Assembly (NCBI GenBank): GCA_016214905.1
Contig: JACRMQ010000001.1
Span: 62,001-126,000 of the forward strand
Length of the DNA: 64,000 nt
DNA from: Ignavibacteriales bacterium
Lineage (GTDB): Bacteria; Bacteroidota; Ignavibacteria; UBA10030; SZUA-254
Reading direction: 5' to 3'
Shown here: positions 1 to 64,000 of the stretch, piece after piece
Position numbering within the stretch: position 1 is the stretch's first letter
Layout: every line of letters begins with the position of its first letter
Position numbers and translations under genes: made by a program
The notes under the pieces: generated by a model
The model's input: only the letters and a program-made list of their open reading frames with translations
What the model was told of the DNA's origin: nothing
Database searches by the model: none

Positions 1-231
1 AGTTTCCAATCACGATGCCAATTCTTAATTTGTTTTTCACGAACTATAGCGCTATACATTGATGACAGTTCTTCATAGTATACGAGAACATTTAGATTAT
101 ACTTTGTTGTAAATTTTGACCCTAAACCTTTTTTATGCTGTTCAATTCTTCTTCCTAAATTATTTGTCACTCCTGTATATAATGTTGTTCTTTTATAATT
201 GGTTAGAATATAAACGAATCCTTTTTTTCAT
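1..231 (-). pseudogene. GIY-YIG endonuclease-like protein, cut by window edge and frameshifted at its start
   Basis: The minus strand encodes the small GIY-YIG nuclease domain found in UPF0213-type proteins. It has a VYILTN...LYTGVTNN core (the GIY and YIG strands), then LGRRIEQHK with the catalytic-type Arg, then a REKQIKNW segment. The protein runs off the window at position 1, so its C-terminus is missing. The only plausible start, ATG at 231-229, is followed by seven A's (228-222); it reads M-K-K-R and leaves the GIY frame. With six A's it would read M-K-K-G-F-V-Y-I-L, the usual start of this family. In the GIY frame a TGA lies directly upstream of the A run, so no other start exists. It is either a real one-base frameshift or a homopolymer error. 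Members of this family are probably DNA-repair or selfish nucleases; the function here is unknown. Confidence 0.75.
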
Positions 232-261
232 ACTTCTATCCCTCCATATTCAGACCACCGA

Positions 262-340
262 GTCATGCCGAATTCATTTCGGCATCTGACGTTAGACCCT
301 GAAACATGCCTTCGTCGCACTGAGTCGAGATGTTCAGGGT
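262..340. repeat. Two adjacent short inverted repeats
   Basis: Two hairpins lie side by side in the 334-nt gap between the GIY-YIG fragment and the large T9SS gene. The first (262-290) has arms GTCATGCCGAA and TTCGGCATCTGAC around a 4-5 nt loop. The second (296-340) has arms ACCCTGAAACAT and ATGTTCAGGGT. Both resemble the short palindromic repeats scattered between genes in many Bacteroidota and Ignavibacteria genomes. No coding frame is visible. Their role is unknown; copy number elsewhere in the genome would settle whether they are a dispersed family. Confidence 0.55.
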
Positions 341-410
341 TACTCTATTGTTTTGTTTAACATATCAAAAAAGTTGAACAAAGGCAATTATGTATCAGAG
401 CATTCATAAC

Positions 411-532
411 CCACAAAATAAAACATCCCGCCACGCTATTATAGCGGGACGGGATGCCATTTTGTGGATTAGTGAAAATCTTTGCCATCATTTGCATCAT
501 CACCATTATTGCCGTCCCTTTAAAGGGACGGC
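411..532 (-). terminator. Double hairpin downstream of the 2057-aa T9SS gene, probable 3' end structure
   Basis: Two inverted repeats follow the stop codon of the minus-strand gene ending at 566. The nearer one (511-532) is a perfect 22-bp palindrome with arm GCCGTCCCTTT. The farther one (411-467) is an extended imperfect hairpin: outer arms CCACAAAAT/ATTTTGTGG, middle arms CATCCCG/CGGGATG, inner arms CGCTAT/ATAGCG. Neither is followed by a clear U-tract on the minus strand, so factor-independent termination is uncertain. They may instead be repeat elements or RNA-stabilising 3' structures. Confidence 0.4.
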
Positions 533-565
533 AAGTTTTGGCAATATGCAATGATGATTGACTTC

Positions 566-3500
566 TTACTTCACCAGAATCATCTTATGGACTGAATTGA
601 ATGTGCCGGAGGTTGTTCCCTCTTCGCCTATTCCTTCAGCCGATAATCTGTAGAAGTATACACCCGAAGCAAAGCTCGATGCGCTGAACTCTACTTCTTG
701 CGTTCCTTCACTCATTTGTTCGCGATTGAACAATGTTGCTACTTCCTGTCCGAGCAGGTTGTATACTTTCAACGTTACAAACGCTTCTTCAGGTAAGTCG
801 AACTGTATCATTGTTGTCGGGTTGAACGGATTCGGATAGTTCTGATGTAACTTATAAGCTTCCGGTATCTGTTCCAACATCGTGTAATCCGGTACTATCT
901 TTGCCGGTACTACACTTGAACCCTTCAAGTATGGTACGTCAATCAGCTTCTTTGCTCCTGTGAATACTAATGCGGAAGCAAAGCTGGTTGTGTCTAACTG
1001 ACCTTCGAACGCGTTGTTAATTTTGGTTACTGCCGTATTCAAAAATGCCATTACTGCCGGATCGTGGAAATGACGGCTGTATACCGGTTTACCTTTGATG
1101 ATTGTATCAACATGTGCCCAGCCCATCATCAACGAATCGACTAATGAGGCAATTTCTCTCACCATCATACCGTTAAGTACGGGAGCGCCTACTGGTGGTG
1201 TTAACGTTGCATCGTCGAACATTAATTCACCAAAACCAAGAGGTATCATTTCCAGATTACTGGCTGTGATGTTTAACTTCAACGCTATCATCTGTGCTAA
1301 CAACACGTTGTTGAACTTTGTTGGTGGCAGTGATTTTTGCATCTTCAACAACGGCTTGCCTGTGCTTGTCCAAGCATCCAAGCTATGTGCCGGTGTTGTA
1401 TGAGTGGTTTTACCATCATTCAACGTCTTTGCCACATCGCTGTACTTCTTAGCACTTAACCATCCGAACAGCTTTGTGCTATCCGGACTGCTCTTATCCA
1501 TACCGACTTGTAATCCGGTTGGGAATTGAGCTAACGCGAACAGATCGTTTACTGCATTCAACCTGTTCGGCATCGGTAAGCGCGGTTGGTTCATTGTGTA
1601 TGTACCGGCTTCCTTACCTACTGTGCCTTTTGTTGCCTTTGGTAATGTTGCCCATGAATAACCTGTCTTTACCGGTTTACCACTATAACCCCAGCCAATT
1701 ACGGTTACTACGTCGCCGCTATCGATTGCTGAGGTGGTTGCAAGCTTCGCGCTTGTCCATGTACCAACAGTATCAACACCGTTTAATACTACGCCTGTCG
1801 ACAACATTGAGAATTTGAGTGTTAACGCGGCAGTATCCGGTGCTGTTAAGTCGAATACAAACTCATCCGCGTTGGCTTTGCGAGCGATGTATTTGTATTT
1901 CAGTTTTAGATCTTTCGATTGCGCTATGCTGTCAGGATCGAATGAACGGTACATGTTGCTATAGATCGGAGGAGCATTTACGAAATCGAATATTGTGTTC
2001 ATACCATCGCTGAGAGCAATTGTGTAATTGTTATCGGTGCTGGCATGATCGGTTGAATTAATTGTGTAACCGAGGTTGATCCAATTCGCGCTGTCAGATT
2101 CGACTATCACGTATGTATCATCACCAAGGTTCGGAACATCTAACGATCCATTGTCGCTTGAAGCAACCAATGCACCGCTGATTGTACCGCGACGAACTTC
2201 GAGGTGCCACGGAGCAAGAACGCGATCGTTATTTGTCGATAGTTTACCATCGCTATCTTTAACTTTCCGAATTGTTAACGAATTCGGTTTGAAGTTAACG
2301 AATGTAACTACCGCATCATCACCACCTGCAACTATTACTGTGTCCCTTATTGCAAGGTTACCGTTGATGCGTTTCCATGCGGATCCCTTGTCTTCTTCAA
2401 CAACGATATATGTTCCGGCTTGGATATCTGTGATTGCTGCTTCACCGGTAGTTGTGGAGAGAACGAGTGTTCCTTCACTGATCGTTCCTTTGTAAATCGA
2501 AAGACCCCATGGTGTTGCAACCTGATCTGCTGTTGTTCCGGCATCACCGTCGTAATCGCGATATTTTTTCGCGGTTAAGCTGCTTGCCTTCTGATTATAG
2601 AATATTATTTCTGCAGATACACCACCCGAGACCGTAACATCGGCGGTATTCATTGATCCGGTTGTCAGAACGCCGTTCACACGAACGCCGAGATGCAACC
2701 AGCCAATGCTATCTTCCTCTGTCGCTGTGTATGTTCCCGCCTCAAGATTCGGTGTTACCATAACACCGGTGTTGAGGTTTTGAGAATTGATAAGTGTTGC
2801 ACCCTGATAAAGATTCAAGCGCCATTTTTTCGGTACTTGATCGCCTGTTGTGTTGAGATCACCGTCTTTATCTTCTATCTTCATGACTGTAATTGTGTGA
2901 GAGATGAAGAGCGGACTGTTGTACGAACCGGCAGTCCAGCGTGAGAATGAATTTATGCCAGTTGCTGTGATCTTATTCAATGGAGAATTAACGGTTCCTG
3001 CTTTACCAGACCATGTCGTTCCGCCATCTTCCGATTTGAAGAGCATTAATGTGTTTTCATCAAGACTATTCAATTCACCAGTCGCATAACTGAATGAAGT
3101 TGTTGCATTCAATCCGGTATTGTTTGTAGGTGTAACATCATAGTAACGAAGAATCGATTGATTGCCGTTACCTGTTGATGCAACGCCGTTTTTACGTACA
3201 ACGGTTGTAACACCGGGTGCCGCATCAGCCGCGTTAATCTCGAATCCGATACCTCCGAACAGTTCGTTAGTCGCCTGAACAGCGGTTCGGGTTGCTGATA
3301 CGTTACCTTGAATTGGATTGTCGCCTTCATTTAAAGCTCCCGCAGGATTTAAATAAACTGTATTTAATCCTGTTGATATAGCTCCTGCGCATGTTAATGT
3401 TTCGAAAATTGCGCCGCCTTTATCAAAGTTATAAGTACCTGTTGCTTGTACTGTACCACCTTTTACTGTTAAATCGTTGCCGAGCGTTAAGCCTGCGGCA

Positions 3501-6500
3501 TTAGCCATAACCATTCCGTTACCAAGATAAACAGGATTACCGGAAATAGTTTGTGGTGCAGTTCCTCTGACTATCAATGGCGATGTCGTGAATGCCATTG
3601 AACCGTTATTAATGATGTTGCCGAATAATGCCACAGCATAACTACCGGTAATGTTCATTGTATCTGCAATACCTGAGTTTATGGTGATATTACCTTTTAC
3701 ATACATTGGTCCGGGAGTAGAGCTTGTGTACAATTTATAAACTGTTGCTCCATTAACACCGCTAAATACCAAATGCGGATACCAGATCATGGAAGATGTA
3801 ATTGACGGAGCGGCTACTGATGCAGGACATGCCCACTCGAAAATACCATAATCGCCATCCAACCTGTTGCTCAATGTTTTCACAAAGCTTGTGGTTGCTA
3901 ATGTCATATGGAGATATTTACCGCCGGTGCGGATTAATGTTGTATCGTTTGCAGGTGTGTAACCTCTGACAAAAAGATTATTGCCGCTGGTACGTGCCGT
4001 GTTATTCTGAAGCACTCCACCTTCGTCAATAAGCAGATCGATATTCCCAACCAATCCATCACCATACCTGAATGATGTGCTTGCCTGAGATGTGCTTACG
4101 TATGGGATTAATAATTTTATTTCGTTTGTATTTCCGGGATAGCCGATTTGCATTGTGTAGAATGAATCTGAAGTTGTCATGTAACCAATCTTCACAACAT
4201 AACTGCCAGTTTTATAATCATTATTAAGATAAACATAATCGTTATCTGGAATATTATCGGCATCAAATCCCGTCTCCACAAACCAGGTTGTGGGATCACG
4301 CCACATAAGTGTATCGCCTAAAACGTTTGCAACTTTGAATACGGCGGTTGGCGTTTCAACTACAAAGCTGTTAGAAGTAGCTCCGGTTAATCCGGCTGCA
4401 TCGGCAGAAAGTGTATAAGCTCCGCCTGCATCTAATTGCAGATCTGTTGTCGTTGCAACACCAAGAACTGCTAATGGAGCGGTTGTTCCGGTTAAATTAC
4501 CTGTACCACTTGCTTTTGCAAAAGTTACTGCTGCCACAAAATCGACATCAATATTTCCGTTTGCATCTGTTGCCTTTGCACTCGCTGTGAAATTAGTTGA
4601 AACTTTTGTGTTGGCGATGTTTGCAACGAATCTTAATTCCGTTGCGTTGACAGAAACTTCTGTTCCTGTTCCACCAACTACATCTGATCCACCTGCCACC
4701 ATCATAGAACCTAATGGATCAAGTGTTACGTCTGTATTCTGATTAATTTTGGCTTGGAACATTTTTCCATCTGCTCCAACTGGTAACGGATTCTTCAACC
4801 ATAATTTCAATGTTAAAGTTGTGCTTCCATCATCTGCAACACTCGCCAACGGTGAACCGCTGAATGCGATACTTGCAGCTGATACTGTTCCCGTGCCGAC
4901 TAATGAAGCGCCATCGTATAACTCAGCACCGAGAACGTATGTTGACCAGTCGGAGATATTATTTAACGAACCCGGTACAACACTAAGAGCGGTTACGATT
5001 GTTGCAAAAGGATCGGCATCTGCTGAACCGCCGCCATCGCGGACTGTGAAATCGAACATAGCAACTTCTTCGGCTTGTGTATCATCGAGCGAAGAAATTT
5101 CTAATGGTATTGTTAAAACACCTGCAACAACATCCGATGCTGCTGAAGCACCTGTAACATCGAATGTGTTCGATGTTGCGCTTGTTAAACTGCCCGATGC
5201 GGCTTGTATGCTTACACCTGTTTCGGCAGTGTTATATTTTAAATCTGACCATGATGCCGCGCCAGATGTTGGAGCTTGTGATAAACCGGTAACTGATGAT
5301 AATGTTCCTGTGCCTGTTGCAACGCTTAAATCAAAGTTGGTTGCATAATCAGCATCGACGTTTTCATTTGCATCTCTCGCTTCAACAGCGGATGAGAATG
5401 AATTATTCACTGCGACCGACACTGGCGGTTGTGTTGAGAATGCCAATTTTGTCGCTGTCACTTCAAGGCGGTTTGCATCACCCGTTACACTGCTTGTTTG
5501 CGCAGTGAACCCGGTGAATGTTGAACTGCCTGAGCTAGCAGGCGTAACGTTTGTATTCGTAACCTGAAATTCAAATTGTTGATTATCTGTTACTGCCGAT
5601 TCAAATGTTAAATATAAATCGAGAGTTGTTGAGCCGTCATCCGCCGCAGTTACATCTGCACCGGACATACCAGAGAACACAATTGTCTCGCCTGTAACGC
5701 TAACTTCAGCAACTTTAGTGGAGCCGTTGAAGAGAGCTGCCTGGCGGATTGTGTTTGCCCAATTTGTAACGCCATTACCGGCGCCTTTGTTAAATGTAAT
5801 ACCGCTTAAAATTGTTGGATATGTATCACCATCCGGACTTCCGCCACCATCACGGACTGTAAACGAGAATACGCGGAGTGCATCTGAGGTTGTTGTTACT
5901 GATGCAGATTGATATGAGGCATAATCAATGTTAGATGTTTCGTTCCCAGCTGCCAAAATATCAGAAGCAGAACTCGACGGAGAAGCCACAACCGCTGCCC
6001 ATGATGTTCCAACTCGTATACCATCAATCTTTAATGTAGGAGAACCGGTAGATGTTGCCTGCCTTATGGAAATAGTATTTAATCCTAATGCATTGGTAAC
6101 ATCACTCTGAGTAGCACCAACACCGGCGATCGTTGCTGCTGGTTCTAAACCACCAATTGCGGGATTGACCCAGAAATCGACCAAATCATCAGTTGCTGAA
6201 CCAGTATTAAACGTATATTTCAGAACTATGAGATATGTTGTACCAAATGATCTTGCAGTAGCTTCATAATTGGCTGTAGAACTACTAACATTTTTTGAAA
6301 CTCCAAAATAGAATCCTCCTGCTCCGTCTGATTTTGCAAATATTCGTCCAAAATAACCTCCACCAGTACCACCTGTACAATATGGACTCAGGAAATAATC
6401 TCCTGTTAAAGCGGCGCTAATATTCACCATGGCAGCCATATAGTATGTACCAGAAGTGACAGGTGTAGATAATAGTTTATATGCATCTTCACCAGAATTT

Positions 6501-6739
6501 GCCATGTTAAGACCATTACCGATTCCTGAATTTGCATAACCTGAATATGTCAGTGCTGCCGTTGATTGAATAGTTAAAGGATTACTATTAGCACCGCTAA
6601 AAACTGTCCAACCATGCATTTCAACGGTATCGCCTGAAGGATAATTAAAATCTTCTACTAAAAGCAATTGAGCTGATGTCGTACCACCTAACATCAATAC
6701 AGCGACGAATAGAAGAACAATTGTAAATATATGTTTCAT
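566..6739 (-). CDS. Giant secreted multidomain adhesin-like protein with T9SS sorting domain
   Basis: This 2057-aa protein is exported (signal peptide about residues 1-23, ending TTSAQ) and probably displayed on the surface. Domains by eye: a LamG/concanavalin-like N-terminus (about 25-250); two related beta modules carrying FTVRDGGGS (near 296 and 568), each followed by an Ig/filamin-like module with the ARDANEN or ATDANGN motif; a long beta-rich region (about 850-1250); three SdrD_B/prealbumin-like repeats starting KIEDKDGD, KYRDYDGD and KVKDSDGK (near 1286, 1395, 1492), whose Asp-rich starts suggest calcium binding; and a C-terminal T9SS type A domain with NYPNPFNPTT near 1968. The start is fixed by a strong AGGAGG six bases upstream. 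No catalytic motif was recognised, so binding or adhesion is an inference from architecture. It is the first of three T9SS cargo genes in a row. Confidence 0.85.
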   Translation of the reverse strand: MKHIFTIVLLFVAVLMLGGTTSAQLLLVEDFNYPSGDTVEMHGWTVFSGANSNPLTIQSTAALTYSGYANSGIGNGLNMANSGEDAYKLLSTPVTSGTYYMAAMVNISAALTGDYFLSPYCTGGTGGGYFGRIFAKSDGAGGFYFGVSKNVSSSTANYEATARSFGTTYLIVLKYTFNTGSATDDLVDFWVNPAIGGLEPAATIAGVGATQSDVTNALGLNTISIRQATSTGSPTLKIDGIRVGTSWAAVVASPSSSASDILAAGNETSNIDYASYQSASVTTTSDALRVFSFTVRDGGGSPDGDTYPTILSGITFNKGAGNGVTNWANTIRQAALFNGSTKVAEVSVTGETIVFSGMSGADVTAADDGSTTLDLYLTFESAVTDNQQFEFQVTNTNVTPASSGSSTFTGFTAQTSSVTGDANRLEVTATKLAFSTQPPVSVAVNNSFSSAVEARDANENVDADYATNFDLSVATGTGTLSSVTGLSQAPTSGAASWSDLKYNTAETGVSIQAASGSLTSATSNTFDVTGASAASDVVAGVLTIPLEISSLDDTQAEEVAMFDFTVRDGGGSADADPFATIVTALSVVPGSLNNISDWSTYVLGAELYDGASLVGTGTVSAASIAFSGSPLASVADDGSTTLTLKLWLKNPLPVGADGKMFQAKINQNTDVTLDPLGSMMVAGGSDVVGGTGTEVSVNATELRFVANIANTKVSTNFTASAKATDANGNIDVDFVAAVTFAKASGTGNLTGTTAPLAVLGVATTTDLQLDAGGAYTLSADAAGLTGATSNSFVVETPTAVFKVANVLGDTLMWRDPTTWFVETGFDADNIPDNDYVYLNNDYKTGSYVVKIGYMTTSDSFYTMQIGYPGNTNEIKLLIPYVSTSQASTSFRYGDGLVGNIDLLIDEGGVLQNNTARTSGNNLFVRGYTPANDTTLIRTGGKYLHMTLATTSFVKTLSNRLDGDYGIFEWACPASVAAPSITSSMIWYPHLVFSGVNGATVYKLYTSSTPGPMYVKGNITINSGIADTMNITGSYAVALFGNIINNGSMAFTTSPLIVRGTAPQTISGNPVYLGNGMVMANAAGLTLGNDLTVKGGTVQATGTYNFDKGGAIFETLTCAGAISTGLNTVYLNPAGALNEGDNPIQGNVSATRTAVQATNELFGGIGFEINAADAAPGVTTVVRKNGVASTGNGNQSILRYYDVTPTNNTGLNATTSFSYATGELNSLDENTLMLFKSEDGGTTWSGKAGTVNSPLNKITATGINSFSRWTAGSYNSPLFISHTITVMKIEDKDGDLNTTGDQVPKKWRLNLYQGATLINSQNLNTGVMVTPNLEAGTYTATEEDSIGWLHLGVRVNGVLTTGSMNTADVTVSGGVSAEIIFYNQKASSLTAKKYRDYDGDAGTTADQVATPWGLSIYKGTISEGTLVLSTTTGEAAITDIQAGTYIVVEEDKGSAWKRINGNLAIRDTVIVAGGDDAVVTFVNFKPNSLTIRKVKDSDGKLSTNNDRVLAPWHLEVRRGTISGALVASSDNGSLDVPNLGDDTYVIVESDSANWINLGYTINSTDHASTDNNYTIALSDGMNTIFDFVNAPPIYSNMYRSFDPDSIAQSKDLKLKYKYIARKANADEFVFDLTAPDTAALTLKFSMLSTGVVLNGVDTVGTWTSAKLATTSAIDSGDVVTVIGWGYSGKPVKTGYSWATLPKATKGTVGKEAGTYTMNQPRLPMPNRLNAVNDLFALAQFPTGLQVGMDKSSPDSTKLFGWLSAKKYSDVAKTLNDGKTTHTTPAHSLDAWTSTGKPLLKMQKSLPPTKFNNVLLAQMIALKLNITASNLEMIPLGFGELMFDDATLTPPVGAPVLNGMMVREIASLVDSLMMGWAHVDTIIKGKPVYSRHFHDPAVMAFLNTAVTKINNAFEGQLDTTSFASALVFTGAKKLIDVPYLKGSSVVPAKIVPDYTMLEQIPEAYKLHQNYPNPFNPTTMIQFDLPEEAFVTLKVYNLLGQEVATLFNREQMSEGTQEVEFSASSFASGVYFYRLSAEGIGEEGTTSGTFNSVHKMILVK

Positions 6740-6843
6740 AAATCCTCCTAAAGGATTATGTTTGATTGTGAATTAATTAGTGATTAGTGAATTTTTCAAT
6801 GAATCTATTATTTTATTTTCTTCTGTTTCAACCACCCCTTCGT

Positions 6844-6864
6844 CCCCTCCTTACTAAGGAGGGG
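6844..6864. repeat. Near-perfect palindrome of the CCCCTCCTTA/TAAGGAGGGG type
   Basis: Two 10-base arms, CCCCTCCTTA and TAAGGAGGGG, are separated by a single C. Flanking C-rich and G-rich stretches (ACCACCCCTT upstream, GAGGGGAGG downstream) extend the symmetry imperfectly. The element sits about 105 bp upstream of the start of the 2057-aa gene, within its likely 5' region. Motifs like this are familiar as dispersed intergenic palindromes in Bacteroidota-like genomes; mobility or regulation is not shown here. Confidence 0.55.
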
Positions 6865-6886
6865 ATTGAGGGGAGGTATTTAAAAC

Positions 6887-6976
6887 CTATTTTTTACTCT
6901 TTGTTTTTGTTTTGCTTTTTGTCTCTTTTTTCGGTTTCGGTTTAACTGCCGTCATCTTTTTTCCGCAGCATGCCAT
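6887..6976 (-). CDS. Putative 29-aa small protein, Cys-Cys start and Lys-rich tail
   Basis: A short open frame begins MACCGKK and continues with a Lys/Thr/Pro-rich tail (KPKPKK, TKSKTKTKSKK). An AAGGAA Shine-Dalgarno-like sequence lies about six bases before the ATG. The adjacent Cys3-Cys4 pair and the very basic tail would fit a metal- or nucleic-acid-binding micropeptide, but no family is recognised and this is speculation. It sits in the 653-nt gap between two T9SS genes, on their strand, downstream of a strong terminator (7077-7114), so it would need its own promoter. Support is the start signal and biased composition only. Confidence 0.4.
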   Translation of the reverse strand: MACCGKKMTAVKPKPKKETKSKTKTKSKK

Positions 6977-7076
6977 AAAGGGTTCCTTGTTAGTTGTTAT
7001 TAGTAATTGGCTATTAGCAATTAGCCATTAGCTGATAGCTATGAGACAAATGCTTGCCTTAACTATTATCTTACCT

Positions 7077-7114
7077 AAAACAAAAAACGCCGTTCAAGTT
7101 AATATGAACAGCGT
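7077..7114 (-). terminator. Strong intrinsic terminator (minus strand)
   Basis: Read on the minus strand, ACGCTGTTCA pairs with TGAACGGCGT (one G-U type pair) around an 8-nt loop and is followed directly by TTTTTTGTTTT. This is a textbook factor-independent terminator. It is about 280 nt beyond the end of the 1044-aa gene, which already has its own weaker hairpin, so it may end a separate short transcript from the candidate promoter at 7282-7310. Confidence 0.7.
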
Positions 7115-7281
7115 AGATTTATATTGCCGGTTGATGACATAAACATATTCCAATCCAATCGCAGATCAGACCGGTAATTAAAGAACATTGTACCTGTATC
7201 AACGGGCATTAGCAAATATTATTATTTATTTATTTTCTTTTCCGATTTAGGAAAAATGGGGGCTTGATAATAAACTAATCT

Positions 7282-7310
7282 AAAGTAATAAAAGTACAGA
7301 TTACTGTCAA
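7282..7310 (-). promoter_or_regulatory. Candidate sigma70-type promoter for a ~200-nt transcript
   Basis: On the minus strand TTGACA (7310-7305) and TACTTT (7287-7282) are separated by 17 bases. Transcription would start near 7275 and meet the strong terminator at 7077-7114, giving an RNA of about 200 nt. That RNA holds only a weak 29-codon frame (7099-7188) that runs into the terminator stem, so a noncoding RNA is as likely as a peptide. The match is by eye only. Confidence 0.3.
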
Positions 7311-7352
7311 GCTATTAATATTATATAATTGTTAATTATGAGAAAATTCTGA

Positions 7353-7374
7353 CCCCTTAGATCTTACTAAGGGG
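7353..7374 (-). terminator. Hairpin just downstream of the 1044-aa gene
   Basis: The arms CCCCTTAG and CTAAGGGG enclose a 6-nt loop 19 nt beyond the stop codon of the minus-strand gene ending at 7393. Downstream on the minus strand comes TCAGAATTTTC, a poor U-tract. It is a plausible weak terminator and resembles the palindrome at 6844-6864. Confidence 0.5.
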
Positions 7375-7392
7375 CCAGCTTCGCCTATATTT

Positions 7393-10300
7393 TTACTTCA
7401 TCAGCATAATTTTACGAACCGCGCTGAATGCATCTGCGTTCATGCGGATAAAGTAAACACCGCTTGCCACAGATGAAGCATTCCACTCAACTGTATGATA
7501 ACCGGCTTCTTTCACTTCATCAACAAGAGTCGATACCTTTTGACCCAACAGATTGTAAACAACAACCTGCAAGCGTGCCGCTTTAGGCATGGCAACCTGC
7601 AAACGTGTTGATGGGTTGAACGGATTCGGGAAGTTTTCGCTCAACGAAAATTCTTTAGGCAATGTTCCGCCGTTAAGAACTTTAATATTTAACTTGCTGT
7701 TTCCGGTTTTCGTGAATTGAGCCGAGCCGGTGCCGACAAGTTCTTTCGTCTTGAATGTTTTACCGTTGTTGTAATCGGCAAGAACGAATGACTTACCGGT
7801 TTGATCTTTGATGTTCCAACTAATTGAGAGCGGGCTGTTTTCCGTATTGATCGTTATCGGATACTCAACCGGCTCAACAATATTTTTCGCGTATGTAGCA
7901 ACAATGCCGCCTGTTCCAAAACGCGCGTCGAACGATGTTGCTTCCATAGCTGCCGGCGGTAATTCGAATCGGTTCAGATCGATTTTTCTCTCGGCATCTT
8001 CGCCAAAATAAAGGACCTGATTGTTACCGTCACGATCGCTGATTGTAATAGTATTGAAATCAACGATTATTGGAACAGCGGGATTGAATTTCGCCAAACC
8101 GCCTCCGGTGTTCATAATAAGATAACCATTTTCTGTTGCTTTCACCCAATAACCAAATGTAGGTTTTATTGTGTCACTGATCTGGTATCCGCCTTCGAAA
8201 CGGAAGAAGGTACTGAGCGTGTTTGTTACAGGTAATACAGAGAAATCAGCAGCTAAGGCATTCGCCGAAAGCGCACCGACCATATTCCATCCTTCTACTA
8301 TTGCAAGCGTATCAAGCGTGCGCGGTTTGCCGATCTGGCGCACAGTTTTGGTTGCGGGAAATTTCATCCAGTAACCTTTTTGGATGTTGAGTTGCGTTGT
8401 AGATTTGTAGGTGCCTTCATAATAAAATGCATTACCCGTAAAGCCCGGGAATAAATTTGAAAGCGCGTAATTTGCCGATGGCTCTTGTGTTTTGGGAACC
8501 GAGACCATATTCCATCCGGGCGGGAATGTGTACGTATCTCCAACACCACGAAAATCTGAATTTGTTCTAGGGTCAATATTCCAACGATTTACGCTGTAAT
8601 ATATTATACCGATGAGGGTGTCAATTTTATCCCCTGTATGGAGAATTTTATTTTTTATTCCTGCGCTTGTATCCCCTGCTATTACGCCGTATGAATGTAA
8701 ACCATCAGCGTTCACATAAATCGGATTTGAGCTGTTATCAACTTCATAGATTTGGGGATCGGAAAAATATGGTGCCGCGTTATTGACAGTGAGGTTGACA
8801 AACTTTACTAACATACCTTCCCACTGTTCCGCGGTTGTTGAAGCTGAGGCAAAAGTACTGGTTGTCAGTAGAACAGGATCTGGGACTTTACGTCCCGTTG
8901 CAAGAAGTGTAACATCTGAGACATTGTACAATTGTGTAACATTGTCGTTCTCGCTTACATACGCTTTAAAACGAATGCTATCGCCTTTCATATACCCGCG
9001 CAGAACAGAATCGGCAGCAGCCACCCAAATACCGCTCCATGGAGTGTTACCGGTTTGGATATACCAAACACCTGTACCCGTTAAACTTGAATGGGGTGTT
9101 TTCATCAAATCCGTTGTATCCGCAGTTATAGTCCCCGACACTGTAACTTGACCACCGTAGTACGGACTTCTGCCGTTTTTATAAGGAGTGTATTGAACAT
9201 CTTTAACACTCATTGGACCATCGATAACCTTATAGAAGAAGAATCCTTTACTCGTGTCGGTACTGAACCTGGGATCTGAATTGGCAAGTATCTGTTCATT
9301 GCCTACTGTATCAATTCCTTTAAAGAAATATTTTACTTCAGTCCCCGCCGGATACGGATTGTACTCTGAATCGATAATATATGATTGATAAGTTGAATCT
9401 GAAGTTACCATAGTCATCGTATCTGCAACCCATGGTCCGTTGTTGATGCTTTTAATTAAAACTGCTCTATATATTCCGAAACCACCTTGGTTATATCGAA
9501 CCGTTGCTTGGACGAGTACACTGTCGAGTGAAGTAACTGCAACCGGATATCTACGATGATATGTAACCGTGGGTAATGAAATACCTAAAACAACATCACC
9601 ATAAAATAGTGGAGCAATACGGTATCCTCGTTCACCTTCCATCCCGCTAGCTGTCGTTATAAATCCTCGTATTGTATCCACCCGCTGCCCAACAGTTGGA
9701 AAAGTTGCTTGCCAAACAGGATCCGGACCGAAAGGATGATCTGTTGGGGATCCGAAAGTGAAATATCGGGAGCAATCGTATGTTGAAATTTGATTCCCGG
9801 ATGCATCAACCATACTTATTGTGCCACGACTTGTATTGATGCGCGCATCGCAAGTTAAATTTACCAATTCAACCAGCATACCTTCGTATTGTTCCCCGCT
9901 TGTAAATTTAACAGCTCCACCCGGAGATTGGCCAACATAGAAATCAGAAACATTCTTCCGGATCGGCGTAGGCAGGGCAGCTTTACCCTTAAAAGTAATC
10001 TCAAATCCTGGAAGAGGTTTTAGCTGGGTTGCACTATATAATTGTCCGGCTGGAAACTCCTGGACCACGCCGGTAATTAATATCCTGTCACCTTGCTCAA
10101 GATTAAAATAACCTGCGGAGACCATTGCGGCAGAGTCTGCGTTTTCTGAACGCGCGAGAAGTCCACCCCATGAGCTCACTACTGGAAGTGTGTCGTACAA
10201 CAATAATGTTTTTCCTCGCGCCGTATATGTAATAACATTTGTTGGAACTACTACAATCGCATCCACGGTAACAGTATCATCATTGGCTGAAACTGTTCGT

Positions 10301-10527
10301 ACACGATCGGCGGCTTGCAATTTCCACTGTGCAGTGTTACTTATTGGCAGTGTCTCTGCAAGTGTGAGAGAATCTTGCGGCACCAATTGAATATCACGTA
10401 CAGAGACAAGCGGTGTCTCTACCCAAGTGTTTGTTAGTTTGTTGAATCGCTTTATTGTCTTATGCTCTGCGGCTTGTAAATTCATCGCGAACAATGTAAC
10501 AAGAGCTAAGAATAGCAATCGTTTCAT
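7393..10527 (-). CDS. Secreted OB-fold-like protein with T9SS sorting domain (long paralogue)
   Basis: A 1044-aa exported protein with a signal peptide (about 1-19, ending LQAA). It has two modules resembling the OB-fold domains of extracellular nuclease-associated proteins: the first near 80-290 (YEGMLVELVNL, ending in a DASGNQI segment), the second near 450-650 (GTGVWYIQTG, WEGMLVKFVNL, ending NIDPRTNSDF). About 250 residues follow with paired GWNMV...GYW segments, then a T9SS type A domain with NFPNPFNPST near 968. The 763-aa protein upstream shares the signal-proximal and OB-like regions but lacks the GWNMV part. No nuclease active site was recognised. AGGAG eight bases before the ATG supports the start. 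Function is unknown; secretion and surface sorting are the secure parts. Confidence 0.8.
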   Translation of the reverse strand: MKRLLFLALVTLFAMNLQAAEHKTIKRFNKLTNTWVETPLVSVRDIQLVPQDSLTLAETLPISNTAQWKLQAADRVRTVSANDDTVTVDAIVVVPTNVITYTARGKTLLLYDTLPVVSSWGGLLARSENADSAAMVSAGYFNLEQGDRILITGVVQEFPAGQLYSATQLKPLPGFEITFKGKAALPTPIRKNVSDFYVGQSPGGAVKFTSGEQYEGMLVELVNLTCDARINTSRGTISMVDASGNQISTYDCSRYFTFGSPTDHPFGPDPVWQATFPTVGQRVDTIRGFITTASGMEGERGYRIAPLFYGDVVLGISLPTVTYHRRYPVAVTSLDSVLVQATVRYNQGGFGIYRAVLIKSINNGPWVADTMTMVTSDSTYQSYIIDSEYNPYPAGTEVKYFFKGIDTVGNEQILANSDPRFSTDTSKGFFFYKVIDGPMSVKDVQYTPYKNGRSPYYGGQVTVSGTITADTTDLMKTPHSSLTGTGVWYIQTGNTPWSGIWVAAADSVLRGYMKGDSIRFKAYVSENDNVTQLYNVSDVTLLATGRKVPDPVLLTTSTFASASTTAEQWEGMLVKFVNLTVNNAAPYFSDPQIYEVDNSSNPIYVNADGLHSYGVIAGDTSAGIKNKILHTGDKIDTLIGIIYYSVNRWNIDPRTNSDFRGVGDTYTFPPGWNMVSVPKTQEPSANYALSNLFPGFTGNAFYYEGTYKSTTQLNIQKGYWMKFPATKTVRQIGKPRTLDTLAIVEGWNMVGALSANALAADFSVLPVTNTLSTFFRFEGGYQISDTIKPTFGYWVKATENGYLIMNTGGGLAKFNPAVPIIVDFNTITISDRDGNNQVLYFGEDAERKIDLNRFELPPAAMEATSFDARFGTGGIVATYAKNIVEPVEYPITINTENSPLSISWNIKDQTGKSFVLADYNNGKTFKTKELVGTGSAQFTKTGNSKLNIKVLNGGTLPKEFSLSENFPNPFNPSTRLQVAMPKAARLQVVVYNLLGQKVSTLVDEVKEAGYHTVEWNASSVASGVYFIRMNADAFSAVRKIMLMK

Positions 10528-10598
10528 AGAGGGGCTCCTAGAAGTTTTAGGTTGTGTAATGATGATTTTGTTATCGTTGACAGTATCGGAATATATTG

Positions 10599-10627
10599 AA
10601 TTTAAGAAAGTAAAATGGAATATTCAA
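10599..10627 (-). promoter_or_regulatory. Candidate promoter for the 1044-aa T9SS gene
   Basis: On the minus strand TTGAAT (10627-10622) and TAAATT (10604-10599) are 17 bases apart, predicting a start near 10592 and a leader of about 65 nt ending in AGGAGCCCCTCT before the ATG. It lies in the 351-nt gap 10528-10878, which otherwise holds only the hairpin at 10834-10870. The match is by eye. Confidence 0.35.
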
Positions 10628-10833
10628 CTTTTTTCCAAAGATTTTTGAATATTTTTAAAATTTATTTTGAAGACGAAATCTATCTTCGGGTTCCTGATTT
10701 ACCTGTTAGGATGAGATGTTCAAAAAATTAGTTCATCTTTATTTGTGGGTGATAACGCACAGTAAGTATAATCTGATGCCAGCGTGAAAGTAATTTATTG
10801 TCATTTTGGGATAAAAATGAGGAATATTGAATG

Positions 10834-10870
10834 GTAAGTGGACCACATACTTGAGATGAAGTCCACTTAC
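10834..10870 (-). terminator. Hairpin downstream of the 763-aa T9SS gene
   Basis: A perfect 10-bp stem (GTAAGTGGAC with GTCCACTTAC) encloses a 17-nt loop 8 nt beyond the stop of the minus-strand gene ending at 10879. The following minus-strand sequence has no good U-run. Its position suggests a 3' end structure. Confidence 0.45.
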
Positions 10871-10878
10871 ATATTTTC

Positions 10879-13170
10879 TTATTTTACAAGAAGCATACGT
10901 TTCATACTCGAATACTCACCGTTATTGACAATGAGCCTGTAGAAGTATACACCGCTGGAATGCTTCGTTGCATCCCAAGTAACTTGATAAGTACCTTGTT
11001 GCATTTGTTCGTTGACGAGCGTAGCTATCTCCTGACCGAGAAGATTAAACACTTTCAAAGATACATATCCGGAATTCAATATCCGATATTCGATATTGGT
11101 GTTTGGATTGAACGGATTAGGATAATTTTGGTTGAGTACAAAATTTGTCGGTAGCAAATCGTAACCGGGACCTGAAACATCGGTGATTGTTCCGAAGTCG
11201 GCATTGTTGCGCGGTACAAATTTATAACTGTTGAAGCTGTAATAAATAATACCTGTCAACGTTGAGATATGATCTCCGAGCTTAATGAGTGTCTTCCCGC
11301 CGGCTGTATCACCCGGAATATTTGTGTAACTATTTTTTCTGCTTTGTTGAACAAGCACAGGTCCGCTTCCGTCATCAACCTGATATTCAGTCGGGTCAGC
11401 AAAAGTAGGATTAATGCTGGTAACGGTAACATTATTTAAACGAACAAGCATCCCTTCATAAGATTCGGCAACAGGGTCGCCATTGCCGGCGCTGGAACTG
11501 ATTGAGGATGATTGTAATTCAACCGGTGCAGGTGTTTGATTACCGGTTGAATGAATTGTTACTACAGTAATTCTTTGTAATTTGGTTACATCATAATCTT
11601 CGGCAACAGATCCTGTTACAGTTATGCTGTCTCCGTTCCTCAAAGATTTTAGAGCGCTTAGCGTGTCGGAGAACCAGATACCGCTCCACGGAGAATTACC
11701 GGATTGCATATACCATGTACTTGTGCCACCGGATGGTTGAGTAATGTCAAGATGATCTATATCGGCAGTGACTATACCCGATAATGAAACAACCGCACCG
11801 AGATATGGTGTTCTTCCGTTCGTGAACGGTGTGTACTGCACATCCTGAATAGTCAACGGTCTGTTCAAAACATTATAAAAGAAAAATCCTTTAGATGTAT
11901 CAGACGAAGCACCACCGAAAGCGGAAGATGCTAGTGTCGTCATTTGCGCTGGTGTATCATCATCAACTGCCTCTATGAAATATTTTACAAATGTATTTTC
12001 GGGGAATTGGGGAATTGTAGCGTTGTATGTGCTATCGGATGACTTGTATGTCATCAGCAAAGAAACGAATGCGGCATTATCGACGCTGTATTTCAAAGTT
12101 ACGGATGATATTTTTCTGTCCGGTGCAAGAGTGTATGCTCTCACCGAAATTTTAGCGGAGCTGTCAGATGGAACAATAATCGGATTCCGTCGGTGCGTTG
12201 TGATCGATGGAAGCACTTTGCCGAAAACAATATCACCGTAATAAAGCGGACAGATACGATATCCGCGCGCTGCTTCGGAACCTGAATTAATAGTTATGAA
12301 TCCACGTATTGTGTCAATCTTCGATGCTATGAAAGAAGGTGACTCATATATAGCAGTCCAAATCGGATCTGGATAAGGATGGTCAGTCGTTCCACCTGCC
12401 TTCGTGAAATATTTAGAAGCATCCAGCATAGTAATCTGATTATTACTTGCATCGATCATACTGAATGTACCGCGAAGCGTATTCACTTTTGCATCAATTG
12501 TTAGATTCGTTAATTCCACAACCATTCCTTCGTACATCTCACCTTTAGAATACCAGATTTTTCCACCTGAAAATATTCCGGTATAAAAATCAGAAACATT
12601 CTTCGATATCGGAGTCGGTAGTGCCTTGCTTCCGATTATCTCGATCGCATATCCTTTAACCGGCTGAAATTGCGTGGCACTATTCATTGAAGTTGTTGGA
12701 TACTCTGATATCAACCCGGTGATTCTAACAATATCACCAGCTTCAGGATTCATGAAACCATCTTGAATTGCAGCAGCTGTATCATTTATCCCTGCCGACA
12801 AGTTATAATTTACACGCACCAATAATCCGCTCCACGATTGATTATCGCTTGTATCTCTTAACAACATTGTAAACCCCTTGGCAGTATAAGTAATAACCTT
12901 TGCAGGCACTATTACTAATCCTGTTACAACCACAGTATCACCCATGTGATCTGAGGTTTGCAATGTCCATCTTGCCGGGACAGTGTTTTGCAACTGATCT
13001 GCAACCAAGAGTGAATCTTGATGTACTTGCTGCACCCATTGGACTGAAACTTCGGGGTAAGCTGCCCAGCTATTCGTTAGCCTGTTATATCGTTGTATCA
13101 TCTGAGGTTCACCAGCATATAATCCAACCGAAATCAGAAGTAATACGAAAATTAGTAATGTTCTATTCAT
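10879..13170 (-). CDS. Secreted OB-fold-like protein with T9SS sorting domain (short paralogue)
   Basis: A 763-aa exported protein with a signal peptide (about 1-19, ending LYAG). It is clearly paralogous to the neighbouring 1044-aa protein: both begin the mature region with a QRYNRLTN/KRFNKLTN-type stretch, share the KNVSDFY segment, a YEGM[LV]V motif in each of two OB-like modules, and an HRR[YN]P linker. The C-terminus is a T9SS type A domain with NYPNPFNPNT near residue 685 and the usual SSGVYFYRL ending. It lacks the GWNMV region of its neighbour. AAAGGA precedes the ATG. The substrate or ligand is unknown; tandem duplication followed by domain gain or loss is inferred. Confidence 0.8.
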   Translation of the reverse strand: MNRTLLIFVLLLISVGLYAGEPQMIQRYNRLTNSWAAYPEVSVQWVQQVHQDSLLVADQLQNTVPARWTLQTSDHMGDTVVVTGLVIVPAKVITYTAKGFTMLLRDTSDNQSWSGLLVRVNYNLSAGINDTAAAIQDGFMNPEAGDIVRITGLISEYPTTSMNSATQFQPVKGYAIEIIGSKALPTPISKNVSDFYTGIFSGGKIWYSKGEMYEGMVVELTNLTIDAKVNTLRGTFSMIDASNNQITMLDASKYFTKAGGTTDHPYPDPIWTAIYESPSFIASKIDTIRGFITINSGSEAARGYRICPLYYGDIVFGKVLPSITTHRRNPIIVPSDSSAKISVRAYTLAPDRKISSVTLKYSVDNAAFVSLLMTYKSSDSTYNATIPQFPENTFVKYFIEAVDDDTPAQMTTLASSAFGGASSDTSKGFFFYNVLNRPLTIQDVQYTPFTNGRTPYLGAVVSLSGIVTADIDHLDITQPSGGTSTWYMQSGNSPWSGIWFSDTLSALKSLRNGDSITVTGSVAEDYDVTKLQRITVVTIHSTGNQTPAPVELQSSSISSSAGNGDPVAESYEGMLVRLNNVTVTSINPTFADPTEYQVDDGSGPVLVQQSRKNSYTNIPGDTAGGKTLIKLGDHISTLTGIIYYSFNSYKFVPRNNADFGTITDVSGPGYDLLPTNFVLNQNYPNPFNPNTNIEYRILNSGYVSLKVFNLLGQEIATLVNEQMQQGTYQVTWDATKHSSGVYFYRLIVNNGEYSSMKRMLLVK

Positions 13171-13252
13171 TTTTAATCCTTTTATATGTAATCAGTTTAA
13201 ATCTATATTAATCTGCGTAATCAAATATAAGCAAATAACATAACATTTCAGA

Positions 13253-14527
13253 TTAGATAATTTTAACGAGAAAATAATTCTTTCCGCCTTTTCTTAAAAC
13301 AATAAATTTGCCGTGGTATGCGTCGGTAACTAAAACTTTTTTCTCAACTTCGGCCACGCGGATATTGTTCAAATAAATTCCACCACCTTGAACAGCCCTG
13401 CGGGCTTCCCCTTTTGATTTAACAACCGTGGCAGTAACCATCAACTCGATAAGCGGAATACCTTCGCCGTCTAATTGATTTTTACCTATTTCAACAGACG
13501 GAACATCGCTGAAGATGTCTAAAAGTTCCTTCTCACTGACATCTGCAATTTCACCGCCGAAAAATATTTTCGTCGCTCTTTCTGCCTGTGCCAGGGCGGA
13601 TTCACCATGAAGCATTTTTGTAACTTCCTGCGCCAGAATTCGGTGTGCTTCCCTTTTTTCAGGAGCCACTTTTACTGATTCTTCTAATTCTGCTATTCTC
13701 TCTTTCTGTAAGAGCGTGAAGAATTTTAAATACTTCACAACATCCCTATCATCGGTCGTAATCCAAAATTGATAAAATCGATAAGGAGAAGTCAGCTCCG
13801 AATCGAGCCAGATTGTGCCGCCTTCAGTCTTTCCGAATTTGACACCACCCGATGTCGTTATTAACGGATAAACAATCGCGTACGATTCGGCACTTCGTAG
13901 TCTCCTGATTAAATCGATACCAGAAGTAATATTCCCCCACTGATCGCTGCCTCCCATCTGAAGCGTGCATTTGAAAAGGTCGAACAATTTAAGGTAATCG
14001 TACGATTGCAATATAGAATAGCTGAATTCGGTAAAAGACATCCCCTGCTCTTTTTCTAAACGCGATTTGACAGAATCCTTCGCAAGCATTTCGTTGATCG
14101 AAAAATATTTCCCAACGTCTCGGAGGAATTCCATCAACGAAAGTTTTGTGAGCCAGTCTGCGTTGTTCACCAATTTCGCGGGATTCGTTTTTGAGTCGAA
14201 ATCTAAGAATCGCGCAAGTTGTTTCTTGATACCCTCTAAATTGAACGCAAGGTCTTCAAGTGTGAGAAGTTTTCGTTCCTGCGATTTACCGCTCGGGTCA
14301 CCCACCATACCGGTTCCGCCACCTGCGATTGCAATAGGAATATGACCGGCTCTCTGCAAGTGAACAAGTCCCATAATGGGTAGCAGCGAACCAACGTGCA
14401 AACTGGGTGCGGTCGGATCGAATCCGATGTACGCGTTTACCTGACTTTCGGCTAAATGTTTTTCAATCCCCGGCGTTGAAGTATGGATAAAACCGCGCCA
14501 TTCTAGCTCTTTATAAAAATCTTTCAT
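13253..14527 (-). CDS. tyrS: Tyrosyl-tRNA synthetase
   Basis: Class I aminoacyl-tRNA synthetase charging tRNA-Tyr in the cytoplasm. The 424-aa length is normal. Visible marks are YIGFDPTAPSLHVGS (the HIGH-type signature, near 44-47), the tyrosine pocket segment GGSDQWGNI, the KFGKT loop (KMSKS equivalent, near 231), and a C-terminal S4 RNA-binding domain (LIELMVTATVVKSKGEARR...GGIYLNNIRV). It is a single gene on the minus strand, with a divergent small membrane-protein gene 360 nt away. Confidence 0.97.
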   Translation of the reverse strand: MKDFYKELEWRGFIHTSTPGIEKHLAESQVNAYIGFDPTAPSLHVGSLLPIMGLVHLQRAGHIPIAIAGGGTGMVGDPSGKSQERKLLTLEDLAFNLEGIKKQLARFLDFDSKTNPAKLVNNADWLTKLSLMEFLRDVGKYFSINEMLAKDSVKSRLEKEQGMSFTEFSYSILQSYDYLKLFDLFKCTLQMGGSDQWGNITSGIDLIRRLRSAESYAIVYPLITTSGGVKFGKTEGGTIWLDSELTSPYRFYQFWITTDDRDVVKYLKFFTLLQKERIAELEESVKVAPEKREAHRILAQEVTKMLHGESALAQAERATKIFFGGEIADVSEKELLDIFSDVPSVEIGKNQLDGEGIPLIELMVTATVVKSKGEARRAVQGGGIYLNNIRVAEVEKKVLVTDAYHGKFIVLRKGGKNYFLVKII

Positions 14528-14710
14528 TCAAAATCTTTCGTCAATTTAATTTTTAGTATTTGATAAATTACAATCTTCGGATTGAAAAAACAAATACAAT
14601 TCTTGCACGGTTTTAAAAAATGTTTTATCTTTACAAATTCGTTTTAAATAATCGATACAGATAATTTCTGATAGAGATATCTGAAAAATTCTTTAACAAT
14701 AAGAATACTC

Positions 14711-14777
14711 GTCACGCTGAGCTTGTCGAAGCGTGAATTTGGATCAAACTGTCATGGTTCGACAGGCTCACCATGAC
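14711..14777. repeat. Inverted pair of TGAGCTTGTCGAAG-type interspersed repeats
   Basis: Two copies of one short repeat face each other. The first (14711-14736) reads CACGCTGAGCTTGTCGAAGC and continues GTGA; the second (14751-14777), read on the other strand, has the same pattern with ATGGTGAGCCTGTCGAACCA at its core. Each copy is itself bounded by complementary arms (CACGCT/AGCGTG and GTCATGG/CCATGAC). They lie in the 360-nt divergent gap 14528-14887, which otherwise shows no gene; its last 60 nt are an A/T-rich low-complexity stretch (ACTAATGACTAATAACAAAT). The TGAGC(T/C)TGTCGAA core is a common dispersed intergenic repeat in many environmental genomes. Confidence 0.7.
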
Positions 14778-14887
14778 TGTTATTCTATTTTTCAGAAGTT
14801 GCTACTAACAAGCCAGAGCTTCGGATTTCTAAGTTTAAAAATACTACCAATTAACTAATGACTAATAACAAATGACCGATAACTAAA

Positions 14888-15484
14888 ATGGCTCTACGAG
14901 AAGAAGAACCAAAATTACCAAGAAAATATTTATTGCAGAAAGGAATCCCTTTATTCCTGCTCGCTGTATTAGTGTCTATCATTTTCCATTTTCTGACACA
15001 CGCTCTGTTCGGGAGTATAATCGGCAAATCGAATTTAGATATTGCCGGAAGTACTGAATTCGTAACCAACTATCATCCGGTTGCTGCGGCTGCCGGAACA
15101 ATTGTCACGCTCATTGTCGCGTTTGTTTCTTTTTGGTATTTTTTACACAATCCGCAAAACCTCTTCGCCGCTTCAATGGCATTCGTCAACGCGAGCATGC
15201 GCCTTACCGAAATTGTAACCGTGTTCATTCAAATGCTGATCTATAAGAAAACAACAGTCATTGCAGACGAATCGATCTGGCTTTCGCTCATTCATTTTAA
15301 CAATCCAACGCCGATTATTGTTTTACTATGCTTCTTATCTCTTGTGATTATATTTTTGACAATCATCATTGTACACGACTCAAGATGTATTCCGTACAAA
15401 TGGGGAATAGCGTTGATACTTTTTATTCTTCTGATACCACTTGAAAATTTTATATGGACACTCTTGAGGTTACTGGTTGCCTGA
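14888..15484 (+). CDS. Uncharacterised multi-pass membrane protein
   Basis: A 198-aa protein with a short charged N-terminus (MALREEEPKLPRK) and about four hydrophobic segments (roughly 18-38, 64-86, 136-156, 170-192). No family is recognised and no catalytic motif is visible. There is no clear Shine-Dalgarno sequence; the start is the first ATG of the frame and gives a sensible cytoplasmic N-terminus. It diverges from tyrS, and its last 15 nt overlap the tail end of the convergent hpnE gene. Confidence 0.65.
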   Translation: MALREEEPKLPRKYLLQKGIPLFLLAVLVSIIFHFLTHALFGSIIGKSNLDIAGSTEFVTNYHPVAAAAGTIVTLIVAFVSFWYFLHNPQNLFAASMAFVNASMRLTEIVTVFIQMLIYKKTTVIADESIWLSLIHFNNPTPIIVLLCFLSLVIIFLTIIIVHDSRCIPYKWGIALILFILLIPLENFIWTLLRLLVA

Positions 15485-16816
15485 CAATGCCAACACTTTA
15501 TTTGCCGCTTTAAAACCACTCATAACAGCCCCCTCGATAGTTGCCGGCAAGCCGGTATTTGTCCAATCCCCCGCGATGAAAAATCTTTTAATTTTAGATT
15601 CCGTCTCCGGTCTGATATGTTCGATGTCAACAGACGCGGAGATTGTTGCTCTCTTTTCGCGAATAACAAGTGAATCAATCACTTTTATATTTTTGCTTTG
15701 AGGATATATCAGTTGAATATCCTTCAAAGCTAATTTTATGATTTCATCATTGGCGAGATCAACATAATCATGCGCGGCGCTTATTACACCGGAAATATAT
15801 CCTGTCTGGTTTTTTGATGTTATGATGCGCCTCCGATTAAAAAACCAATGAAAATTTCGATCGATCAATCCTATTGAATCGAGATCCATAAAATCTTTTT
15901 CGTACCACAGATTCACCGAAACAATAGGTGAGTTCTGAATTTTACCGATATCGCAAAACGGCTTTTCTTTTCTCCATTCTTCAGGAATGATTTCCGACAA
16001 AGCGTAATTAGTAACCGCGCTAACAACTGATTCTGCTTCGAGGGTCTCACCATCCCGCGTGATTACACCTTTGATCTCTCCCTCTTTTAAGAATAATGAT
16101 ACAACTTGTCTGTTTAAAAATATTACCGCGCCATGGTTTTTTAAAAATCGGATTGCCGGTTCAGAGTAAAGTTCAGACTGACCAACTTTTGGAGTAAGGA
16201 TTGCCGAATCATTTTTTGAACCGAGGAATGTCGATCTCAGCGCACGGGCAAATAACAGTGCCGAAGCGATTTTTGGAGATTCATTCATAATCGATACTGC
16301 TATCGGATGCCAGAAATATTTTAGCGCGTTTTCCGATTGCCCTAACGATGTCAACCATTCATCGATATTTTGCTTTTCTAAGCGTCTCTCTGTTGAACTT
16401 GTCCAATTATTTATTGCAACCCCTACACGCAATAATTTAAATCGATCAATCGGACGTAAATGTTTGTAATCGAACAGCCCCAAAAGCAAATTAAACGGTC
16501 GCGGCAATTCCTTCAATAAAAATTCGGATTGACCTTTCATCGCATCAAAAAAAACAACTTTAGATCTTTCTTGATATGAAACCAGATGTCTGGTGCCGAT
16601 TAAATCTAAATAGTCTAAAAGATTATGGTAAGCGCCAACAAGCAGATGCTGACCGTTATCTACAACATCTCCTGTGGTTTTATCTACGAATGAATAACAT
16701 CTTCCTCCTAATCTCGGCGCTTGCTCAATTAGAACTATTTTCTTACCAACCCCGGCAAGTTTTACCGTAGCGGCTAAACCGCTTAAACCTCCACCAATAA
16801 TAATCGAATCGTACAC
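15470..16816 (-). CDS. hpnE: Hydroxysqualene dehydroxylase HpnE (FAD-dependent)
   Basis: Amine-oxidase/phytoene-desaturase-type flavoprotein of 448 aa that reduces hydroxysqualene to squalene, the last step of the HpnCDE route. The dinucleotide-binding loop IIGGGLSGLAA lies at residues 6-16, followed by IEQAPRLGGRCYSF and DNGQHLLVGAYHNLL. The second FAD signature is near the C-terminus (FIAGDWTNTGLPATIEGA). Its place directly after hpnD and hpnC (43 nt gap) supports this over a carotenoid desaturase. Its 3' end overlaps a convergent membrane-protein gene by 15 nt. Confidence 0.9.
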   Translation of the reverse strand: MYDSIIIGGGLSGLAATVKLAGVGKKIVLIEQAPRLGGRCYSFVDKTTGDVVDNGQHLLVGAYHNLLDYLDLIGTRHLVSYQERSKVVFFDAMKGQSEFLLKELPRPFNLLLGLFDYKHLRPIDRFKLLRVGVAINNWTSSTERRLEKQNIDEWLTSLGQSENALKYFWHPIAVSIMNESPKIASALLFARALRSTFLGSKNDSAILTPKVGQSELYSEPAIRFLKNHGAVIFLNRQVVSLFLKEGEIKGVITRDGETLEAESVVSAVTNYALSEIIPEEWRKEKPFCDIGKIQNSPIVSVNLWYEKDFMDLDSIGLIDRNFHWFFNRRRIITSKNQTGYISGVISAAHDYVDLANDEIIKLALKDIQLIYPQSKNIKVIDSLVIREKRATISASVDIEHIRPETESKIKRFFIAGDWTNTGLPATIEGAVMSGFKAANKVLALSGNQ

Positions 16817-16859
16817 TACCTTTTCTATGAAGTTAAATTTTTTCGGAAGGTTGCATGGA

Positions 16860-17714
16860 CTAAAGACCGAACATTCGCTGTTTAACCCAGTATTTGACAG
16901 CGATTAAAAACTGGATTGTGCGGGGAATGTGTACTGATGAATCAAACACTTTGTAATCGATTTGCTTAATCCGTAAAAGGGTGTGATAATAAATCCGTTC
17001 CATTATTTTCGCCGCGAACATCACCCTCTTATCTTCTCTTGGCAGTGAAGCTTTAGCCATCCGGAAATATTCTTCCGCCCGCTCGGTTTCAAATTCCATC
17101 AATTTTATGAACGATTCGTTGTACCGGTGCGCGAACAGATCTTCTTCGGCGTAGCCGAATTTTTTAAGATCTTCTACCGGAAGATAAATTCTCCCGTAAC
17201 TCGCATCGATACCAACGTCTCGGATTATGTTTGTTAACTGTAGCGCGATTCCGAGATTTATGGCATACTCCCGGGTTTTATCATTGCGAGGTCCGAATAT
17301 TCCTAAGCTCATCAATCCGACCGATGATGCAACCAAATAGCAATAATCTTTTAGCTCTTCAAATGTATTGTATCGGTTTTTTATCAAATCCATTTCAACA
17401 CCTTTGAGCAACTCAAAAAAATGTTGAACAGGAATATGAAACCGTTTTGCAACAACATTTAATTGGTTCAAAATCTGATATGTTGACTCTCCTTTGATGG
17501 CGTTTTCTAATTCACATCGCCATTTTTGCAGGAGTGCTATTTTGGATGAACGGTCTTTTTCATTGTCAACTATATCGTCGGTGGTGCGACAAAAGGCATA
17601 CACAGTTTTCAGCGCTTCTCGTTTTCTTTTTGGAAGAAACGAAAAAGAAAACGCAAAACTTGATTTGCTTTCCTTTAGCTGTCCGATATTTGTTAACGCT
17701 ATGTCAGATCCCAT
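16860..17714 (-). CDS. hpnD: Presqualene diphosphate synthase HpnD
   Basis: Squalene/phytoene synthase family enzyme of 284 aa that condenses two farnesyl diphosphates to presqualene diphosphate. The first Asp-rich motif DDIVD is at 46-50 and the second is TNIIRDVGID, both for Mg-diphosphate binding. The RIYLP segment after the second motif is typical. The ATG lies inside the end of hpnC (16-nt overlap), implying translational coupling. Assignment as HpnD rather than HpnC rests on the DDIVD form and the gene order C-D-E. Confidence 0.88.
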   Translation of the reverse strand: MGSDIALTNIGQLKESKSSFAFSFSFLPKRKREALKTVYAFCRTTDDIVDNEKDRSSKIALLQKWRCELENAIKGESTYQILNQLNVVAKRFHIPVQHFFELLKGVEMDLIKNRYNTFEELKDYCYLVASSVGLMSLGIFGPRNDKTREYAINLGIALQLTNIIRDVGIDASYGRIYLPVEDLKKFGYAEEDLFAHRYNESFIKLMEFETERAEEYFRMAKASLPREDKRVMFAAKIMERIYYHTLLRIKQIDYKVFDSSVHIPRTIQFLIAVKYWVKQRMFGL

Positions 17715-18700
17715 TGTTCTTTTTTGGGCTTTTTCTTTTTGTAAAAAGTTAAATCGTTATAAATTAAACCTCTTGTTAAGATAAGGAAGAGGTCTTTCAT
17801 TCGCAATTTCGGACGTTTATTCCATACATCATATTTCTGTTTTTCTATTTTTTTTAATATCGCCATGCCGCCGAACCAAATTAATTTTAATTCTAACTGC
17901 AAATCGCGGGTAACCAGTGCCGGCAACTCTGCCCCGAGGTAAAACATTTCTCTCGTTCTCTCAACTTCAAACTTCATCAGTTCCTTAAACCTATCGTCAA
18001 TCACTCTATTATTCCATTTATCCAGTGCATAATTATGTCTCTTCATATCTTCACATGGAATATACAATCTGTTCTTCTCTTTATCGATCTTCACATCTTG
18101 CCAGAAATTCGCGAGTTGAAGTGCCGTGCAAATATGATCTGATAATTCGAATAATTTCTCATCACGGTAATTGAATATTATTAGCACCAGTCTACCCACC
18201 GGGTTAGCAGAACATTTACAATAACTTAAAAGGTCATCAAATGTTTCGTATCTATTCTGAACAACATCTCTTTTAAATGCCGTTAACAAATCCCGCAGCG
18301 GTTCAATTGGAATATCAAGTCGCTTGACTGTATCTTTTAGCGCTATAAAAATCGGGTGAGATGCTTCACCCTCGTAGCATTGCTGAAGTTGCCTCTCCCA
18401 GTTTTCTAATAGCGCCAATCGTTCATCGCTTGTCCTCTCTCCTTCATCGGCATAATCATCAGCGACCCTACTGAAAGCGTAAATCGCTTGAATGTATTGT
18501 CGCTTTTCATGCGGTAAGAAAAAAGAGGCGACCGGAAAGTTTTCGTAATGTGTTCCGGTGATAACGGAACAATAATCGAACGATTCTTCGAGTGTATAAT
18601 TCTTTGTGGAATCAATTGAATACTTCGATTCCTCAGGTTTTTTCAAGATGTGTTCAGATTCCTTCACTGAAAAAAATACTAAAAAACGAGCGAAAGTCAA
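17699..18700 (-). CDS. hpnC: Squalene synthase-like HpnC (hydroxysqualene synthase)
   Basis: Second squalene/phytoene-synthase paralogue in the cassette, 333 aa as drawn. In the HpnCDE pathway HpnC converts presqualene diphosphate to hydroxysqualene. Motifs seen are DDYAD at 81-85 and ANFWQDVKIDKEKNRLYIP. The drawn start is a TTG with no good ribosome site; the GTG 11 codons downstream, or a later start, is possible because conserved sequence begins only near residue 40. It heads the hpnC-hpnD-hpnE run. No squalene-hopene cyclase lies in the window, so the end product (hopanoid, sterol or squalene) is open. Confidence 0.87.
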   Translation of the reverse strand: MTFARFLVFFSVKESEHILKKPEESKYSIDSTKNYTLEESFDYCSVITGTHYENFPVASFFLPHEKRQYIQAIYAFSRVADDYADEGERTSDERLALLENWERQLQQCYEGEASHPIFIALKDTVKRLDIPIEPLRDLLTAFKRDVVQNRYETFDDLLSYCKCSANPVGRLVLIIFNYRDEKLFELSDHICTALQLANFWQDVKIDKEKNRLYIPCEDMKRHNYALDKWNNRVIDDRFKELMKFEVERTREMFYLGAELPALVTRDLQLELKLIWFGGMAILKKIEKQKYDVWNKRPKLRMKDLFLILTRGLIYNDLTFYKKKKPKKEQWDLT

Positions 18701-18780
18701 AAGATTGATTTATTCGACATAAAATGTTAAAAGAGATAAAAAAAGGCGTCCCTGATTTTTATGTATTGGAATTATCTTGA

Positions 18781-19923
18781 TTAACCAATTTTTATGACAT
18801 CATCACCGAATTTTTTTCGAAGTGAATCAAGCGCTTTCATTGCACTATCTTGTTTGTCGGTGTTTGTGAATAAGTCTTGCGTCAGTTCATTCTCGTTGAC
18901 AAAATCTGATAAACCTACACCAATCAACCTGACCTTCCTCTTTCCATCATGAAGTTTTCCCAGTATACTTTTCGCCACATCGAATATATCCGGATCGAAG
19001 TTTGTCGGTTCAATCTTTCTTTGTTTTGAAAAAGTTTTAAAATCGCTTGTTCTGTATTTGACTGTTACTGTAGTCGATTTCAAGGATTTCCTCCTTAACG
19101 AACTGCAAACACCTTGAACTAATTCGTGAAGAATCTTTTCCATTTCACCGATATCTGAAATATCTTTTGAAAAGGTTTCCTCTTTACTTATACTTTTTGC
19201 GGTATGCTCAACTTCTAACTGCGATGAACCAATTCCATGCGATGCTTTGTATATCCAGTCACCATTCATCCCCAATAAATCACCAAGCGATTTCGGATTT
19301 GCCATTTGCAAATCGTTGACAATCTGAAATCCATTTCTCTTTAACAACTCTTCCGTCTTCTTTCCAACACCCGGAATAACTCCGATCGGTAGTGGAGCTA
19401 AATATTTTTCTTCCGTCCCGTGAGGTATAAACGTTACACCGTTCGGTTTCACCTGATTGACAGCGATTTTTGCGACTAGTTTATTCGAAGCAAGCGCGAT
19501 TGTGCATGGGAGATTGAATTCCTTATACACAAGCTTATGAAGTTCAATCATATATCCCGGCAGGTCATTTTCATAAAGCGATTCGCATCCGGTAAAGTCC
19601 AAATACATCTCATCGATAGATGCTCTCTCGACAACCGGTGCAATATCCAGCATCCGCTTGTATAATCGATTTGAATATGATGAATATTCAGAATGATGAC
19701 CATGGACTACTGTTAACTGAGGACAAAGTCGCAGTGCCTGGGCAGTAGACATTGCGGAATGGATTCCGAATTTTCGTGCTTCGTAAGAAGCGGAAGCAAT
19801 AACTCCGCGACCTTCGGCATCACCGCCCACCACAACCGGTTTCCCGAGCAAAGATGGATTGGTAATTCTTTCGACCGAGACAAAAAAGCAATCCAAATCA
19901 ATGTGAGCGATATTTGTTTTCAT
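18781..19923 (-). CDS. dinB: DNA polymerase IV (Y family)
   Basis: Error-prone translesion polymerase of 380 aa. The start MKTNIAHIDLDCFF is chosen because the first catalytic Asp pair lies in HIDLDCFF at the very N-terminus in this family; an upstream ATG would add 18 unrelated residues. Catalytic SIDEMYLDF, the GRGVIASASYEARKFG fingers segment and the GVGKKTEELL helix-hairpin-helix are present. The tail carries LTQDLF, a likely sliding-clamp binding motif. It follows the dCMP deaminase gene by 23 nt, so the two are probably co-transcribed. Confidence 0.95.
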   Translation of the reverse strand: MKTNIAHIDLDCFFVSVERITNPSLLGKPVVVGGDAEGRGVIASASYEARKFGIHSAMSTAQALRLCPQLTVVHGHHSEYSSYSNRLYKRMLDIAPVVERASIDEMYLDFTGCESLYENDLPGYMIELHKLVYKEFNLPCTIALASNKLVAKIAVNQVKPNGVTFIPHGTEEKYLAPLPIGVIPGVGKKTEELLKRNGFQIVNDLQMANPKSLGDLLGMNGDWIYKASHGIGSSQLEVEHTAKSISKEETFSKDISDIGEMEKILHELVQGVCSSLRRKSLKSTTVTVKYRTSDFKTFSKQRKIEPTNFDPDIFDVAKSILGKLHDGKRKVRLIGVGLSDFVNENELTQDLFTNTDKQDSAMKALDSLRKKFGDDVIKIG

Positions 19924-19946
19924 AATTAATGGTTTTGAACCAAATT

Positions 19947-20468
19947 TTACATCTTCGATTCGTCCACTACAATCCATTTACCTTTTATTCGCTTAACCTC
20001 TCCTATGTTTTCCTTAATCCAATCTTTCTCAACATCGATCTTTTTCACAAGATTATTTTTGCCGTACGAGATTACCTGAGTGATCCCCGAATTGATTATC
20101 ATTCTTTGACAAAGTTTGCATGGTTCCGCATCATCCATCAGAGATCCGGTCTTAACATCTATACCCATCAGATAAAGTTTTGCATTCATCATATCGAGAC
20201 GCTTTGAATGTATGATGGCATTCTGTTCGGCATGAACCGATCGGCACCACTCGTAATGTTCACCCCGCTTTGCATTCCGTTTTTCTCGGAGGCAGAAATT
20301 TACATCGATACAGTTCACCGTACCGCGTGGCGCTCCGCAATATCCGGTCGATATGATTTGGTCGGTCTGAACGATGACAGCACCATATTTGCGGCGTAAA
20401 CATGTTGATCGCTCGGCAACCTCACGAGCGATATTAAGGTAATATTCATCTTTACTGATTCTTGCCAT
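19947..20468 (-). CDS. dCMP deaminase family protein (ComEB-like)
   Basis: Zinc deaminase of 173 aa, likely converting dCMP to dUMP for thymidylate synthesis. The HAE motif with the catalytic Glu (H79, E81) and PCKLC (C117, C120) form the usual zinc site. GYCGAPRGTVNC and CSRVHAEQ-like (CRSVHAEQNAII) segments match the dCMP deaminase subgroup rather than cytidine or guanine deaminases. It sits directly upstream of dinB on the same strand; a functional link (nucleotide pool and lesion bypass) is only suggestive. Confidence 0.88.
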   Translation of the reverse strand: MARISKDEYYLNIAREVAERSTCLRRKYGAVIVQTDQIISTGYCGAPRGTVNCIDVNFCLREKRNAKRGEHYEWCRSVHAEQNAIIHSKRLDMMNAKLYLMGIDVKTGSLMDDAEPCKLCQRMIINSGITQVISYGKNNLVKKIDVEKDWIKENIGEVKRIKGKWIVVDESKM

Positions 20469-20706
20469 TATTATTCTCTTTTTATTTGTAATCGTTTGTA
20501 AAAAGGTGACCGGGGGATTAAAGAAATACGTTTTCTTGTGGAATGATTTTAATCATTTGTTTTATTAAATGCAATATTCCCTCCATCGGATTTGTATCAT
20601 TTGCATCTTGGATTGAAGTTAAATAGAACTTAACCAGACAATTAATCTTCAATGAATCGTCGTTCGCATGAACAGCGACTTGAATGATAAACTTAAATTA
20701 TGATTT

Positions 20707-22647
20707 CTATTTTTCATTCCAAATTTGAATTTTCCCAGAGCGAATCATCCTCAAACGTTCTGCTGCCAGACCATCGGAATTCGTTTTCAAAAATCTCTCG
20801 TAACAATATGCTGACCTCTCGAATTCCCTTCGCTCAAAATAATAGTGCCCTAGATTATAATACATCTCCGGGCAAGCGACTGTGCTCTTATTCAATCCAT
20901 CCAATCCCACTTTTACGGCATCTGCGAACCAGTCGTTGTAATAATAAAATGTAGACAACCCTAATTCTGCAAGCGGGAAATAATGCTGCTTAAATTTCAA
21001 CAATGGAAAACTACTAGGGTATGGAGCATGTAATATTTTATCCGCTGAATTCTGTGCAACTGAGTCGTTCATCGTTTCTAATGCCGGTATATCCGCAGCG
21101 TAACCTTCCTTTAAATAAACTGCCGCCAACTCATCGACATAGGTCAACCGCCACATTGTATCGGAACGTAGATAATGCACCCATAGAAATTCATTTTGAT
21201 ACGGAAATATTATTATCTCGGGTTTATATTTATCGATGATAGGTTTCTTATCGATTTGATTCCAAAGAATAGAATATTGATAGAACATTTCTTCGCCTAT
21301 CACTTCGGTTCTGCCGTCTATAAAAATCTTTTGAGGTAGCGCATAGATTAAGAAACCACCGAAATTAAAGTGATTTAAAATTTTGCCATCCAGATGATTA
21401 TCGGTTAAAAACTTTGCGGCTTTTACCGGCAGCATCTGATTATTGAATCGATAACCAAATCGGTCATTGGAACGGTAATTTATGTAGTATACATTTGTAA
21501 CAACGGAAATAACCAAAACTAAGGAGATTATTATGATCGCAACATTCGATAATGTTTGGAAACCTCCGGGGTTAATTTTCGCAATGATTCGTTTGAGAAC
21601 ATTATCCTTACCGGTTGGTTCAGATGCAAATGAAGTTACAGATTGTAATCCGATTATTGTCGCAGGCGTGATTGCGAAAATAAAGAAACCGATATTTCTT
21701 ACGGCTGTTGAGGCAAGATAAAGGAAGAATCCGAATATTAATAACTCCTGAAGTTCTATCGTACGCAGTCTTCGAACGAAAGATAATACACTGACTATTA
21801 AAAAGAGGTGAAACCAAATCAACGGCTGTATCAATACAAATCTTCCGTTCATGAAATAACTATCGGTGCTTAGTGGTGACACCAATTCAGAGATCGCGTC
21901 TTTAAAAACATTGTGTGTTTGTAAAAGCTGAAACTGTTGGAGCGGTAACGACACCCCTTTAATAAAATAGGGATTCACAAAACAAACCACTAAAGAAAGA
22001 ACGGCAAAAAGTGAAAGACGCAGGGGGATTTTCCGTTCACGATATACAGCACCAAGCAGGTAAGAGGCGATGACGACTAAACCGAGTATAAATAATGAAT
22101 GCGTATTCACCCACAACAACATAATTATCGGTAATGCGAAAAGATATTTCCCTTTGGATTTATCATTATTTTCCAGAACCATAAGGAGGATGTTAAAATA
22201 TATCCATGAAAATATATTCGGACGTTGTTCAAAGAAAACCGCCACCGATGTTATTGAGAGGAACAATATGAACTGCCAATTTTTAAACTCGTTTAAGCTT
22301 CCCTTAAGTTGAATTCTGACAAGAAGTAAAGAAAACGACAATAAGATCAGAAGAGCATTCGTCAGAACAAGACCGAATTCACCTGATAGTTTGTGAATGA
22401 TTGCGGTATAAACCTGAAACAGCCAATGCAAATCGATATAATTCTGGTTCCCCGATGTGTATGTGAATACATCGTTTCCGGGAAATTGATAATTTTCCAA
22501 TATCCATCTGCCTGCACGGATATGGAATCCGATATCCGGACTATAGATTTCACGGAAAGCAAACACGATAATAAGAATTCCGAGTATAAATAATAATATT
22601 CTACTTGATATTTTGTGAAGGTTGGTCAAAGCTTTCCCTGTCATCAT
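20707..22647 (-). CDS. Large polytopic membrane protein with C-terminal TPR-like region (GT-C-like)
   Basis: A 646-aa protein with about ten hydrophobic segments in residues 15-390, then a soluble part. The first extracytoplasmic loop carries SPDIGFHIRAGRWILENYQF and then PGNDVFTYT. A D-x-G-x-H pattern in that loop is common in GT-C-type glycosyltransferase-like membrane proteins. The last 80 residues look like tetratricopeptide repeats (YYNLGHYYFERREFERSAYCYERF). A lipid-linked sugar transferase is a reasonable guess but not shown. Neighbours give no clear pathway. A 238-nt gap separates it from the deaminase gene downstream. Confidence 0.6.
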   Translation of the reverse strand: MMTGKALTNLHKISSRILLFILGILIIVFAFREIYSPDIGFHIRAGRWILENYQFPGNDVFTYTSGNQNYIDLHWLFQVYTAIIHKLSGEFGLVLTNALLILLSFSLLLVRIQLKGSLNEFKNWQFILFLSITSVAVFFEQRPNIFSWIYFNILLMVLENNDKSKGKYLFALPIIMLLWVNTHSLFILGLVVIASYLLGAVYRERKIPLRLSLFAVLSLVVCFVNPYFIKGVSLPLQQFQLLQTHNVFKDAISELVSPLSTDSYFMNGRFVLIQPLIWFHLFLIVSVLSFVRRLRTIELQELLIFGFFLYLASTAVRNIGFFIFAITPATIIGLQSVTSFASEPTGKDNVLKRIIAKINPGGFQTLSNVAIIIISLVLVISVVTNVYYINYRSNDRFGYRFNNQMLPVKAAKFLTDNHLDGKILNHFNFGGFLIYALPQKIFIDGRTEVIGEEMFYQYSILWNQIDKKPIIDKYKPEIIIFPYQNEFLWVHYLRSDTMWRLTYVDELAAVYLKEGYAADIPALETMNDSVAQNSADKILHAPYPSSFPLLKFKQHYFPLAELGLSTFYYYNDWFADAVKVGLDGLNKSTVACPEMYYNLGHYYFERREFERSAYCYERFLKTNSDGLAAERLRMIRSGKIQIWNEK

Positions 22648-22743
22648 TCATTCTTGTGCTTGAATAAAAAAGCCGTGAATGAATCCTCAAATCGATAAGA
22701 AGAAAGAATTCAATCACAGCTAACGATTATTAATTATTGAATA

Positions 22744-24549
22744 TTACTTGGTGAAAATAGATTTGTGCAAGGTTTCCATTTCAGATAATATTTTATCTAT
22801 TTTTTCTATCTGGGCTTTCGGATAGACTTCGTTCGGCTTCGCTTCCAACGCTTTTTTATAAGCGCCTTTCGCCTCTGCATATTTCTTTTCACTAAGTTGC
22901 TTATCTCCAATTTGTATTTCTTCCTCAAAAGTTAGCAGATCGGCACCCGGCATCTTTTTCACTTTAAGCGCCTCACCCGATTCCTGAACGATATACTTTT
23001 TAAACGGATCCGGATAACCGACATTCACCGGCTTAAAATATTCATCTTTAACAACACCATCCATATATTTCACAAGCAACTCTTCACCAAGTTTCTTCCA
23101 GCGTTTGTAGGTGAGGTCTCCCATCTCACAAGAATATTTTGTCAGATAATTAATTGCTTCTCCACGTGAACTCTTTAAAAGCGCGAGAGCAGTTTTTTCA
23201 ACCATCTCCTGCTTCGACAAAAATGATCCTTCCAATTCCTGCTGAACATCTTTAATATCATCGATTATCAAGCTATATTTTGGATAAGCAAAATTAGAAA
23301 CAGAATTGAAAACCCAGAATGCCGATTCCCAAGAAAATTGTCCAAGCGATCCTCTTCCTTTTGCATAATTATATGGAACAGAAGAGATGCTAGTATACAT
23401 CGGAGTGTAAACGGTCATGTAAGTATCGTCCAAACCGAACCAGAATACGCCACCAACTTCATTCGGAAGAAATGATCGGCATTGACCTATAAAAGAAAAT
23501 CCTGTTTGCGGGGTTGAGATCGGTCTCTCGTTAAAATATTGTTGCCCCTCATAACTCCAGGTTAGCGGACGCCATCGATATGGTGAGCCGTATGGTCCTG
23601 CGGCAACACCTTTTGTCATATCAAATTCTGTTCCTTCAAAATGATCGCGCATAAGTTCCATTACATCGTGTACACTTATTTTCTTTTCTGGTTTTATCCA
23701 GACAGGCAGTTGCTCTGTGTTTTCGGCTTTCAAGTATGAAATATATTTCTCCGCCTCTTTATTGACGCGTCGGAAGATCGACCAAACCCTTCCATCACAA
23801 AAACGGACTGCGCCAAATTCTAACGGTGCATACGTATCGGAAAAACTGAATTCACTATCTTTTCCGTGGAACCAACCTCGATCTTTTGCATAGCTTATCA
23901 GATCGGGTGCATAAAAACAATTATTAGGATCATTCAACGGAAAAGTTCTGATGCGTGCATGATTGGCGTGAGCGGCTATATATCCATCTGGAATTCGCAG
24001 AGCTACCCAGAGTGCGCCTTTGATGCCATCGCCGTGTCCGATCATCTCTAATATCCATACTTCGTTCGGGTCTGCAATTGAAAATGATTCTCCCTCACTG
24101 TAATATCCGTACTCATTAACAAGGTCTGTCATTATTTTTATTGCTTCGCGAGCAGTTTTTGATCTCTGAAGTCCGAGATATATCAAACTTCCATAATCTA
24201 TAACACCCTTACTGTTATGAAGTTCTTCCCTTCCGCCAAATGTTGTTTCGCCGATGACAACCTGATGTTCATTCATATTTCCAACAACATTATAAGTTTC
24301 GCGGGCTTGCTTTATTCTTCCCAAAAATTTTCCGGTATCCCACTCATAAATATCCACCATTGCATTATCGGGATAAACAGCCGCGGGGAAATGATACAAC
24401 TCTCCATAAAATGTGAACGAATCAGCACTGTACGAAACCATCGTTGAGCCATCCTTAGATGCCCCTTTCGTCACAAGTATATTCGTGCAGGCGTTGAGAT
24501 AAGAGTATAATATGATTGCCGACAAGAGAACAAGAAATATTTTTCGCAT
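22744..24549 (-). CDS. Exported C69-family dipeptidase
   Basis: A 601-aa N-terminal-nucleophile peptidase related to the C69 dipeptidases. The hydrophobic leader (1-20) ends NAC-TNILV, placing Cys21 as the likely nucleophile exposed after cleavage. Typical segments follow: KDGSTMVSYSAD, NVVGNMNEHQVVIGETTFGGR and SIADPNEVWILEMIG. The C-terminus adds a TPR-like helix pair (EKKYAEAKGAYKKALEAKPNE). Because LNAC also reads as a lipobox, Cys21 might be lipidated instead; both fates cannot apply. The role is probably degradation of periplasmic peptides. Confidence 0.82.
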   Translation of the reverse strand: MRKIFLVLLSAIILYSYLNACTNILVTKGASKDGSTMVSYSADSFTFYGELYHFPAAVYPDNAMVDIYEWDTGKFLGRIKQARETYNVVGNMNEHQVVIGETTFGGREELHNSKGVIDYGSLIYLGLQRSKTAREAIKIMTDLVNEYGYYSEGESFSIADPNEVWILEMIGHGDGIKGALWVALRIPDGYIAAHANHARIRTFPLNDPNNCFYAPDLISYAKDRGWFHGKDSEFSFSDTYAPLEFGAVRFCDGRVWSIFRRVNKEAEKYISYLKAENTEQLPVWIKPEKKISVHDVMELMRDHFEGTEFDMTKGVAAGPYGSPYRWRPLTWSYEGQQYFNERPISTPQTGFSFIGQCRSFLPNEVGGVFWFGLDDTYMTVYTPMYTSISSVPYNYAKGRGSLGQFSWESAFWVFNSVSNFAYPKYSLIIDDIKDVQQELEGSFLSKQEMVEKTALALLKSSRGEAINYLTKYSCEMGDLTYKRWKKLGEELLVKYMDGVVKDEYFKPVNVGYPDPFKKYIVQESGEALKVKKMPGADLLTFEEEIQIGDKQLSEKKYAEAKGAYKKALEAKPNEVYPKAQIEKIDKILSEMETLHKSIFTK

Positions 24550-24626
24550 ATAAATTCCTGAATTAATTGATGAATATTTATCATTTTAATATAAGAAAAA
24601 GGATTGAATTCCAACAGTTTTAAACC

Positions 24627-24655
24627 TTGCAAATCTGCCTTTTTTATCTTATATT
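24627..24655 (+). promoter_or_regulatory. Promoter of the tRNA(CAU) gene
   Basis: TTGCAA (24627-24632) and TATATT (24650-24655) are separated by exactly 17 bases, 57 bp upstream of the tRNA. Between promoter and tRNA, 24668-24693 forms a symmetric dyad (TGTCG-t-GCAT ... ATGC-c-CGACA) that could be an operator or part of the processed leader. Confidence 0.5.
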
Positions 24656-24712
24656 TTTATGTACTTATGTCGTGCATATTTAAATGCCCGACATTTTATT
24701 TATACGTTTTTT

Positions 24713-24789
24713 GGCGGAGTAGCTCAGTTGGTTAGAGCAATGGAATCATAATCCATGTGTCGGGGGTTCGACTCCCTCCTCCGCTACCA
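24713..24789 (+). tRNA. tRNA with CAU anticodon (probably elongator tRNA-Met)
   Basis: A complete 77-nt cloverleaf with encoded CCA. Acceptor GGCGGAG pairs with CTCCGCT (G-U at the first pair); D arm GCTC...GAGC; anticodon stem ATGGA/TCCAT with loop ATCATAA (anticodon CAT); T arm GGGGG TTCGACT CCCTC. A regular first acceptor pair argues against initiator tRNA. CAU also belongs to tRNA-Ile2, the substrate of TilS encoded 128 bp downstream; the acceptor here lacks the C4-G69/C5-G68 pairs known as TilS determinants in E. coli, so Met is preferred. Confidence 0.93.
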
Positions 24790-24790
24790 A

Positions 24791-24819
24791 ATCCTTTCAG
24801 GGCATTATTTTGAAAGGAT
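24791..24819 (+). terminator. Terminator after the tRNA gene
   Basis: ATCCTTTC pairs with GAAAGGAT around a 13-nt loop, beginning one base after the CCA end, followed by ATTATTTTAT. It would separate the tRNA transcript from tilS, although the U-tract is interrupted and read-through is possible. Confidence 0.55.
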
Positions 24820-24916
24820 ATTATTTTATATTCATCTCATGCAAACGCGTCTTGAAAAAGATAATTTCCCTGTTATTTCAAATTCCCGAGTGTAATATTA
24901 TTTCCATTACCCGGTT

Positions 24917-26308
24917 ATGACAGAACATAAATTATTCAAAGCATTCCAGCAATTTATCATAGAGAATCGGCTTATTGAGCGAAACGAGAAGATTATAGTT
25001 TCGGTCAGCGGTGGAATTGATTCTATGACTCTTTTGAATCTGATGCTCGAGTTTAAAAATAGAATGAAACTTACAATCGGGGTTGCACATTTCAACCACC
25101 AACTCCGTGGCAGTGAATCGAATGAGGATGAAGCATTTGTCCACGATTATGCCAAGAAAAGAAATATTCTCTGCTTCATTGAAAGCGCCGATACAAATCA
25201 GATCTCCGAAGCAGAAAAACTTTCGATCCAGGAAACAGCAAGGAATTTGCGTTACAATTTTTTTTCCAAAATCCGAAAATCTTTAGGATACCAAAAGATT
25301 GCGACTGCTCACAACGCTGATGATAATGCCGAAACAATTTTATTCAACATTTTTCGCGGGACCGGAATACACGGTATGACCGGCATTCCTATTTTCAGAA
25401 AAGACCAACTCATAATTCGTCCGCTATTATTCGCGTCCAGAGATGAAATAACAAGTTACGCGACGGAGATGAACATCCCATTTCGCGAAGACTCATCAAA
25501 TCTTAAAAAAGATTACACCCGAAATTTTATTAGACATGAACTCCTTCCTTCTATTCAGCAGAACATCAATCCGAATGTACGAGGTACACTCTTACGTTCC
25601 AGTCATATTTTTACCGGATTGGAAAAGTTCATTTCGACCACAAACAAATCGCTTAAGAAGAAAATCATCCGCTCTAAGACTAAAAATGAAATCATAATCT
25701 CGAGACACAGATTTATATCTCTACCCCAGTTTTCGAGAGAACAATTGCTGTATGAAATTACACGGGATTTCTGCAGATCTGAGATAGATTATAGCACCAT
25801 AATAACAATAATGAAAATTTCCGAAGCCGGGACAGGGACATTTTCTTCAATAGGTAACGATGTCTTGATTTTACGGGATCGTAATAACCTCATTATCCGC
25901 CGATGGGAACGTCCACCCGCATTTTATTATCCGATTAGGATAGAGGCCGAGTATAAATTCAACGATTTCAAATTTAAAAGTTCTAAAATATCAAAACCGC
26001 GATTTACTCAGAATCGGAACATCGAGTTGATTGATGGCGATCTTCTTGGTAAAGATGTGCATATCCGTTCCTGGCACGATGGAGATTGGTTTACTCCTTT
26101 GGGAATGAATCAGAAAAAGAAACTGAGTGATTTTTTTATCGATGAAAAAATACCGTTATTGAAAAAACTTACCATCCCTATTCTTGAATCGGATGGAAGA
26201 ATTGTATGGGTTTGCGGGATGCGGTTAGATAACCGTTTCAGAATAACGAAAGCAAGTAAAAACATTATTAAATTAGAGTATAAAAGAATAAAAGAACCAA
26301 CATTATGA
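24917..26308 (+). CDS. tilS: tRNA(Ile)-lysidine synthase
   Basis: ATP-dependent enzyme that converts C34 of the CAU anticodon of tRNA-Ile2 to lysidine, so that it reads AUA. At 463 aa it has the N-type ATPase loop SGGIDS at 31-36, the HFNHQLRG segment, TAHNADDNAETILFNIFRGTG and the RPLL motif, followed by the C-terminal TilS domain (RSWHDGDWFTPLGM). It starts the classical tilS-hpt-ftsH cluster; its TGA overlaps the hpt ATG (ATGA), implying coupled translation. A CAU tRNA gene lies just upstream. Confidence 0.96.
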   Translation: MTEHKLFKAFQQFIIENRLIERNEKIIVSVSGGIDSMTLLNLMLEFKNRMKLTIGVAHFNHQLRGSESNEDEAFVHDYAKKRNILCFIESADTNQISEAEKLSIQETARNLRYNFFSKIRKSLGYQKIATAHNADDNAETILFNIFRGTGIHGMTGIPIFRKDQLIIRPLLFASRDEITSYATEMNIPFREDSSNLKKDYTRNFIRHELLPSIQQNINPNVRGTLLRSSHIFTGLEKFISTTNKSLKKKIIRSKTKNEIIISRHRFISLPQFSREQLLYEITRDFCRSEIDYSTIITIMKISEAGTGTFSSIGNDVLILRDRNNLIIRRWERPPAFYYPIRIEAEYKFNDFKFKSSKISKPRFTQNRNIELIDGDLLGKDVHIRSWHDGDWFTPLGMNQKKKLSDFFIDEKIPLLKKLTIPILESDGRIVWVCGMRLDNRFRITKASKNIIKLEYKRIKEPTL

Positions 26309-26859
26309 AAAAGATTTTAAAATTCGGAACCGATAAATTTGAATTATATCTTTCTGAGGATGTGATCCAAAAAAGAATTAAAGCACTCGCGACAAAAATA
26401 AATCGCGATTATAAAGGGCGAGTCCCCATCATCATCGGGATCTTAAACGGCTCTTTCATTTTTATGTCCGATCTGATTAGAAATATTAAAATCGATTGTG
26501 AAGTTGATTTTCTTAAACTATCGAGTTATGGCGACGCCAAAATCAGTTCCGGCCATGTTACTCTTTTGAAAGACTTGAATGCCACAATCGGTGGACGAGA
26601 TATAATTGTGGTTGAGGATATTGTCGATTCAGGCTTATCGATTGATTTTATAAAGAGATTGATATCACTTCACCACCCTAAATCATTGAAGATTGTTTCA
26701 CTCCTTTATAAAAAACAAGCACTTAAAATTAACGTAAAAATTGATTATATTGGATTCACTATCCCCTCATATTTCGTAATAGGATATGGACTGGATTACG
26801 AGCAAAAACAAAGAAATTTGAGGGCGATTTACAAATTAATTGACGATAAGATAAAATGA
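26305..26859 (+). CDS. hpt: Hypoxanthine phosphoribosyltransferase
   Basis: Purine salvage enzyme of 184 aa that makes IMP or GMP from hypoxanthine or guanine and PRPP. The PRPP-binding motif VVEDIVDSG lies at 102-110; GILNGSFIFMSDLIR supplies the pyrophosphate-binding loop, and YVIGYGLDY-like (FVIGYGLDYEQKQRNL) is the usual C-terminal segment. Its start overlaps the tilS stop by four bases and ftsH follows after 12 nt. Confidence 0.95.
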   Translation: MKKILKFGTDKFELYLSEDVIQKRIKALATKINRDYKGRVPIIIGILNGSFIFMSDLIRNIKIDCEVDFLKLSSYGDAKISSGHVTLLKDLNATIGGRDIIVVEDIVDSGLSIDFIKRLISLHHPKSLKIVSLLYKKQALKINVKIDYIGFTIPSYFVIGYGLDYEQKQRNLRAIYKLIDDKIK

Positions 26860-26871
26860 TACATATTAATT

Positions 26872-28896
26872 ATGGAAGAAAATAAAAACAACAAACAGTA
26901 CGATTCACAGAAGAAAATTCAGCGCCCGCGGAAGCCGCGCATTCCAAAAAAACCGAATAAAAACGACGACGATTTCAATTGGCCCAAAGTGATGAAAGTT
27001 GTCCTCAGTTGGTCGGCAATCATTCTGGGAGTTTTCATTATTATGACGCTGTTCCGCTCTCAGGAAGGCACCGAGTACGAACTCGCATATACTGAATATC
27101 AAAAATTGCTGAATGAAGGAATGATCTCATCGGCGAATATCAAGAAATCTGAGATAAGTAATTTCGACCTTCACGGCATGTTGAAGAGTCCGACAGATGT
27201 TGTTACAACGAGCGGTAAGACTGCTAAAATTGAAAAATTTTTCGTAACCCTTCCTTATCTCGACGGAGAAGTCATTAAGAAATGGAACGAAAAAGAAATT
27301 CGGTTCACAATATCTAAAGAAGACAACACATGGATGAACGCACTCTTCAGCGCGATTCCCTGGATTTTATTGCTTGTTGTTTGGCTGATTATCATGCGCC
27401 GGATGCAAGGCGTTGGAACAAAAGGAATATTTTCTTTCGGAAAAAGCAGAGCAAAAGTACAAACCGAAGGAGCTCCCAAGGTTACATTTCAGGATGTTGC
27501 CGGAGCCGACGAAGCAAAAGTTGAATTGCAGGAGATAATCGAATTTCTAAAAGAGCCGGGAAAGTTTCAACGGCTCGGCGGTAAAATCCCGCGCGGGGTT
27601 CTTTTATTAGGACCACCCGGTACGGGAAAAACATTATTAGCCCGTGCAGTTGCCGGTGAAGCCGGTGTGCCTTTCTTCTCAATCTCCGGTGCCGATTTCG
27701 TAGAAATGTTTGTTGGTGTCGGCGCAAGTCGCGTACGCGATCTTTTTGATACAGGAAAGAAAAATGCACCCGCAATCATATTCATCGATGAAATAGATGC
27801 CGTAGGCAGGCACCGCGGTGCAGGACTCGGCGGTGGACATGATGAACGTGAACAAACATTGAATCAACTGCTGGTTGAGATGGATGGATTTGAACAAAAC
27901 AGCGGTGTAATTATTATTGCCGCAACAAATCGACCTGATGTGCTCGATCCCGCACTGCTTCGCCCCGGTCGATTCGACCGTCAGATTGTGGTAGATCGTC
28001 CCGATGTGCGTGGGCGAGAAGGAATACTGAAAGTTCATACACGTCAGATACCCCTCGCCGATGATGTAAATCTTGCAACATTGGCAAAAGGGACGCCCGG
28101 TCTTGCCGGCGCCGATCTGGCAAACCTTGTAAATGAAGCCGCTCTTCTCGCAGCCAGACAAAATCAAAAAGCTGTTTCAATGGTCAACTTTGAGGAAGCA
28201 AAAGATAAAGTAATGATGGGTGTTGAGCGTAAGAGTCTCATCATAACTGAAAGCGAAAAGAAAATTACGGCATACCATGAATCCGGGCACGTGCTTGTAG
28301 CCAGAATGGTTCCTGAAGCCGATCCGGTTCACAAAGTCACAATCATCCCGCGCGGCAGAGCATTAGGAGTAACGACTTATCTGCCAATCGATGAGAAACA
28401 TACCTATTCCAAACAATATCTTGAAGCGATGATCACTTACGCTTTGGGTGGTCGCGCTGCCGAAAAGCTTGTCTTCGATCAATTCACAACCGGCGCCGGT
28501 AACGATATCGAGCGTGCAACAAATCTCGCGCACAAAATGGTCTGTGAATGGGGAATGAGCGAACGACTCGGTCCGCTTGCTTACGGCACAAAAGAGGAAG
28601 AAATTTTCCTTGGCAGAGAAATTACACGTTCTAAGAATTATTCCGACAACACCGCCGTTATTATTGATGAAGAAGTTAAAAAGATCGTCGATAACGGAAT
28701 GGTCAGAGCCGAACAAATTCTGAAAGACAATATCGATATACTTAACCGTCTCGCAACCGTTTTGCTGGAACGCGAAATCCTCGACGGTGATGAGATAGAT
28801 AAGATAATTAAAGGTGAAGAACTGCCGCCTATTGAACGAAAAAATAACGCAGAGAAACAATTGCCTGTACCGTTACCTGATGCAGAAGCAAAATAA
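26872..28896 (+). CDS. ftsH: ATP-dependent zinc metalloprotease FtsH
   Basis: Membrane-anchored AAA protease of 674 aa for quality control of membrane and regulatory proteins. Order: a Lys/Arg-rich N-terminus, TM1 (about 40-62), a periplasmic domain, TM2 (about 157-175), the AAA module with GPPGTGKT (near 246) and FIDEIDAVG (near 303), the SRH region, then the zinc protease with HESGH (near 468). The basic N-terminus before TM1 is longer than usual. It is third in the tilS-hpt-ftsH cluster. Its last 17 nt overlap the start of the next gene. Confidence 0.98.
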
Positions 28897-29593
28897 ACCA
28901 CTCAATGATTTCATAGAGCAGGTAAAATCGAACGATAGCCGCAATCAATCTATCATCGAGTCTGATTACCGGATCGAGGTTATCCGGAAAGCGATTCATC
29001 TCATATCGCTTTCTATTCCGATTACCTATTATTTTGTCTCTAAACCGGTAGCGCTTACGTTATTGGTACCCATGACGCTGATCTTTCTTTCATCCGATCT
29101 TGCACGATACTATAATCAAGCGTTTGAAAAGTGGTATTTTAAATATTTTGGTTTTCTTTTACGGAAGCGTGAAAACGATAAGAAAAACAAAACTCTCAAC
29201 GGGGCAACGTACGTTTTAATTTCAGCGACTTTTTGCGTTCTTGTCTTCCCGAAGATAATCATGATCACCAGTTTTTCAATCCTCATCATATCTGATATTG
29301 CAGCCGCTTTGATAGGCAGAAGATTTGGGAAACATAAATTTATTTCAAAATCGGTTGAAGGTAGCAGCGCATTTTTCTTCACCGCGCTCATTGTAATAAT
29401 TGTAACGCCTAAAGTCGAATACCAACTCGGTGAATACCTGATAGGAATCATCGCCGCGTTAATCGGAACTGTTACCGAGGCACTGCCGGCTGATATCGAC
29501 GATAATCTTTCGATTCCAATTAGTGTGGGTGCATCTCTCTGGCTGCTCTACACAATCTTTTTACCGATACTGGACATTTATAAATTAGGATAG
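28880..29593 (+). CDS. Dolichol/phytol/diacylglycerol kinase-like membrane protein
   Basis: An integral membrane protein of 237 aa with the shape of the SEC59/DGK1/VTE5 and CDP-DAG-synthase superfamily: six or so hydrophobic segments and the signature SDIAAALIGRRFGKHKFISK followed by SVEGSSAFF, with a later TEALPADIDDNLSIP. Such proteins phosphorylate a lipid alcohol, often with CTP. The ATG at 28880, inside the end of ftsH, is chosen because the 22 residues upstream are an ftsH shadow; no strong ribosome site is seen, so coupling to ftsH is likely. The substrate cannot be told from the sequence. Confidence 0.75.
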   Translation: MQKQNKPLNDFIEQVKSNDSRNQSIIESDYRIEVIRKAIHLISLSIPITYYFVSKPVALTLLVPMTLIFLSSDLARYYNQAFEKWYFKYFGFLLRKRENDKKNKTLNGATYVLISATFCVLVFPKIIMITSFSILIISDIAAALIGRRFGKHKFISKSVEGSSAFFFTALIVIIVTPKVEYQLGEYLIGIIAALIGTVTEALPADIDDNLSIPISVGASLWLLYTIFLPILDIYKLG

Positions 29594-29599
29594 GATATA

Positions 29600-30058
29600 A
29601 TGAGAGTATATCTTTCAGGTGGAATGGAATACGCTGACGGCGAAGGTGTTAACTGGCGTAAAGAAATGCAGGAATGGCTTCAGACAAAAGTAAAGCACTC
29701 CGTCTTTAATCCGAATGTGGAAAGCGATATATTTTTCGCCGATAGATATCCTAATATCGACTTCCGTGAAATCAAGAGAACCAATACCGGACTTTATCAA
29801 GAAATTGTCAGACACCTGGTCGATATCGATTGTAAAGAAATTGCCAATCATTCAGATTACGTCATCTGTTACTGGGATGAAGGCGCGGCTAAAGGAGCCG
29901 GTACAAAAGGCGAGTTGACAATGGCAAGGTATTTCAATAAACCGGTTTACCTCGTTACATCGTATCAGTTGCATGATATTCCAGGTTGGGTACTTGGTTG
30001 CACTTCAAATATTTTCAAGAATTTTGAAGAACTGAAACAATTCCTCAGTAAGAAATAG
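29600..30058 (+). CDS. Nucleoside 2-deoxyribosyltransferase-like protein
   Basis: A 152-aa protein beginning MRVYLSGGM, the start typical of this Rossmann-like family, with a later acidic segment YVICYWDEGAAKGAGTKGE continuing into LTMARYFNKPVYLV. Enzymes of this fold cleave N-glycosidic bonds of deoxynucleosides or modified nucleotides. The usual catalytic Glu may be the one in GTKGELTMA. It starts six bases after the lipid-kinase-like gene and ends four bases before the GroES-like gene, so it belongs to the same operon. The substrate is unknown. Confidence 0.72.
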   Translation: MRVYLSGGMEYADGEGVNWRKEMQEWLQTKVKHSVFNPNVESDIFFADRYPNIDFREIKRTNTGLYQEIVRHLVDIDCKEIANHSDYVICYWDEGAAKGAGTKGELTMARYFNKPVYLVTSYQLHDIPGWVLGCTSNIFKNFEELKQFLSKK

Positions 30059-30062
30059 TACC

Positions 30063-30449
30063 ATGGAAGATTTTAGCAGAAAAAAGATGATAGTAATCGG
30101 CGATAAAGTACTCATCATCCCTGATTCTGATAAAGAGCGCACCGAAGCGGGACTTTATCTTCCACCGACCGTGAAAGAGAAAGAGAAAATTCAGAGTGGT
30201 TACGTTGTTAAAGTCGGTCCTGGTTATCCGGTACCGAATCCAAATTTTATAGATCAGGAATCCTGGTCAACCACACCGAAAGATCCCGTAAAGTATATCC
30301 CTCTTCAGGTTGAAGAAGGTGATTACGTAATTTTCCTTCGCGATCAGGCAATTGAAATCGAATATGAAGCAAAAAAATATCTCATAGCCCCGCAAGCCGC
30401 AATCCTGATAGTGATACGGCGAAATCTCATGGAAGGATTGGAGAAGTAA
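30063..30449 (+). CDS. GroES-like co-chaperonin, solo copy
   Basis: A 128-aa protein with the Cpn10 fold pattern: VIGDKVLIIPDSDKERTEAGLYLPP at the start (mobile-loop region), SGYVVKVGPGYPVPNPN, then an insert of about 20 residues (ESWSTTPKDPVKYIPLQV), and EEGDYVIFLRD...EIEYEAKKYLIAPQAAILIVIRR. Ordinary GroES is about 95-100 aa, so this one is long, and no groEL lies beside it. It may be a specialised co-chaperonin or a GroES-fold protein with another role. Confidence 0.75.
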   Translation: MEDFSRKKMIVIGDKVLIIPDSDKERTEAGLYLPPTVKEKEKIQSGYVVKVGPGYPVPNPNFIDQESWSTTPKDPVKYIPLQVEEGDYVIFLRDQAIEIEYEAKKYLIAPQAAILIVIRRNLMEGLEK

Positions 30450-30455
30450 TCCAGT

Positions 30456-30508
30456 AACCTTGCGAAGGCTTGCCCTGAACGCAGTGAAGGGTCTCTCTTT
30501 GCAAAGTT
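30456..30508. repeat. Imperfect hairpin enclosing a CCCTGAA...GAAGGG motif
   Basis: AACCTTGCGAAG and CTTTGCAAAGTT pair with one mismatch and one wobble around a loop holding CCCTGAACGCAGTGAAGGG, which resembles the CCCTGA...GAAGGG dispersed repeats of environmental genomes. It fills most of the 74-nt gap between the GroES-like gene and ygiQ and might attenuate transcription into ygiQ. Confidence 0.45.
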
Positions 30509-30523
30509 AAGGATTCTACATAT

Positions 30524-32212
30524 ATGTTCCTCCCCACTACAAAAGAAGAACTCAATAAGCTCGGTTGGAAGAAGTTAGATGTAATTCTGATTTCGGGTGA
30601 TACTTACATCGATAGTTCATATTCCGGTGCGGCAGTAATCGGGAAAGTTCTTTTAGATGCGGGTTACAAAGTTGGAATCATCGCACAACCTCATTTTAAA
30701 TCTGACAAAGATATAAAACGATTGGGTGAACCGGAATTGTTTTGGGGAGTTACCTCGGGATGTGTAGATTCGATGGTTGCAAATTTCACCGCGTCAAAAA
30801 AACGAAGGCGGCAAGACGACTTTACTCCCGGCGGCGAAAATAACCGTAGGCCCGATCGCGCTGTTATAATTTATTCTAATCTCATCCGACAATATTTCAA
30901 GAATACCAAGCCGATAATTATCGGTGGAATTGAAGCAAGTCTTCGCCGAATTGCCCATTACGATTATTGGGATGATAAAATACGCCGCTCCATCCTCTTC
31001 GATGCAAAAGCCGATATTCTCGTTTACGGAATGGGAGAAAAAGCAATTTTAGAAATCGCTGCACGGTTAAGCGCTAACCAAGCAATTGAAGATATCCGTG
31101 GCATCTGCTACAACTCAAAGATACCAAAGGAAGAATACATCCATCTTCCATCCTACCAACAGGTTACAGAGGATAAGAAGAAATTCATCGAGATGTTCCA
31201 TACATTTTACAGGAACAACGATCAGGTGACTGCAAATGGTTTATATCAACAACATGGAGATCGCTACCTTATCCAGAATCCGCCGGCTCATAATCTTTCT
31301 CAGGAAGAGATCGATAAAATTTACAATCTCGATTATAAACGTGATGTTCATCCGTTTTACAAAAAATATGGTAACGTTCGTGCGATGGATACAATCCGTT
31401 TTTCTATCACCACTCATCGCGGTTGTTACGGTGAATGTAATTTCTGCGCGATAAGTGTTCATCAAGGTACGGCTATAACCTCTCGGAGTGAGAAGTCGAT
31501 CTTAAAAGAAGCGAACGAGATAGTCCACGATCCCGGATTTAAAGGATACATTCAGGATGTGGGCGGACCGACTGCAAATATGTACGCGACCGGTTGCGAT
31601 AAAATGCAGACGCATGGAATTTGTTTGAAAAAAGATTGTGTCTTCCCCACTACTTGCAAGAATCTCGATAATAATCACCGCCCGCAGATTGAGTTGTTAA
31701 GAAAGCTTAGAAAGATAGAGAGTGTTAAGAAAGTTTTTGTCGCATCCGGTATTAGATATGATATGATTCTTGATGATAAAGAATCGGGTGAGGAATATTT
31801 ACAAGAACTGATTGAGCATCATGTTTCGGGACAGCTTAAAATAGCACCGGAACATACTGAGGACAAAGTTCTTGGACTGATGCGCAAACCGGGAACGCGA
31901 TACCTGAATGAATTCAAGAAACGCTTCGACGATATTAATACAAAGCGAAAAAAGAATCAATTCCTTACTTATTATCTGATTGCGGCACATCCGGGGTGTT
32001 CTTTAGAGGATGAAGTGAAAATGAAACAGTTCGTTTCTCAGGAATTGCAAACCAATCCTGAGCAGGTGCAAATATTTACACCAACTCCTTCCACATACTC
32101 AACGTTGATGTATTATACCGAGATGAATCCATGGACGGGTGAGAAGTTGTTCGTGGAGAAGAATCTTGGTGAGAAAAATAAACGAAAGAAAATAATTACA
32201 AATAAACTGTAG
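30524..32212 (+). CDS. ygiQ: YgiQ-family radical SAM protein
   Basis: A 562-aa radical SAM protein of the YgiQ (UPF0313) family, whose function is not established. The cluster motif CYGECNFC (Cys near 300, 304 and 307) follows the conserved TTHRGC. The N-terminal half holds the family's DVILISGDTYID and IIGGIEASLRRIAHYDYWDD segments; a second Cys-rich stretch (GCDKMQTHGICLKKDC) is also characteristic. The N-terminal SSGAAVIGKVLL-like region is intact. The TAG stop lies inside a 62-bp inverted-repeat element. Confidence 0.92.
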   Translation: MFLPTTKEELNKLGWKKLDVILISGDTYIDSSYSGAAVIGKVLLDAGYKVGIIAQPHFKSDKDIKRLGEPELFWGVTSGCVDSMVANFTASKKRRRQDDFTPGGENNRRPDRAVIIYSNLIRQYFKNTKPIIIGGIEASLRRIAHYDYWDDKIRRSILFDAKADILVYGMGEKAILEIAARLSANQAIEDIRGICYNSKIPKEEYIHLPSYQQVTEDKKKFIEMFHTFYRNNDQVTANGLYQQHGDRYLIQNPPAHNLSQEEIDKIYNLDYKRDVHPFYKKYGNVRAMDTIRFSITTHRGCYGECNFCAISVHQGTAITSRSEKSILKEANEIVHDPGFKGYIQDVGGPTANMYATGCDKMQTHGICLKKDCVFPTTCKNLDNNHRPQIELLRKLRKIESVKKVFVASGIRYDMILDDKESGEEYLQELIEHHVSGQLKIAPEHTEDKVLGLMRKPGTRYLNEFKKRFDDINTKRKKNQFLTYYLIAAHPGCSLEDEVKMKQFVSQELQTNPEQVQIFTPTPSTYSTLMYYTEMNPWTGEKLFVEKNLGEKNKRKKIITNKL

Positions 32213-32270
32213 AGTCCGATTCTCAAATCGGACTTTTGGCAATTCGTCCGTTCTGAGGAACGGACTCTAC
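32209..32270. repeat. 62-bp element with 10-bp terminal inverted repeats; also terminator of ygiQ
   Basis: Perfect 10-base ends GTAGAGTCCG and CGGACTCTAC bound two internal hairpins: GTCCGATT/AATCGGAC (32214-32233), followed by TTTT, and GTCCGTTC/GAACGGAC (32246-32265). The left end contains the TAG stop of ygiQ. The first hairpin plus U-run works as a terminator on the plus strand. The structure looks like a small dispersed repeat (MITE- or REP-like) that has landed on the end of the gene. Confidence 0.65.
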
Positions 32271-32366
32271 CCAGAGATTGATTCATGGATAGGAAAGTCT
32301 GGGTCAGTTAAATAGGTGCAAGAAAATAATTATATATAAACTGTAACATTATATAACTTTGTATTT

Positions 32367-33380
32367 CTAAACTTCCCTTCCCATCACTCCAGCCAATGCT
32401 TTTATTTCCTTCATCAATAATTGAAATGCAGCAGGTGTTAGCGATTGTTCGCCATCGGAAAATGCCTGCGCGGGATCGGGATGAACTTCGATCAACAATC
32501 CATCTGCACCTGCGGCTATTGCTGCACGACTCATCGGTAGTACAAAATCGTACCTGCCTGTCCCGTGGCTCGGATCGACAATGATCGGAAGATGAGACAA
32601 TTGCTTAACTGCCGGTATGATATTCAAATCCAATGTGTTGCGCGTATAATCGACGAATGTCCTTATTCCCCTCTCACAAAGAATAACCTGATCGTTGCCG
32701 CCCGATAATAAATATTCCGCGCTCATTAAAAATTCGGAGAGAGTCGCGGAAAAATTACGCTTCAATAACACCGGCTTTTTTATCTGCGCGAGTCGCTTCA
32801 ATAATTTTGTGTTTTGCATATTGCGCGCTCCAACCTGAATCAGGTCGGTATAATCGTTCAACATATCAACGTCGTTGGCATCCATAACTTCGGATACAAT
32901 TCCCAATCCCGTCATCTCGCGCGTTTTTGCAAGTAGTTTTAAACCTTCTTCTTCCATCCCCTGAAACGTGTACGGACTTGTCCGCGGTTTAAACGCGCCG
33001 CCGCGCAGCAATTTAGCTCCCGCCGCTTTTACCGCCCTGGCAGTTTGGTAAATTTGTTCTTCACTTTCAACCGAGCATGGACCCGCAATCACCGCAATTT
33101 CTTTTCCGCCAATTTTTACACCGGCTACATCAACAATCGTATTCTCGGATTTAAAATCCCGGCTTGCGAGTTTATAAGGGCGGAGAATCGGAATAACATT
33201 CTCAACATGAGGCAATAATGCTAGCTGATCTCTTTTTATTTTTCGCTCATCACCTATAACACCGATGATTGTGCGCTCGGAACCTTTGGAAACGTGCGGC
33301 TGAAACCCGAGCCCTTCAATCAAAGATACAACTTTTTTCACATCTGCTTCGGTGGCAGATTTATCCATTACAAGTATCAT
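32367..33380 (-). CDS. aroF: 3-deoxy-7-phosphoheptulonate (DAHP) synthase, type I-beta
   Basis: First enzyme of the shikimate pathway, joining phosphoenolpyruvate and erythrose 4-phosphate. At 337 aa it has an N-terminal ferredoxin-like/ACT-like regulatory domain (about 1-70, MILVMDKSATEADVKKVV) and a KDO8P-synthase-type barrel: AGPCSVES, LLRGGAFKPRTSPYTFQG, GARNMQN, KPVLLKRN and IIVDPSHGTGRYD. The N-terminal domain usually confers feedback inhibition by aromatic amino acids. It stands alone on the minus strand with no other aro gene in view. Confidence 0.95.
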   Translation of the reverse strand: MILVMDKSATEADVKKVVSLIEGLGFQPHVSKGSERTIIGVIGDERKIKRDQLALLPHVENVIPILRPYKLASRDFKSENTIVDVAGVKIGGKEIAVIAGPCSVESEEQIYQTARAVKAAGAKLLRGGAFKPRTSPYTFQGMEEEGLKLLAKTREMTGLGIVSEVMDANDVDMLNDYTDLIQVGARNMQNTKLLKRLAQIKKPVLLKRNFSATLSEFLMSAEYLLSGGNDQVILCERGIRTFVDYTRNTLDLNIIPAVKQLSHLPIIVDPSHGTGRYDFVLPMSRAAIAAGADGLLIEVHPDPAQAFSDGEQSLTPAAFQLLMKEIKALAGVMGREV

Positions 33381-33519
33381 AAAACATCCAAATAAGTAAT
33401 TATATTCAAAGGGATTTGTGTTTGTTAAGATAATAAAAAATGATGAGAATGTGTAATTATACCGGCAAGCTGTTATTGCTTTTTGTAAAAACGACCGAGA
33501 GTGAAATTATCGCTGACGA

Positions 33520-34305
33520 TTATTTTTTGAGCCCAATATGATTTTCTGCCTCCCGAAGTTTTGCATACTTTACAAATACATAATTAGCCGACATGATCGA
33601 AAGAATAAATCCGTGCATACCATCAAGGAAACCGCGGCGAAGGATGAACATTTTAAAAAATAAATACGGAGGACGAACAATAATATCGTACAACGAAAAT
33701 ATTTTACCCGATTTTTTCATGTCGCGTGTGGCAAGGGTTGTGTACCTATTAAATTTTTCCATATAATGATAAAGGGTATCATCTGTATAATGAAGTAAAT
33801 CATGTTTCAATCTGCCAGTCGCTCCACCTATGTTCACTTTTTCGTGGACCTGCGAATCATCGAACCGCACTTTCTCCCGTTTGAATAAGCGGACGACGTA
33901 TCCGGGATACCAACCGCAATGTTTAATCCACTTTCCCAAAAAATATGCTCTACGCGCTACTTCGAATCCGGTAAACTTGTTCGTGACATTATGAACAATG
34001 GTTTTGATTTCGGAGGCTAGCTCAGAAGTAACTCTCTCATCGGCATCCAGCCAAAGTATCCACTCGGATGTTGCGTTATCGAGAGCATAATTTTTCGCAC
34101 CGGCATATCCCAGCCATTCCTTCACAAATACTTTTTTTGTAAACTTCTTCGCGAGTTCTACGGTGCGGTCGGTGCTTTGCGAATCAACAACAATTATTTC
34201 TTTCGCCCACGCAACCGATTGCAAACATGCTTCGATGTTTTTTTCTTCGTTACGAGTAATGACAATAACTGAAAGATTTATATCGTGCGTGCTCACATCA
34301 GACAT
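33520..34305 (-). CDS. Glycosyltransferase family 2, WaaE/KdtX-like
   Basis: A 261-aa GT-A glycosyltransferase resembling the LPS inner-core beta-1,4-glucosyltransferase family. Seen are LSVIVITRNEEKNIEACL at the start, VVDSQSTDRTVELAKKF, the metal-binding WLDADERV near 83, and the family's tail with HYMEKFNRYTTLATRDM and a hydrophobic/basic C-terminal region (VRPPYLFFKMFILRRGFLDG). It probably acts at the inner membrane on lipid A core or another glycolipid. The 118-aa gene just upstream, overlapping by eight bases, repeats this tail. Confidence 0.88.
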   Translation of the reverse strand: MSDVSTHDINLSVIVITRNEEKNIEACLQSVAWAKEIIVVDSQSTDRTVELAKKFTKKVFVKEWLGYAGAKNYALDNATSEWILWLDADERVTSELASEIKTIVHNVTNKFTGFEVARRAYFLGKWIKHCGWYPGYVVRLFKREKVRFDDSQVHEKVNIGGATGRLKHDLLHYTDDTLYHYMEKFNRYTTLATRDMKKSGKIFSLYDIIVRPPYLFFKMFILRRGFLDGMHGFILSIMSANYVFVKYAKLREAENHIGLKK

Positions 34306-34654
34306 AATACTTTTGTTTAAGCGCGCTTACTTCTTTTTGATTGATGGGCGGCAGCAATCCCTCCCCTTCTTTCTGTCGCATGTTAAACTCCCATATTTTT
34401 GCCTTGGCAACTAAAGCGTGAATCGCAGCCAGGCGGGCAATTAATATTCCTTCAACACCTTGGAATATTTTCCCTTCAATAAAATAAACAGTGAAGAAAG
34501 TACGAATTACTGAAAAGAGAATCTTTCCACAGCTAATTCGTGAAGAAGATTTTGATTTTACAATATCGCCGACATTTATCGATGTGGCATAGTTAAGATT
34601 AGAAATATATTCTTCAATGGTTTCATCCGGTTTTTTGATTGAGACCGAATCCAT
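34298..34654 (-). CDS. Stand-alone C-terminal tail of a WaaE-like glycosyltransferase
   Basis: A 118-aa protein without the catalytic GT-A domain. It aligns in register with the last ~80 residues of the adjacent full-length enzyme: DETIEEYISNLNYAT against DDTLYHYMEKFNRYT, then VIRTFFTVYFIEGKIFQG against IVRPPYLFFKMFILRRGFLDG, and ALVAKAKIWE against VFVKYAKLRE. The ATG follows the leuS TAA with no gap (TAAATG), and the end overlaps the glycosyltransferase start by eight bases, so all three are coupled. It may be a membrane-targeting partner or the leftover of a truncated duplicate. Confidence 0.6.
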   Translation of the reverse strand: MDSVSIKKPDETIEEYISNLNYATSINVGDIVKSKSSSRISCGKILFSVIRTFFTVYFIEGKIFQGVEGILIARLAAIHALVAKAKIWEFNMRQKEGEGLLPPINQKEVSALKQKYYV

Positions 34655-37177
34655 TTATTTTACCACGATACTGACAAGCTTGTTTTTGACAACAACCATT
34701 TTAACGATTTGCTTCCCATCAATATGCCGCTTAACACTCTCATCGTCTAAAACAAGTTTTTTAAGAAGTGCTTCATCCATATCAACGGCGATTGGAAACT
34801 TGGAACGAACTTTACCATTAACTTGCACGACCATTTCAATACTACTCACAGCCGCTTTCGATTCATCGTAACGGGGCCATTTCTCGTAAGCAAGCGAAGA
34901 AGAATGACCCAATTTTTGCCAGAGTTCTTCAGCAATATGCGGAGCAAAAGGCGAAAGAAGTAAAACAAACGTTTCCATCATACATTTTGGCTTCACATCA
35001 CGATTCAAAAACTCATTAACGAATATCATCATCTGTGAAATCGCGGTGTTGAAATTCATTCCTTCCAAATCAAGCGTAACTTTCTTGATTGTTTGATGAA
35101 TAAATCTCTCATCATCACCTGAAATTGAAATGTCTTTGATTGTCGGATGCAGTGCGCTATTTTCATCGACCAGCATTCGCCAAACACGATTCAGGAAACG
35201 ATAAACGCCCTCTACGCCGTGAGTCGACCACGGTTTGGTATCAACAAGCGGACCCATAAACATTTCGAACAGCCGCATTGCATCAGCGCCGTACTCTTTC
35301 ACAACATCGTCCGGATTGACAACGTTGCCGCGTGACTTCGACATCTTTTGCCCGTCTTCACCGAGAATCGTTCCTTGATTTATCAGACGTCTGAATGGTT
35401 CTTTGGTCGAAAGATAACTTAAATCGTATAGAACTTTATGCCAGAAGCGGGCATAAAGCAAATGCAGTACGGCATGTTCTGCACCTCCAACATAAAGATC
35501 AATCGGCATCCAATATTTTTCTTTTTGCTTAGAGATAAATTCTTTATCGTTTTCCGGATCGATATAACGTAGATAATACCAGCAAGAACCAGCCCACTGA
35601 GGCATTGTGTGCGTTTCCCTTCGCGCCGACTTGCCGGTTGCCGGATCAATTGTGTTCACCCATTCAGGAATTGTTGCCAATGCGGATTCACCTGTGTCGC
35701 TTGGTTTATATGATTTGCTTTCAGGCAGTAAAATCGGAAGATCGGTTTCGGGTAAATCTTTCACCGTTCCATCTTCAAGATAAATCAAAGGAAACGGTTC
35801 GCCCCAATACCGCTGGCGCGAAAACAGCCAATCTCGTAATTTGTAATTTATCGATCTCTTACCAAGACCTTTTTTCTCCAACCATTCTGCCATTTTAAGC
35901 TTAGCATCTTCTGTTGCTAATCCGTTGAGTGAAATTTCATCGTTTGTGGAATTAACCGCATTGCCATCTCCAGTGTATGCTTCTTTGGAGATATCACCGC
36001 CGGAAACGACTTCGATGATGGGAAGATTGAATTGTTTTGCAAATTCGTAATCGCGTTCATCATGTCCGGGGACAGCCATAATTGCACCCGTGCCGTAAGT
36101 AATAATCACATAATCTGCAATCCAGATCGGAATATTTTTCTTCGTCGCAGGATTGATTACATAAGCTCCGGTGAAAACTCCCGTTTTGTTTTTATCAAGA
36201 GCAACACGATCCAGTTCACTCTTCATCTTTGCCTGATCGCGATAATCATCCACGATCTTTTTCTGTTCAGAAGTCGTGATCTCATCTATAAGAGGATGCT
36301 CAGGTGCGAGAACCATGTAAGTTGCGCCAAACATCGTATCAGCGCGGGTTGTAAAAACACGGATTGATTTAGTTGATCCGGCAATTGCAAAGTCTGCTTC
36401 TGCTCCTTCGGAGCGTCCAATCCAATTGCGCTGCATCTCTAAAATACCGGGGGGCCAATTTAATTCGGTTAAATCTTTTTCTAACCGTTCAGCATAAGCG
36501 GTAATACGCAGCATCCATTGTCGCATTGCGCGCCGCTCAACCGTGTAACCTTTGCTCACCCATTCGTCAACTTCTTCATTAGCGAGGACTGTACCCAGTT
36601 CTGCGCACCAGTTCACCGGCATTTCAGCAAGGTATGCAAGCCGGTGTTTCGTAACGTAATCGCACTTTTCTTTTTCAGATAAGTTTGAAAGAATCGGCAG
36701 TTCCGATATCGGTCTGGCTTTATCTAATTTCGTATCATACCATGAGTTATAAATTTTCAGGAAGATCCACTGCGTCCATTTATAATATTTCGGATCTGTA
36801 GTGTTCACCTCGCGCGACCAATCGTACGACAAACCGAGCATTTTAATTTGTCGCTTGAAGGTTGCAATATTTTGCTGTGTCGTTATACTCGGATGAATCC
36901 CTGTTTGCATCGCATACCGCTCTGCCGGTAATCCAAAAGCATCCCACCCCATCGGATGTAACACATTGAAGCCGTTCATCCGCTTAAAACGAGTGTAAAT
37001 ATCCGTAGCGGTATATCCTTCGGGATGACCCACATGCAAACCAGATCCGGATGGATACGGGAACATATCGAGTATGTAAAGTTTTTCTTTTGCAGTATCG
37101 TCTGCGACCTTGAATGTTTGATGGTCGTCCCAATACTTCTGCCACTTCTTTTCGATTTCTAAAAATGAATATGCCAT
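34655..37177 (-). CDS. leuS: Leucyl-tRNA synthetase
   Basis: Class Ia synthetase of 840 aa. The HIGH-type signature is in [14 protein letters not shown]; the CP1 editing domain is recognised by [21 protein letters not shown] and [15 protein letters not shown]; the KMSKS loop [11 protein letters not shown] lies near 605; and the C-terminal anticodon and LeuRS-specific domains end [13 protein letters not shown]. It is full length with no visible lesion. It heads a coupled minus-strand unit with the tail protein and the glycosyltransferase. Confidence 0.97.
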
Positions 37178-37219
37178 AATGTATTTAAAATACGGAATTT
37201 AGAGGGGAATCACAAAAGA

Positions 37220-37335
37220 TAGTACTGAGTAGAAAGTATTTGAGTAGTTGAGTATTTCGATGTGAGATGTTGGATGTGAGATATTGGATATTGGATATTG
37301 GTTATTCGATGTTCGATATTTGATATTCGTTTTTG
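37220..37335. repeat. Degenerate A/T-rich tandem repeat (GATATTG/GAGTATT units)
   Basis: The divergent gap between leuS and the lipoprotein genes (37178-37494, 317 nt) contains a run of short related units: TGAGTAG/GAGTATT, then TTGGATGTGAGA, then ATTGGATATTGGATATTGG, then GATGTTCGATATTTGATATTCG. No gene is visible. Such runs are common low-complexity spacer DNA in related genomes and could also carry the divergent promoters. Confidence 0.6.
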
Positions 37336-37494
37336 GTTTAGATACAAAGTTTGGATTTAAATCGCTATTGTCTTAATATTGTAATCGTGTAATGGATTGG
37401 AAGGAAAAGCAGAATCAATACATGAATGATATTTGGATATACTGGGGATTACCTCAAAATAGATTGTCAAGTTGGATTTTTAGAAGGTGATAAA

Positions 37495-38067
37495 ATGAAA
37501 TTAACTTTTTATTCTCTAAACGGCGTTAGAATATTTTTAGGTCTCTTTTTAGTACTACAATTCGATGGGTGTATACCATCCTATAAATTGACCTTCTCAT
37601 ATAATGAACAGAGCGGGAAAGTAATTGCGATTGAATCAGATATTGCAAATTTCATAATCGAAGGGAAATATAGTCCAAGTGGAAAAGGATCATCAAACGT
37701 GGACGTTACGATCGAATTGGGAATAAATAACATTCGATCGAATGTTTATGAACTTGATACATCTCAAATAATAATTTCTTCAGAATGGGCTAATAATTTT
37801 TCAGAAAAGAGAATTTATTCGAATAACGGCAATACTGTCTCAAGTAAAATAGCCCTTAAGAAAGGTGAGGATACTGAACTTACAATTTGTTTTTTATCAA
37901 ATTTTAATATCTCAAAGCTGAAAGAGGCAATTGATAGGCCAATCTTTATTACATTTAAATTACCAGGCATCAAGGATCTAATCATTGCGGAATTGGATCG
38001 AAATGATATAAAAGGAATTACTGGGGCTAATTACAAAATAACTGATGATAAAAAGTATGAAAATTGA
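37495..38067 (+). CDS. Putative lipoprotein of unknown function (first of a pair)
   Basis: A 190-aa protein with a hydrophobic leader (VRIFLGLFLVLQF) ending in DGC, a weak lipobox, so probably a lipoprotein. The start MKLTFYS is chosen because AAGGTG lies six bases before it and the leader begins there; the frame extends further upstream without a signal. The mature part is polar and beta-rich with no known motif. Its end overlaps the next gene by 11 nt. No family is recognised. Confidence 0.55.
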   Translation: MKLTFYSLNGVRIFLGLFLVLQFDGCIPSYKLTFSYNEQSGKVIAIESDIANFIIEGKYSPSGKGSSNVDVTIELGINNIRSNVYELDTSQIIISSEWANNFSEKRIYSNNGNTVSSKIALKKGEDTELTICFLSNFNISKLKEAIDRPIFITFKLPGIKDLIIAELDRNDIKGITGANYKITDDKKYEN

Positions 38068-38662
38068 GATATTAAGGATATTTCTTATTGTTACCTTTCT
38101 TCTTCTAGTTGGCTGTGATTCTAAGTACGGCTACTATGAATTGAAAATGCCAAAAAAGAATCCAACAAGTTACATCTTTAATTTTTCAATTGATGTTATA
38201 AAAATAATTATAAAACAAAATCATGAGAAGATGCCATTGAAGTATATTGAATCCGCTGAAGATTCATCAATTGTCTGGGGTGAGTATATTTTAAGAAAAC
38301 CCGAGAATAAAAATGATTTCTACTTAATGAACATGCTACCATCAGATACTTCAATTATATATTATCGTGTTATTGATGAAACAGTTAAAACTTTACCATA
38401 TATTTATTCAATCCATCTGCATATCACAAGTTTAGACTCATCTAAAACGCTCGTTAATGTTATAACAATTCGTCCAAGAATTTGTATAGGAGTACGTTTC
38501 CCATATAATGTTTTACCGATATCTGAACCTGATGCTAGTCTTATGAAAATTGTTGCTCCTTCAACTATTGAGGAATACACTGTATTACTTGTTATCGGAG
38601 AAGCATTAGGGATGAAGGACAAAATGCCAACACTAATATTACCGGAGCAACCCAGAAAATAG
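38057..38662 (+). CDS. Putative lipoprotein of unknown function (second of a pair)
   Basis: A 201-aa protein with a clear lipoprotein signal: MKIEILRIFLIVTFLLLVGC, Cys20 being the lipidation site. The start at 38057 is preferred over the ATG four codons earlier because it gives a standard basic N-terminus. The mature part has no recognised domain; it includes RPRICIGVRFPYNVLPIS and a hydrophobic stretch near 180. It is translationally coupled to the preceding lipoprotein and ends 66 nt before the terminator it shares with rplQ. Confidence 0.6.
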   Translation: MKIEILRIFLIVTFLLLVGCDSKYGYYELKMPKKNPTSYIFNFSIDVIKIIIKQNHEKMPLKYIESAEDSSIVWGEYILRKPENKNDFYLMNMLPSDTSIIYYRVIDETVKTLPYIYSIHLHITSLDSSKTLVNVITIRPRICIGVRFPYNVLPISEPDASLMKIVAPSTIEEYTVLLVIGEALGMKDKMPTLILPEQPRK

Positions 38663-38721
38663 AGTACAAAGTATTAAAATACTAAGGGTACAATCCTACT
38701 AATTGATAATTGCATCATAGA

Positions 38722-39195
38722 TCACAATAAAAAAAGGGCATCCATTTCTGGATACCCTTTACATTTTTTCTTCGCTTTCGGTTTGGCAGCAGGTTTTTCA
38801 GGTGCTTTACCTGTATTGAAATCTACCAACTCAAGCACTGCAACTTCGGCGGCATCGCCGTGTCGTTGACCGAGTTTTACTACACGCGTGTAACCTCCGG
38901 GTCGTGTTGCAACCTTCGTGGCTATTTCGGTGAACAATTCTTTTATAGCATCACGGTCTTTTATGTAGCGGGCGATTTCTCTGCGTGCGTGAACATTCTT
39001 TTGCTCGCCTTCACCAGCAACAGCATTCTTAGCGCGGGTTATTATTTTTTCAACAACCATGCGGGTTTCTTTTGCTTTTGCAAGTGTTGTTTTAATTTTT
39101 TTATGTTTTATAAGCGAGGTTGAGAGCGCTGAAAGTGTCGATTTTCTGTGACTCGCCGTTCTTTTTAATTTTCTTCCTGATTTTCTATGACGCAT
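38722..39195 (-). CDS. rplQ: 50S ribosomal protein L17
   Basis: L17 of the large subunit, last gene of the alpha-type cluster. The core is standard ([59 protein letters not shown]). The frame is 157 aa, and its last 12 or so residues ([13 protein letters not shown]) are encoded by the terminator hairpin itself. An extra A in the A6 run (38764-38769) would end the protein at KKKM just before the hairpin, so the listed C-terminus is probably wrong. Confidence 0.93.
38729..38760. terminator. Bidirectional terminator at the end of the ribosomal block
   Basis: Arms AAAGGGCATCC and GGATACCCTTT form an 11-bp stem with one imperfect pair (G-U on the minus transcript) and a 6-nt loop. On the minus strand it is followed by seven T's, ending the rpoA-rplQ transcript. 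On the plus strand it is followed by ACATTTTTTC, so it can also end the lipoprotein transcript. Confidence 0.85.
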
Positions 39196-39215
39196 TTTTC
39201 TTCCTACGTTTTAAA

Positions 39216-40205
39216 TTAATCGTTGGTATCGTGAAGATATTTTTCAACATCCATTCCAAAATTTAGTCCGAACTGCTCAATGATTTCACCCAACTCGGCA
39301 AGTGATTTTCTTCCGAAGTTTCTGAATTTCAACAATTCAGGTTCATCTCTCTTAACCAAATCGGCTATCGTTCGGATGTTTGCCGCTTTTAAGCAATTAT
39401 GAGATCGGACTGAAAGCTCCATTTCATCTACAGGCATCTGCAATATTTTCCTGATGCGTACGAATTCGGAATCTTTCTCCAGCATTTCTTCCTGAGCATC
39501 GGAATCAATATTGAAGCTTAGGAAGAGTTGAATATGATCTCTCAATATGACTGCCGCCTGTGCCAAAGCATCATCGGGCGCGATGGAACCATCGGTTTCT
39601 ATTTCGAGCGTCAGCTTTTCGTAATCGGTTTGCTGACCTACGCGCGTTGGTTCGATTATAAATCTTACATTTTTAATCGGCGTGAAGATCGAGTCCATGG
39701 TGATCGCATCTACCGTTTGATCGGGAGCTTTATTTTCTTCAGCGGTTACGTAACCTTTACCGCGTCCGATCCGTAATTCGATTTCAACCTGAGCACCCGC
39801 GTTGAGAGTCGCTATGTGTTGATCGGGATTCAGAATCTCGATTTCCGGATTCGCTTTTTGAATATCGGCGGCTGTTACATTTTTTGGACCCTTCATCTCT
39901 AAAACAACGCGGTTCAACTTTTTATTGATGAGTTTCATCCGCACCGATTTTAGATTAAGAATAATTTCGGAGACATCCTCCACAACTCCGGGGATCGTGG
40001 AGAATTCGTGCAACACTCCTTCAATCCTCAGGGCGGTGAATGCCGTTCCTTGAAGAGATGATAGAAGAACGCGGCGAAACGCGTTCCCGATTGTTACACC
40101 GAATCCCTTTTCCAGGGGTTGTAAAATAAATCGGCCGAATGTATTCGTATAACTTACTTCGTCGATTTGTACCTTCTCAGGCATCTGATAATTTGTTGCT
40201 ACCAT
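39216..40205 (-). CDS. rpoA: RNA polymerase alpha subunit
   Basis: A 329-aa alpha subunit that scaffolds RNA polymerase assembly. The N-terminal dimerisation domain shows FGRFILQPLEKGFGVTIGNA and RRVLLSSLQGTA; the C-terminal domain (about 255-320), which contacts UP elements and activators, shows LSVRSHNCLKAANIRTIADL and the RNFGRKSLAELGEII motif. It lies between rpsD and rplQ as in most bacteria. Confidence 0.98.
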   Translation of the reverse strand: MVATNYQMPEKVQIDEVSYTNTFGRFILQPLEKGFGVTIGNAFRRVLLSSLQGTAFTALRIEGVLHEFSTIPGVVEDVSEIILNLKSVRMKLINKKLNRVVLEMKGPKNVTAADIQKANPEIEILNPDQHIATLNAGAQVEIELRIGRGKGYVTAEENKAPDQTVDAITMDSIFTPIKNVRFIIEPTRVGQQTDYEKLTLEIETDGSIAPDDALAQAAVILRDHIQLFLSFNIDSDAQEEMLEKDSEFVRIRKILQMPVDEMELSVRSHNCLKAANIRTIADLVKRDEPELLKFRNFGRKSLAELGEIIEQFGLNFGMDVEKYLHDTND

Positions 40206-40254
40206 ATTTTCCTTCTCCCACCGATTCTTATTTGGATCGGTGCTCTTGAGATTT

Positions 40255-40884
40255 TTATTTGGAGTAAAGTTCTACGACTAATTGTTCGTTAGCGTTGAGC
40301 GGAATATCTGCGCGCTCAGGTACATTTAAAAATGTTCCGGCCATTCCGGCTTTATCGAGACTCAACCACGGAAGCATCGTGTTATCTTTCATGCGTTTCA
40401 TGGATGAGTGAATAATATCTAACTTTTTACTTTTATCAACAACATGAACCACATCTCCGGCTTTTAAGAGAAAAGATGGGATATTGACAGGTTTATGGTT
40501 CACCAAAAAGTGACCGTGCACTATCATCTGTCGTCCTGCTTTTCTTGAAGGAGAAAATCCGAGACGGTACACAACCGAATCGAGCCGACGTTCAAGTAAC
40601 TTTACAAGATTCTCGCCGGTACGTCCGGGGATGCTCAGTGCGCGTTTGAAATAATTTCTGAATTGCACTTCCTGCAATCCGTACATGCGTCTGATTTTCT
40701 GCTTCTCTCGAAGCTGAACTCCATATTCAGAGATTTTCTGACGCCGTGTTTGTCCGTGCGATCCGGGTGGATACGCTCTGCGCTCGACCGGGCATTTCTC
40801 TGTAAAACATTTCGTGCCTTTTAAGAATAGCTTTTGTCTTTCTCTTCGGCACAGCCGACAACTTCCTTCAATATAACGACCCAT
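40255..40884 (-). CDS. rpsD: 30S ribosomal protein S4 (zinc-binding form)
   Basis: S4 is a primary 16S rRNA binder and often the autoregulator of the alpha operon. This 209-aa copy keeps Cys9, Cys12, Cys26 and Cys31, the C+ zinc form. The S4 domain is seen in RRLDSVVYRLGFSPSRKAGRQ and VHGHFLVNHKPVNIPSF. It sits between rpsK and rpoA. Whether it represses the operon here is not shown. Confidence 0.98.
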   Translation of the reverse strand: MGRYIEGSCRLCRRERQKLFLKGTKCFTEKCPVERRAYPPGSHGQTRRQKISEYGVQLREKQKIRRMYGLQEVQFRNYFKRALSIPGRTGENLVKLLERRLDSVVYRLGFSPSRKAGRQMIVHGHFLVNHKPVNIPSFLLKAGDVVHVVDKSKKLDIIHSSMKRMKDNTMLPWLSLDKAGMAGTFLNVPERADIPLNANEQLVVELYSK

Positions 40885-40918
40885 AATTTCCTTACTGTTG
40901 ATATTCTAATTAAATATT

Positions 40919-41332
40919 TTAAACACGTCGCCTTTTTGGCGGGCGGCAACCATTATGCGGTATCGGTGTAATATCGCGTATGCTAAGAATCTCCAAACCG
41001 CATGTTTGCAAAGATCGTACGCCTGCTTCACGTCCCGAACCGGGACCTTTGACGAATACATCGACCTTTCTTAAACCAAGGTCGTATGCTTCTTTCGCGG
41101 CAGCTTCAGCCGTTACCTGCGCGGCAAACGGTGTATTCTTTCGCGATCCTTTGAACGCATTGCGCCCTGCCGATGACCAGCTTATTACGTTACCGTAAAC
41201 ATCGGTGATTGTAACTATAACATTGTTGAATGTAGCCTTGATGAAAACTTTACCGGTTACATCGACCTGAATTTTCTTTTTCTTTTTTGCAGCCGTTGAT
41301 TGCGCTGCTGCACCTGAACCTTGTTTTGCCAT
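40919..41332 (-). CDS. rpsK: 30S ribosomal protein S11
   Basis: S11 of the small-subunit platform, 137 aa. Standard core: [22 protein letters not shown], then [11 protein letters not shown], and the C-terminal [18 protein letters not shown]. The N-terminus has a low-complexity Ala/Lys stretch ([13 protein letters not shown]) somewhat longer than usual. It follows rpsM and precedes rpsD. Confidence 0.98.
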
Positions 41333-41354
41333 TTTATTAATCCGTTATTAAATG

Positions 41355-41738
41355 TTATTTCTTGGCTATTGCTTTTTTCTTGCCGGCAACTGTCTTACGT
41401 TTACCTTTACGTGTCCGTGAGTTTGTTCTCGTCCGTTGCCCTCGCACCGGTAATCCTTTTCGATGTCTTAATCCCCGATATGAGTTAATGTCCATCAACC
41501 GCTTTATGTTCATCTGCGTTTCTGTTCGGGCGGAACCTTCAACCTTTAAATCGGAAGTGATGATTGAACGAATTTTCGCAACTTCGTCATCGGTCAGTTC
41601 GTTTATTTTTTTCGCGTAACTGATTCCGGCTTGATCGAGTATCTTGTGCGCGGTACTACGACCAATGCCAAAGATATAAGTTAGTCCGATTTCGGATCGT
41701 TTATTTTTTGGTAAATCTATGCCTGCTATACGAGCCAC
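41355..41738 (-). CDS. rpsM: 30S ribosomal protein S13
   Basis: S13 of the small-subunit head, contacting the P-site tRNA and L5 across the subunit bridge; 127 aa. Seen are [23 protein letters not shown]-like ([16 protein letters not shown]), [14 protein letters not shown] and the basic tail [15 protein letters not shown]. It follows rpmJ. Confidence 0.98.
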
Positions 41739-41785
41739 TATTAATTATCCTTTCGACTAAATTAAATTCTAATTAGAATTCGTCT

Positions 41786-41899
41786 TTATCCTTGTCTTTG
41801 TTTGTGTTTTGGGTTCTTGCATATTACGCGGACAACACCGTTGCGCCGTATAATTTTACAATTATCACATAATTTTTTCACTGATGATCGAACTTTCAT
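41786..41899 (-). CDS. rpmJ: 50S ribosomal protein L36
   Basis: A 37-aa protein, [19 protein letters not shown] to KHKQRQG. Zinc ligands Cys11, Cys14, Cys27 and His32 are all present, so it is the zinc-binding form. It lies between infA (11 nt upstream) and rpsM, the usual place. Confidence 0.97.
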
Positions 41900-41910
41900 G
41901 AAAACTCCAA

Positions 41911-42129
41911 TTATTTATACCGATACGTAATACGACCTTTGGTCAGATCGTAAGGCGACATTTCTACAGTTACTTTATCGCCGACTAATATTTTTATGTA
42001 ATGCATTCTCATTTTACCGGAAATTACTGCCAATATCTCGTGACCGTTATCTAATTTCACCCTGAACATCGCGTTGGGTAATGTATCGGTGATTACACCG
42101 TCCATCGTAATTGGTCCTTGCTTAGCCAT
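41911..42129 (-). CDS. infA: Translation initiation factor IF-1
   Basis: A 72-aa OB-fold factor that occupies the ribosomal A site during initiation. The sequence [20 protein letters not shown] with [20 protein letters not shown] and [14 protein letters not shown] is typical. It follows map by five nt in the order secY-map-infA-rpmJ. Confidence 0.98.
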
Positions 42130-42134
42130 TCACC

Positions 42135-42902
42135 TTATGATATTGTAAGTATTTCTGGTTTACCATCTTTAACTAAAACTGTATGTTCAAAATGTGCCGA
42201 ATCTTTTCCGTCTGCCGTTCTAACTGTCCAGCCGTCGGCGTCGACTCGAACTCGATAGCTTCCGGCATTCACCATCGGTTCAATTGCTAATGTCATTCCG
42301 GTTTCTAACAAGAGTCCTGTTCCCTTTTCGCCGTAATTTGGAACAGCCGGTTCTTCGTGTAAATATTTTCCTACTCCGTGTCCTACTAAATCCCGAACGA
42401 CCGAAAATCCATCGGATTCAACACGCTTCTGAACTGCCGCAGATATATCGTGTACTCTGTTTCCTGATACTGCTTGCGCGATACCTTCATACAGTGATTC
42501 TTCGGTGGCTTGAAGCAATCTTTGCTTCTCGCTCGAAATTTTTCCTACAGCGAACGTCCAGGCGCCATCGCCGTAAAACTTATTTTTCTTTACACCTACA
42601 TCGATAGAAACTATCTCACCTTCGTTCAACTTTCGTGAACCAGGTATTCCGTGAACAACTTCATCATCTATCGAAATACACAAACTTGCCGGAAAAAGAT
42701 TTTTCTTATCGGTTCCGTAACCTTTAAATGCCGGTTCTGCCTGTTGAGATCTAATAAACTCTTCTGCAAATTGATCCAACTCTTTCGTTGTTATACCGGG
42801 CTTGACCATTACATTCATCATCTTTAAGACTTCTGCAACAATCCTGTTACTTTCCCGCATCAATTCAATTTCAGCAGGCGATTTAATAAAAACTTTCGCC
42901 AT
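42135..42902 (-). CDS. map: Methionine aminopeptidase, type I
   Basis: A 255-aa metalloprotease that removes the initiator Met from nascent proteins. The metal ligands are in SIDVGVKKNKFYGDGAWTF (two Asp), GHGVGKYLHEEP (His), TLAIEPMVNAG (Glu) and the C-terminal FEHTVLV (Glu). There is no N-terminal zinc extension, so it is the short bacterial form. It directly follows secY; the adk gene often found between these two is absent. Confidence 0.97.
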   Translation of the reverse strand: MAKVFIKSPAEIELMRESNRIVAEVLKMMNVMVKPGITTKELDQFAEEFIRSQQAEPAFKGYGTDKKNLFPASLCISIDDEVVHGIPGSRKLNEGEIVSIDVGVKKNKFYGDGAWTFAVGKISSEKQRLLQATEESLYEGIAQAVSGNRVHDISAAVQKRVESDGFSVVRDLVGHGVGKYLHEEPAVPNYGEKGTGLLLETGMTLAIEPMVNAGSYRVRVDADGWTVRTADGKDSAHFEHTVLVKDGKPEILTIS

Positions 42903-42933
42903 TATAATTTTACAACCTTAATTAAGGTTGCAC

Positions 42934-44271
42934 TTACATCCTTCTGCCTTTAATCTTGCCGCTCTTCATGAAACCGTCGTAATGGCGCATTAGAAGATGC
43001 GATTCAATTTGTTGGAGGGTATCCAAACCAACTCCAACAATAATTAACAAACTGGTACCGCCGAAGAAACTTGCAAAACCGGAAGTCACTCCTAACCGCA
43101 TCAAAAATGCGGGAAGAATCGCGACGATCGCGAGAAAAATTGATCCTGGTAATGTAATTTTAGTCAAGATGTTATCTATAAAATCAGATGTATGTTTTCC
43201 GGGTCTGATGCCGGGAATGAATCCGCCTTGCTTTTGCATATTTTCTGCAACGTCTTTCGGATTGAATGCGACGGCAGTATAAAAATATGTAAAGAAGATA
43301 ATCATCAAGGCGTAAACAACCGAGTAGGTGATTGATGTATAGTTAAAATATCCGGCTATCCCCTGCATAAAATCGCTTTCAGGAAAGAAAGTGAGAATTG
43401 TGTTAGGAATAAACATGATAGCTTGGGCAAATATAATCGGCATAACGCCAGCCGTATTTACACGCATCGGGATGTATTGTGTTACCCCGCCATAAATTTT
43501 TCTGCCAACAACGCGTTTCGCATATTGAACAGGAATCCGTCGGGTTGCCTGAGTGACCATAACAATACCGGCAACGATAAAAAACATGAGTATAAAAATA
43601 ATCAGTTCAATAATCAAACCGCGTGCGCCCGAGCTTACGAGCTGATATTCATCGAGAAGTGCATTTGGAAAACGTGCAATGATGCCGATAAAAATAATAA
43701 GTGATATTCCGTTTCCAATACCGCGCTCTGTGATTTGTTCTCCCAACCACATAATAAATATTGTACCTGCTGTCAGTACAAACATCGTTGATAGTTGAAA
43801 TACAAGTCCGTGGACCGCCGGAGGTACAATCGGTATACCCTCGGCATTAATGCTCATCAACTGAACGCTAACACCCCATGCCTGAAGCATAGAAATCAGA
43901 ACTGTGCCATAACGGGTGAGTTGTGTAATTTTTTTTCGGCCTTCTTCACCTTCTTTTGATAATTTTTGGAAGTATGGAATCACCGCGCCGAGCAATTGGA
44001 TTATAATAGATGCACTGATATAAGGCATTATACCGAGAGCAAAAATTGCCGCATTGCTGAAAGCACCACCTACGAAAAGATCATACAACCCAAAAAGAGT
44101 GTTAGATGCCTGATTTCGCATTGCTTCTGTTAGCAATTGAGCATCTACACCGGGTAGTGTGATGTGAGCGCCTAAACGAACAATAATCAGAATTCCGGCA
44201 GTGAATAAAATCCTCTGTCGGAGTTCATGAATTTTGAATATGTTCCGAAAACTTTCGCTGAGTTTTGCCAT
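42934..44271 (-). CDS. secY: Protein translocase subunit SecY
   Basis: The 445-aa channel subunit of the Sec translocon with ten predicted membrane segments. Seen are LRQRILFTAGILIIVRLGAH (first segment), the plug-region ALGIMPYISASIIIQLL, AKRVVGRKIYGG in a cytoplasmic loop, and the conserved QGGFIPGIRPGKHTSDF. It lies between rplO and map as in the spc operon and would export the signal-peptide proteins at the other end of the window. Confidence 0.98.
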   Translation of the reverse strand: MAKLSESFRNIFKIHELRQRILFTAGILIIVRLGAHITLPGVDAQLLTEAMRNQASNTLFGLYDLFVGGAFSNAAIFALGIMPYISASIIIQLLGAVIPYFQKLSKEGEEGRKKITQLTRYGTVLISMLQAWGVSVQLMSINAEGIPIVPPAVHGLVFQLSTMFVLTAGTIFIMWLGEQITERGIGNGISLIIFIGIIARFPNALLDEYQLVSSGARGLIIELIIFILMFFIVAGIVMVTQATRRIPVQYAKRVVGRKIYGGVTQYIPMRVNTAGVMPIIFAQAIMFIPNTILTFFPESDFMQGIAGYFNYTSITYSVVYALMIIFFTYFYTAVAFNPKDVAENMQKQGGFIPGIRPGKHTSDFIDNILTKITLPGSIFLAIVAILPAFLMRLGVTSGFASFFGGTSLLIIVGVGLDTLQQIESHLLMRHYDGFMKSGKIKGRRM

Positions 44272-44277
44272 TGACGA

Positions 44278-44757
44278 TTACTTCGCTGATTTGTTGATAG
44301 TAATTGCTTTTCCGCCGGCAGCTTCAATTTTCTGCACGGCTGTTTTGCTGAATGAATTTGCAGTAATTTCTAATTTGGATTTTAAATCTCCGTCGCCTAG
44401 TATTTTTACAGGTAAAGATTTTTTTGAAACAGCGCCAAGAGTATATAGTAATTCCGGATTAATTTTTCCGTCTTTAATTTTACCTGCGGCTGCGAATTCT
44501 TCAAGTCGGGAAACATTCACTTTTTGGAATTCGACACGAAGAACATTTGTAAATCCGAATTTGGGAACGCGACGAACGAGCGGCATTTGACCGCCCTCGA
44601 ACCATGGACGATAATGTGTTCCTGACCGGGCGCCCTCGCCCTTATGTCCGCGTGTAGCTGTGCCACCGTGTCCTGATCCCTGACCACGAGCGATTCGTTT
44701 TACTTTCTTCCTCGACCCGGGAGCGTATTTTAAATTATGTAATGCATTATTCGCCAT
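44278..44757 (-). CDS. rplO: 50S ribosomal protein L15
   Basis: L15, a late-assembly protein of the large subunit, 159 aa. The N-terminus LKYAPGSRKKVKRIARGQGS with GHGGTATRGHKGEGARSG is the Gly/Arg-rich rRNA-contacting extension; the C-terminal domain ends VQKIEAAGGKAITI. It follows rpmD by two nt and precedes secY. Confidence 0.98.
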   Translation of the reverse strand: MANNALHNLKYAPGSRKKVKRIARGQGSGHGGTATRGHKGEGARSGTHYRPWFEGGQMPLVRRVPKFGFTNVLRVEFQKVNVSRLEEFAAAGKIKDGKINPELLYTLGAVSKKSLPVKILGDGDLKSKLEITANSFSKTAVQKIEAAGGKAITINKSAK

Positions 44758-44759
44758 AC

Positions 44760-44945
44760 CTATTTTACCTCTTCTACTTTTAGAAGATATTTCACCTTAT
44801 CAATCATACCTCTGATTTGCGGCGTATCGTTCTGGATTACGGAATAATTCGGCCTGCCAAGTCCTAAAGCTTTGATCGTCGCTTTATGTGATTTGAGAGT
44901 ATGAATCTGACTTATCTTTTGTGTAATTTTAATTTTTTTCGCCAT
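44760..44945 (-). CDS. rpmD: 50S ribosomal protein L30
   Basis: A 61-aa L30 (KIKITQKISQIHTLKSHKAT, then LGLGRPNYSVIQNDTPQIRGMI). It lies between rpsE and rplO in the usual spc order; it is absent from some bacteria but kept here. Confidence 0.97.
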   Translation of the reverse strand: MAKKIKITQKISQIHTLKSHKATIKALGLGRPNYSVIQNDTPQIRGMIDKVKYLLKVEEVK

Positions 44946-44955
44946 AGTCTATCCA

Positions 44956-45480
44956 TTAATTAGTAGATGGAGCATTTTGCGAACCGAATATTTCGGCTAA
45001 ACCTAAACTCCGGCGGTTAGCCATTGTTTTTGCGTCGATCAGACCTTGCAATGCTCTTAGTGTCGCTTTCACAACGTTGTGAGGATTGCATGAACCGATT
45101 GATTTTGTTAGAACATCTTTCACGCCGGCAGATTCCAATACTGCGCGCACGCCACCGCCTGCTATTAATCCTGTACCTGGCGATGCGGGTTTTAACAAAA
45201 CTCTCGATGCGCTGTATTTACCGATTACGGTATGGGGAATTGTTCCGTGCAAAATAGAAACGTGTACAACATTTTTCTTTGCATCATCGATTCCTTTAGC
45301 AATCGCGTCCTGCACTTCATTAGCTTTACCCAAACCAACTCCAACATAACCATGACCATCTCCAACGACAACGATAGCGCTGAAACTAAAACGTCTTCCG
45401 CCTTTAACGACCTTGGCAACACGATTTATGTGTACAAGTCGGTCTTTAAGTTCAAGTTCGCCTGTTTTTATTCTTGTCAA
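44956..45480 (-). CDS. rpsE: 30S ribosomal protein S5
   Basis: S5, 174 aa, a decoding-fidelity protein. The N-terminal dsRBD-like domain shows [20 protein letters not shown] and [19 protein letters not shown]; the C-terminal domain shows [19 protein letters not shown]. Its start is only 36 nt from the tRNA-Gln gene that separates it from rplR, so its mRNA 5' end may be made by tRNA processing. Confidence 0.98.
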
Positions 45481-45516
45481 TTTTTACTCCAAAATATATA
45501 ATGATCTATTTTACTG

Positions 45517-45587
45517 CTGCCGGGAGAGGAGTCGAACCTCTACAGACGCCTCCAAAGGGCGTTGTCCTGCCATTAGACGACCCGGCA
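45517..45587 (-). tRNA. tRNA-Gln (anticodon UUG)
   Basis: A 71-nt cloverleaf on the minus strand. Acceptor TGCCGGG pairs with CCCGGCA, discriminator G; anticodon stem ACGCC/GGCGT with loop CTTTGGA (anticodon TTG); T arm AGAGG TTCGACT CCTCT. CCA is not encoded (CAG follows). The weak U-A first acceptor pair is typical of tRNA-Gln. It lies between rplR and rpsE, same strand, with 36 nt on each side and no visible terminator or promoter, so it is probably cut out of the ribosomal-protein transcript. Confidence 0.95.
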
Positions 45588-45623
45588 AAATTTTAATGAT
45601 GTCGCCGGGAGCAAGGGCTTTGT

Positions 45624-45992
45624 TTAAAATTTGAGTCCGGCTTCACGAGCGGCATCTGCCAATGATTTTACAACGCCATGGTATGAATAACCATTGCGAT
45701 CAAATACTACTTTACTGAGTTTCTTTTCTAAAGCAAGTTTTCCTATTTCAGCACCAACCCGCTTGGCAATTTCTTTTTTGCCTTTAAGCGTTTTAATTTC
45801 GTCACGCACTGATGGTGAGAGTGTTGATGCCGCAACAAGTGTCTTCGCCTGCGAATCATCCACAATCTGAGCATACATATGATGTAAGCTCCGGTAGATT
45901 GTTAATCGAGGACGTTCAGTTGTCCCACGTATTTTTTTACTGATTCGATTTTTAATTTTTAATCTTTTTTCAATTCTCGATTTTTTAATCAT
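45624..45992 (-). CDS. rplR: 50S ribosomal protein L18
   Basis: L18, 122 aa, which binds 5S rRNA. Seen are a basic N-terminus ([20 protein letters not shown]), [20 protein letters not shown], and [27 protein letters not shown] at the end. It follows rplF by three nt. Uniquely here it is followed by tRNA-Gln before rpsE. Confidence 0.97.
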
Positions 45993-45995
45993 AAA

Positions 45996-46553
45996 TTATC
46001 CTGCCTTAGCTCCGGCTGTCGCTGCCGCTTTTCCTGCTTTCCGGCGAATGTACTCACCTTCATACTTTACACCCTTACCTTTATATGGTTCCGGTGGACG
46101 GAAAGATCTCAATTTTGCCGCGACCTGACCGACAAGCTGTTTGTCAATTCCTGAAATCAGTATGTTTGTTGGTATCGGAACTTCAAGTTTAATTTCCGCC
46201 GGTGCTTCAAATATTATCGGATGCGAATAACCGAGCACGAGTTGAAGTTTTTTCCCTTTCATCTCAGCTTTATATCCGACACCGACGATTTCCAATTTCC
46301 TTTGAAATCCTTCTGAGACACCCTTCATCATATTGCTCAGTAATGCTCGCCATGTGCCGTGTAAAGCCCGATATTTTTTTTCATCAGAAGAACGCTTAAG
46401 TATAAGTGCATTCTCAACAACTTCCACGGAGATTGCCGATGGAACTTTCGCAGACAACATCCCTTTCGGTCCGGTCATCTTCAGCATTACATCGTTCTTC
46501 TCGATCTTAACGCCTTTTGCAACGGGTATTGGTTTTTTTCCTATTCTAGACAT
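45996..46553 (-). CDS. rplF: 50S ribosomal protein L6
   Basis: L6, 185 aa, near the factor-binding site of the large subunit. MSRIGKKPIPVAKGVKIEKN, then VGVGYKAEMKGKKLQLVLGYSHPI, and the C-terminal signature RPPEPYKGKGVKYEGEYIRR-KAGK are all present. The tail has a few extra Ala/Gly residues. It follows rpsH by 22 nt. Confidence 0.98.
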   Translation of the reverse strand: MSRIGKKPIPVAKGVKIEKNDVMLKMTGPKGMLSAKVPSAISVEVVENALILKRSSDEKKYRALHGTWRALLSNMMKGVSEGFQRKLEIVGVGYKAEMKGKKLQLVLGYSHPIIFEAPAEIKLEVPIPTNILISGIDKQLVGQVAAKLRSFRPPEPYKGKGVKYEGEYIRRKAGKAAATAGAKAG

Positions 46554-46575
46554 TTTTTTAACTCTTATAATTATA

Positions 46576-46971
46576 TTACCATATGGAACATAGTACTTCG
46601 CCGCCGATATTTTTCTGGCGAGCGTCTTTATCGGTCATAAGCCCCTGCGATGTTGAGACTATCGCAATTCCTAAACCGTTTAATACACGTGGTATCTCTT
46701 CTGCCGGTTTATATATTCTTAATCCGGGCTTGCTAAATCTCGATAATCCAGTAATCGCCGCTACGCCGTCTGTATAGCGAAGAGACACTCTAATAATTCC
46801 TTGCTTGTTATCGTTAAGTTCCGAATAACCGTTGATGTAATGTTGTTCGGTTAATATCTTACTGAGCGAGCGTTTTAAATTCGAAGCGGGGATATCGACA
46901 CGGCGATGACGCGCTTTAATAGCGTTTCTTAATCGTGTCAGATAATCTGCAATTGGATCTGTTGTATTCAT
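46576..46971 (-). CDS. rpsH: 30S ribosomal protein S8
   Basis: S8, 131 aa, a primary binder of 16S rRNA and the usual regulator of the spc operon. The start MNTTDPIADYLTRLRNA is chosen; a longer frame begins inside rpsN and its extra 41 residues are a shadow of it. The C-terminus STSQGLMTDKDARQKNIGGE with VLCSIW is typical. Confidence 0.97.
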   Translation of the reverse strand: MNTTDPIADYLTRLRNAIKARHRRVDIPASNLKRSLSKILTEQHYINGYSELNDNKQGIIRVSLRYTDGVAAITGLSRFSKPGLRIYKPAEEIPRVLNGLGIAIVSTSQGLMTDKDARQKNIGGEVLCSIW

Positions 46972-46985
46972 ATTTTTCTGATTCC

Positions 46986-47171
46986 TTACCAGCTTGCCTT
47001 TAACACGCCGGGAATTTTTCCGTCGAGTGCCAATTTTCGAAAACATAGACGGCATATTCCGAATTTGCGCATGTAACCACGCGGTCTTCCGCAAATGTTG
47101 CAGCGGTTATGTTTTTGAACGGCATGTTTCGGCGTTCGTTTCGCTTTTACTACCATTGCTAATCGTGCCAA
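46986..47171 (-). CDS. rpsN: 30S ribosomal protein S14, type Z (zinc-binding)
   Basis: The short 61-aa zinc form of S14, with Cys24, Cys27, Cys40 and Cys43 ([20 protein letters not shown]). It lies between rplE and rpsH, its normal place. The C-terminus [11 protein letters not shown] is canonical. Confidence 0.97.
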
Positions 47172-47203
47172 CTCTTATCTCCTACGGTTGCGTTTATCGA
47201 TTA

Positions 47204-47836
47204 TTATTCAATTGTTGATTGTCTTTTTTCGAACGGCATGCCGAACTGCTTCAGAAGTGCGTAACCTTCCTGATCGTTCTTTGCTGTCGTTACGAATGTT
47301 ATATCCATCCCGAAAATTTTCGTTACTTTATCGAAATCTATTTCGGGAAAAATAATTTGTTCTTTCACACCTACAGTGTAATTTCCTCTTCCATCGAACG
47401 ATTTATCCGAGAATCCGCGAAAATCACGGATACGCGGAACTGCTACGTTCATAAACCGATCCATGAATTCGTACATTTTACGTCCGCGAAGTGTGACCCG
47501 AATTCCTATTGGTAATCCTTCTCTCAGTTTGAAATTCGATATTGCTTTCTTCGCTTTTGTGATAACTGCCTTCTGACCGATGATTGATTCGAGGTCTTTA
47601 ATGATTACATCGAGCAATTTAGCATCTTGAGTAGCTTCACCAACACCTACATTGACTGCTATTTTTTCAAGCTTAGGTACCTGCATAACGTTACTGTACT
47701 TGAATTCTTTCATCAAATTTTCAATGATCGATTTCTCGTACATTTCATAAAGTCGGGGGATTACACCAGCTTCCTGTTCGCCAGGTTTCGATTTCGGTGC
47801 TTCTTTTACAGCTTTAGTTGATTTTTCTTTGCCCAT
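47204..47836 (-). CDS. rplE: 50S ribosomal protein L5
   Basis: L5, 210 aa, a 5S rRNA binder at the central protuberance. Core: [44 protein letters not shown], and [20 protein letters not shown]. The N-terminus carries about 25 extra polar residues ([20 protein letters not shown]) compared with the usual 180-190 aa protein; the ATG is the first in frame after rplX, so a later start is possible but not obvious. Confidence 0.97.
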
Positions 47837-47851
47837 AATATTTTCTCGTTA

Positions 47852-48175
47852 TTAAAACATCTCTTCACAGGAACGGCATACGCGCATCGTTTGCTTTTTG
47901 CCAGTCGCCGCATCTGATACACTCTTATGACCGATGCGCGATGGTTTGCTGCACTTGGGACATATTACCAAAACATTCGATGTATTTATCGGTGCTTCTT
48001 TTTGAACGATGCCGCCTTGCGGATTCTTTTGAGATGCTTTCGTATGACGTTTTATAATATTCACGCCTTCTACTATCACTCGTTCTTCTTCGCGGAATAT
48101 TTTCAAAACTTTGCCGGTTTTGCCCTTTGCATTTCCGGATATTACTTTTACTGTATCGTTTTTATGAATGTTCAT
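47852..48175 (-). CDS. rplX: 50S ribosomal protein L24 (with zinc-ribbon-like tail)
   Basis: L24, 107 aa, an assembly initiator of the large subunit. The KOW segment HKNDTVKVISGNAKGKTGKV is near the start and VEGVNIIKRHTK follows. The tail has two Cys pairs (Cys72/75 and Cys100/103), a likely zinc ribbon seen in many but not all bacterial L24. It lies between rplN and rplE. Confidence 0.97.
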   Translation of the reverse strand: MNIHKNDTVKVISGNAKGKTGKVLKIFREEERVIVEGVNIIKRHTKASQKNPQGGIVQKEAPINTSNVLVICPKCSKPSRIGHKSVSDAATGKKQTMRVCRSCEEMF

Positions 48176-48190
48176 ATTCTTTCCAATTTC

Positions 48191-48559
48191 CTACAATACT
48201 TCAGGTGCAAGCGAAACAATCTTCATGTAATTTTTATCGCGCAATTCGCGTGCGACCGGTCCGAATATACGCGTGCCTCTCGGTTCACCCTGAAGATTCA
48301 AAAGTACCGCAGCGTTTTCATCGAAACGGATGAATGATCCGTCACGACGCTGAATTTCTTTTTTTGTCCTGACTATAACAGCTTTTGCGACTTCACCTTT
48401 TTTTACCGCACCGCCGGGTATAGCGCTTTTTACTGAGACAACGATTACATCGCCTAACGACGCATAGCGTCTTTCGTGCCCACCTAAAACCCGGATACAC
48501 CGGACTTTTTTTGCGCCCGAATTATCAGCGCCCACCAGATTAGTTTCTTCCTGAATCAT
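48191..48559 (-). CDS. rplN: 50S ribosomal protein L14
   Basis: L14, 122 aa, at the subunit interface. [20 protein letters not shown] and [17 protein letters not shown] with [10 protein letters not shown] and [13 protein letters not shown] are the family signatures. It follows rpsQ by 14 nt. Confidence 0.98.
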
Positions 48560-48573
48560 ATCTGCTCTTCCAG

Positions 48574-48837
48574 TTATTTTGCTTTTTCAATAATTTCAAC
48601 CAAACGCCACCGTTTCAATTTGCTTAAGGGGCGTGTTTCCATAATTTTTACCTGATCACCCACTCTTGCTTCTTGCTTTTCATCGTGAGCCATGAGTGAA
48701 GTGGTTCTTGTATAATATTTCTTATATATCGGATGTGGAATTCGTCGCTCTATAGCTACCACTATGCTTTTATTCATCTTTGCGCTTGTAACTTTACCGA
48801 GGCGCACCTTCCGTTGATTTCTATTTTCAGCCATCAT
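48574..48837 (-). CDS. rpsQ: 30S ribosomal protein S17
   Basis: S17, 87 aa, OB-fold 16S rRNA binder. Seen are [39 protein letters not shown] and [20 protein letters not shown]. It lies between rpmC and rplN. Confidence 0.97.
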
Positions 48838-48854
48838 GCTATATAAATCCTTTA

Positions 48855-49082
48855 TTATTTGGCTTTTGATGTTTCGGGTGTTGAACGTTCGCTAATCATT
48901 TCTTTCTCACGCAACACCGTTTTCAATCGCGCGATATCTCTGCGTACCAGACGAACTTTGATCGGGCTTTCGAGTTGGCTTGTCGCTTTTTGAAATTTTA
49001 AATTGACCAAATTCTCTTCTTCATCAATTATCCGCTTTTTCAATTCCTCTTCCGACAATCCTTTTATTTCAAATACTTTCAT
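48855..49082 (-). CDS. rpmC: 50S ribosomal protein L29
   Basis: L29, 75 aa, near the peptide exit where trigger factor and SRP dock. Seen are [20 protein letters not shown] and the [20 protein letters not shown] signature followed by [13 protein letters not shown]. The acidic/polar last 10 residues are a small extension. Confidence 0.96.
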
Positions 49083-49093
49083 TTCTTACTTCC

Positions 49094-49516
49094 TTATTTT
49101 CCGGTATAAGTTCGACGCGTAACCATTTTTGTCTTTAAAGGCAGTTTATGCGACGCGATATTCATTGCTTCTGCCGCGAGAGTTTTGTTAATTCCACCGA
49201 GTTCGAATAGAATTGTTCCGGGTTTAACTACAGCTACCCAAAATTCAGGTGCGCCTTTACCGCTTCCCATTCTGGTTTCTGCCGGTTTTTTTGTAACCGG
49301 TTTATCGGGGAATATACGTATCCAAACTCTTCCTTCCCGCTTCATCAAACGAGTAAGTGCAACTCTGGATGCTTCAATCTGCCGCTGGGTTATCCAACCC
49401 GGTTCCATCACTTTTAATCCGAAATCTCCGAACGAGATTGTGAAGCCGCGCGTTGCTTTTCCGCGCATTCTTCCACGCTGTTGTTTACGGTATTTTACTC
49501 TTTTTGGTAATAACAT
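49094..49516 (-). CDS. rplP: 50S ribosomal protein L16
   Basis: L16, 140 aa, close to the A-site tRNA and peptidyl-transferase centre. [55 protein letters not shown] and [18 protein letters not shown] are all present. It lies between rpsC and rpmC. Confidence 0.98.
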
Positions 49517-49535
49517 AATCCAATATCTTCTTAAT

Positions 49536-50174
49536 TTAACGTGCTATTTTTTCTAAAACTTCGCCACGGCAAATCCATACTTTGACGCCGATTGAACCAT
49601 AAATAGTTTGCGCTGTCGCTTGGGCATAATCAATATCGGCGCGAAGCGTGTGAAGTGGGATTCTTCCTTCTTTGTATTGTTCAGATCGCGCGATTTCTGC
49701 GCCGCCAAGACGGCCTCCGCACATTACGCGGATTCCTTCGGCACCCATCCGCATTGCAGATGTTATTCCCATCTTCATCGCTCGCCTGAAAGACATTCTG
49801 CCTTCCAATTGAACCGCGATATTCTCTGCAACTAAATAGGCATCAAGCTCGGGGCGTTTAATTTCGTTGATCAGAATCTTAACTTCCTTGTTAGTTATCT
49901 GCTTTAATTCTTCTTCCAGTTGTGTTATTTCTTTTCCACTTCTTCCAATGACAATTCCGGGTCGCGATGTGTGAATGGTTATCACAGCTCGCTTCGGTGT
50001 TCTATCAATCAGAATTTTAGAAATACCTGCCTTCTTTAATCTACTTTGAATATAACTTCGAACCTTCATATCTTCCTGAAGTTTCGATGCGAAATCTCTC
50101 TCGTCGTACCAATTTGAATCCCACGTTCGTAAGATTCCAAGACGAAAACCAACTGGATGAACTTTTTGTCCCAA
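49536..50174 (-). CDS. rpsC: 30S ribosomal protein S3
   Basis: S3, 212 aa, at the mRNA entry site. [20 protein letters not shown], a KH domain with [13 protein letters not shown], and the C-terminal domain [20 protein letters not shown] and [13 protein letters not shown]-like ([15 protein letters not shown]) are present. The protein ends soon after [11 protein letters not shown], a short form without a long tail. Confidence 0.98.
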
Positions 50175-50185
50175 GCAATCTCCTG

Positions 50186-50593
50186 TTATTGACTTTGTTG
50201 TTTAGATGATGGTTTATCTTTCGGTTTTGCAACCGATTTTTTTCTTTGAACTTTTTGAGCTACAACTATCGTTAAATGGTTCGATCTTTTTAACATTCGG
50301 TATGCACGACCCATTGGCGCCGGCAGCATTCGTTTCATGCTCGGACCTCCGTTCACGAAAGCTTCTTTCACCACGAGTGTATCTGTATCGGTTCTTCCTG
50401 CTTCGTCTTTATTCTGAAGGTTCGAGACCGCCGATCTTAATACTTTTTCGGCAACACGCGATGCATGTTTGGGTGAAAAGTGTAAAATATTTATCGCTTC
50501 CGGGACAGATTTCCCGCGAATGAGATCTATTATCAACCGCATTTTACGCGGAGATGATCCAATATACCGATTTATCGCACGAGCTTCTAACAT
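50186..50593 (-). CDS. rplV: 50S ribosomal protein L22
   Basis: L22, 135 aa, lining the peptide exit tunnel. The start [20 protein letters not shown] is chosen; a longer frame would overlap the end of rpsS and add unrelated residues. [14 protein letters not shown] and [18 protein letters not shown] are typical. The tail is Lys/Ser/Gln-rich ([13 protein letters not shown]). Confidence 0.97.
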
Positions 50594-50597
50594 AATC

Positions 50598-50885
50598 TTA
50601 TCCTTCACCAGTAGTTGAATCACTCTTCAAACCGGGATGACCTCGGAAAATTCTTGTGGGTGCAAATTCACCCAACTTGTGACCTACCATTCCTTCGTGT
50701 ACATAAACAGGTATGAATTTATTCCCGTTATGAACAGCCAATGTATGACCAACAAATTCCGGAGTGATCGTTGATGAACGCGACCACGTTTTTATTACCT
50801 TCTTCTGACCCGATTTTGCCATCGCTTCGATTTTTCCTTGAAGCTTTGCATCAACGAAAGGTCCTTTTTTGAGAGAACGACTCAT
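50598..50885 (-). CDS. rpsS: 30S ribosomal protein S19
   Basis: S19, 95 aa, of the small-subunit head. [35 protein letters not shown] and [15 protein letters not shown] match the family. It lies between rplB and rplV. Confidence 0.98.
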
Positions 50886-50921
50886 AATCTACTTCTTCAT
50901 TAAGAATGTTTTATTGCTGAA

Positions 50922-51749
50922 TTATTTCCGACGTTTAATTATTAATTTGTCGGATTTCAATTTTTTATGTCTGGTCTTCTTACCCTTTGTATGCCAGCCC
51001 CACGGTGAAACCGGGTGCGGATTACCTTGCGGCGATTTTCCTTCACCACCACCATGCGGATGATCTACCGGATTCTGCACGACACCACGTGATTGAGGGC
51101 GAATGCCTTTCCATCGAGAACGTCCGGCTTTTCCAAGACTAATATTTTCATGATCAAGATTACTAACAGTGCCAATTGTTGCAAAGCAACCGCTGGGGAT
51201 ATTTCTTACTTCACCCGATGGCATTTTCAATTGTGCATATTTTCCTTCTTTTGCCATTAATTGGATCGAGGCACCTGCGCTTCTTCCAATTTGTCCACCT
51301 TTTCCGGGGCGCATCTCTATATTATGCACGAATGTACCAACCGGAATAATTGACAACGGCATCGCGTTTCCAACCTTGATTTCAACCTGAGGACCGGATG
51401 ATAATACTTCGCCAATTTTGATTCCGTTCGGAGAAATGATATATCTCTTTTCCCCATCTTGATATTGAAGCAATGCGATGCGCGCAGTTCTGTTCGGATC
51501 GTACTCGATTGCAATTACTTTAGCTGTAACACCGATTTTATCTCGCTTGAAATCGATCTTGCGATAAAATTGCTTATGTCCACCGCCGCGATGACGCGAA
51601 GTGATGTGTCCATTTGTATTACGGCCACCGCTCGATTTCAACGGTTCGATTTAACTTTTTTCCGGTTTCGATTTTGTGATCTCGTCGAAAGTCGGGACAG
51701 TCATCCATCTGGTTCCCGGTGTATTTGGTTTTAAAATTTTGATACCCAT
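50922..51749 (-). pseudogene. rplB: 50S ribosomal protein L2 with an in-frame TAA at codon 33
   Basis: L2 is needed for peptidyl transfer and subunit joining. The full span is 275 aa plus stop, the family length, from MGIKILKPNTPGTRWMTVPT. Codon 33 is TAA (51651-51653) where homologues have Leu: KPEKS[14 protein letters not shown]. One base (TTA to TAA) explains it. The frame is otherwise open and fully conserved ([19 protein letters not shown], the [15 protein letters not shown] signature with its catalytic-centre His). L2 is essential, so a sequence error is likelier than a true lesion; restart at the TTG or a later codon would lose the N-terminal domain edge. Confidence 0.9.
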
Positions 51750-51768
51750 TCTCGTTTACTTTCTTCTA

Positions 51769-52059
51769 TCAAACGTTAGCAAAAAAATCAATCTTATCGC
51801 CCTCTTTAAGGGTGACAATCGCTTTTTTAAAGTGTGATGTTTTTCCCTCGAATCGACCTTTGCGGGTCATTTGAGTTTTCGACTTACCTTTAAAATTCAT
51901 CGTGCGTACGTTGATGACTTTTACTTTAAATTTCTTTTCAACCGCATGTGCGATTTCAATTTTGTTCGCAGCAAGAGCAACCTCAAAAGCATAAATACCT
52001 TTATCCTGAAGGTTCGATACTTTTTCGGTCACGAGTGGGCGATAAATAATGCCTGTCAT
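51769..52059 (-). CDS. rplW: 50S ribosomal protein L23
   Basis: L23, 96 aa, the docking site for SRP and trigger factor at the tunnel exit. YRPLVTEKVSNLQDKGIYAF, ANKIEIAHAVEKKFKVKVIN and a C-terminal KKAIVTLKEGDKIDFF are present. It lies between rplD and rplB. Confidence 0.97.
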   Translation of the reverse strand: MTGIIYRPLVTEKVSNLQDKGIYAFEVALAANKIEIAHAVEKKFKVKVINVRTMNFKGKSKTQMTRKGRFEGKTSHFKKAIVTLKEGDKIDFFANV

Positions 52060-52071
52060 ATTAACTTCATC

Positions 52072-52698
52072 TTATTGAAATGTTTTTTCTAATGCTTCTA
52101 TTGCGCTTTTTTGAAGAACAAGAACTTTGCTGTTTAAAATATCGTAAGTCGATGCCTTCGATGCTTCAAGAACTTTTAAGGACGGGAGATTACGTCCCGA
52201 CTTCCAGATGTTTACGTCTGTTTTCCCTACCAAGAATAAAGCTTTTTTCTCTGATAGCTTCAATGCTTTCATGATTTCCGCCATCTCTTTAGTCTTGGGT
52301 TGATCGATGCTGAAATCTTCGATGATCGTAATTGCGGCATCTTTGGCTTTATAACTCAACGCTGATTTTCGAGCCAATAATTTTACTTTTTTCGGTAACT
52401 GCCTTGAATAATCTCTTGGAACGGGACCAAAAATTGTTCCTCCGCCTTTCCACAATGGAGAACGGACAGCTCCGATTCTTGCCCGACCTGTGTGCTTTTG
52501 TTTCCATAACTTTTTACCGCTTCCGGCGACCTCACCGTATGTTTTTGTTTTGTGAGTTCCCTGACGCTGGTTTGCAAGATAACTGGTGACCGCCTGATAA
52601 ATCGCATGGTCGTTTGGCTCTATCTCAAAAATATCCGGAGAGAGTTTAACTTTCTCGCCGCTTGGAGTGCCATCTTTTTTATATATATCGAGCTGCAT
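52072..52698 (-). CDS. rplD: 50S ribosomal protein L4
   Basis: L4, 208 aa, of the tunnel constriction and, in enterobacteria, regulator of the S10 operon. The loop GTHKTKTYGEVAGSGKKLWK, RARIGAVRSPLWKGGGTIFG and the C-terminal VLEASKASTYDILNSKVLVL are typical. Regulation by L4 in this organism is unknown. Confidence 0.97.
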   Translation of the reverse strand: MQLDIYKKDGTPSGEKVKLSPDIFEIEPNDHAIYQAVTSYLANQRQGTHKTKTYGEVAGSGKKLWKQKHTGRARIGAVRSPLWKGGGTIFGPVPRDYSRQLPKKVKLLARKSALSYKAKDAAITIIEDFSIDQPKTKEMAEIMKALKLSEKKALFLVGKTDVNIWKSGRNLPSLKVLEASKASTYDILNSKVLVLQKSAIEALEKTFQ

Positions 52699-52711
52699 AA
52701 TTTGTTATTGT

Positions 52712-53341
52712 CTATAAAATTTCTTTTGAGATTTCTACGTAACTGTTATTATATCCTGGAATTGAACCGCGAATTAAAACTAAATTAGATTCAGGGATAA
52801 TTTGAACAACCCGTAAATTTTTTACTGTAATCTGGGTTCCGCCCATTCTTCCTGCCATGCGCATTCCTTTAAAAACGCGTGATGGATAAGAACTGGAACC
52901 GATCGATCCCGGCGCACGAACACGATCGCTTTGACCATGCGTTCTTAAACCGCCGCCAAAATGATGCCTTCTAACTACGCCCTGAAATCCTTTGCCTTTT
53001 GATGCTCCGCTAACCGAAACAACATCTCCTGCCGCGAATAACGATTCAACCTTAATTTCTGATCCAGCTTGATATTTATTTACATCAAGGTTACGGAATT
53101 CACGAATTAGTTTCTTCGGATTCACATTAGCTTTTTTGAAATGTCCGGACATTGGTTTATTGACGTGTTTGTCTTTTTTATCTTCAAAACCAACCTGAAC
53201 AGCTTCATAACCATCTTTGGCTTTGGTTTTGATTTGGGTTACAATACACGGACCCGCTTCAATGATAGTACAGGGAACCGATTCCCCTTTCTCATTAAAG
53301 ACGCTGGTCATTCCTATTTTCTTGCCTAGTATACCACTCAT
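52712..53341 (-). CDS. rplC: 50S ribosomal protein L3
   Basis: L3, 209 aa, reaching the peptidyl-transferase centre. [40 protein letters not shown] with [15 protein letters not shown], and [16 protein letters not shown] are present. The Gln in GFQGV and HGQSDR is methylatable in other bacteria. It follows rpsJ. Confidence 0.97.
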
Positions 53342-53436
53342 TGTCTTTTACTCGAAATAAGTATGTCGAAACACCCCAGTGCCGGAAAATCCGGCAATGG
53401 GGTTCGATACAATATTATTATGATTGTAGAATTAAA

Positions 53437-53745
53437 TTATACCTTTATCTCCACATCGACGCCAGCAGGAAGCTCTAATTTCATCAACGAATCTACCGTC
53501 TTGTTAGACGAGTTGAGTATGTCGATGAGGCGCTTATGGGATCGCATTTCAAACTGTTCGCGCGATTTTTTATCAACGTTGGGAGAACGCAAAACAGTGT
53601 AAAGTGTTCGTCTTGTTGGTAAAGGAATAGGACCGGATACGATTGCGCCAGTCGACTTTACCGTCTTGATAATTTTCTCAGCCGATTTATCGATAAGCGT
53701 ATGATCGTACGATTTCAATTTAATGCGTATTTTTTGTCCAGCCAC
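53437..53745 (-). CDS. rpsJ: 30S ribosomal protein S10
   Basis: S10, 102 aa, of the small-subunit head and also the NusE antitermination factor. [40 protein letters not shown] and [15 protein letters not shown] match closely. It lies between tuf and rplC, joining the str and S10 clusters. Confidence 0.98.
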
Positions 53746-53771
53746 TTTATTATTCCTTTATTGATCGTTAT

Positions 53772-54983
53772 TTACTCAAGAATCTTTGTTACAACGCCTG
53801 CACCAACTGTGCGACCACCTTCGCGAATTGCAAATCGTAAACCTTCTTCCATTGCGATTTCGGAGATGAGTTCTACCGATAGGTTATCAACGTTATCACC
53901 GGGCATAACCATTTCGGTTCCACTCGGTAATGTTGCAACGCCTGTAACGTCGGTTGTTCTAAAATAAAATTGTGGACGATATCCGCTGAAGTACGGAGTA
54001 TGACGGCCACCTTCTTCTTTTTTCAATACGTACACCTGACATGTAAATTTTTTGTGAGGTGTGATACTTCCTGGTTTTGCAACAACCATACCGCGCTCGA
54101 GATCGTTCTTTTCAACGCCGCGTAATAACAAACCGGCATTATCGCCTGCTTGCACTTCATCGAGTTCCTTGCGGAACATTTCAGCACCGGTAATAACTGT
54201 TTTCTTATGAGCACCTAAACCGATCACTTCAACTTCGTCTCCGACCTTTGCATGGCCGCGTTCAACACGACCTGTACCTACAGTACCACGTCCTGTGATG
54301 GAGAAAACGTCTTCAATAGGCATTAAGAATGGCTTATCAACGTCGCGCTTCGGTAACGGAATGTAAGCGTCGACTGCATTCATCAATTCATAAATCGGTT
54401 TGAATGCTGCATCGTCCGGTTTTGCATCAGGGGCTAAAGCGCGTTCCATTGCTTTCAACGCACTGCCTTTTACTATGGGAATTTCGTCGCCCGGGAATTC
54501 ATATTTTTTCAGAAGATCGCGTAATTCCATTTCAACTAATTCGATTAGTTCCGGATCATCCACCATATCAACTTTATTCAAGAAGACTACAATTTTAGGC
54601 ACTCCGACTTGTCTTGCGAGAAGGATATGCTCACGTGTTTGTGGCATTGGACCGTCATTCGCGGCAACAACAAGAATGGCTCCATCCATTTGTGCGGCAC
54701 CGGTTATCATGTTCTTTATATAATCTGCGTGGCCAGGACAGTCGACGTGTGCATAATGTCGTTTATCTGTCTGGTATTCTACGTGCGCAACTGCAATTGT
54801 AATACCACGTTCACGCTCTTCTGGTGCGTTATCAATGCTATCGAACGTACGGACTGCCGATAATCCTTTCTTGCTCAATACCATTGTGATTGCAGCGGTG
54901 AGCGTCGTCTTACCATGGTCAATATGGCCGATGGTACCGACGTTCACGTGCGGTTTGTCTCGGTTAAATTTTTCTTTTGCCAT
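53772..54983 (-). CDS. tuf: Elongation factor Tu
   Basis: EF-Tu, 403 aa, carrying aminoacyl-tRNA to the ribosome. G motifs: GHIDHGKTT (G1), DCPGHADY (G3) and NKVD (G4). [13 protein letters not shown] in domain 2 and [13 protein letters not shown] at the C-terminus are typical. AAGGAG lies ahead of the ATG. It is a few residues longer than the usual 394-400 through small loops ([15 protein letters not shown]). Confidence 0.98.
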
Positions 54984-55033
54984 AAATGATCTCCTTAATT
55001 AGCTGAGATGTTTGTTTGTTTCATTAACTAAAC

Positions 55034-57136
55034 TTATACAGTGACGGATTCCCGTCCACGAACTTTTTCAACAATTTGATCTGTAATGCTTCTGGGTACT
55101 TCTTCATAGTACGCAAATTGCATTGTGTATATTGCGCGACCCTGCGTCATCGACCTCATTTGGGTTGAATAACCGAACATTTCCGAAAGAGGTACTTTCG
55201 CTTTAATCACTTGCGCATCTTTGCGCGCAACAAGTCCTTCGATTTTTCCTCGACGTGAACTGAGATCGCCCATCACATCGCCCATATAATCTTCGGGAGT
55301 AACCACTTCAACATCCATAATCGGTTCTAATATTACCGGATCGGCTTTATCTGCGGCTTCCTTGAAAGCGATTGAACCTGCGATTTTAAATGCCATTTCA
55401 GAAGAATCGACCGCATGGAAAGATCCGTCGAACAACTTCACTTTAACATCAACCACGGGATATCCGGCTAAAACTCCGTTTTTCATCGCTTCAACGATAC
55501 CTTCTGAGACAGGTTTAATATACTCTTTTGGAACCACACCTCCAATTATTCCATTTTCGAATTCGAAACCCTTACCTTTTTCATTCGGTTCAAGAGTGAT
55601 CCAAACATGTCCGTATTGACCCCTTCCACCGGATTGACGAACAAATTTACCTTCTTGCTCAACCTTTTTACGAATTGTTTCTCGATAAGCTACCTGCGGT
55701 TTACCGACATTTGCCTCTACTCTAAATTCACGCTTCATTCTATCAATAATAATTTCAAGATGCAATTCACCCATTCCACTGATAATTGTTTGGCCTGTTT
55801 CTTCATTTGAAGAAACCCTGAATGTGGGATCTTCTTCAGATAACTTAGATAACGCTTCTCCCATCTTTTCTTGATCGGCTTTCGTTTTCGGTTCGATTGC
55901 AACTGCGATCACGGGTTCCGGGAACTCCATCTTTTCTAAAATAATTGGATCTTCCTCGTCGCACAGTGTATCGCCTGTTCTTGTATTTTTTAATCCTACT
56001 ACTCCAACGATATCTCCGGCGTATGCCGCATCCGTATCTTCACGATGATTCGCGTGCATGCGCAGCAATCTTCCGATTCGCTCTTTGCGTCCGGTACTTG
56101 AGTTAAATACATAAGAACCAGATTCAATTTGCCCGCTATACACACGCAGGTAAGTGAGCTTACCGATGTACGGGTCTGTCATGATCTTAAATGCTAAAGC
56201 AGAAAATTTTTCATTATCTGATACTTTTCGCGTTACATGATCTTTCATGTTGGGATGATGACCGCTAACTTCACATGCAGAAAGATCAACAGGCGATGGA
56301 AGAAAATCTATGACTGCGTCCAACAATCCTTGAACACCTTTATTTTTGAAAGATGAACCACAAAGCACAGGAATGATGCTAACTTTTAAACAGGCCCTGC
56401 GTAATACATTTTTAATTTCTGTCGGTGATATTTCTTTACCGTCGAGATATTTTTCAAGAAGCGTGTCATCTTCATCAGAAACCGCCTCCAACATTTTTGT
56501 ACGGTATTCACATGCTTTCTTTTTTAAATCTTTGGGGATTTCGATATCGTCCCACGATGTACCGGCGGATCCTTCGTGGAATACTCTTGCTTTAAAAGTA
56601 ATAAGATCTATGTAACCGGTGAATAATTCACCTTCACCAATCGGGATTTGTACTGGAACAGCATTGGCATGAAGACGATTTTTCATCATATCAATTACAT
56701 TATAGAAATCAGCACCTACGCGATCCATCTTATTTACGAATGCTAAACGCGGAACGCCATATTTATCTGCCTGCCGCCAAACTGTTTCAGATTGTGGCTC
56801 AACACCGCCAACGGCACAGAATAATGCAACTGCACCATCGAGTACTCGTAAAGATCGTTCAACCTCGACGGTGAAATCAACATGTCCTGGTGTATCTATT
56901 ATATTTATACGATGATTATTCCAAAAACAGGTTGTAGCGGCACTTGTTATAGTTATACCTCGTTCTTTTTCCTGCTCCATCCAGTCCATTGTGGCAGCGC
57001 CATCATGGACTTCACCCATCCTATGAACAACACCTGTATAAAATAATATACGCTCTGTCGTAGTAGTTTTCCCGGCATCTATGTGAGCCATAATGCCGAT
57101 GTTTCTTGTTCGCTCTAATGTATAAACTCTTGCCAT
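55034..57136 (-). CDS. fusA: Elongation factor G
   Basis: Translocase GTPase, 700 aa. GTPase motifs AHIDAGKTT (17-25), DTPGHVDF and [10 protein letters not shown] are near the start; [11 protein letters not shown] and the domain [11 protein letters not shown] follow; [14 protein letters not shown] and [18 protein letters not shown] are in the C-terminal part. It belongs to the rpsL-rpsG-fusA-tuf str cluster. Confidence 0.98.
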
Positions 57137-57184
57137 TCTTTAAAAATCTATCTTTCCATCAAATCAAAATATCTTAACTTATAT

Positions 57185-57655
57185 CTAAAATTTAAAATGA
57201 GCGAATGCTTTGTTGGCTTCTGCCATTTTGTGTGTGTCTTCACGTTTTTTAACCGCGCCGCCCTCGTTATTTGCAGCAGCAATAAACTCTGCAGCAAGTT
57301 TCATTGCCATCGATTTATCTTTCCGTTCATTTGCATAATTAATAATCCATCGGATAGCCAGAGCAACACTTCTATCCTGCCGTACTTCTGTCGGTATCTG
57401 ATAAGTTGCTCCACCAACACGTCTGGCTCTTATTTCTAAAATCGGCTTCACATTGCTGATAGCTTTTTTGAAAACGTCAAAACCACTTACATCTTTTGAT
57501 CGTTGTCCAGCAATATCAAATGCGTCATATACAATTTTTCGGGCACAATGCTTTTTACCCTGTTTTAGTACATTATTGATGAACCTACCGACCAAGATAT
57601 CATTAAATTTTGGATCGGGGGTTACAAATCGTTTTCCTGCAGTCTTTTTTCTCAT
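57185..57655 (-). CDS. rpsG: 30S ribosomal protein S7
   Basis: S7, 156 aa, nucleating assembly of the small-subunit head. Seen are PDPKFNDILVGRFINNVLKQ, GKKHCARKIVYDAF, RARRVGGATYQIPTEVR and the C-terminal KREDTHKMAEANKAFAHF. It starts two nt after rpsL ends. Confidence 0.98.
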   Translation of the reverse strand: MRKKTAGKRFVTPDPKFNDILVGRFINNVLKQGKKHCARKIVYDAFDIAGQRSKDVSGFDVFKKAISNVKPILEIRARRVGGATYQIPTEVRQDRSVALAIRWIINYANERKDKSMAMKLAAEFIAAANNEGGAVKKREDTHKMAEANKAFAHFKF

Positions 57656-57656
57656 A

Positions 57657-58031
57657 TTACTTTTTTGGCCTCTTTGCGCCGTACTTAGATCGACCTTGTT
57701 TTCTATCCGTCACCCCTGCGGTATCCAATGTACCACGAATAATATGATACCTGACACCGGGTAAATCCTTCACCCTACCCCCACGAATGAGCACAATTGA
57801 GTGCTCTTGAAGGTTATGACCTTCACCGGGGATATAGGCAGTAACTTCGATGCCATTTGTTAATCGTACACGAGCCACTTTTCTTAATGCAGAATTAGGC
57901 TTTTTGGGGGTAGTTGTATACACCCTGGTGCAGACACCGCGTTTTTGTTGCGACTTCTGTAATGCTGGGGCTTTACTCTTCCAGGTTACATCTTGTCGAC
58001 TAAATCGTATTAATTGATTGATAGTGGGCAA
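57657..58031 (-). CDS. rpsL: 30S ribosomal protein S12
   Basis: S12, 124 aa, at the decoding centre. [33 protein letters not shown] (with the streptomycin-region Lys) and [17 protein letters not shown] are wild-type in pattern. It follows rpoC by 67 nt, a gap without an obvious terminator. Confidence 0.98.
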
Positions 58032-58098
58032 TTATTCAAACTCCTGAATTTTCCAAAAGTTTATAAATATATGAAATTTTTCAACCTTTGTCAATTTT

Positions 58099-61000
58099 TT
58101 ATGAAGATATTTTTTCTTTTTTCTTTGTTTTCTTTTTTTCAGCGATAATTTCAGTAACAATCGGCTCTTCTTCAACCATTGCTTCGTCTTTAGAAACAAC
58201 TATTAAATTCCTGAATTTCTTTAATCCAGTTCCGGCTGGAATTAAATGTCCCATTATAACATTTTCTTTTAATCCAAGTAAATGATCAACTTTTCCTTGA
58301 ATAGCAGCGTCAGTCAGGACTTTTGTTGTTTCTTGGAATGATGCAGCAGAGATAAAACTTTCAGTTGAGAGTGCCGCTTGTGTTATTCCAAGAAGAACTG
58401 GTTCCGCAGTTGCAGGTTCTGCATCTCTATACTCAACTATTTTTTTACTTTTCTTTCTTAAATCTATATTGAGTTCGCGAACTTTCTTTTTAGAAATGAT
58501 CTGACCATTTTTCAATTTAGAATCACCTTTGCTGGTCAATATTACTTGATCGTGTAATAATTCATTCTCTTCATTCAAAGAATGAATATCAACATAATCA
58601 TCTTCTAAAAATCTGGTATCGCCAGGTTCTATGATACGAACTTTTTGCATCATCTGACGAACGATAACTTCAATATGTTTATCGTTTATTTTTACACCTT
58701 GCATTCGATAAACTTCCTGGATTTCATTCACAAGATATTGTTGAACAGAACTCACGCCTTTAATTCTTAGAATATCATGCGGCTCTATTGCACCATCCGA
58801 TAAACGTTCTCCGGCACGAATAACATCGTTATCTTGAGCGAGAATATGTTTACCCATCGGGATTAGATACTGACGTTGATCATGCCCATCATGACTTTTA
58901 ACAATGAGTTCTCGTGAACCACGCTTTTGCGCTCCAAAACTTACCACTCCATCGATTTCGGAAACAATGGCAGGATCTGCAGGACTGCGAGCTTCAAATA
59001 GCTCAGTTACTCGCGGTAAACCACCTGTAATATCACGTGTTTTTCCGCTATCCCGAGGTATTTTCACTAAAACAGTGCCTGCTTCTATTTGCTGATTATC
59101 ATCAACATTAAGATGCGCCCGCGTTGGGATGATATAACTGCCGAGTGATTGACCTTCTTCGTTTTGAATCATAAGCATCGGACTCAATGTCCGATCTCGC
59201 GTATCAATAACGACTTTTTGAATATGCCCGGTTTGTTCATCCGGCTCTTCTCTGAATGTAAGGTTCTCTTTCAGGTCTTGATATTTTATAATACCGGAAT
59301 GTTCAGTAATAATAACTGCATTGTACGGATCCCATTCATAAACAATTTCGCCTTTAGCAATTGGAGCGTTATCTTTGATCAGCAGTGTCGCACCATAAGG
59401 GACATCATATTTGGTTAATACGCGATTATCCGGATCAACGATATTTACAACTCCGCTGCGACCCAACACAATAAGTTTACTATCTTCATCTGTCGATTTG
59501 AGATATTTAATGCCGTCGTAAACAGCTTTACCCTCGAATTTCGATACGATCTGGGATTGAGTTGCAATTAAACTTGCAGTTCCACCTGTATGAAATGTTC
59601 GGAGTGTCAATTGAGTCCCTGGTTCCCCGATCGACTGCGCGGCGATAATACCAACCGGTTCTCCAGGTTCAACTATTTTTGACGTGGTTAAATTTCGACC
59701 GTAGCATTTCGCACATATCCCTCGCTTCGATTCACAAGCGAGTACTGATCTTATCTCAATCGCTTCTATAGATGTTTCTGAAATAGCGAACGCAATTTTC
59801 TCATCAATTTCCTGACCGGACTTGACTAATACCTCTTTTGTTATCGGATTAACAACATCATGAACAGCAACACGTCCTAATATTCTTTCCGAAAGTGGTT
59901 CTTTAACATCCTCTCCTTCTTTCAGCGCACCTGTCAAAACTCCTCGAATTGTTCCGCAATCTTCCATCGCGACGATGGCATCCTGAGCCACGTCGACTAA
60001 ACGTCTCGTTAAGTATCCTGCATCAGCAGTCTTCAACGCTGTATCTGCCAAACCTTTACGTGCACCGTGTGTCGAGATAAAATATTCGAGAATCGATAAT
60101 CCTTCTCTAAAATTGGCTACAATCGGATTTTCGATCAATTCACCTGTTGCTCCAGATAAACTTTTCTGCGGTTTTGCCATTAATCCGCGCATTCCTGCCA
60201 ATTGACGCACTTGTTCTTTTGAACCACGCGCACCGGAATCGACCATCATATAGAGTGAATTAAATCCGTCTCTATCGTGCTGGAGTGAATCAAAAAGTTT
60301 TTCAGCAACACGATTAGTTGTGCGAGTCCAGATATCAATTACTTTATTATATCGCTCACCGTTGGTAATGAATCCCCGGAAATATTGATTCTGAACATTA
60401 TCAACTTCCTTGAAAGCTTTTGTGATAACTTCATCTTTTTCTTTGGGAATTATAACATCACCTACGCTAACCGACATTCCTGCTTTTGTTGCGTATGTAA
60501 ATCCAAGTTCTTTTAACTTATCTAAAAATTCTGCAGTCCGCACATTTCCACAAGCTCTGAACACTGTTTGAACGATCTGGACAAGCCGTTTTTTATTGAG
60601 AAGCTCGTTAATGTAACCTAGTTCCTTAGGAACTATTTGATTGAATCGAACGCGGCCGGTTGTTGTATCTAACACCTTACCGCCAATCCTGACTTTAATT
60701 CTTGCGTGTAATCCAACTTTTCCGGCATCATTTGCTATTATTACTTCCTCCGGAGAACTGAATATTTTTCCATCACCAATATCACCTGATCTTGATTTTG
60801 TCAGATAATAACAACCAAGCACTTGATCTTGAGTTGGATGAACAATTGGCGCACCGCTTGATGGAGACAAAATGTTATGGCTCGAAAGCATCAGTATACG
60901 GGCTTCTAATTGAGAGTCGTAAGACAATGGAATATGCACAGCCATCTGATCACCGTCGAAATCGGCATTGAATGCGGTACATACCATCGGATGTATTTGG

Positions 61001-62376
61001 ATAGCTCTTCCTTCAATTAATACCGGTTGGAACGCTTGGATACCGAGGCGGTGAAGTGTGGGTGCTCGGTTCAGAAGCACCGGATGTCCATCTATAATGT
61101 TTTCCAAAATTTCCCAGACTTCTTGGCCTTTTTTATCAACTAATTTTTTTGCGCTTTTGACTGTCTTCACCAATCCACGCTCAATCAATTTTCGAATAAT
61201 GAAAGGTTTAAACAATTCAACTGCCATATCTTTTGGCAATCCGCATTCGTGAAGTTTCAGTTCTGGACCTACTACAATAACTGAACGACCGGAATAATCT
61301 ACTCGTTTCCCAAGTAAATTCTGACGGAATCGTCCCTGTTTACCTTTAAGCATATCCGAGAGAGATTTAAGCGCACGATTATTATCGGAGCGGACGGCAT
61401 TTGCTCTTCGCGAATTATCGAAAAGTGAATCTACAGCTTCCTGCAACATTCTCTTTTCATTTCTCAGAATTACTTCCGGTGCTTTAATTTCAATCAGTCG
61501 TCTTAAACGATTGTTTCTGATAATAACTCTTCTATAAAGATCATTAAGATCAGAAGTCGCAAATCTACCGCCTTCGAGGGGAACAAGCGGCCGTAACTCA
61601 GGTGGAATAACGGGGATTACATCGAGCACCATCCATTCCGGTTTATTCAACGGTCCATTTTCTCTTTCACGGAACGCTTCTACCACTGCTAATCTTTTAA
61701 GTAATTCTTGTTTCTTCTGAACAGATGCTTCAGAATGCACGTTCACTCGAAGGTCCGCAGATAGAGATTCAACTTCTACTCGTTTTAATAATTCCTTTAT
61801 AGCTTCACCGCCGATTTTTGCAATAAATTTTTTCTCGTCTGTATCTTCTAAATGCTGATTTTTTTCAGGTAAAGTTCCAAGGATATCATAATATTGTTCC
61901 TCGGATAGAAGATCCAACTTTTGCAATCCGGTTGTACCGGGTTGAATGACTACATACGATTCGTAGTACACAATTTTTTCTAAATCTTTTCCGGTAACAC
62001 CTAGAATGTTGCCAATTTTTGATGGTGCGGATCGGAAATACCAAATATGGACAATCGGCACAGCTAAGGCAATGTGCCCCATACGTTCGCGACGAACGCT
62101 TTTTTGGGTTACTTCAACACCGCATCGGTCACATATGATTCCTTTGTACCTTATCCGCTTATATTTTCCGCAATGACATTCCCAATCGCGGACCGGTCCA
62201 AAAATCTTCTCGCAGAAAAGTCCGTCTTTCTCAGGTCGGAATGAACGGTAATTTACTGTTTCCGGTTTTGTTACTTCTCCGTGTGAGCGGGAAAGTATCA
62301 AATCGGATGATGCTAATGTTATAGTAATTTTTGAAAATGTTTTCTTCGCTAAAGTATCGTGTGTTGCGAATGCCAT
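58099..62376 (-). CDS. rpoC: RNA polymerase beta-prime subunit
   Basis: Catalytic subunit of RNA polymerase, 1425 aa. N-terminal zinc site Cys67, Cys69, Cys82 and Cys85; the active-site [12 protein letters not shown] near 470; the second zinc site near 880 ([11 protein letters not shown]); and the trigger-loop region [14 protein letters not shown]. The C-terminal tail ([19 protein letters not shown]) is basic. GGAGA lies before the ATG and rpoB ends 21 nt upstream. Full length, no lesion seen. Confidence 0.98.
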
Positions 62377-62397
62377 TAAAAATTCTCCAATCTCTAG

Positions 62398-64000
62398 TTA
62401 TTCAATCTTAAGATCTAATCCTAAGCCCATTAACTCGCGTACAAGAACATTAAACGATTCGGGTACGTTTGGTTCCGGGAGGTTATCACCTTTTACTATC
62501 GCTTCATAAAGTTTTGCGCGGCCATAAACGTCGTCACTCTTTACGGTTAACATCTCTTGCAAAATGTTAGCCGCTCCGTATGCTTCGAGTGCCCATACTT
62601 CCATTTCACCAAACCGTTGACCACCAAACTGTGCTTTACCACCGAGTGGTTGTTGTGTGATGAGGGAATAAGGACCAATAGAGCGAGCGTGAATTTTATC
62701 ATCAACAAGGTGAGATAACTTCATCATGTAGATGTAGCCAATCGTGGTTTCCTGATCAAATTTTTCTCCGGTGCGTCCATCAATTAGTGCCGCCTTCGAG
62801 TTCGTGTTTAATCCGGCTTTCTCAAGTTCATGTTGAACTTCTTCCCATGTGGCTCCGTCGAAGATAGGCGATGAATATTTAGTCTTCAACTTAATCCCTG
62901 CCCAACCCAGAGCAGTTTCAAACAATTGCCCCAGATTCATACGCGACGGCACGCCGAGCGGATTCAATACGATATCGACAGGTGTTCCATCGAGCATGAA
63001 AGGCATATCTTCCTGCGGAACTATTTTTGCAACAACGCCTTTGTTGCCATGCCTTCCCGCCATTTTATCGCCGACAGATAATTTTCGTTTCTTCGCGATA
63101 TATACTTTCGCAAGTTGGACAATACCAGAAGGTAATTCATCACCAAGCATTATTTTGGTTTTTTCGTGCTTGTAATATTCATCAATATCGGTTAATCGTT
63201 GGAAGAAATTTTCATATAATTTGATTAAAAGAGAATTCTTCTTTTTATCCTCAACCCAATCTGTGTTAAAATCAAGTTTTTCAAGATCTGAAATTTTCGA
63301 GAAGGTTTCAAAAGTTGCCTGAGTTCCACCGCGAATTATTACATCGCCATTTTTACTTCGAACAGTCGATAATTTTTCACCATTCAATAGCAATCCGAGT
63401 TTTTTCGCAAGAAAATCATACGCGTCCTGAGTTGCCTTCTTCTGGGCTTTATCTAATTGATCACTAAGCCGTTTATCTTCTTTCTTAGACTCGGAATCTT
63501 TTCGTTTGCGGCTGAATAATTTTGTCGCAATCACGATCCCCTTCATACCCGGTGGAGCTTTCAATGATGCATCTTTAACATCACCGGCTTTCTCACCGAA
63601 TATTGCCTTCAGAAGTTTTTCTTCGGGTGTTGATTCTGTTTCACCTTTTGGGGTTATTTTACCAATCAGGATATCGCCTTCTACCACTTCAGCGCCGACC
63701 CGGATTACGCCATTTTCATCCAAATCTTTTACAGCATCTTCGCTTACATTCGGGATTTCTCTGGTTAATTCTTCTTCACCACGTTTTGTATCGCGTACCT
63801 GAAGTTCAAATTCTTCGATGTGAAGCGATGTAAAAACATCTTCAGCGACGATTCGTTCGTTCATGATGATAGCGTCTTCAAAATTATAACCACGCCGTTT
63901 CGGCCGAGCGCCAATTCGCCATTCTCGGTGGCGCAACCATCGGCAAGTATGTCGCCTTTTCTTACTTTCTGACCCGGCTTCACGATTGCACGTTGATTAA
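62398..64000 (-). pseudogene. rpoB: RNA polymerase beta subunit, partial at window edge, with a 22-nt deletion
   Basis: C-terminal part of RpoB; the N-terminus lies beyond the window. The upstream piece reads [16 protein letters not shown]...[10 protein letters not shown] (frame ending at 63897). The downstream piece starts in another frame with [16 protein letters not shown] (from 63894). Homologues have about seven residues plus Trp between LGRN and the GYNFED motif (V-x-V-A-F-M-P-W), so about 22 nt are missing at 63896/63897. The rest is intact to the end: [37 protein letters not shown] and the C-terminal [12 protein letters not shown]. RpoB is essential, so an assembly error is the likely cause. 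Confidence 0.92.

Follow-up and report, generated by a model that had tools for sequence, protein, structure and literature searches.

The tRNA gene described here lies among ribosomal-protein genes of the spc operon of an Ignavibacteriales bacterium, within a stretch of 64,000 nucleotides that was analysed as a whole and is hereafter called the window. Read along the minus strand, the genes are rplF, rplR, tRNA-Gln(UUG), rpsE, rpmD, rplO and secY, the protein-coding genes being presumably those named, as judged by sequence recognition. The rplF gene (46553-45996) precedes rplR (ribosomal protein L18; 45624-45992), which stands ahead of the tRNA and is identified by its open reading frame and by homologues in the same position. 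The gene after the tRNA is rpsE (ribosomal protein S5; 44956-45480), identified by its open reading frame and homologues and starting with TTG. The tRNA itself was called by ARAGORN as tRNA-Gln(ttg) at 45516-45587, with the anticodon at 45555-45553, and it has the same orientation as the flanking rplR and rpsE. The Rfam model RF00005 matches it at 45517-45587 and gives it 59 bits, well above the gathering score of 29, and the ends given by the two programs differ by at most one base. Their agreement upholds the starting point of the sequence-only reading, namely that a complete tRNA-Gln(UUG) in operon orientation stands between rplR and rpsE. The gap between rplR and the tRNA (45588-45623) measures 36 nt and holds the motif CCCGGC (45609-45604), and the gap between the tRNA and rpsE (45481-45515) measures 35 nt and holds GGAG (45490-45487), the likely ribosome-binding site of rpsE. 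One further tRNA, a tRNA-Met, was found by ARAGORN in the window, at 24713-24789.

All four stems of the cloverleaf are present, the anticodon is UUG, and the acceptor end has a U1-A72 pair and a discriminator G, with CCA not encoded. In an alignment of 36 homologues, the cloverleaf pairs are kept in 99.9% of 720 cells, and two-sided changes are found at 8 of the 20 stem pairs. The resulting covariation score of 0.267 was reached by none of 500 shuffles and fell to 0.036-0.102 when the partners were slid by 1-3 columns. Since both sides of these stems have changed together, the alignment indicates that the embedded gene is a functional tRNA.

The source genome (3.3 Mb in 10 contigs, 99.64% complete) has 46 tRNAs, and ARAGORN, run on the tRNAs and their flanks, assigned two of these to glutamine. 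The embedded gene is the only tRNA-Gln with a UUG anticodon among the 46; the other, which lies on contig 6 and is the sole further tRNA-Gln gene, has CUG. By established decoding rules, a CUG anticodon does not read CAA. The embedded gene is therefore the only tRNA found in this genome that is able to read CAA, so that the decoding of this codon rests on it. A count over 25 genes of the window, those for ribosomal proteins together with tuf and rpoA, gave 69 CAA and 55 CAG codons.

A tRNA in such a position could be produced by a chimeric assembly, the breakpoint that the sequence-only reading had named as a possible objection, or by a recent insertion in one strain. Both are scarcely conceivable here, as the same junction occurs in the loci of relatives, in more than 100 other assemblies and in loci of named organisms. 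The stretch of DNA from rplR to rpsE was matched in 57 of 60 genomes searched, including the source genome. When 29 loci of relatives were scanned, 28 had tRNA-Gln(UUG) between the two genes, and the remaining one, from family f6, had no tRNA there. Among the best 80 rpsE matches from named loci, the slot holds a tRNA in 19. These are labelled Ignavibacteria, Ignavibacteriae, Ignavibacteriales or Melioribacteraceae, except for five whose label says no more than Bacteroidetes or Bacteroidota; of these five, four are included in the tree described below and group with the other tRNA-bearing loci. No tRNA was found in the slot in the other 61 of these 80; they are Chlorobi, Calditrichota, KSB1, Bacteroidia and unplaced loci, and they include L079 (Ignavibacteria), L081 (Ignavibacteriales), L140 (Ignavibacteriae) and L085.

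For a wider survey, 245 genomes of the class were searched with a covariance model comprising the tRNA, the spacer and the start of rpsE. At a cut-off of 96.8 bits, which was our own choice, 115 of the 245 genomes have the operon arrangement, most of them assigned by the model match alone. They belong to 11 families (f1, f2, f4, f5, f10, f13, f14, f16, f17, f24 and f27). The genomes were sampled from larger groups, and incomplete ones may be misfiled. The lowest match above the cut-off (G245) proved true when its locus was fetched, as did others near it (G138, G188, G197, G222, G169 and G226), and nine fetched matches that were below the cut-off or were second copies are tRNA genes with no ribosomal-protein genes in the 1.3-6 kb fetched. 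The arrangement is thus neither a recent insertion nor a local oddity, and in this respect the sequence-only reading needs correction: within the class, no fewer than 11 families share it, and other families have in its stead a different tRNA-Gln(UUG) gene at another place. The slot itself varies in content. In G197 and G222, both of family f10, it holds a tandem of tRNA-Gln(UUG) and tRNA-Gln(CUG) (L236:1087-1327 and L237:1071-1349, in the orientation of rpsE), and two loci have long gaps between rplR and rpsE in which no tRNA was found (122 nt at L108:2873-2994 and 143 nt at L152:2527-2669).

Genomes of families f6 and f20 carry a different tRNA-Gln(UUG), which starts with TGGGG and lies away from rpsE. 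With the f6 copy as DNA query, matches were obtained in 117 of the 245 genomes, two of which (G017 and G044, 76% identity) were removed because their coordinates are those of the embedded tRNA itself. In the final tally, 115 genomes have the operon type, 115 have the other type, none has both and 15 have neither. Twenty of the weakest matches to the other type were re-read, and all 20 are tRNA-Gln(UUG). This distribution indicates that the two types replace each other. Among the 15 genomes with neither, seven (G009, G081, G155, G179, G200, G246 and G255) also lack an rpsE match. In another, G228, the slot is empty, and a tRNA-Gln(UUG) of yet another, third kind lies elsewhere (L262:2711-2782), with a terminator-like hairpin behind it; other sampled members of its family mostly carry the operon copy.

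At the level of the phylum, 109 of 395 genomes match the model at E <= 1e-11, 53 within the class and 56 outside it. Of the latter, 24 matches that extend beyond the tRNA part of the model were fetched; all 24 are tRNA-Gln(UUG), and no ribosomal-protein match was found near them within the 1.6-2.0 kb fetched. Most of the remaining 32 cover only the tRNA part. As the 24 are close in sequence to the embedded tRNA, this type of tRNA occurs in other lineages as a gene at other genomic positions.

The history of the arrangement was approached with a tree of five ribosomal proteins from 168 rows, 79 of them with the tRNA, which requires at least five changes of state; this tree is poorly rooted on Bacteroidia rows, and two long branches meet in it. 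A smaller, more careful tree of 52 rows does not fix the placement of f6. A topology that unites the 34 tRNA-bearing rows (f1, f2, f4, f5 and f13 with named relatives) in a single clade withstands the test (p-AU 0.093), and loss in f6 is accordingly not proven. The data are compatible with a single old gain followed by several replacements, and with several gains in the same slot, and the former seems simpler. An origin of the tRNA from phages was also considered and set aside, as only two of 50,697 phage records match, both being entries of one phage; each match falls at an annotated tRNA-Gln and covers 74% of the query at 80% identity.

How the tRNA is expressed may be judged from the signals around it. 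A sigma-70 scan over 1.2 kb found four promoter-like sites against 2.4 expected. Three of them are on the operon strand, each with 9 of 12 consensus positions, and one of these overlaps the 3' part of the tRNA and the following gap. Consensus and hairpin scans found no terminator-like site on the operon strand, and within the 1.2 kb a single one on the other strand. The sequence-only reading had seen neither promoter nor terminator: for terminators this stands on the operon strand, and for promoters there are the three weak sites. The best promoter-like site of the region, TTGTCA-17-TATAAT (11 of 12; 45474-45502), sits where rpsE starts, but on the plus strand, so that it points against the operon. 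The operon orientation of the tRNA, together with the lack of terminator-like sites and the presence of only weak promoter-like ones, makes its excision from the ribosomal-protein transcript probable, as had been proposed earlier.

Alternatively, the tRNA could be served by a promoter of its own, located either in the gap or within the last part of rplR, in which case its location in the operon would be incidental and readthrough minor. The sigma-70 scan does not take in all promoter types, and many tRNA genes of the genome sit outside such clusters, both of which speak for this possibility. However, promoter-like sites are near chance frequency, and both the slot and the operon orientation have been preserved over many families. 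Furthermore, the gap between rplR and the tRNA, which in 79 tRNA-bearing loci measures between 3 and 81 nt, is only 3-11 nt in 27 of them, so that a private promoter would there fall inside rplR. We consequently regard a private promoter as improbable. Signals downstream are less informative. A hairpin-plus-T site of -5 kcal/mol or lower follows 14 of the 46 tRNAs of the genome, including the CUG tRNA-Gln, and none follows the embedded tRNA; such a site is also missing at 28 of the 46, for which reason its absence here is weak evidence.

As regards processing, T at position -1 is the base favoured by bacterial RNase P. It is found in 63 of the 79 tRNA-bearing loci, and also at 24 of the 46 tRNAs of the source genome. 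The RNA of RNase P was found in this genome; for RNase Z there was no match at the curated cut-off, the single candidate scanned reaching 95.4 bits against 292.95.

Two further features of the locus were considered as candidates for a role and not upheld. The CCCGGC motif in the gap ahead of the tRNA is complementary to the 5' acceptor strand, and in the computed fold of the source sequence its pairing displaces the acceptor stem. It is common to several members of f1 and is not conserved over the class. The mean acceptor-stem probability over 51 loci is 0.62 with the native leaders and 0.73 with shuffled ones, which does not bear out a conserved leader switch; the probability is below 0.2 in 15 of the 51 loci, and G001, of the same genus, retains the stem at 0.88. 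The motif is kept as no more than a lead. A non-ATG start of rpsE is likewise not a consequence of the tRNA: by our own start-picking rule, TTG or GTG is used in 63 of 79 rows with the tRNA and also in 35 of 88 without it, and all 11 rows of f10, each of them tRNA-bearing, start with ATG. By the same rule, over the 168 rows, rpsE and rplF often have TTG or GTG starts, and rpmD and rplO nearly always have ATG, with or without the tRNA.

Our main reading, to which we assign a probability of roughly 0.8, is that tRNA-Gln(UUG) belongs to the spc operon as a settled part of it, co-transcribed with it and released by RNase P and 3' processing. The gene, its place, its conservation, its status as sole copy in this genome and the exclusion between the two UUG types over 245 genomes are observed; co-transcription, the individual steps of processing and any coupling between the supply of the tRNA and ribosome synthesis are inferred. 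One message would be transcribed through rplR, the tRNA and rpsE, with the tRNA as a part of it. RNase P would cut at the 5' end of the tRNA, a 3' endonuclease or exonucleases would free its 3' end, and CCA, because it is not encoded, would be added after release. The upstream message would then be left ending after rplR, and the downstream message would start in the 35-nt leader that contains the rpsE ribosome-binding site. As this is the one tRNA found in the genome that can read CAA, decoding of the codon would depend on the spc transcript. Against this reading, it counts that family f6, of the same order, and G228 live without the arrangement.

The supply of the tRNA may plausibly be coupled to ribosome synthesis. 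It is also possible that the arrangement has no regulatory meaning: an old insertion may have become fixed once it was the sole UUG tRNA-Gln, and would then have been lost only after a substitute had arrived. It is important to note that this account is about what the position is for; co-transcription and excision could hold alongside it, and the odds given to the two are therefore not exclusive. We consider the chances of such a frozen accident to be evenly balanced. The strict exclusion between the operon type and the other UUG type (115 and 115 genomes, overlap 0) is in its favour, as are G228, which has lost the operon copy and has elsewhere a different tRNA-Gln(UUG) that comes with a terminator-like hairpin, and the f6 genomes, which carry the other type. 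On its own, however, it leaves unexplained why the tRNA has persisted in the operon over so many families. A more far-reaching proposal, which we put forward tentatively and hold to be rather doubtful in its full extent, is that a large part of the class has handed its CAA-reading tRNA to the spc operon, which would make the decoding of CAA dependent on excision from ribosomal-protein mRNA, that copies in the operon and elsewhere are exclusive and have been switched several times, and that the operon tRNA cuts the message and ties its own supply to ribosome synthesis.

The separation of neighbouring messages by excision of a tRNA is well known from mitochondria as tRNA punctuation. Unlike that system, the present case involves a bacterial operon, a single tRNA and a ribosome-binding site ahead of the next gene. 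In E. coli, the tRNAs of metT-leuW-glnUW-metU-glnVX, tRNA-Gln included, are freed from a longer transcript by RNase P and other nucleases (PMC3985628). This is a tRNA-only precursor. A second E. coli case is the secG-leuU transcript, in which the tRNA is placed after one protein gene. Unlike rplR-tRNA-rpsE, neither is known to split a ribosomal-protein operon. The tRNAs of the tufB operon (Thr, Tyr, Gly and Thr), which are termed highly variable, and a tRNA-Trp near the secE operon are described in PMC8046335. The present arrangement resembles these in that tRNA genes are found with translation genes, in the same large region of conserved gene clusters. The tufB and secE tRNAs head an operon or sit between operons, whereas here one tRNA splits two ribosomal-protein genes within the spc operon and, unlike them, is the only UUG tRNA-Gln of the genome.

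The nearest parallel comes from a related lineage. In all six Chlorobi loci read, a tRNA-Gly(UCC) lies upstream of rpsE (L094:226-299, L098:232-305, L095, L097, L099 and L102), and in L094 and L098, where open reading frames were read on both sides, its neighbours are the spc genes rplN and rplX. This Chlorobiaceae case is likewise a tRNA inside the spc operon in the same orientation, but it differs from rplR-tRNA-rpsE in both the tRNA and the slot. A prior report of tRNA-Gln between rplR and rpsE was not found in the open-access literature searched, in which tRNA-Gln, rplR and rpsE are not named jointly by any paper, and passages of PMC9318685 and PMC3534657 do not mention the rplR-tRNA-rpsE arrangement. 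Mixed operons of tRNA and mRNA are already known, and rplR-tRNA-rpsE is a widely conserved new variant of them.

With many related genomes that have the arrangement and many that do not, the class provides a natural experiment on operon stoichiometry, mRNA stability and tRNA supply, and the all-or-none exchange between the two types of tRNA-Gln(UUG) bears on how a needed single-copy tRNA gets replaced and relocated.
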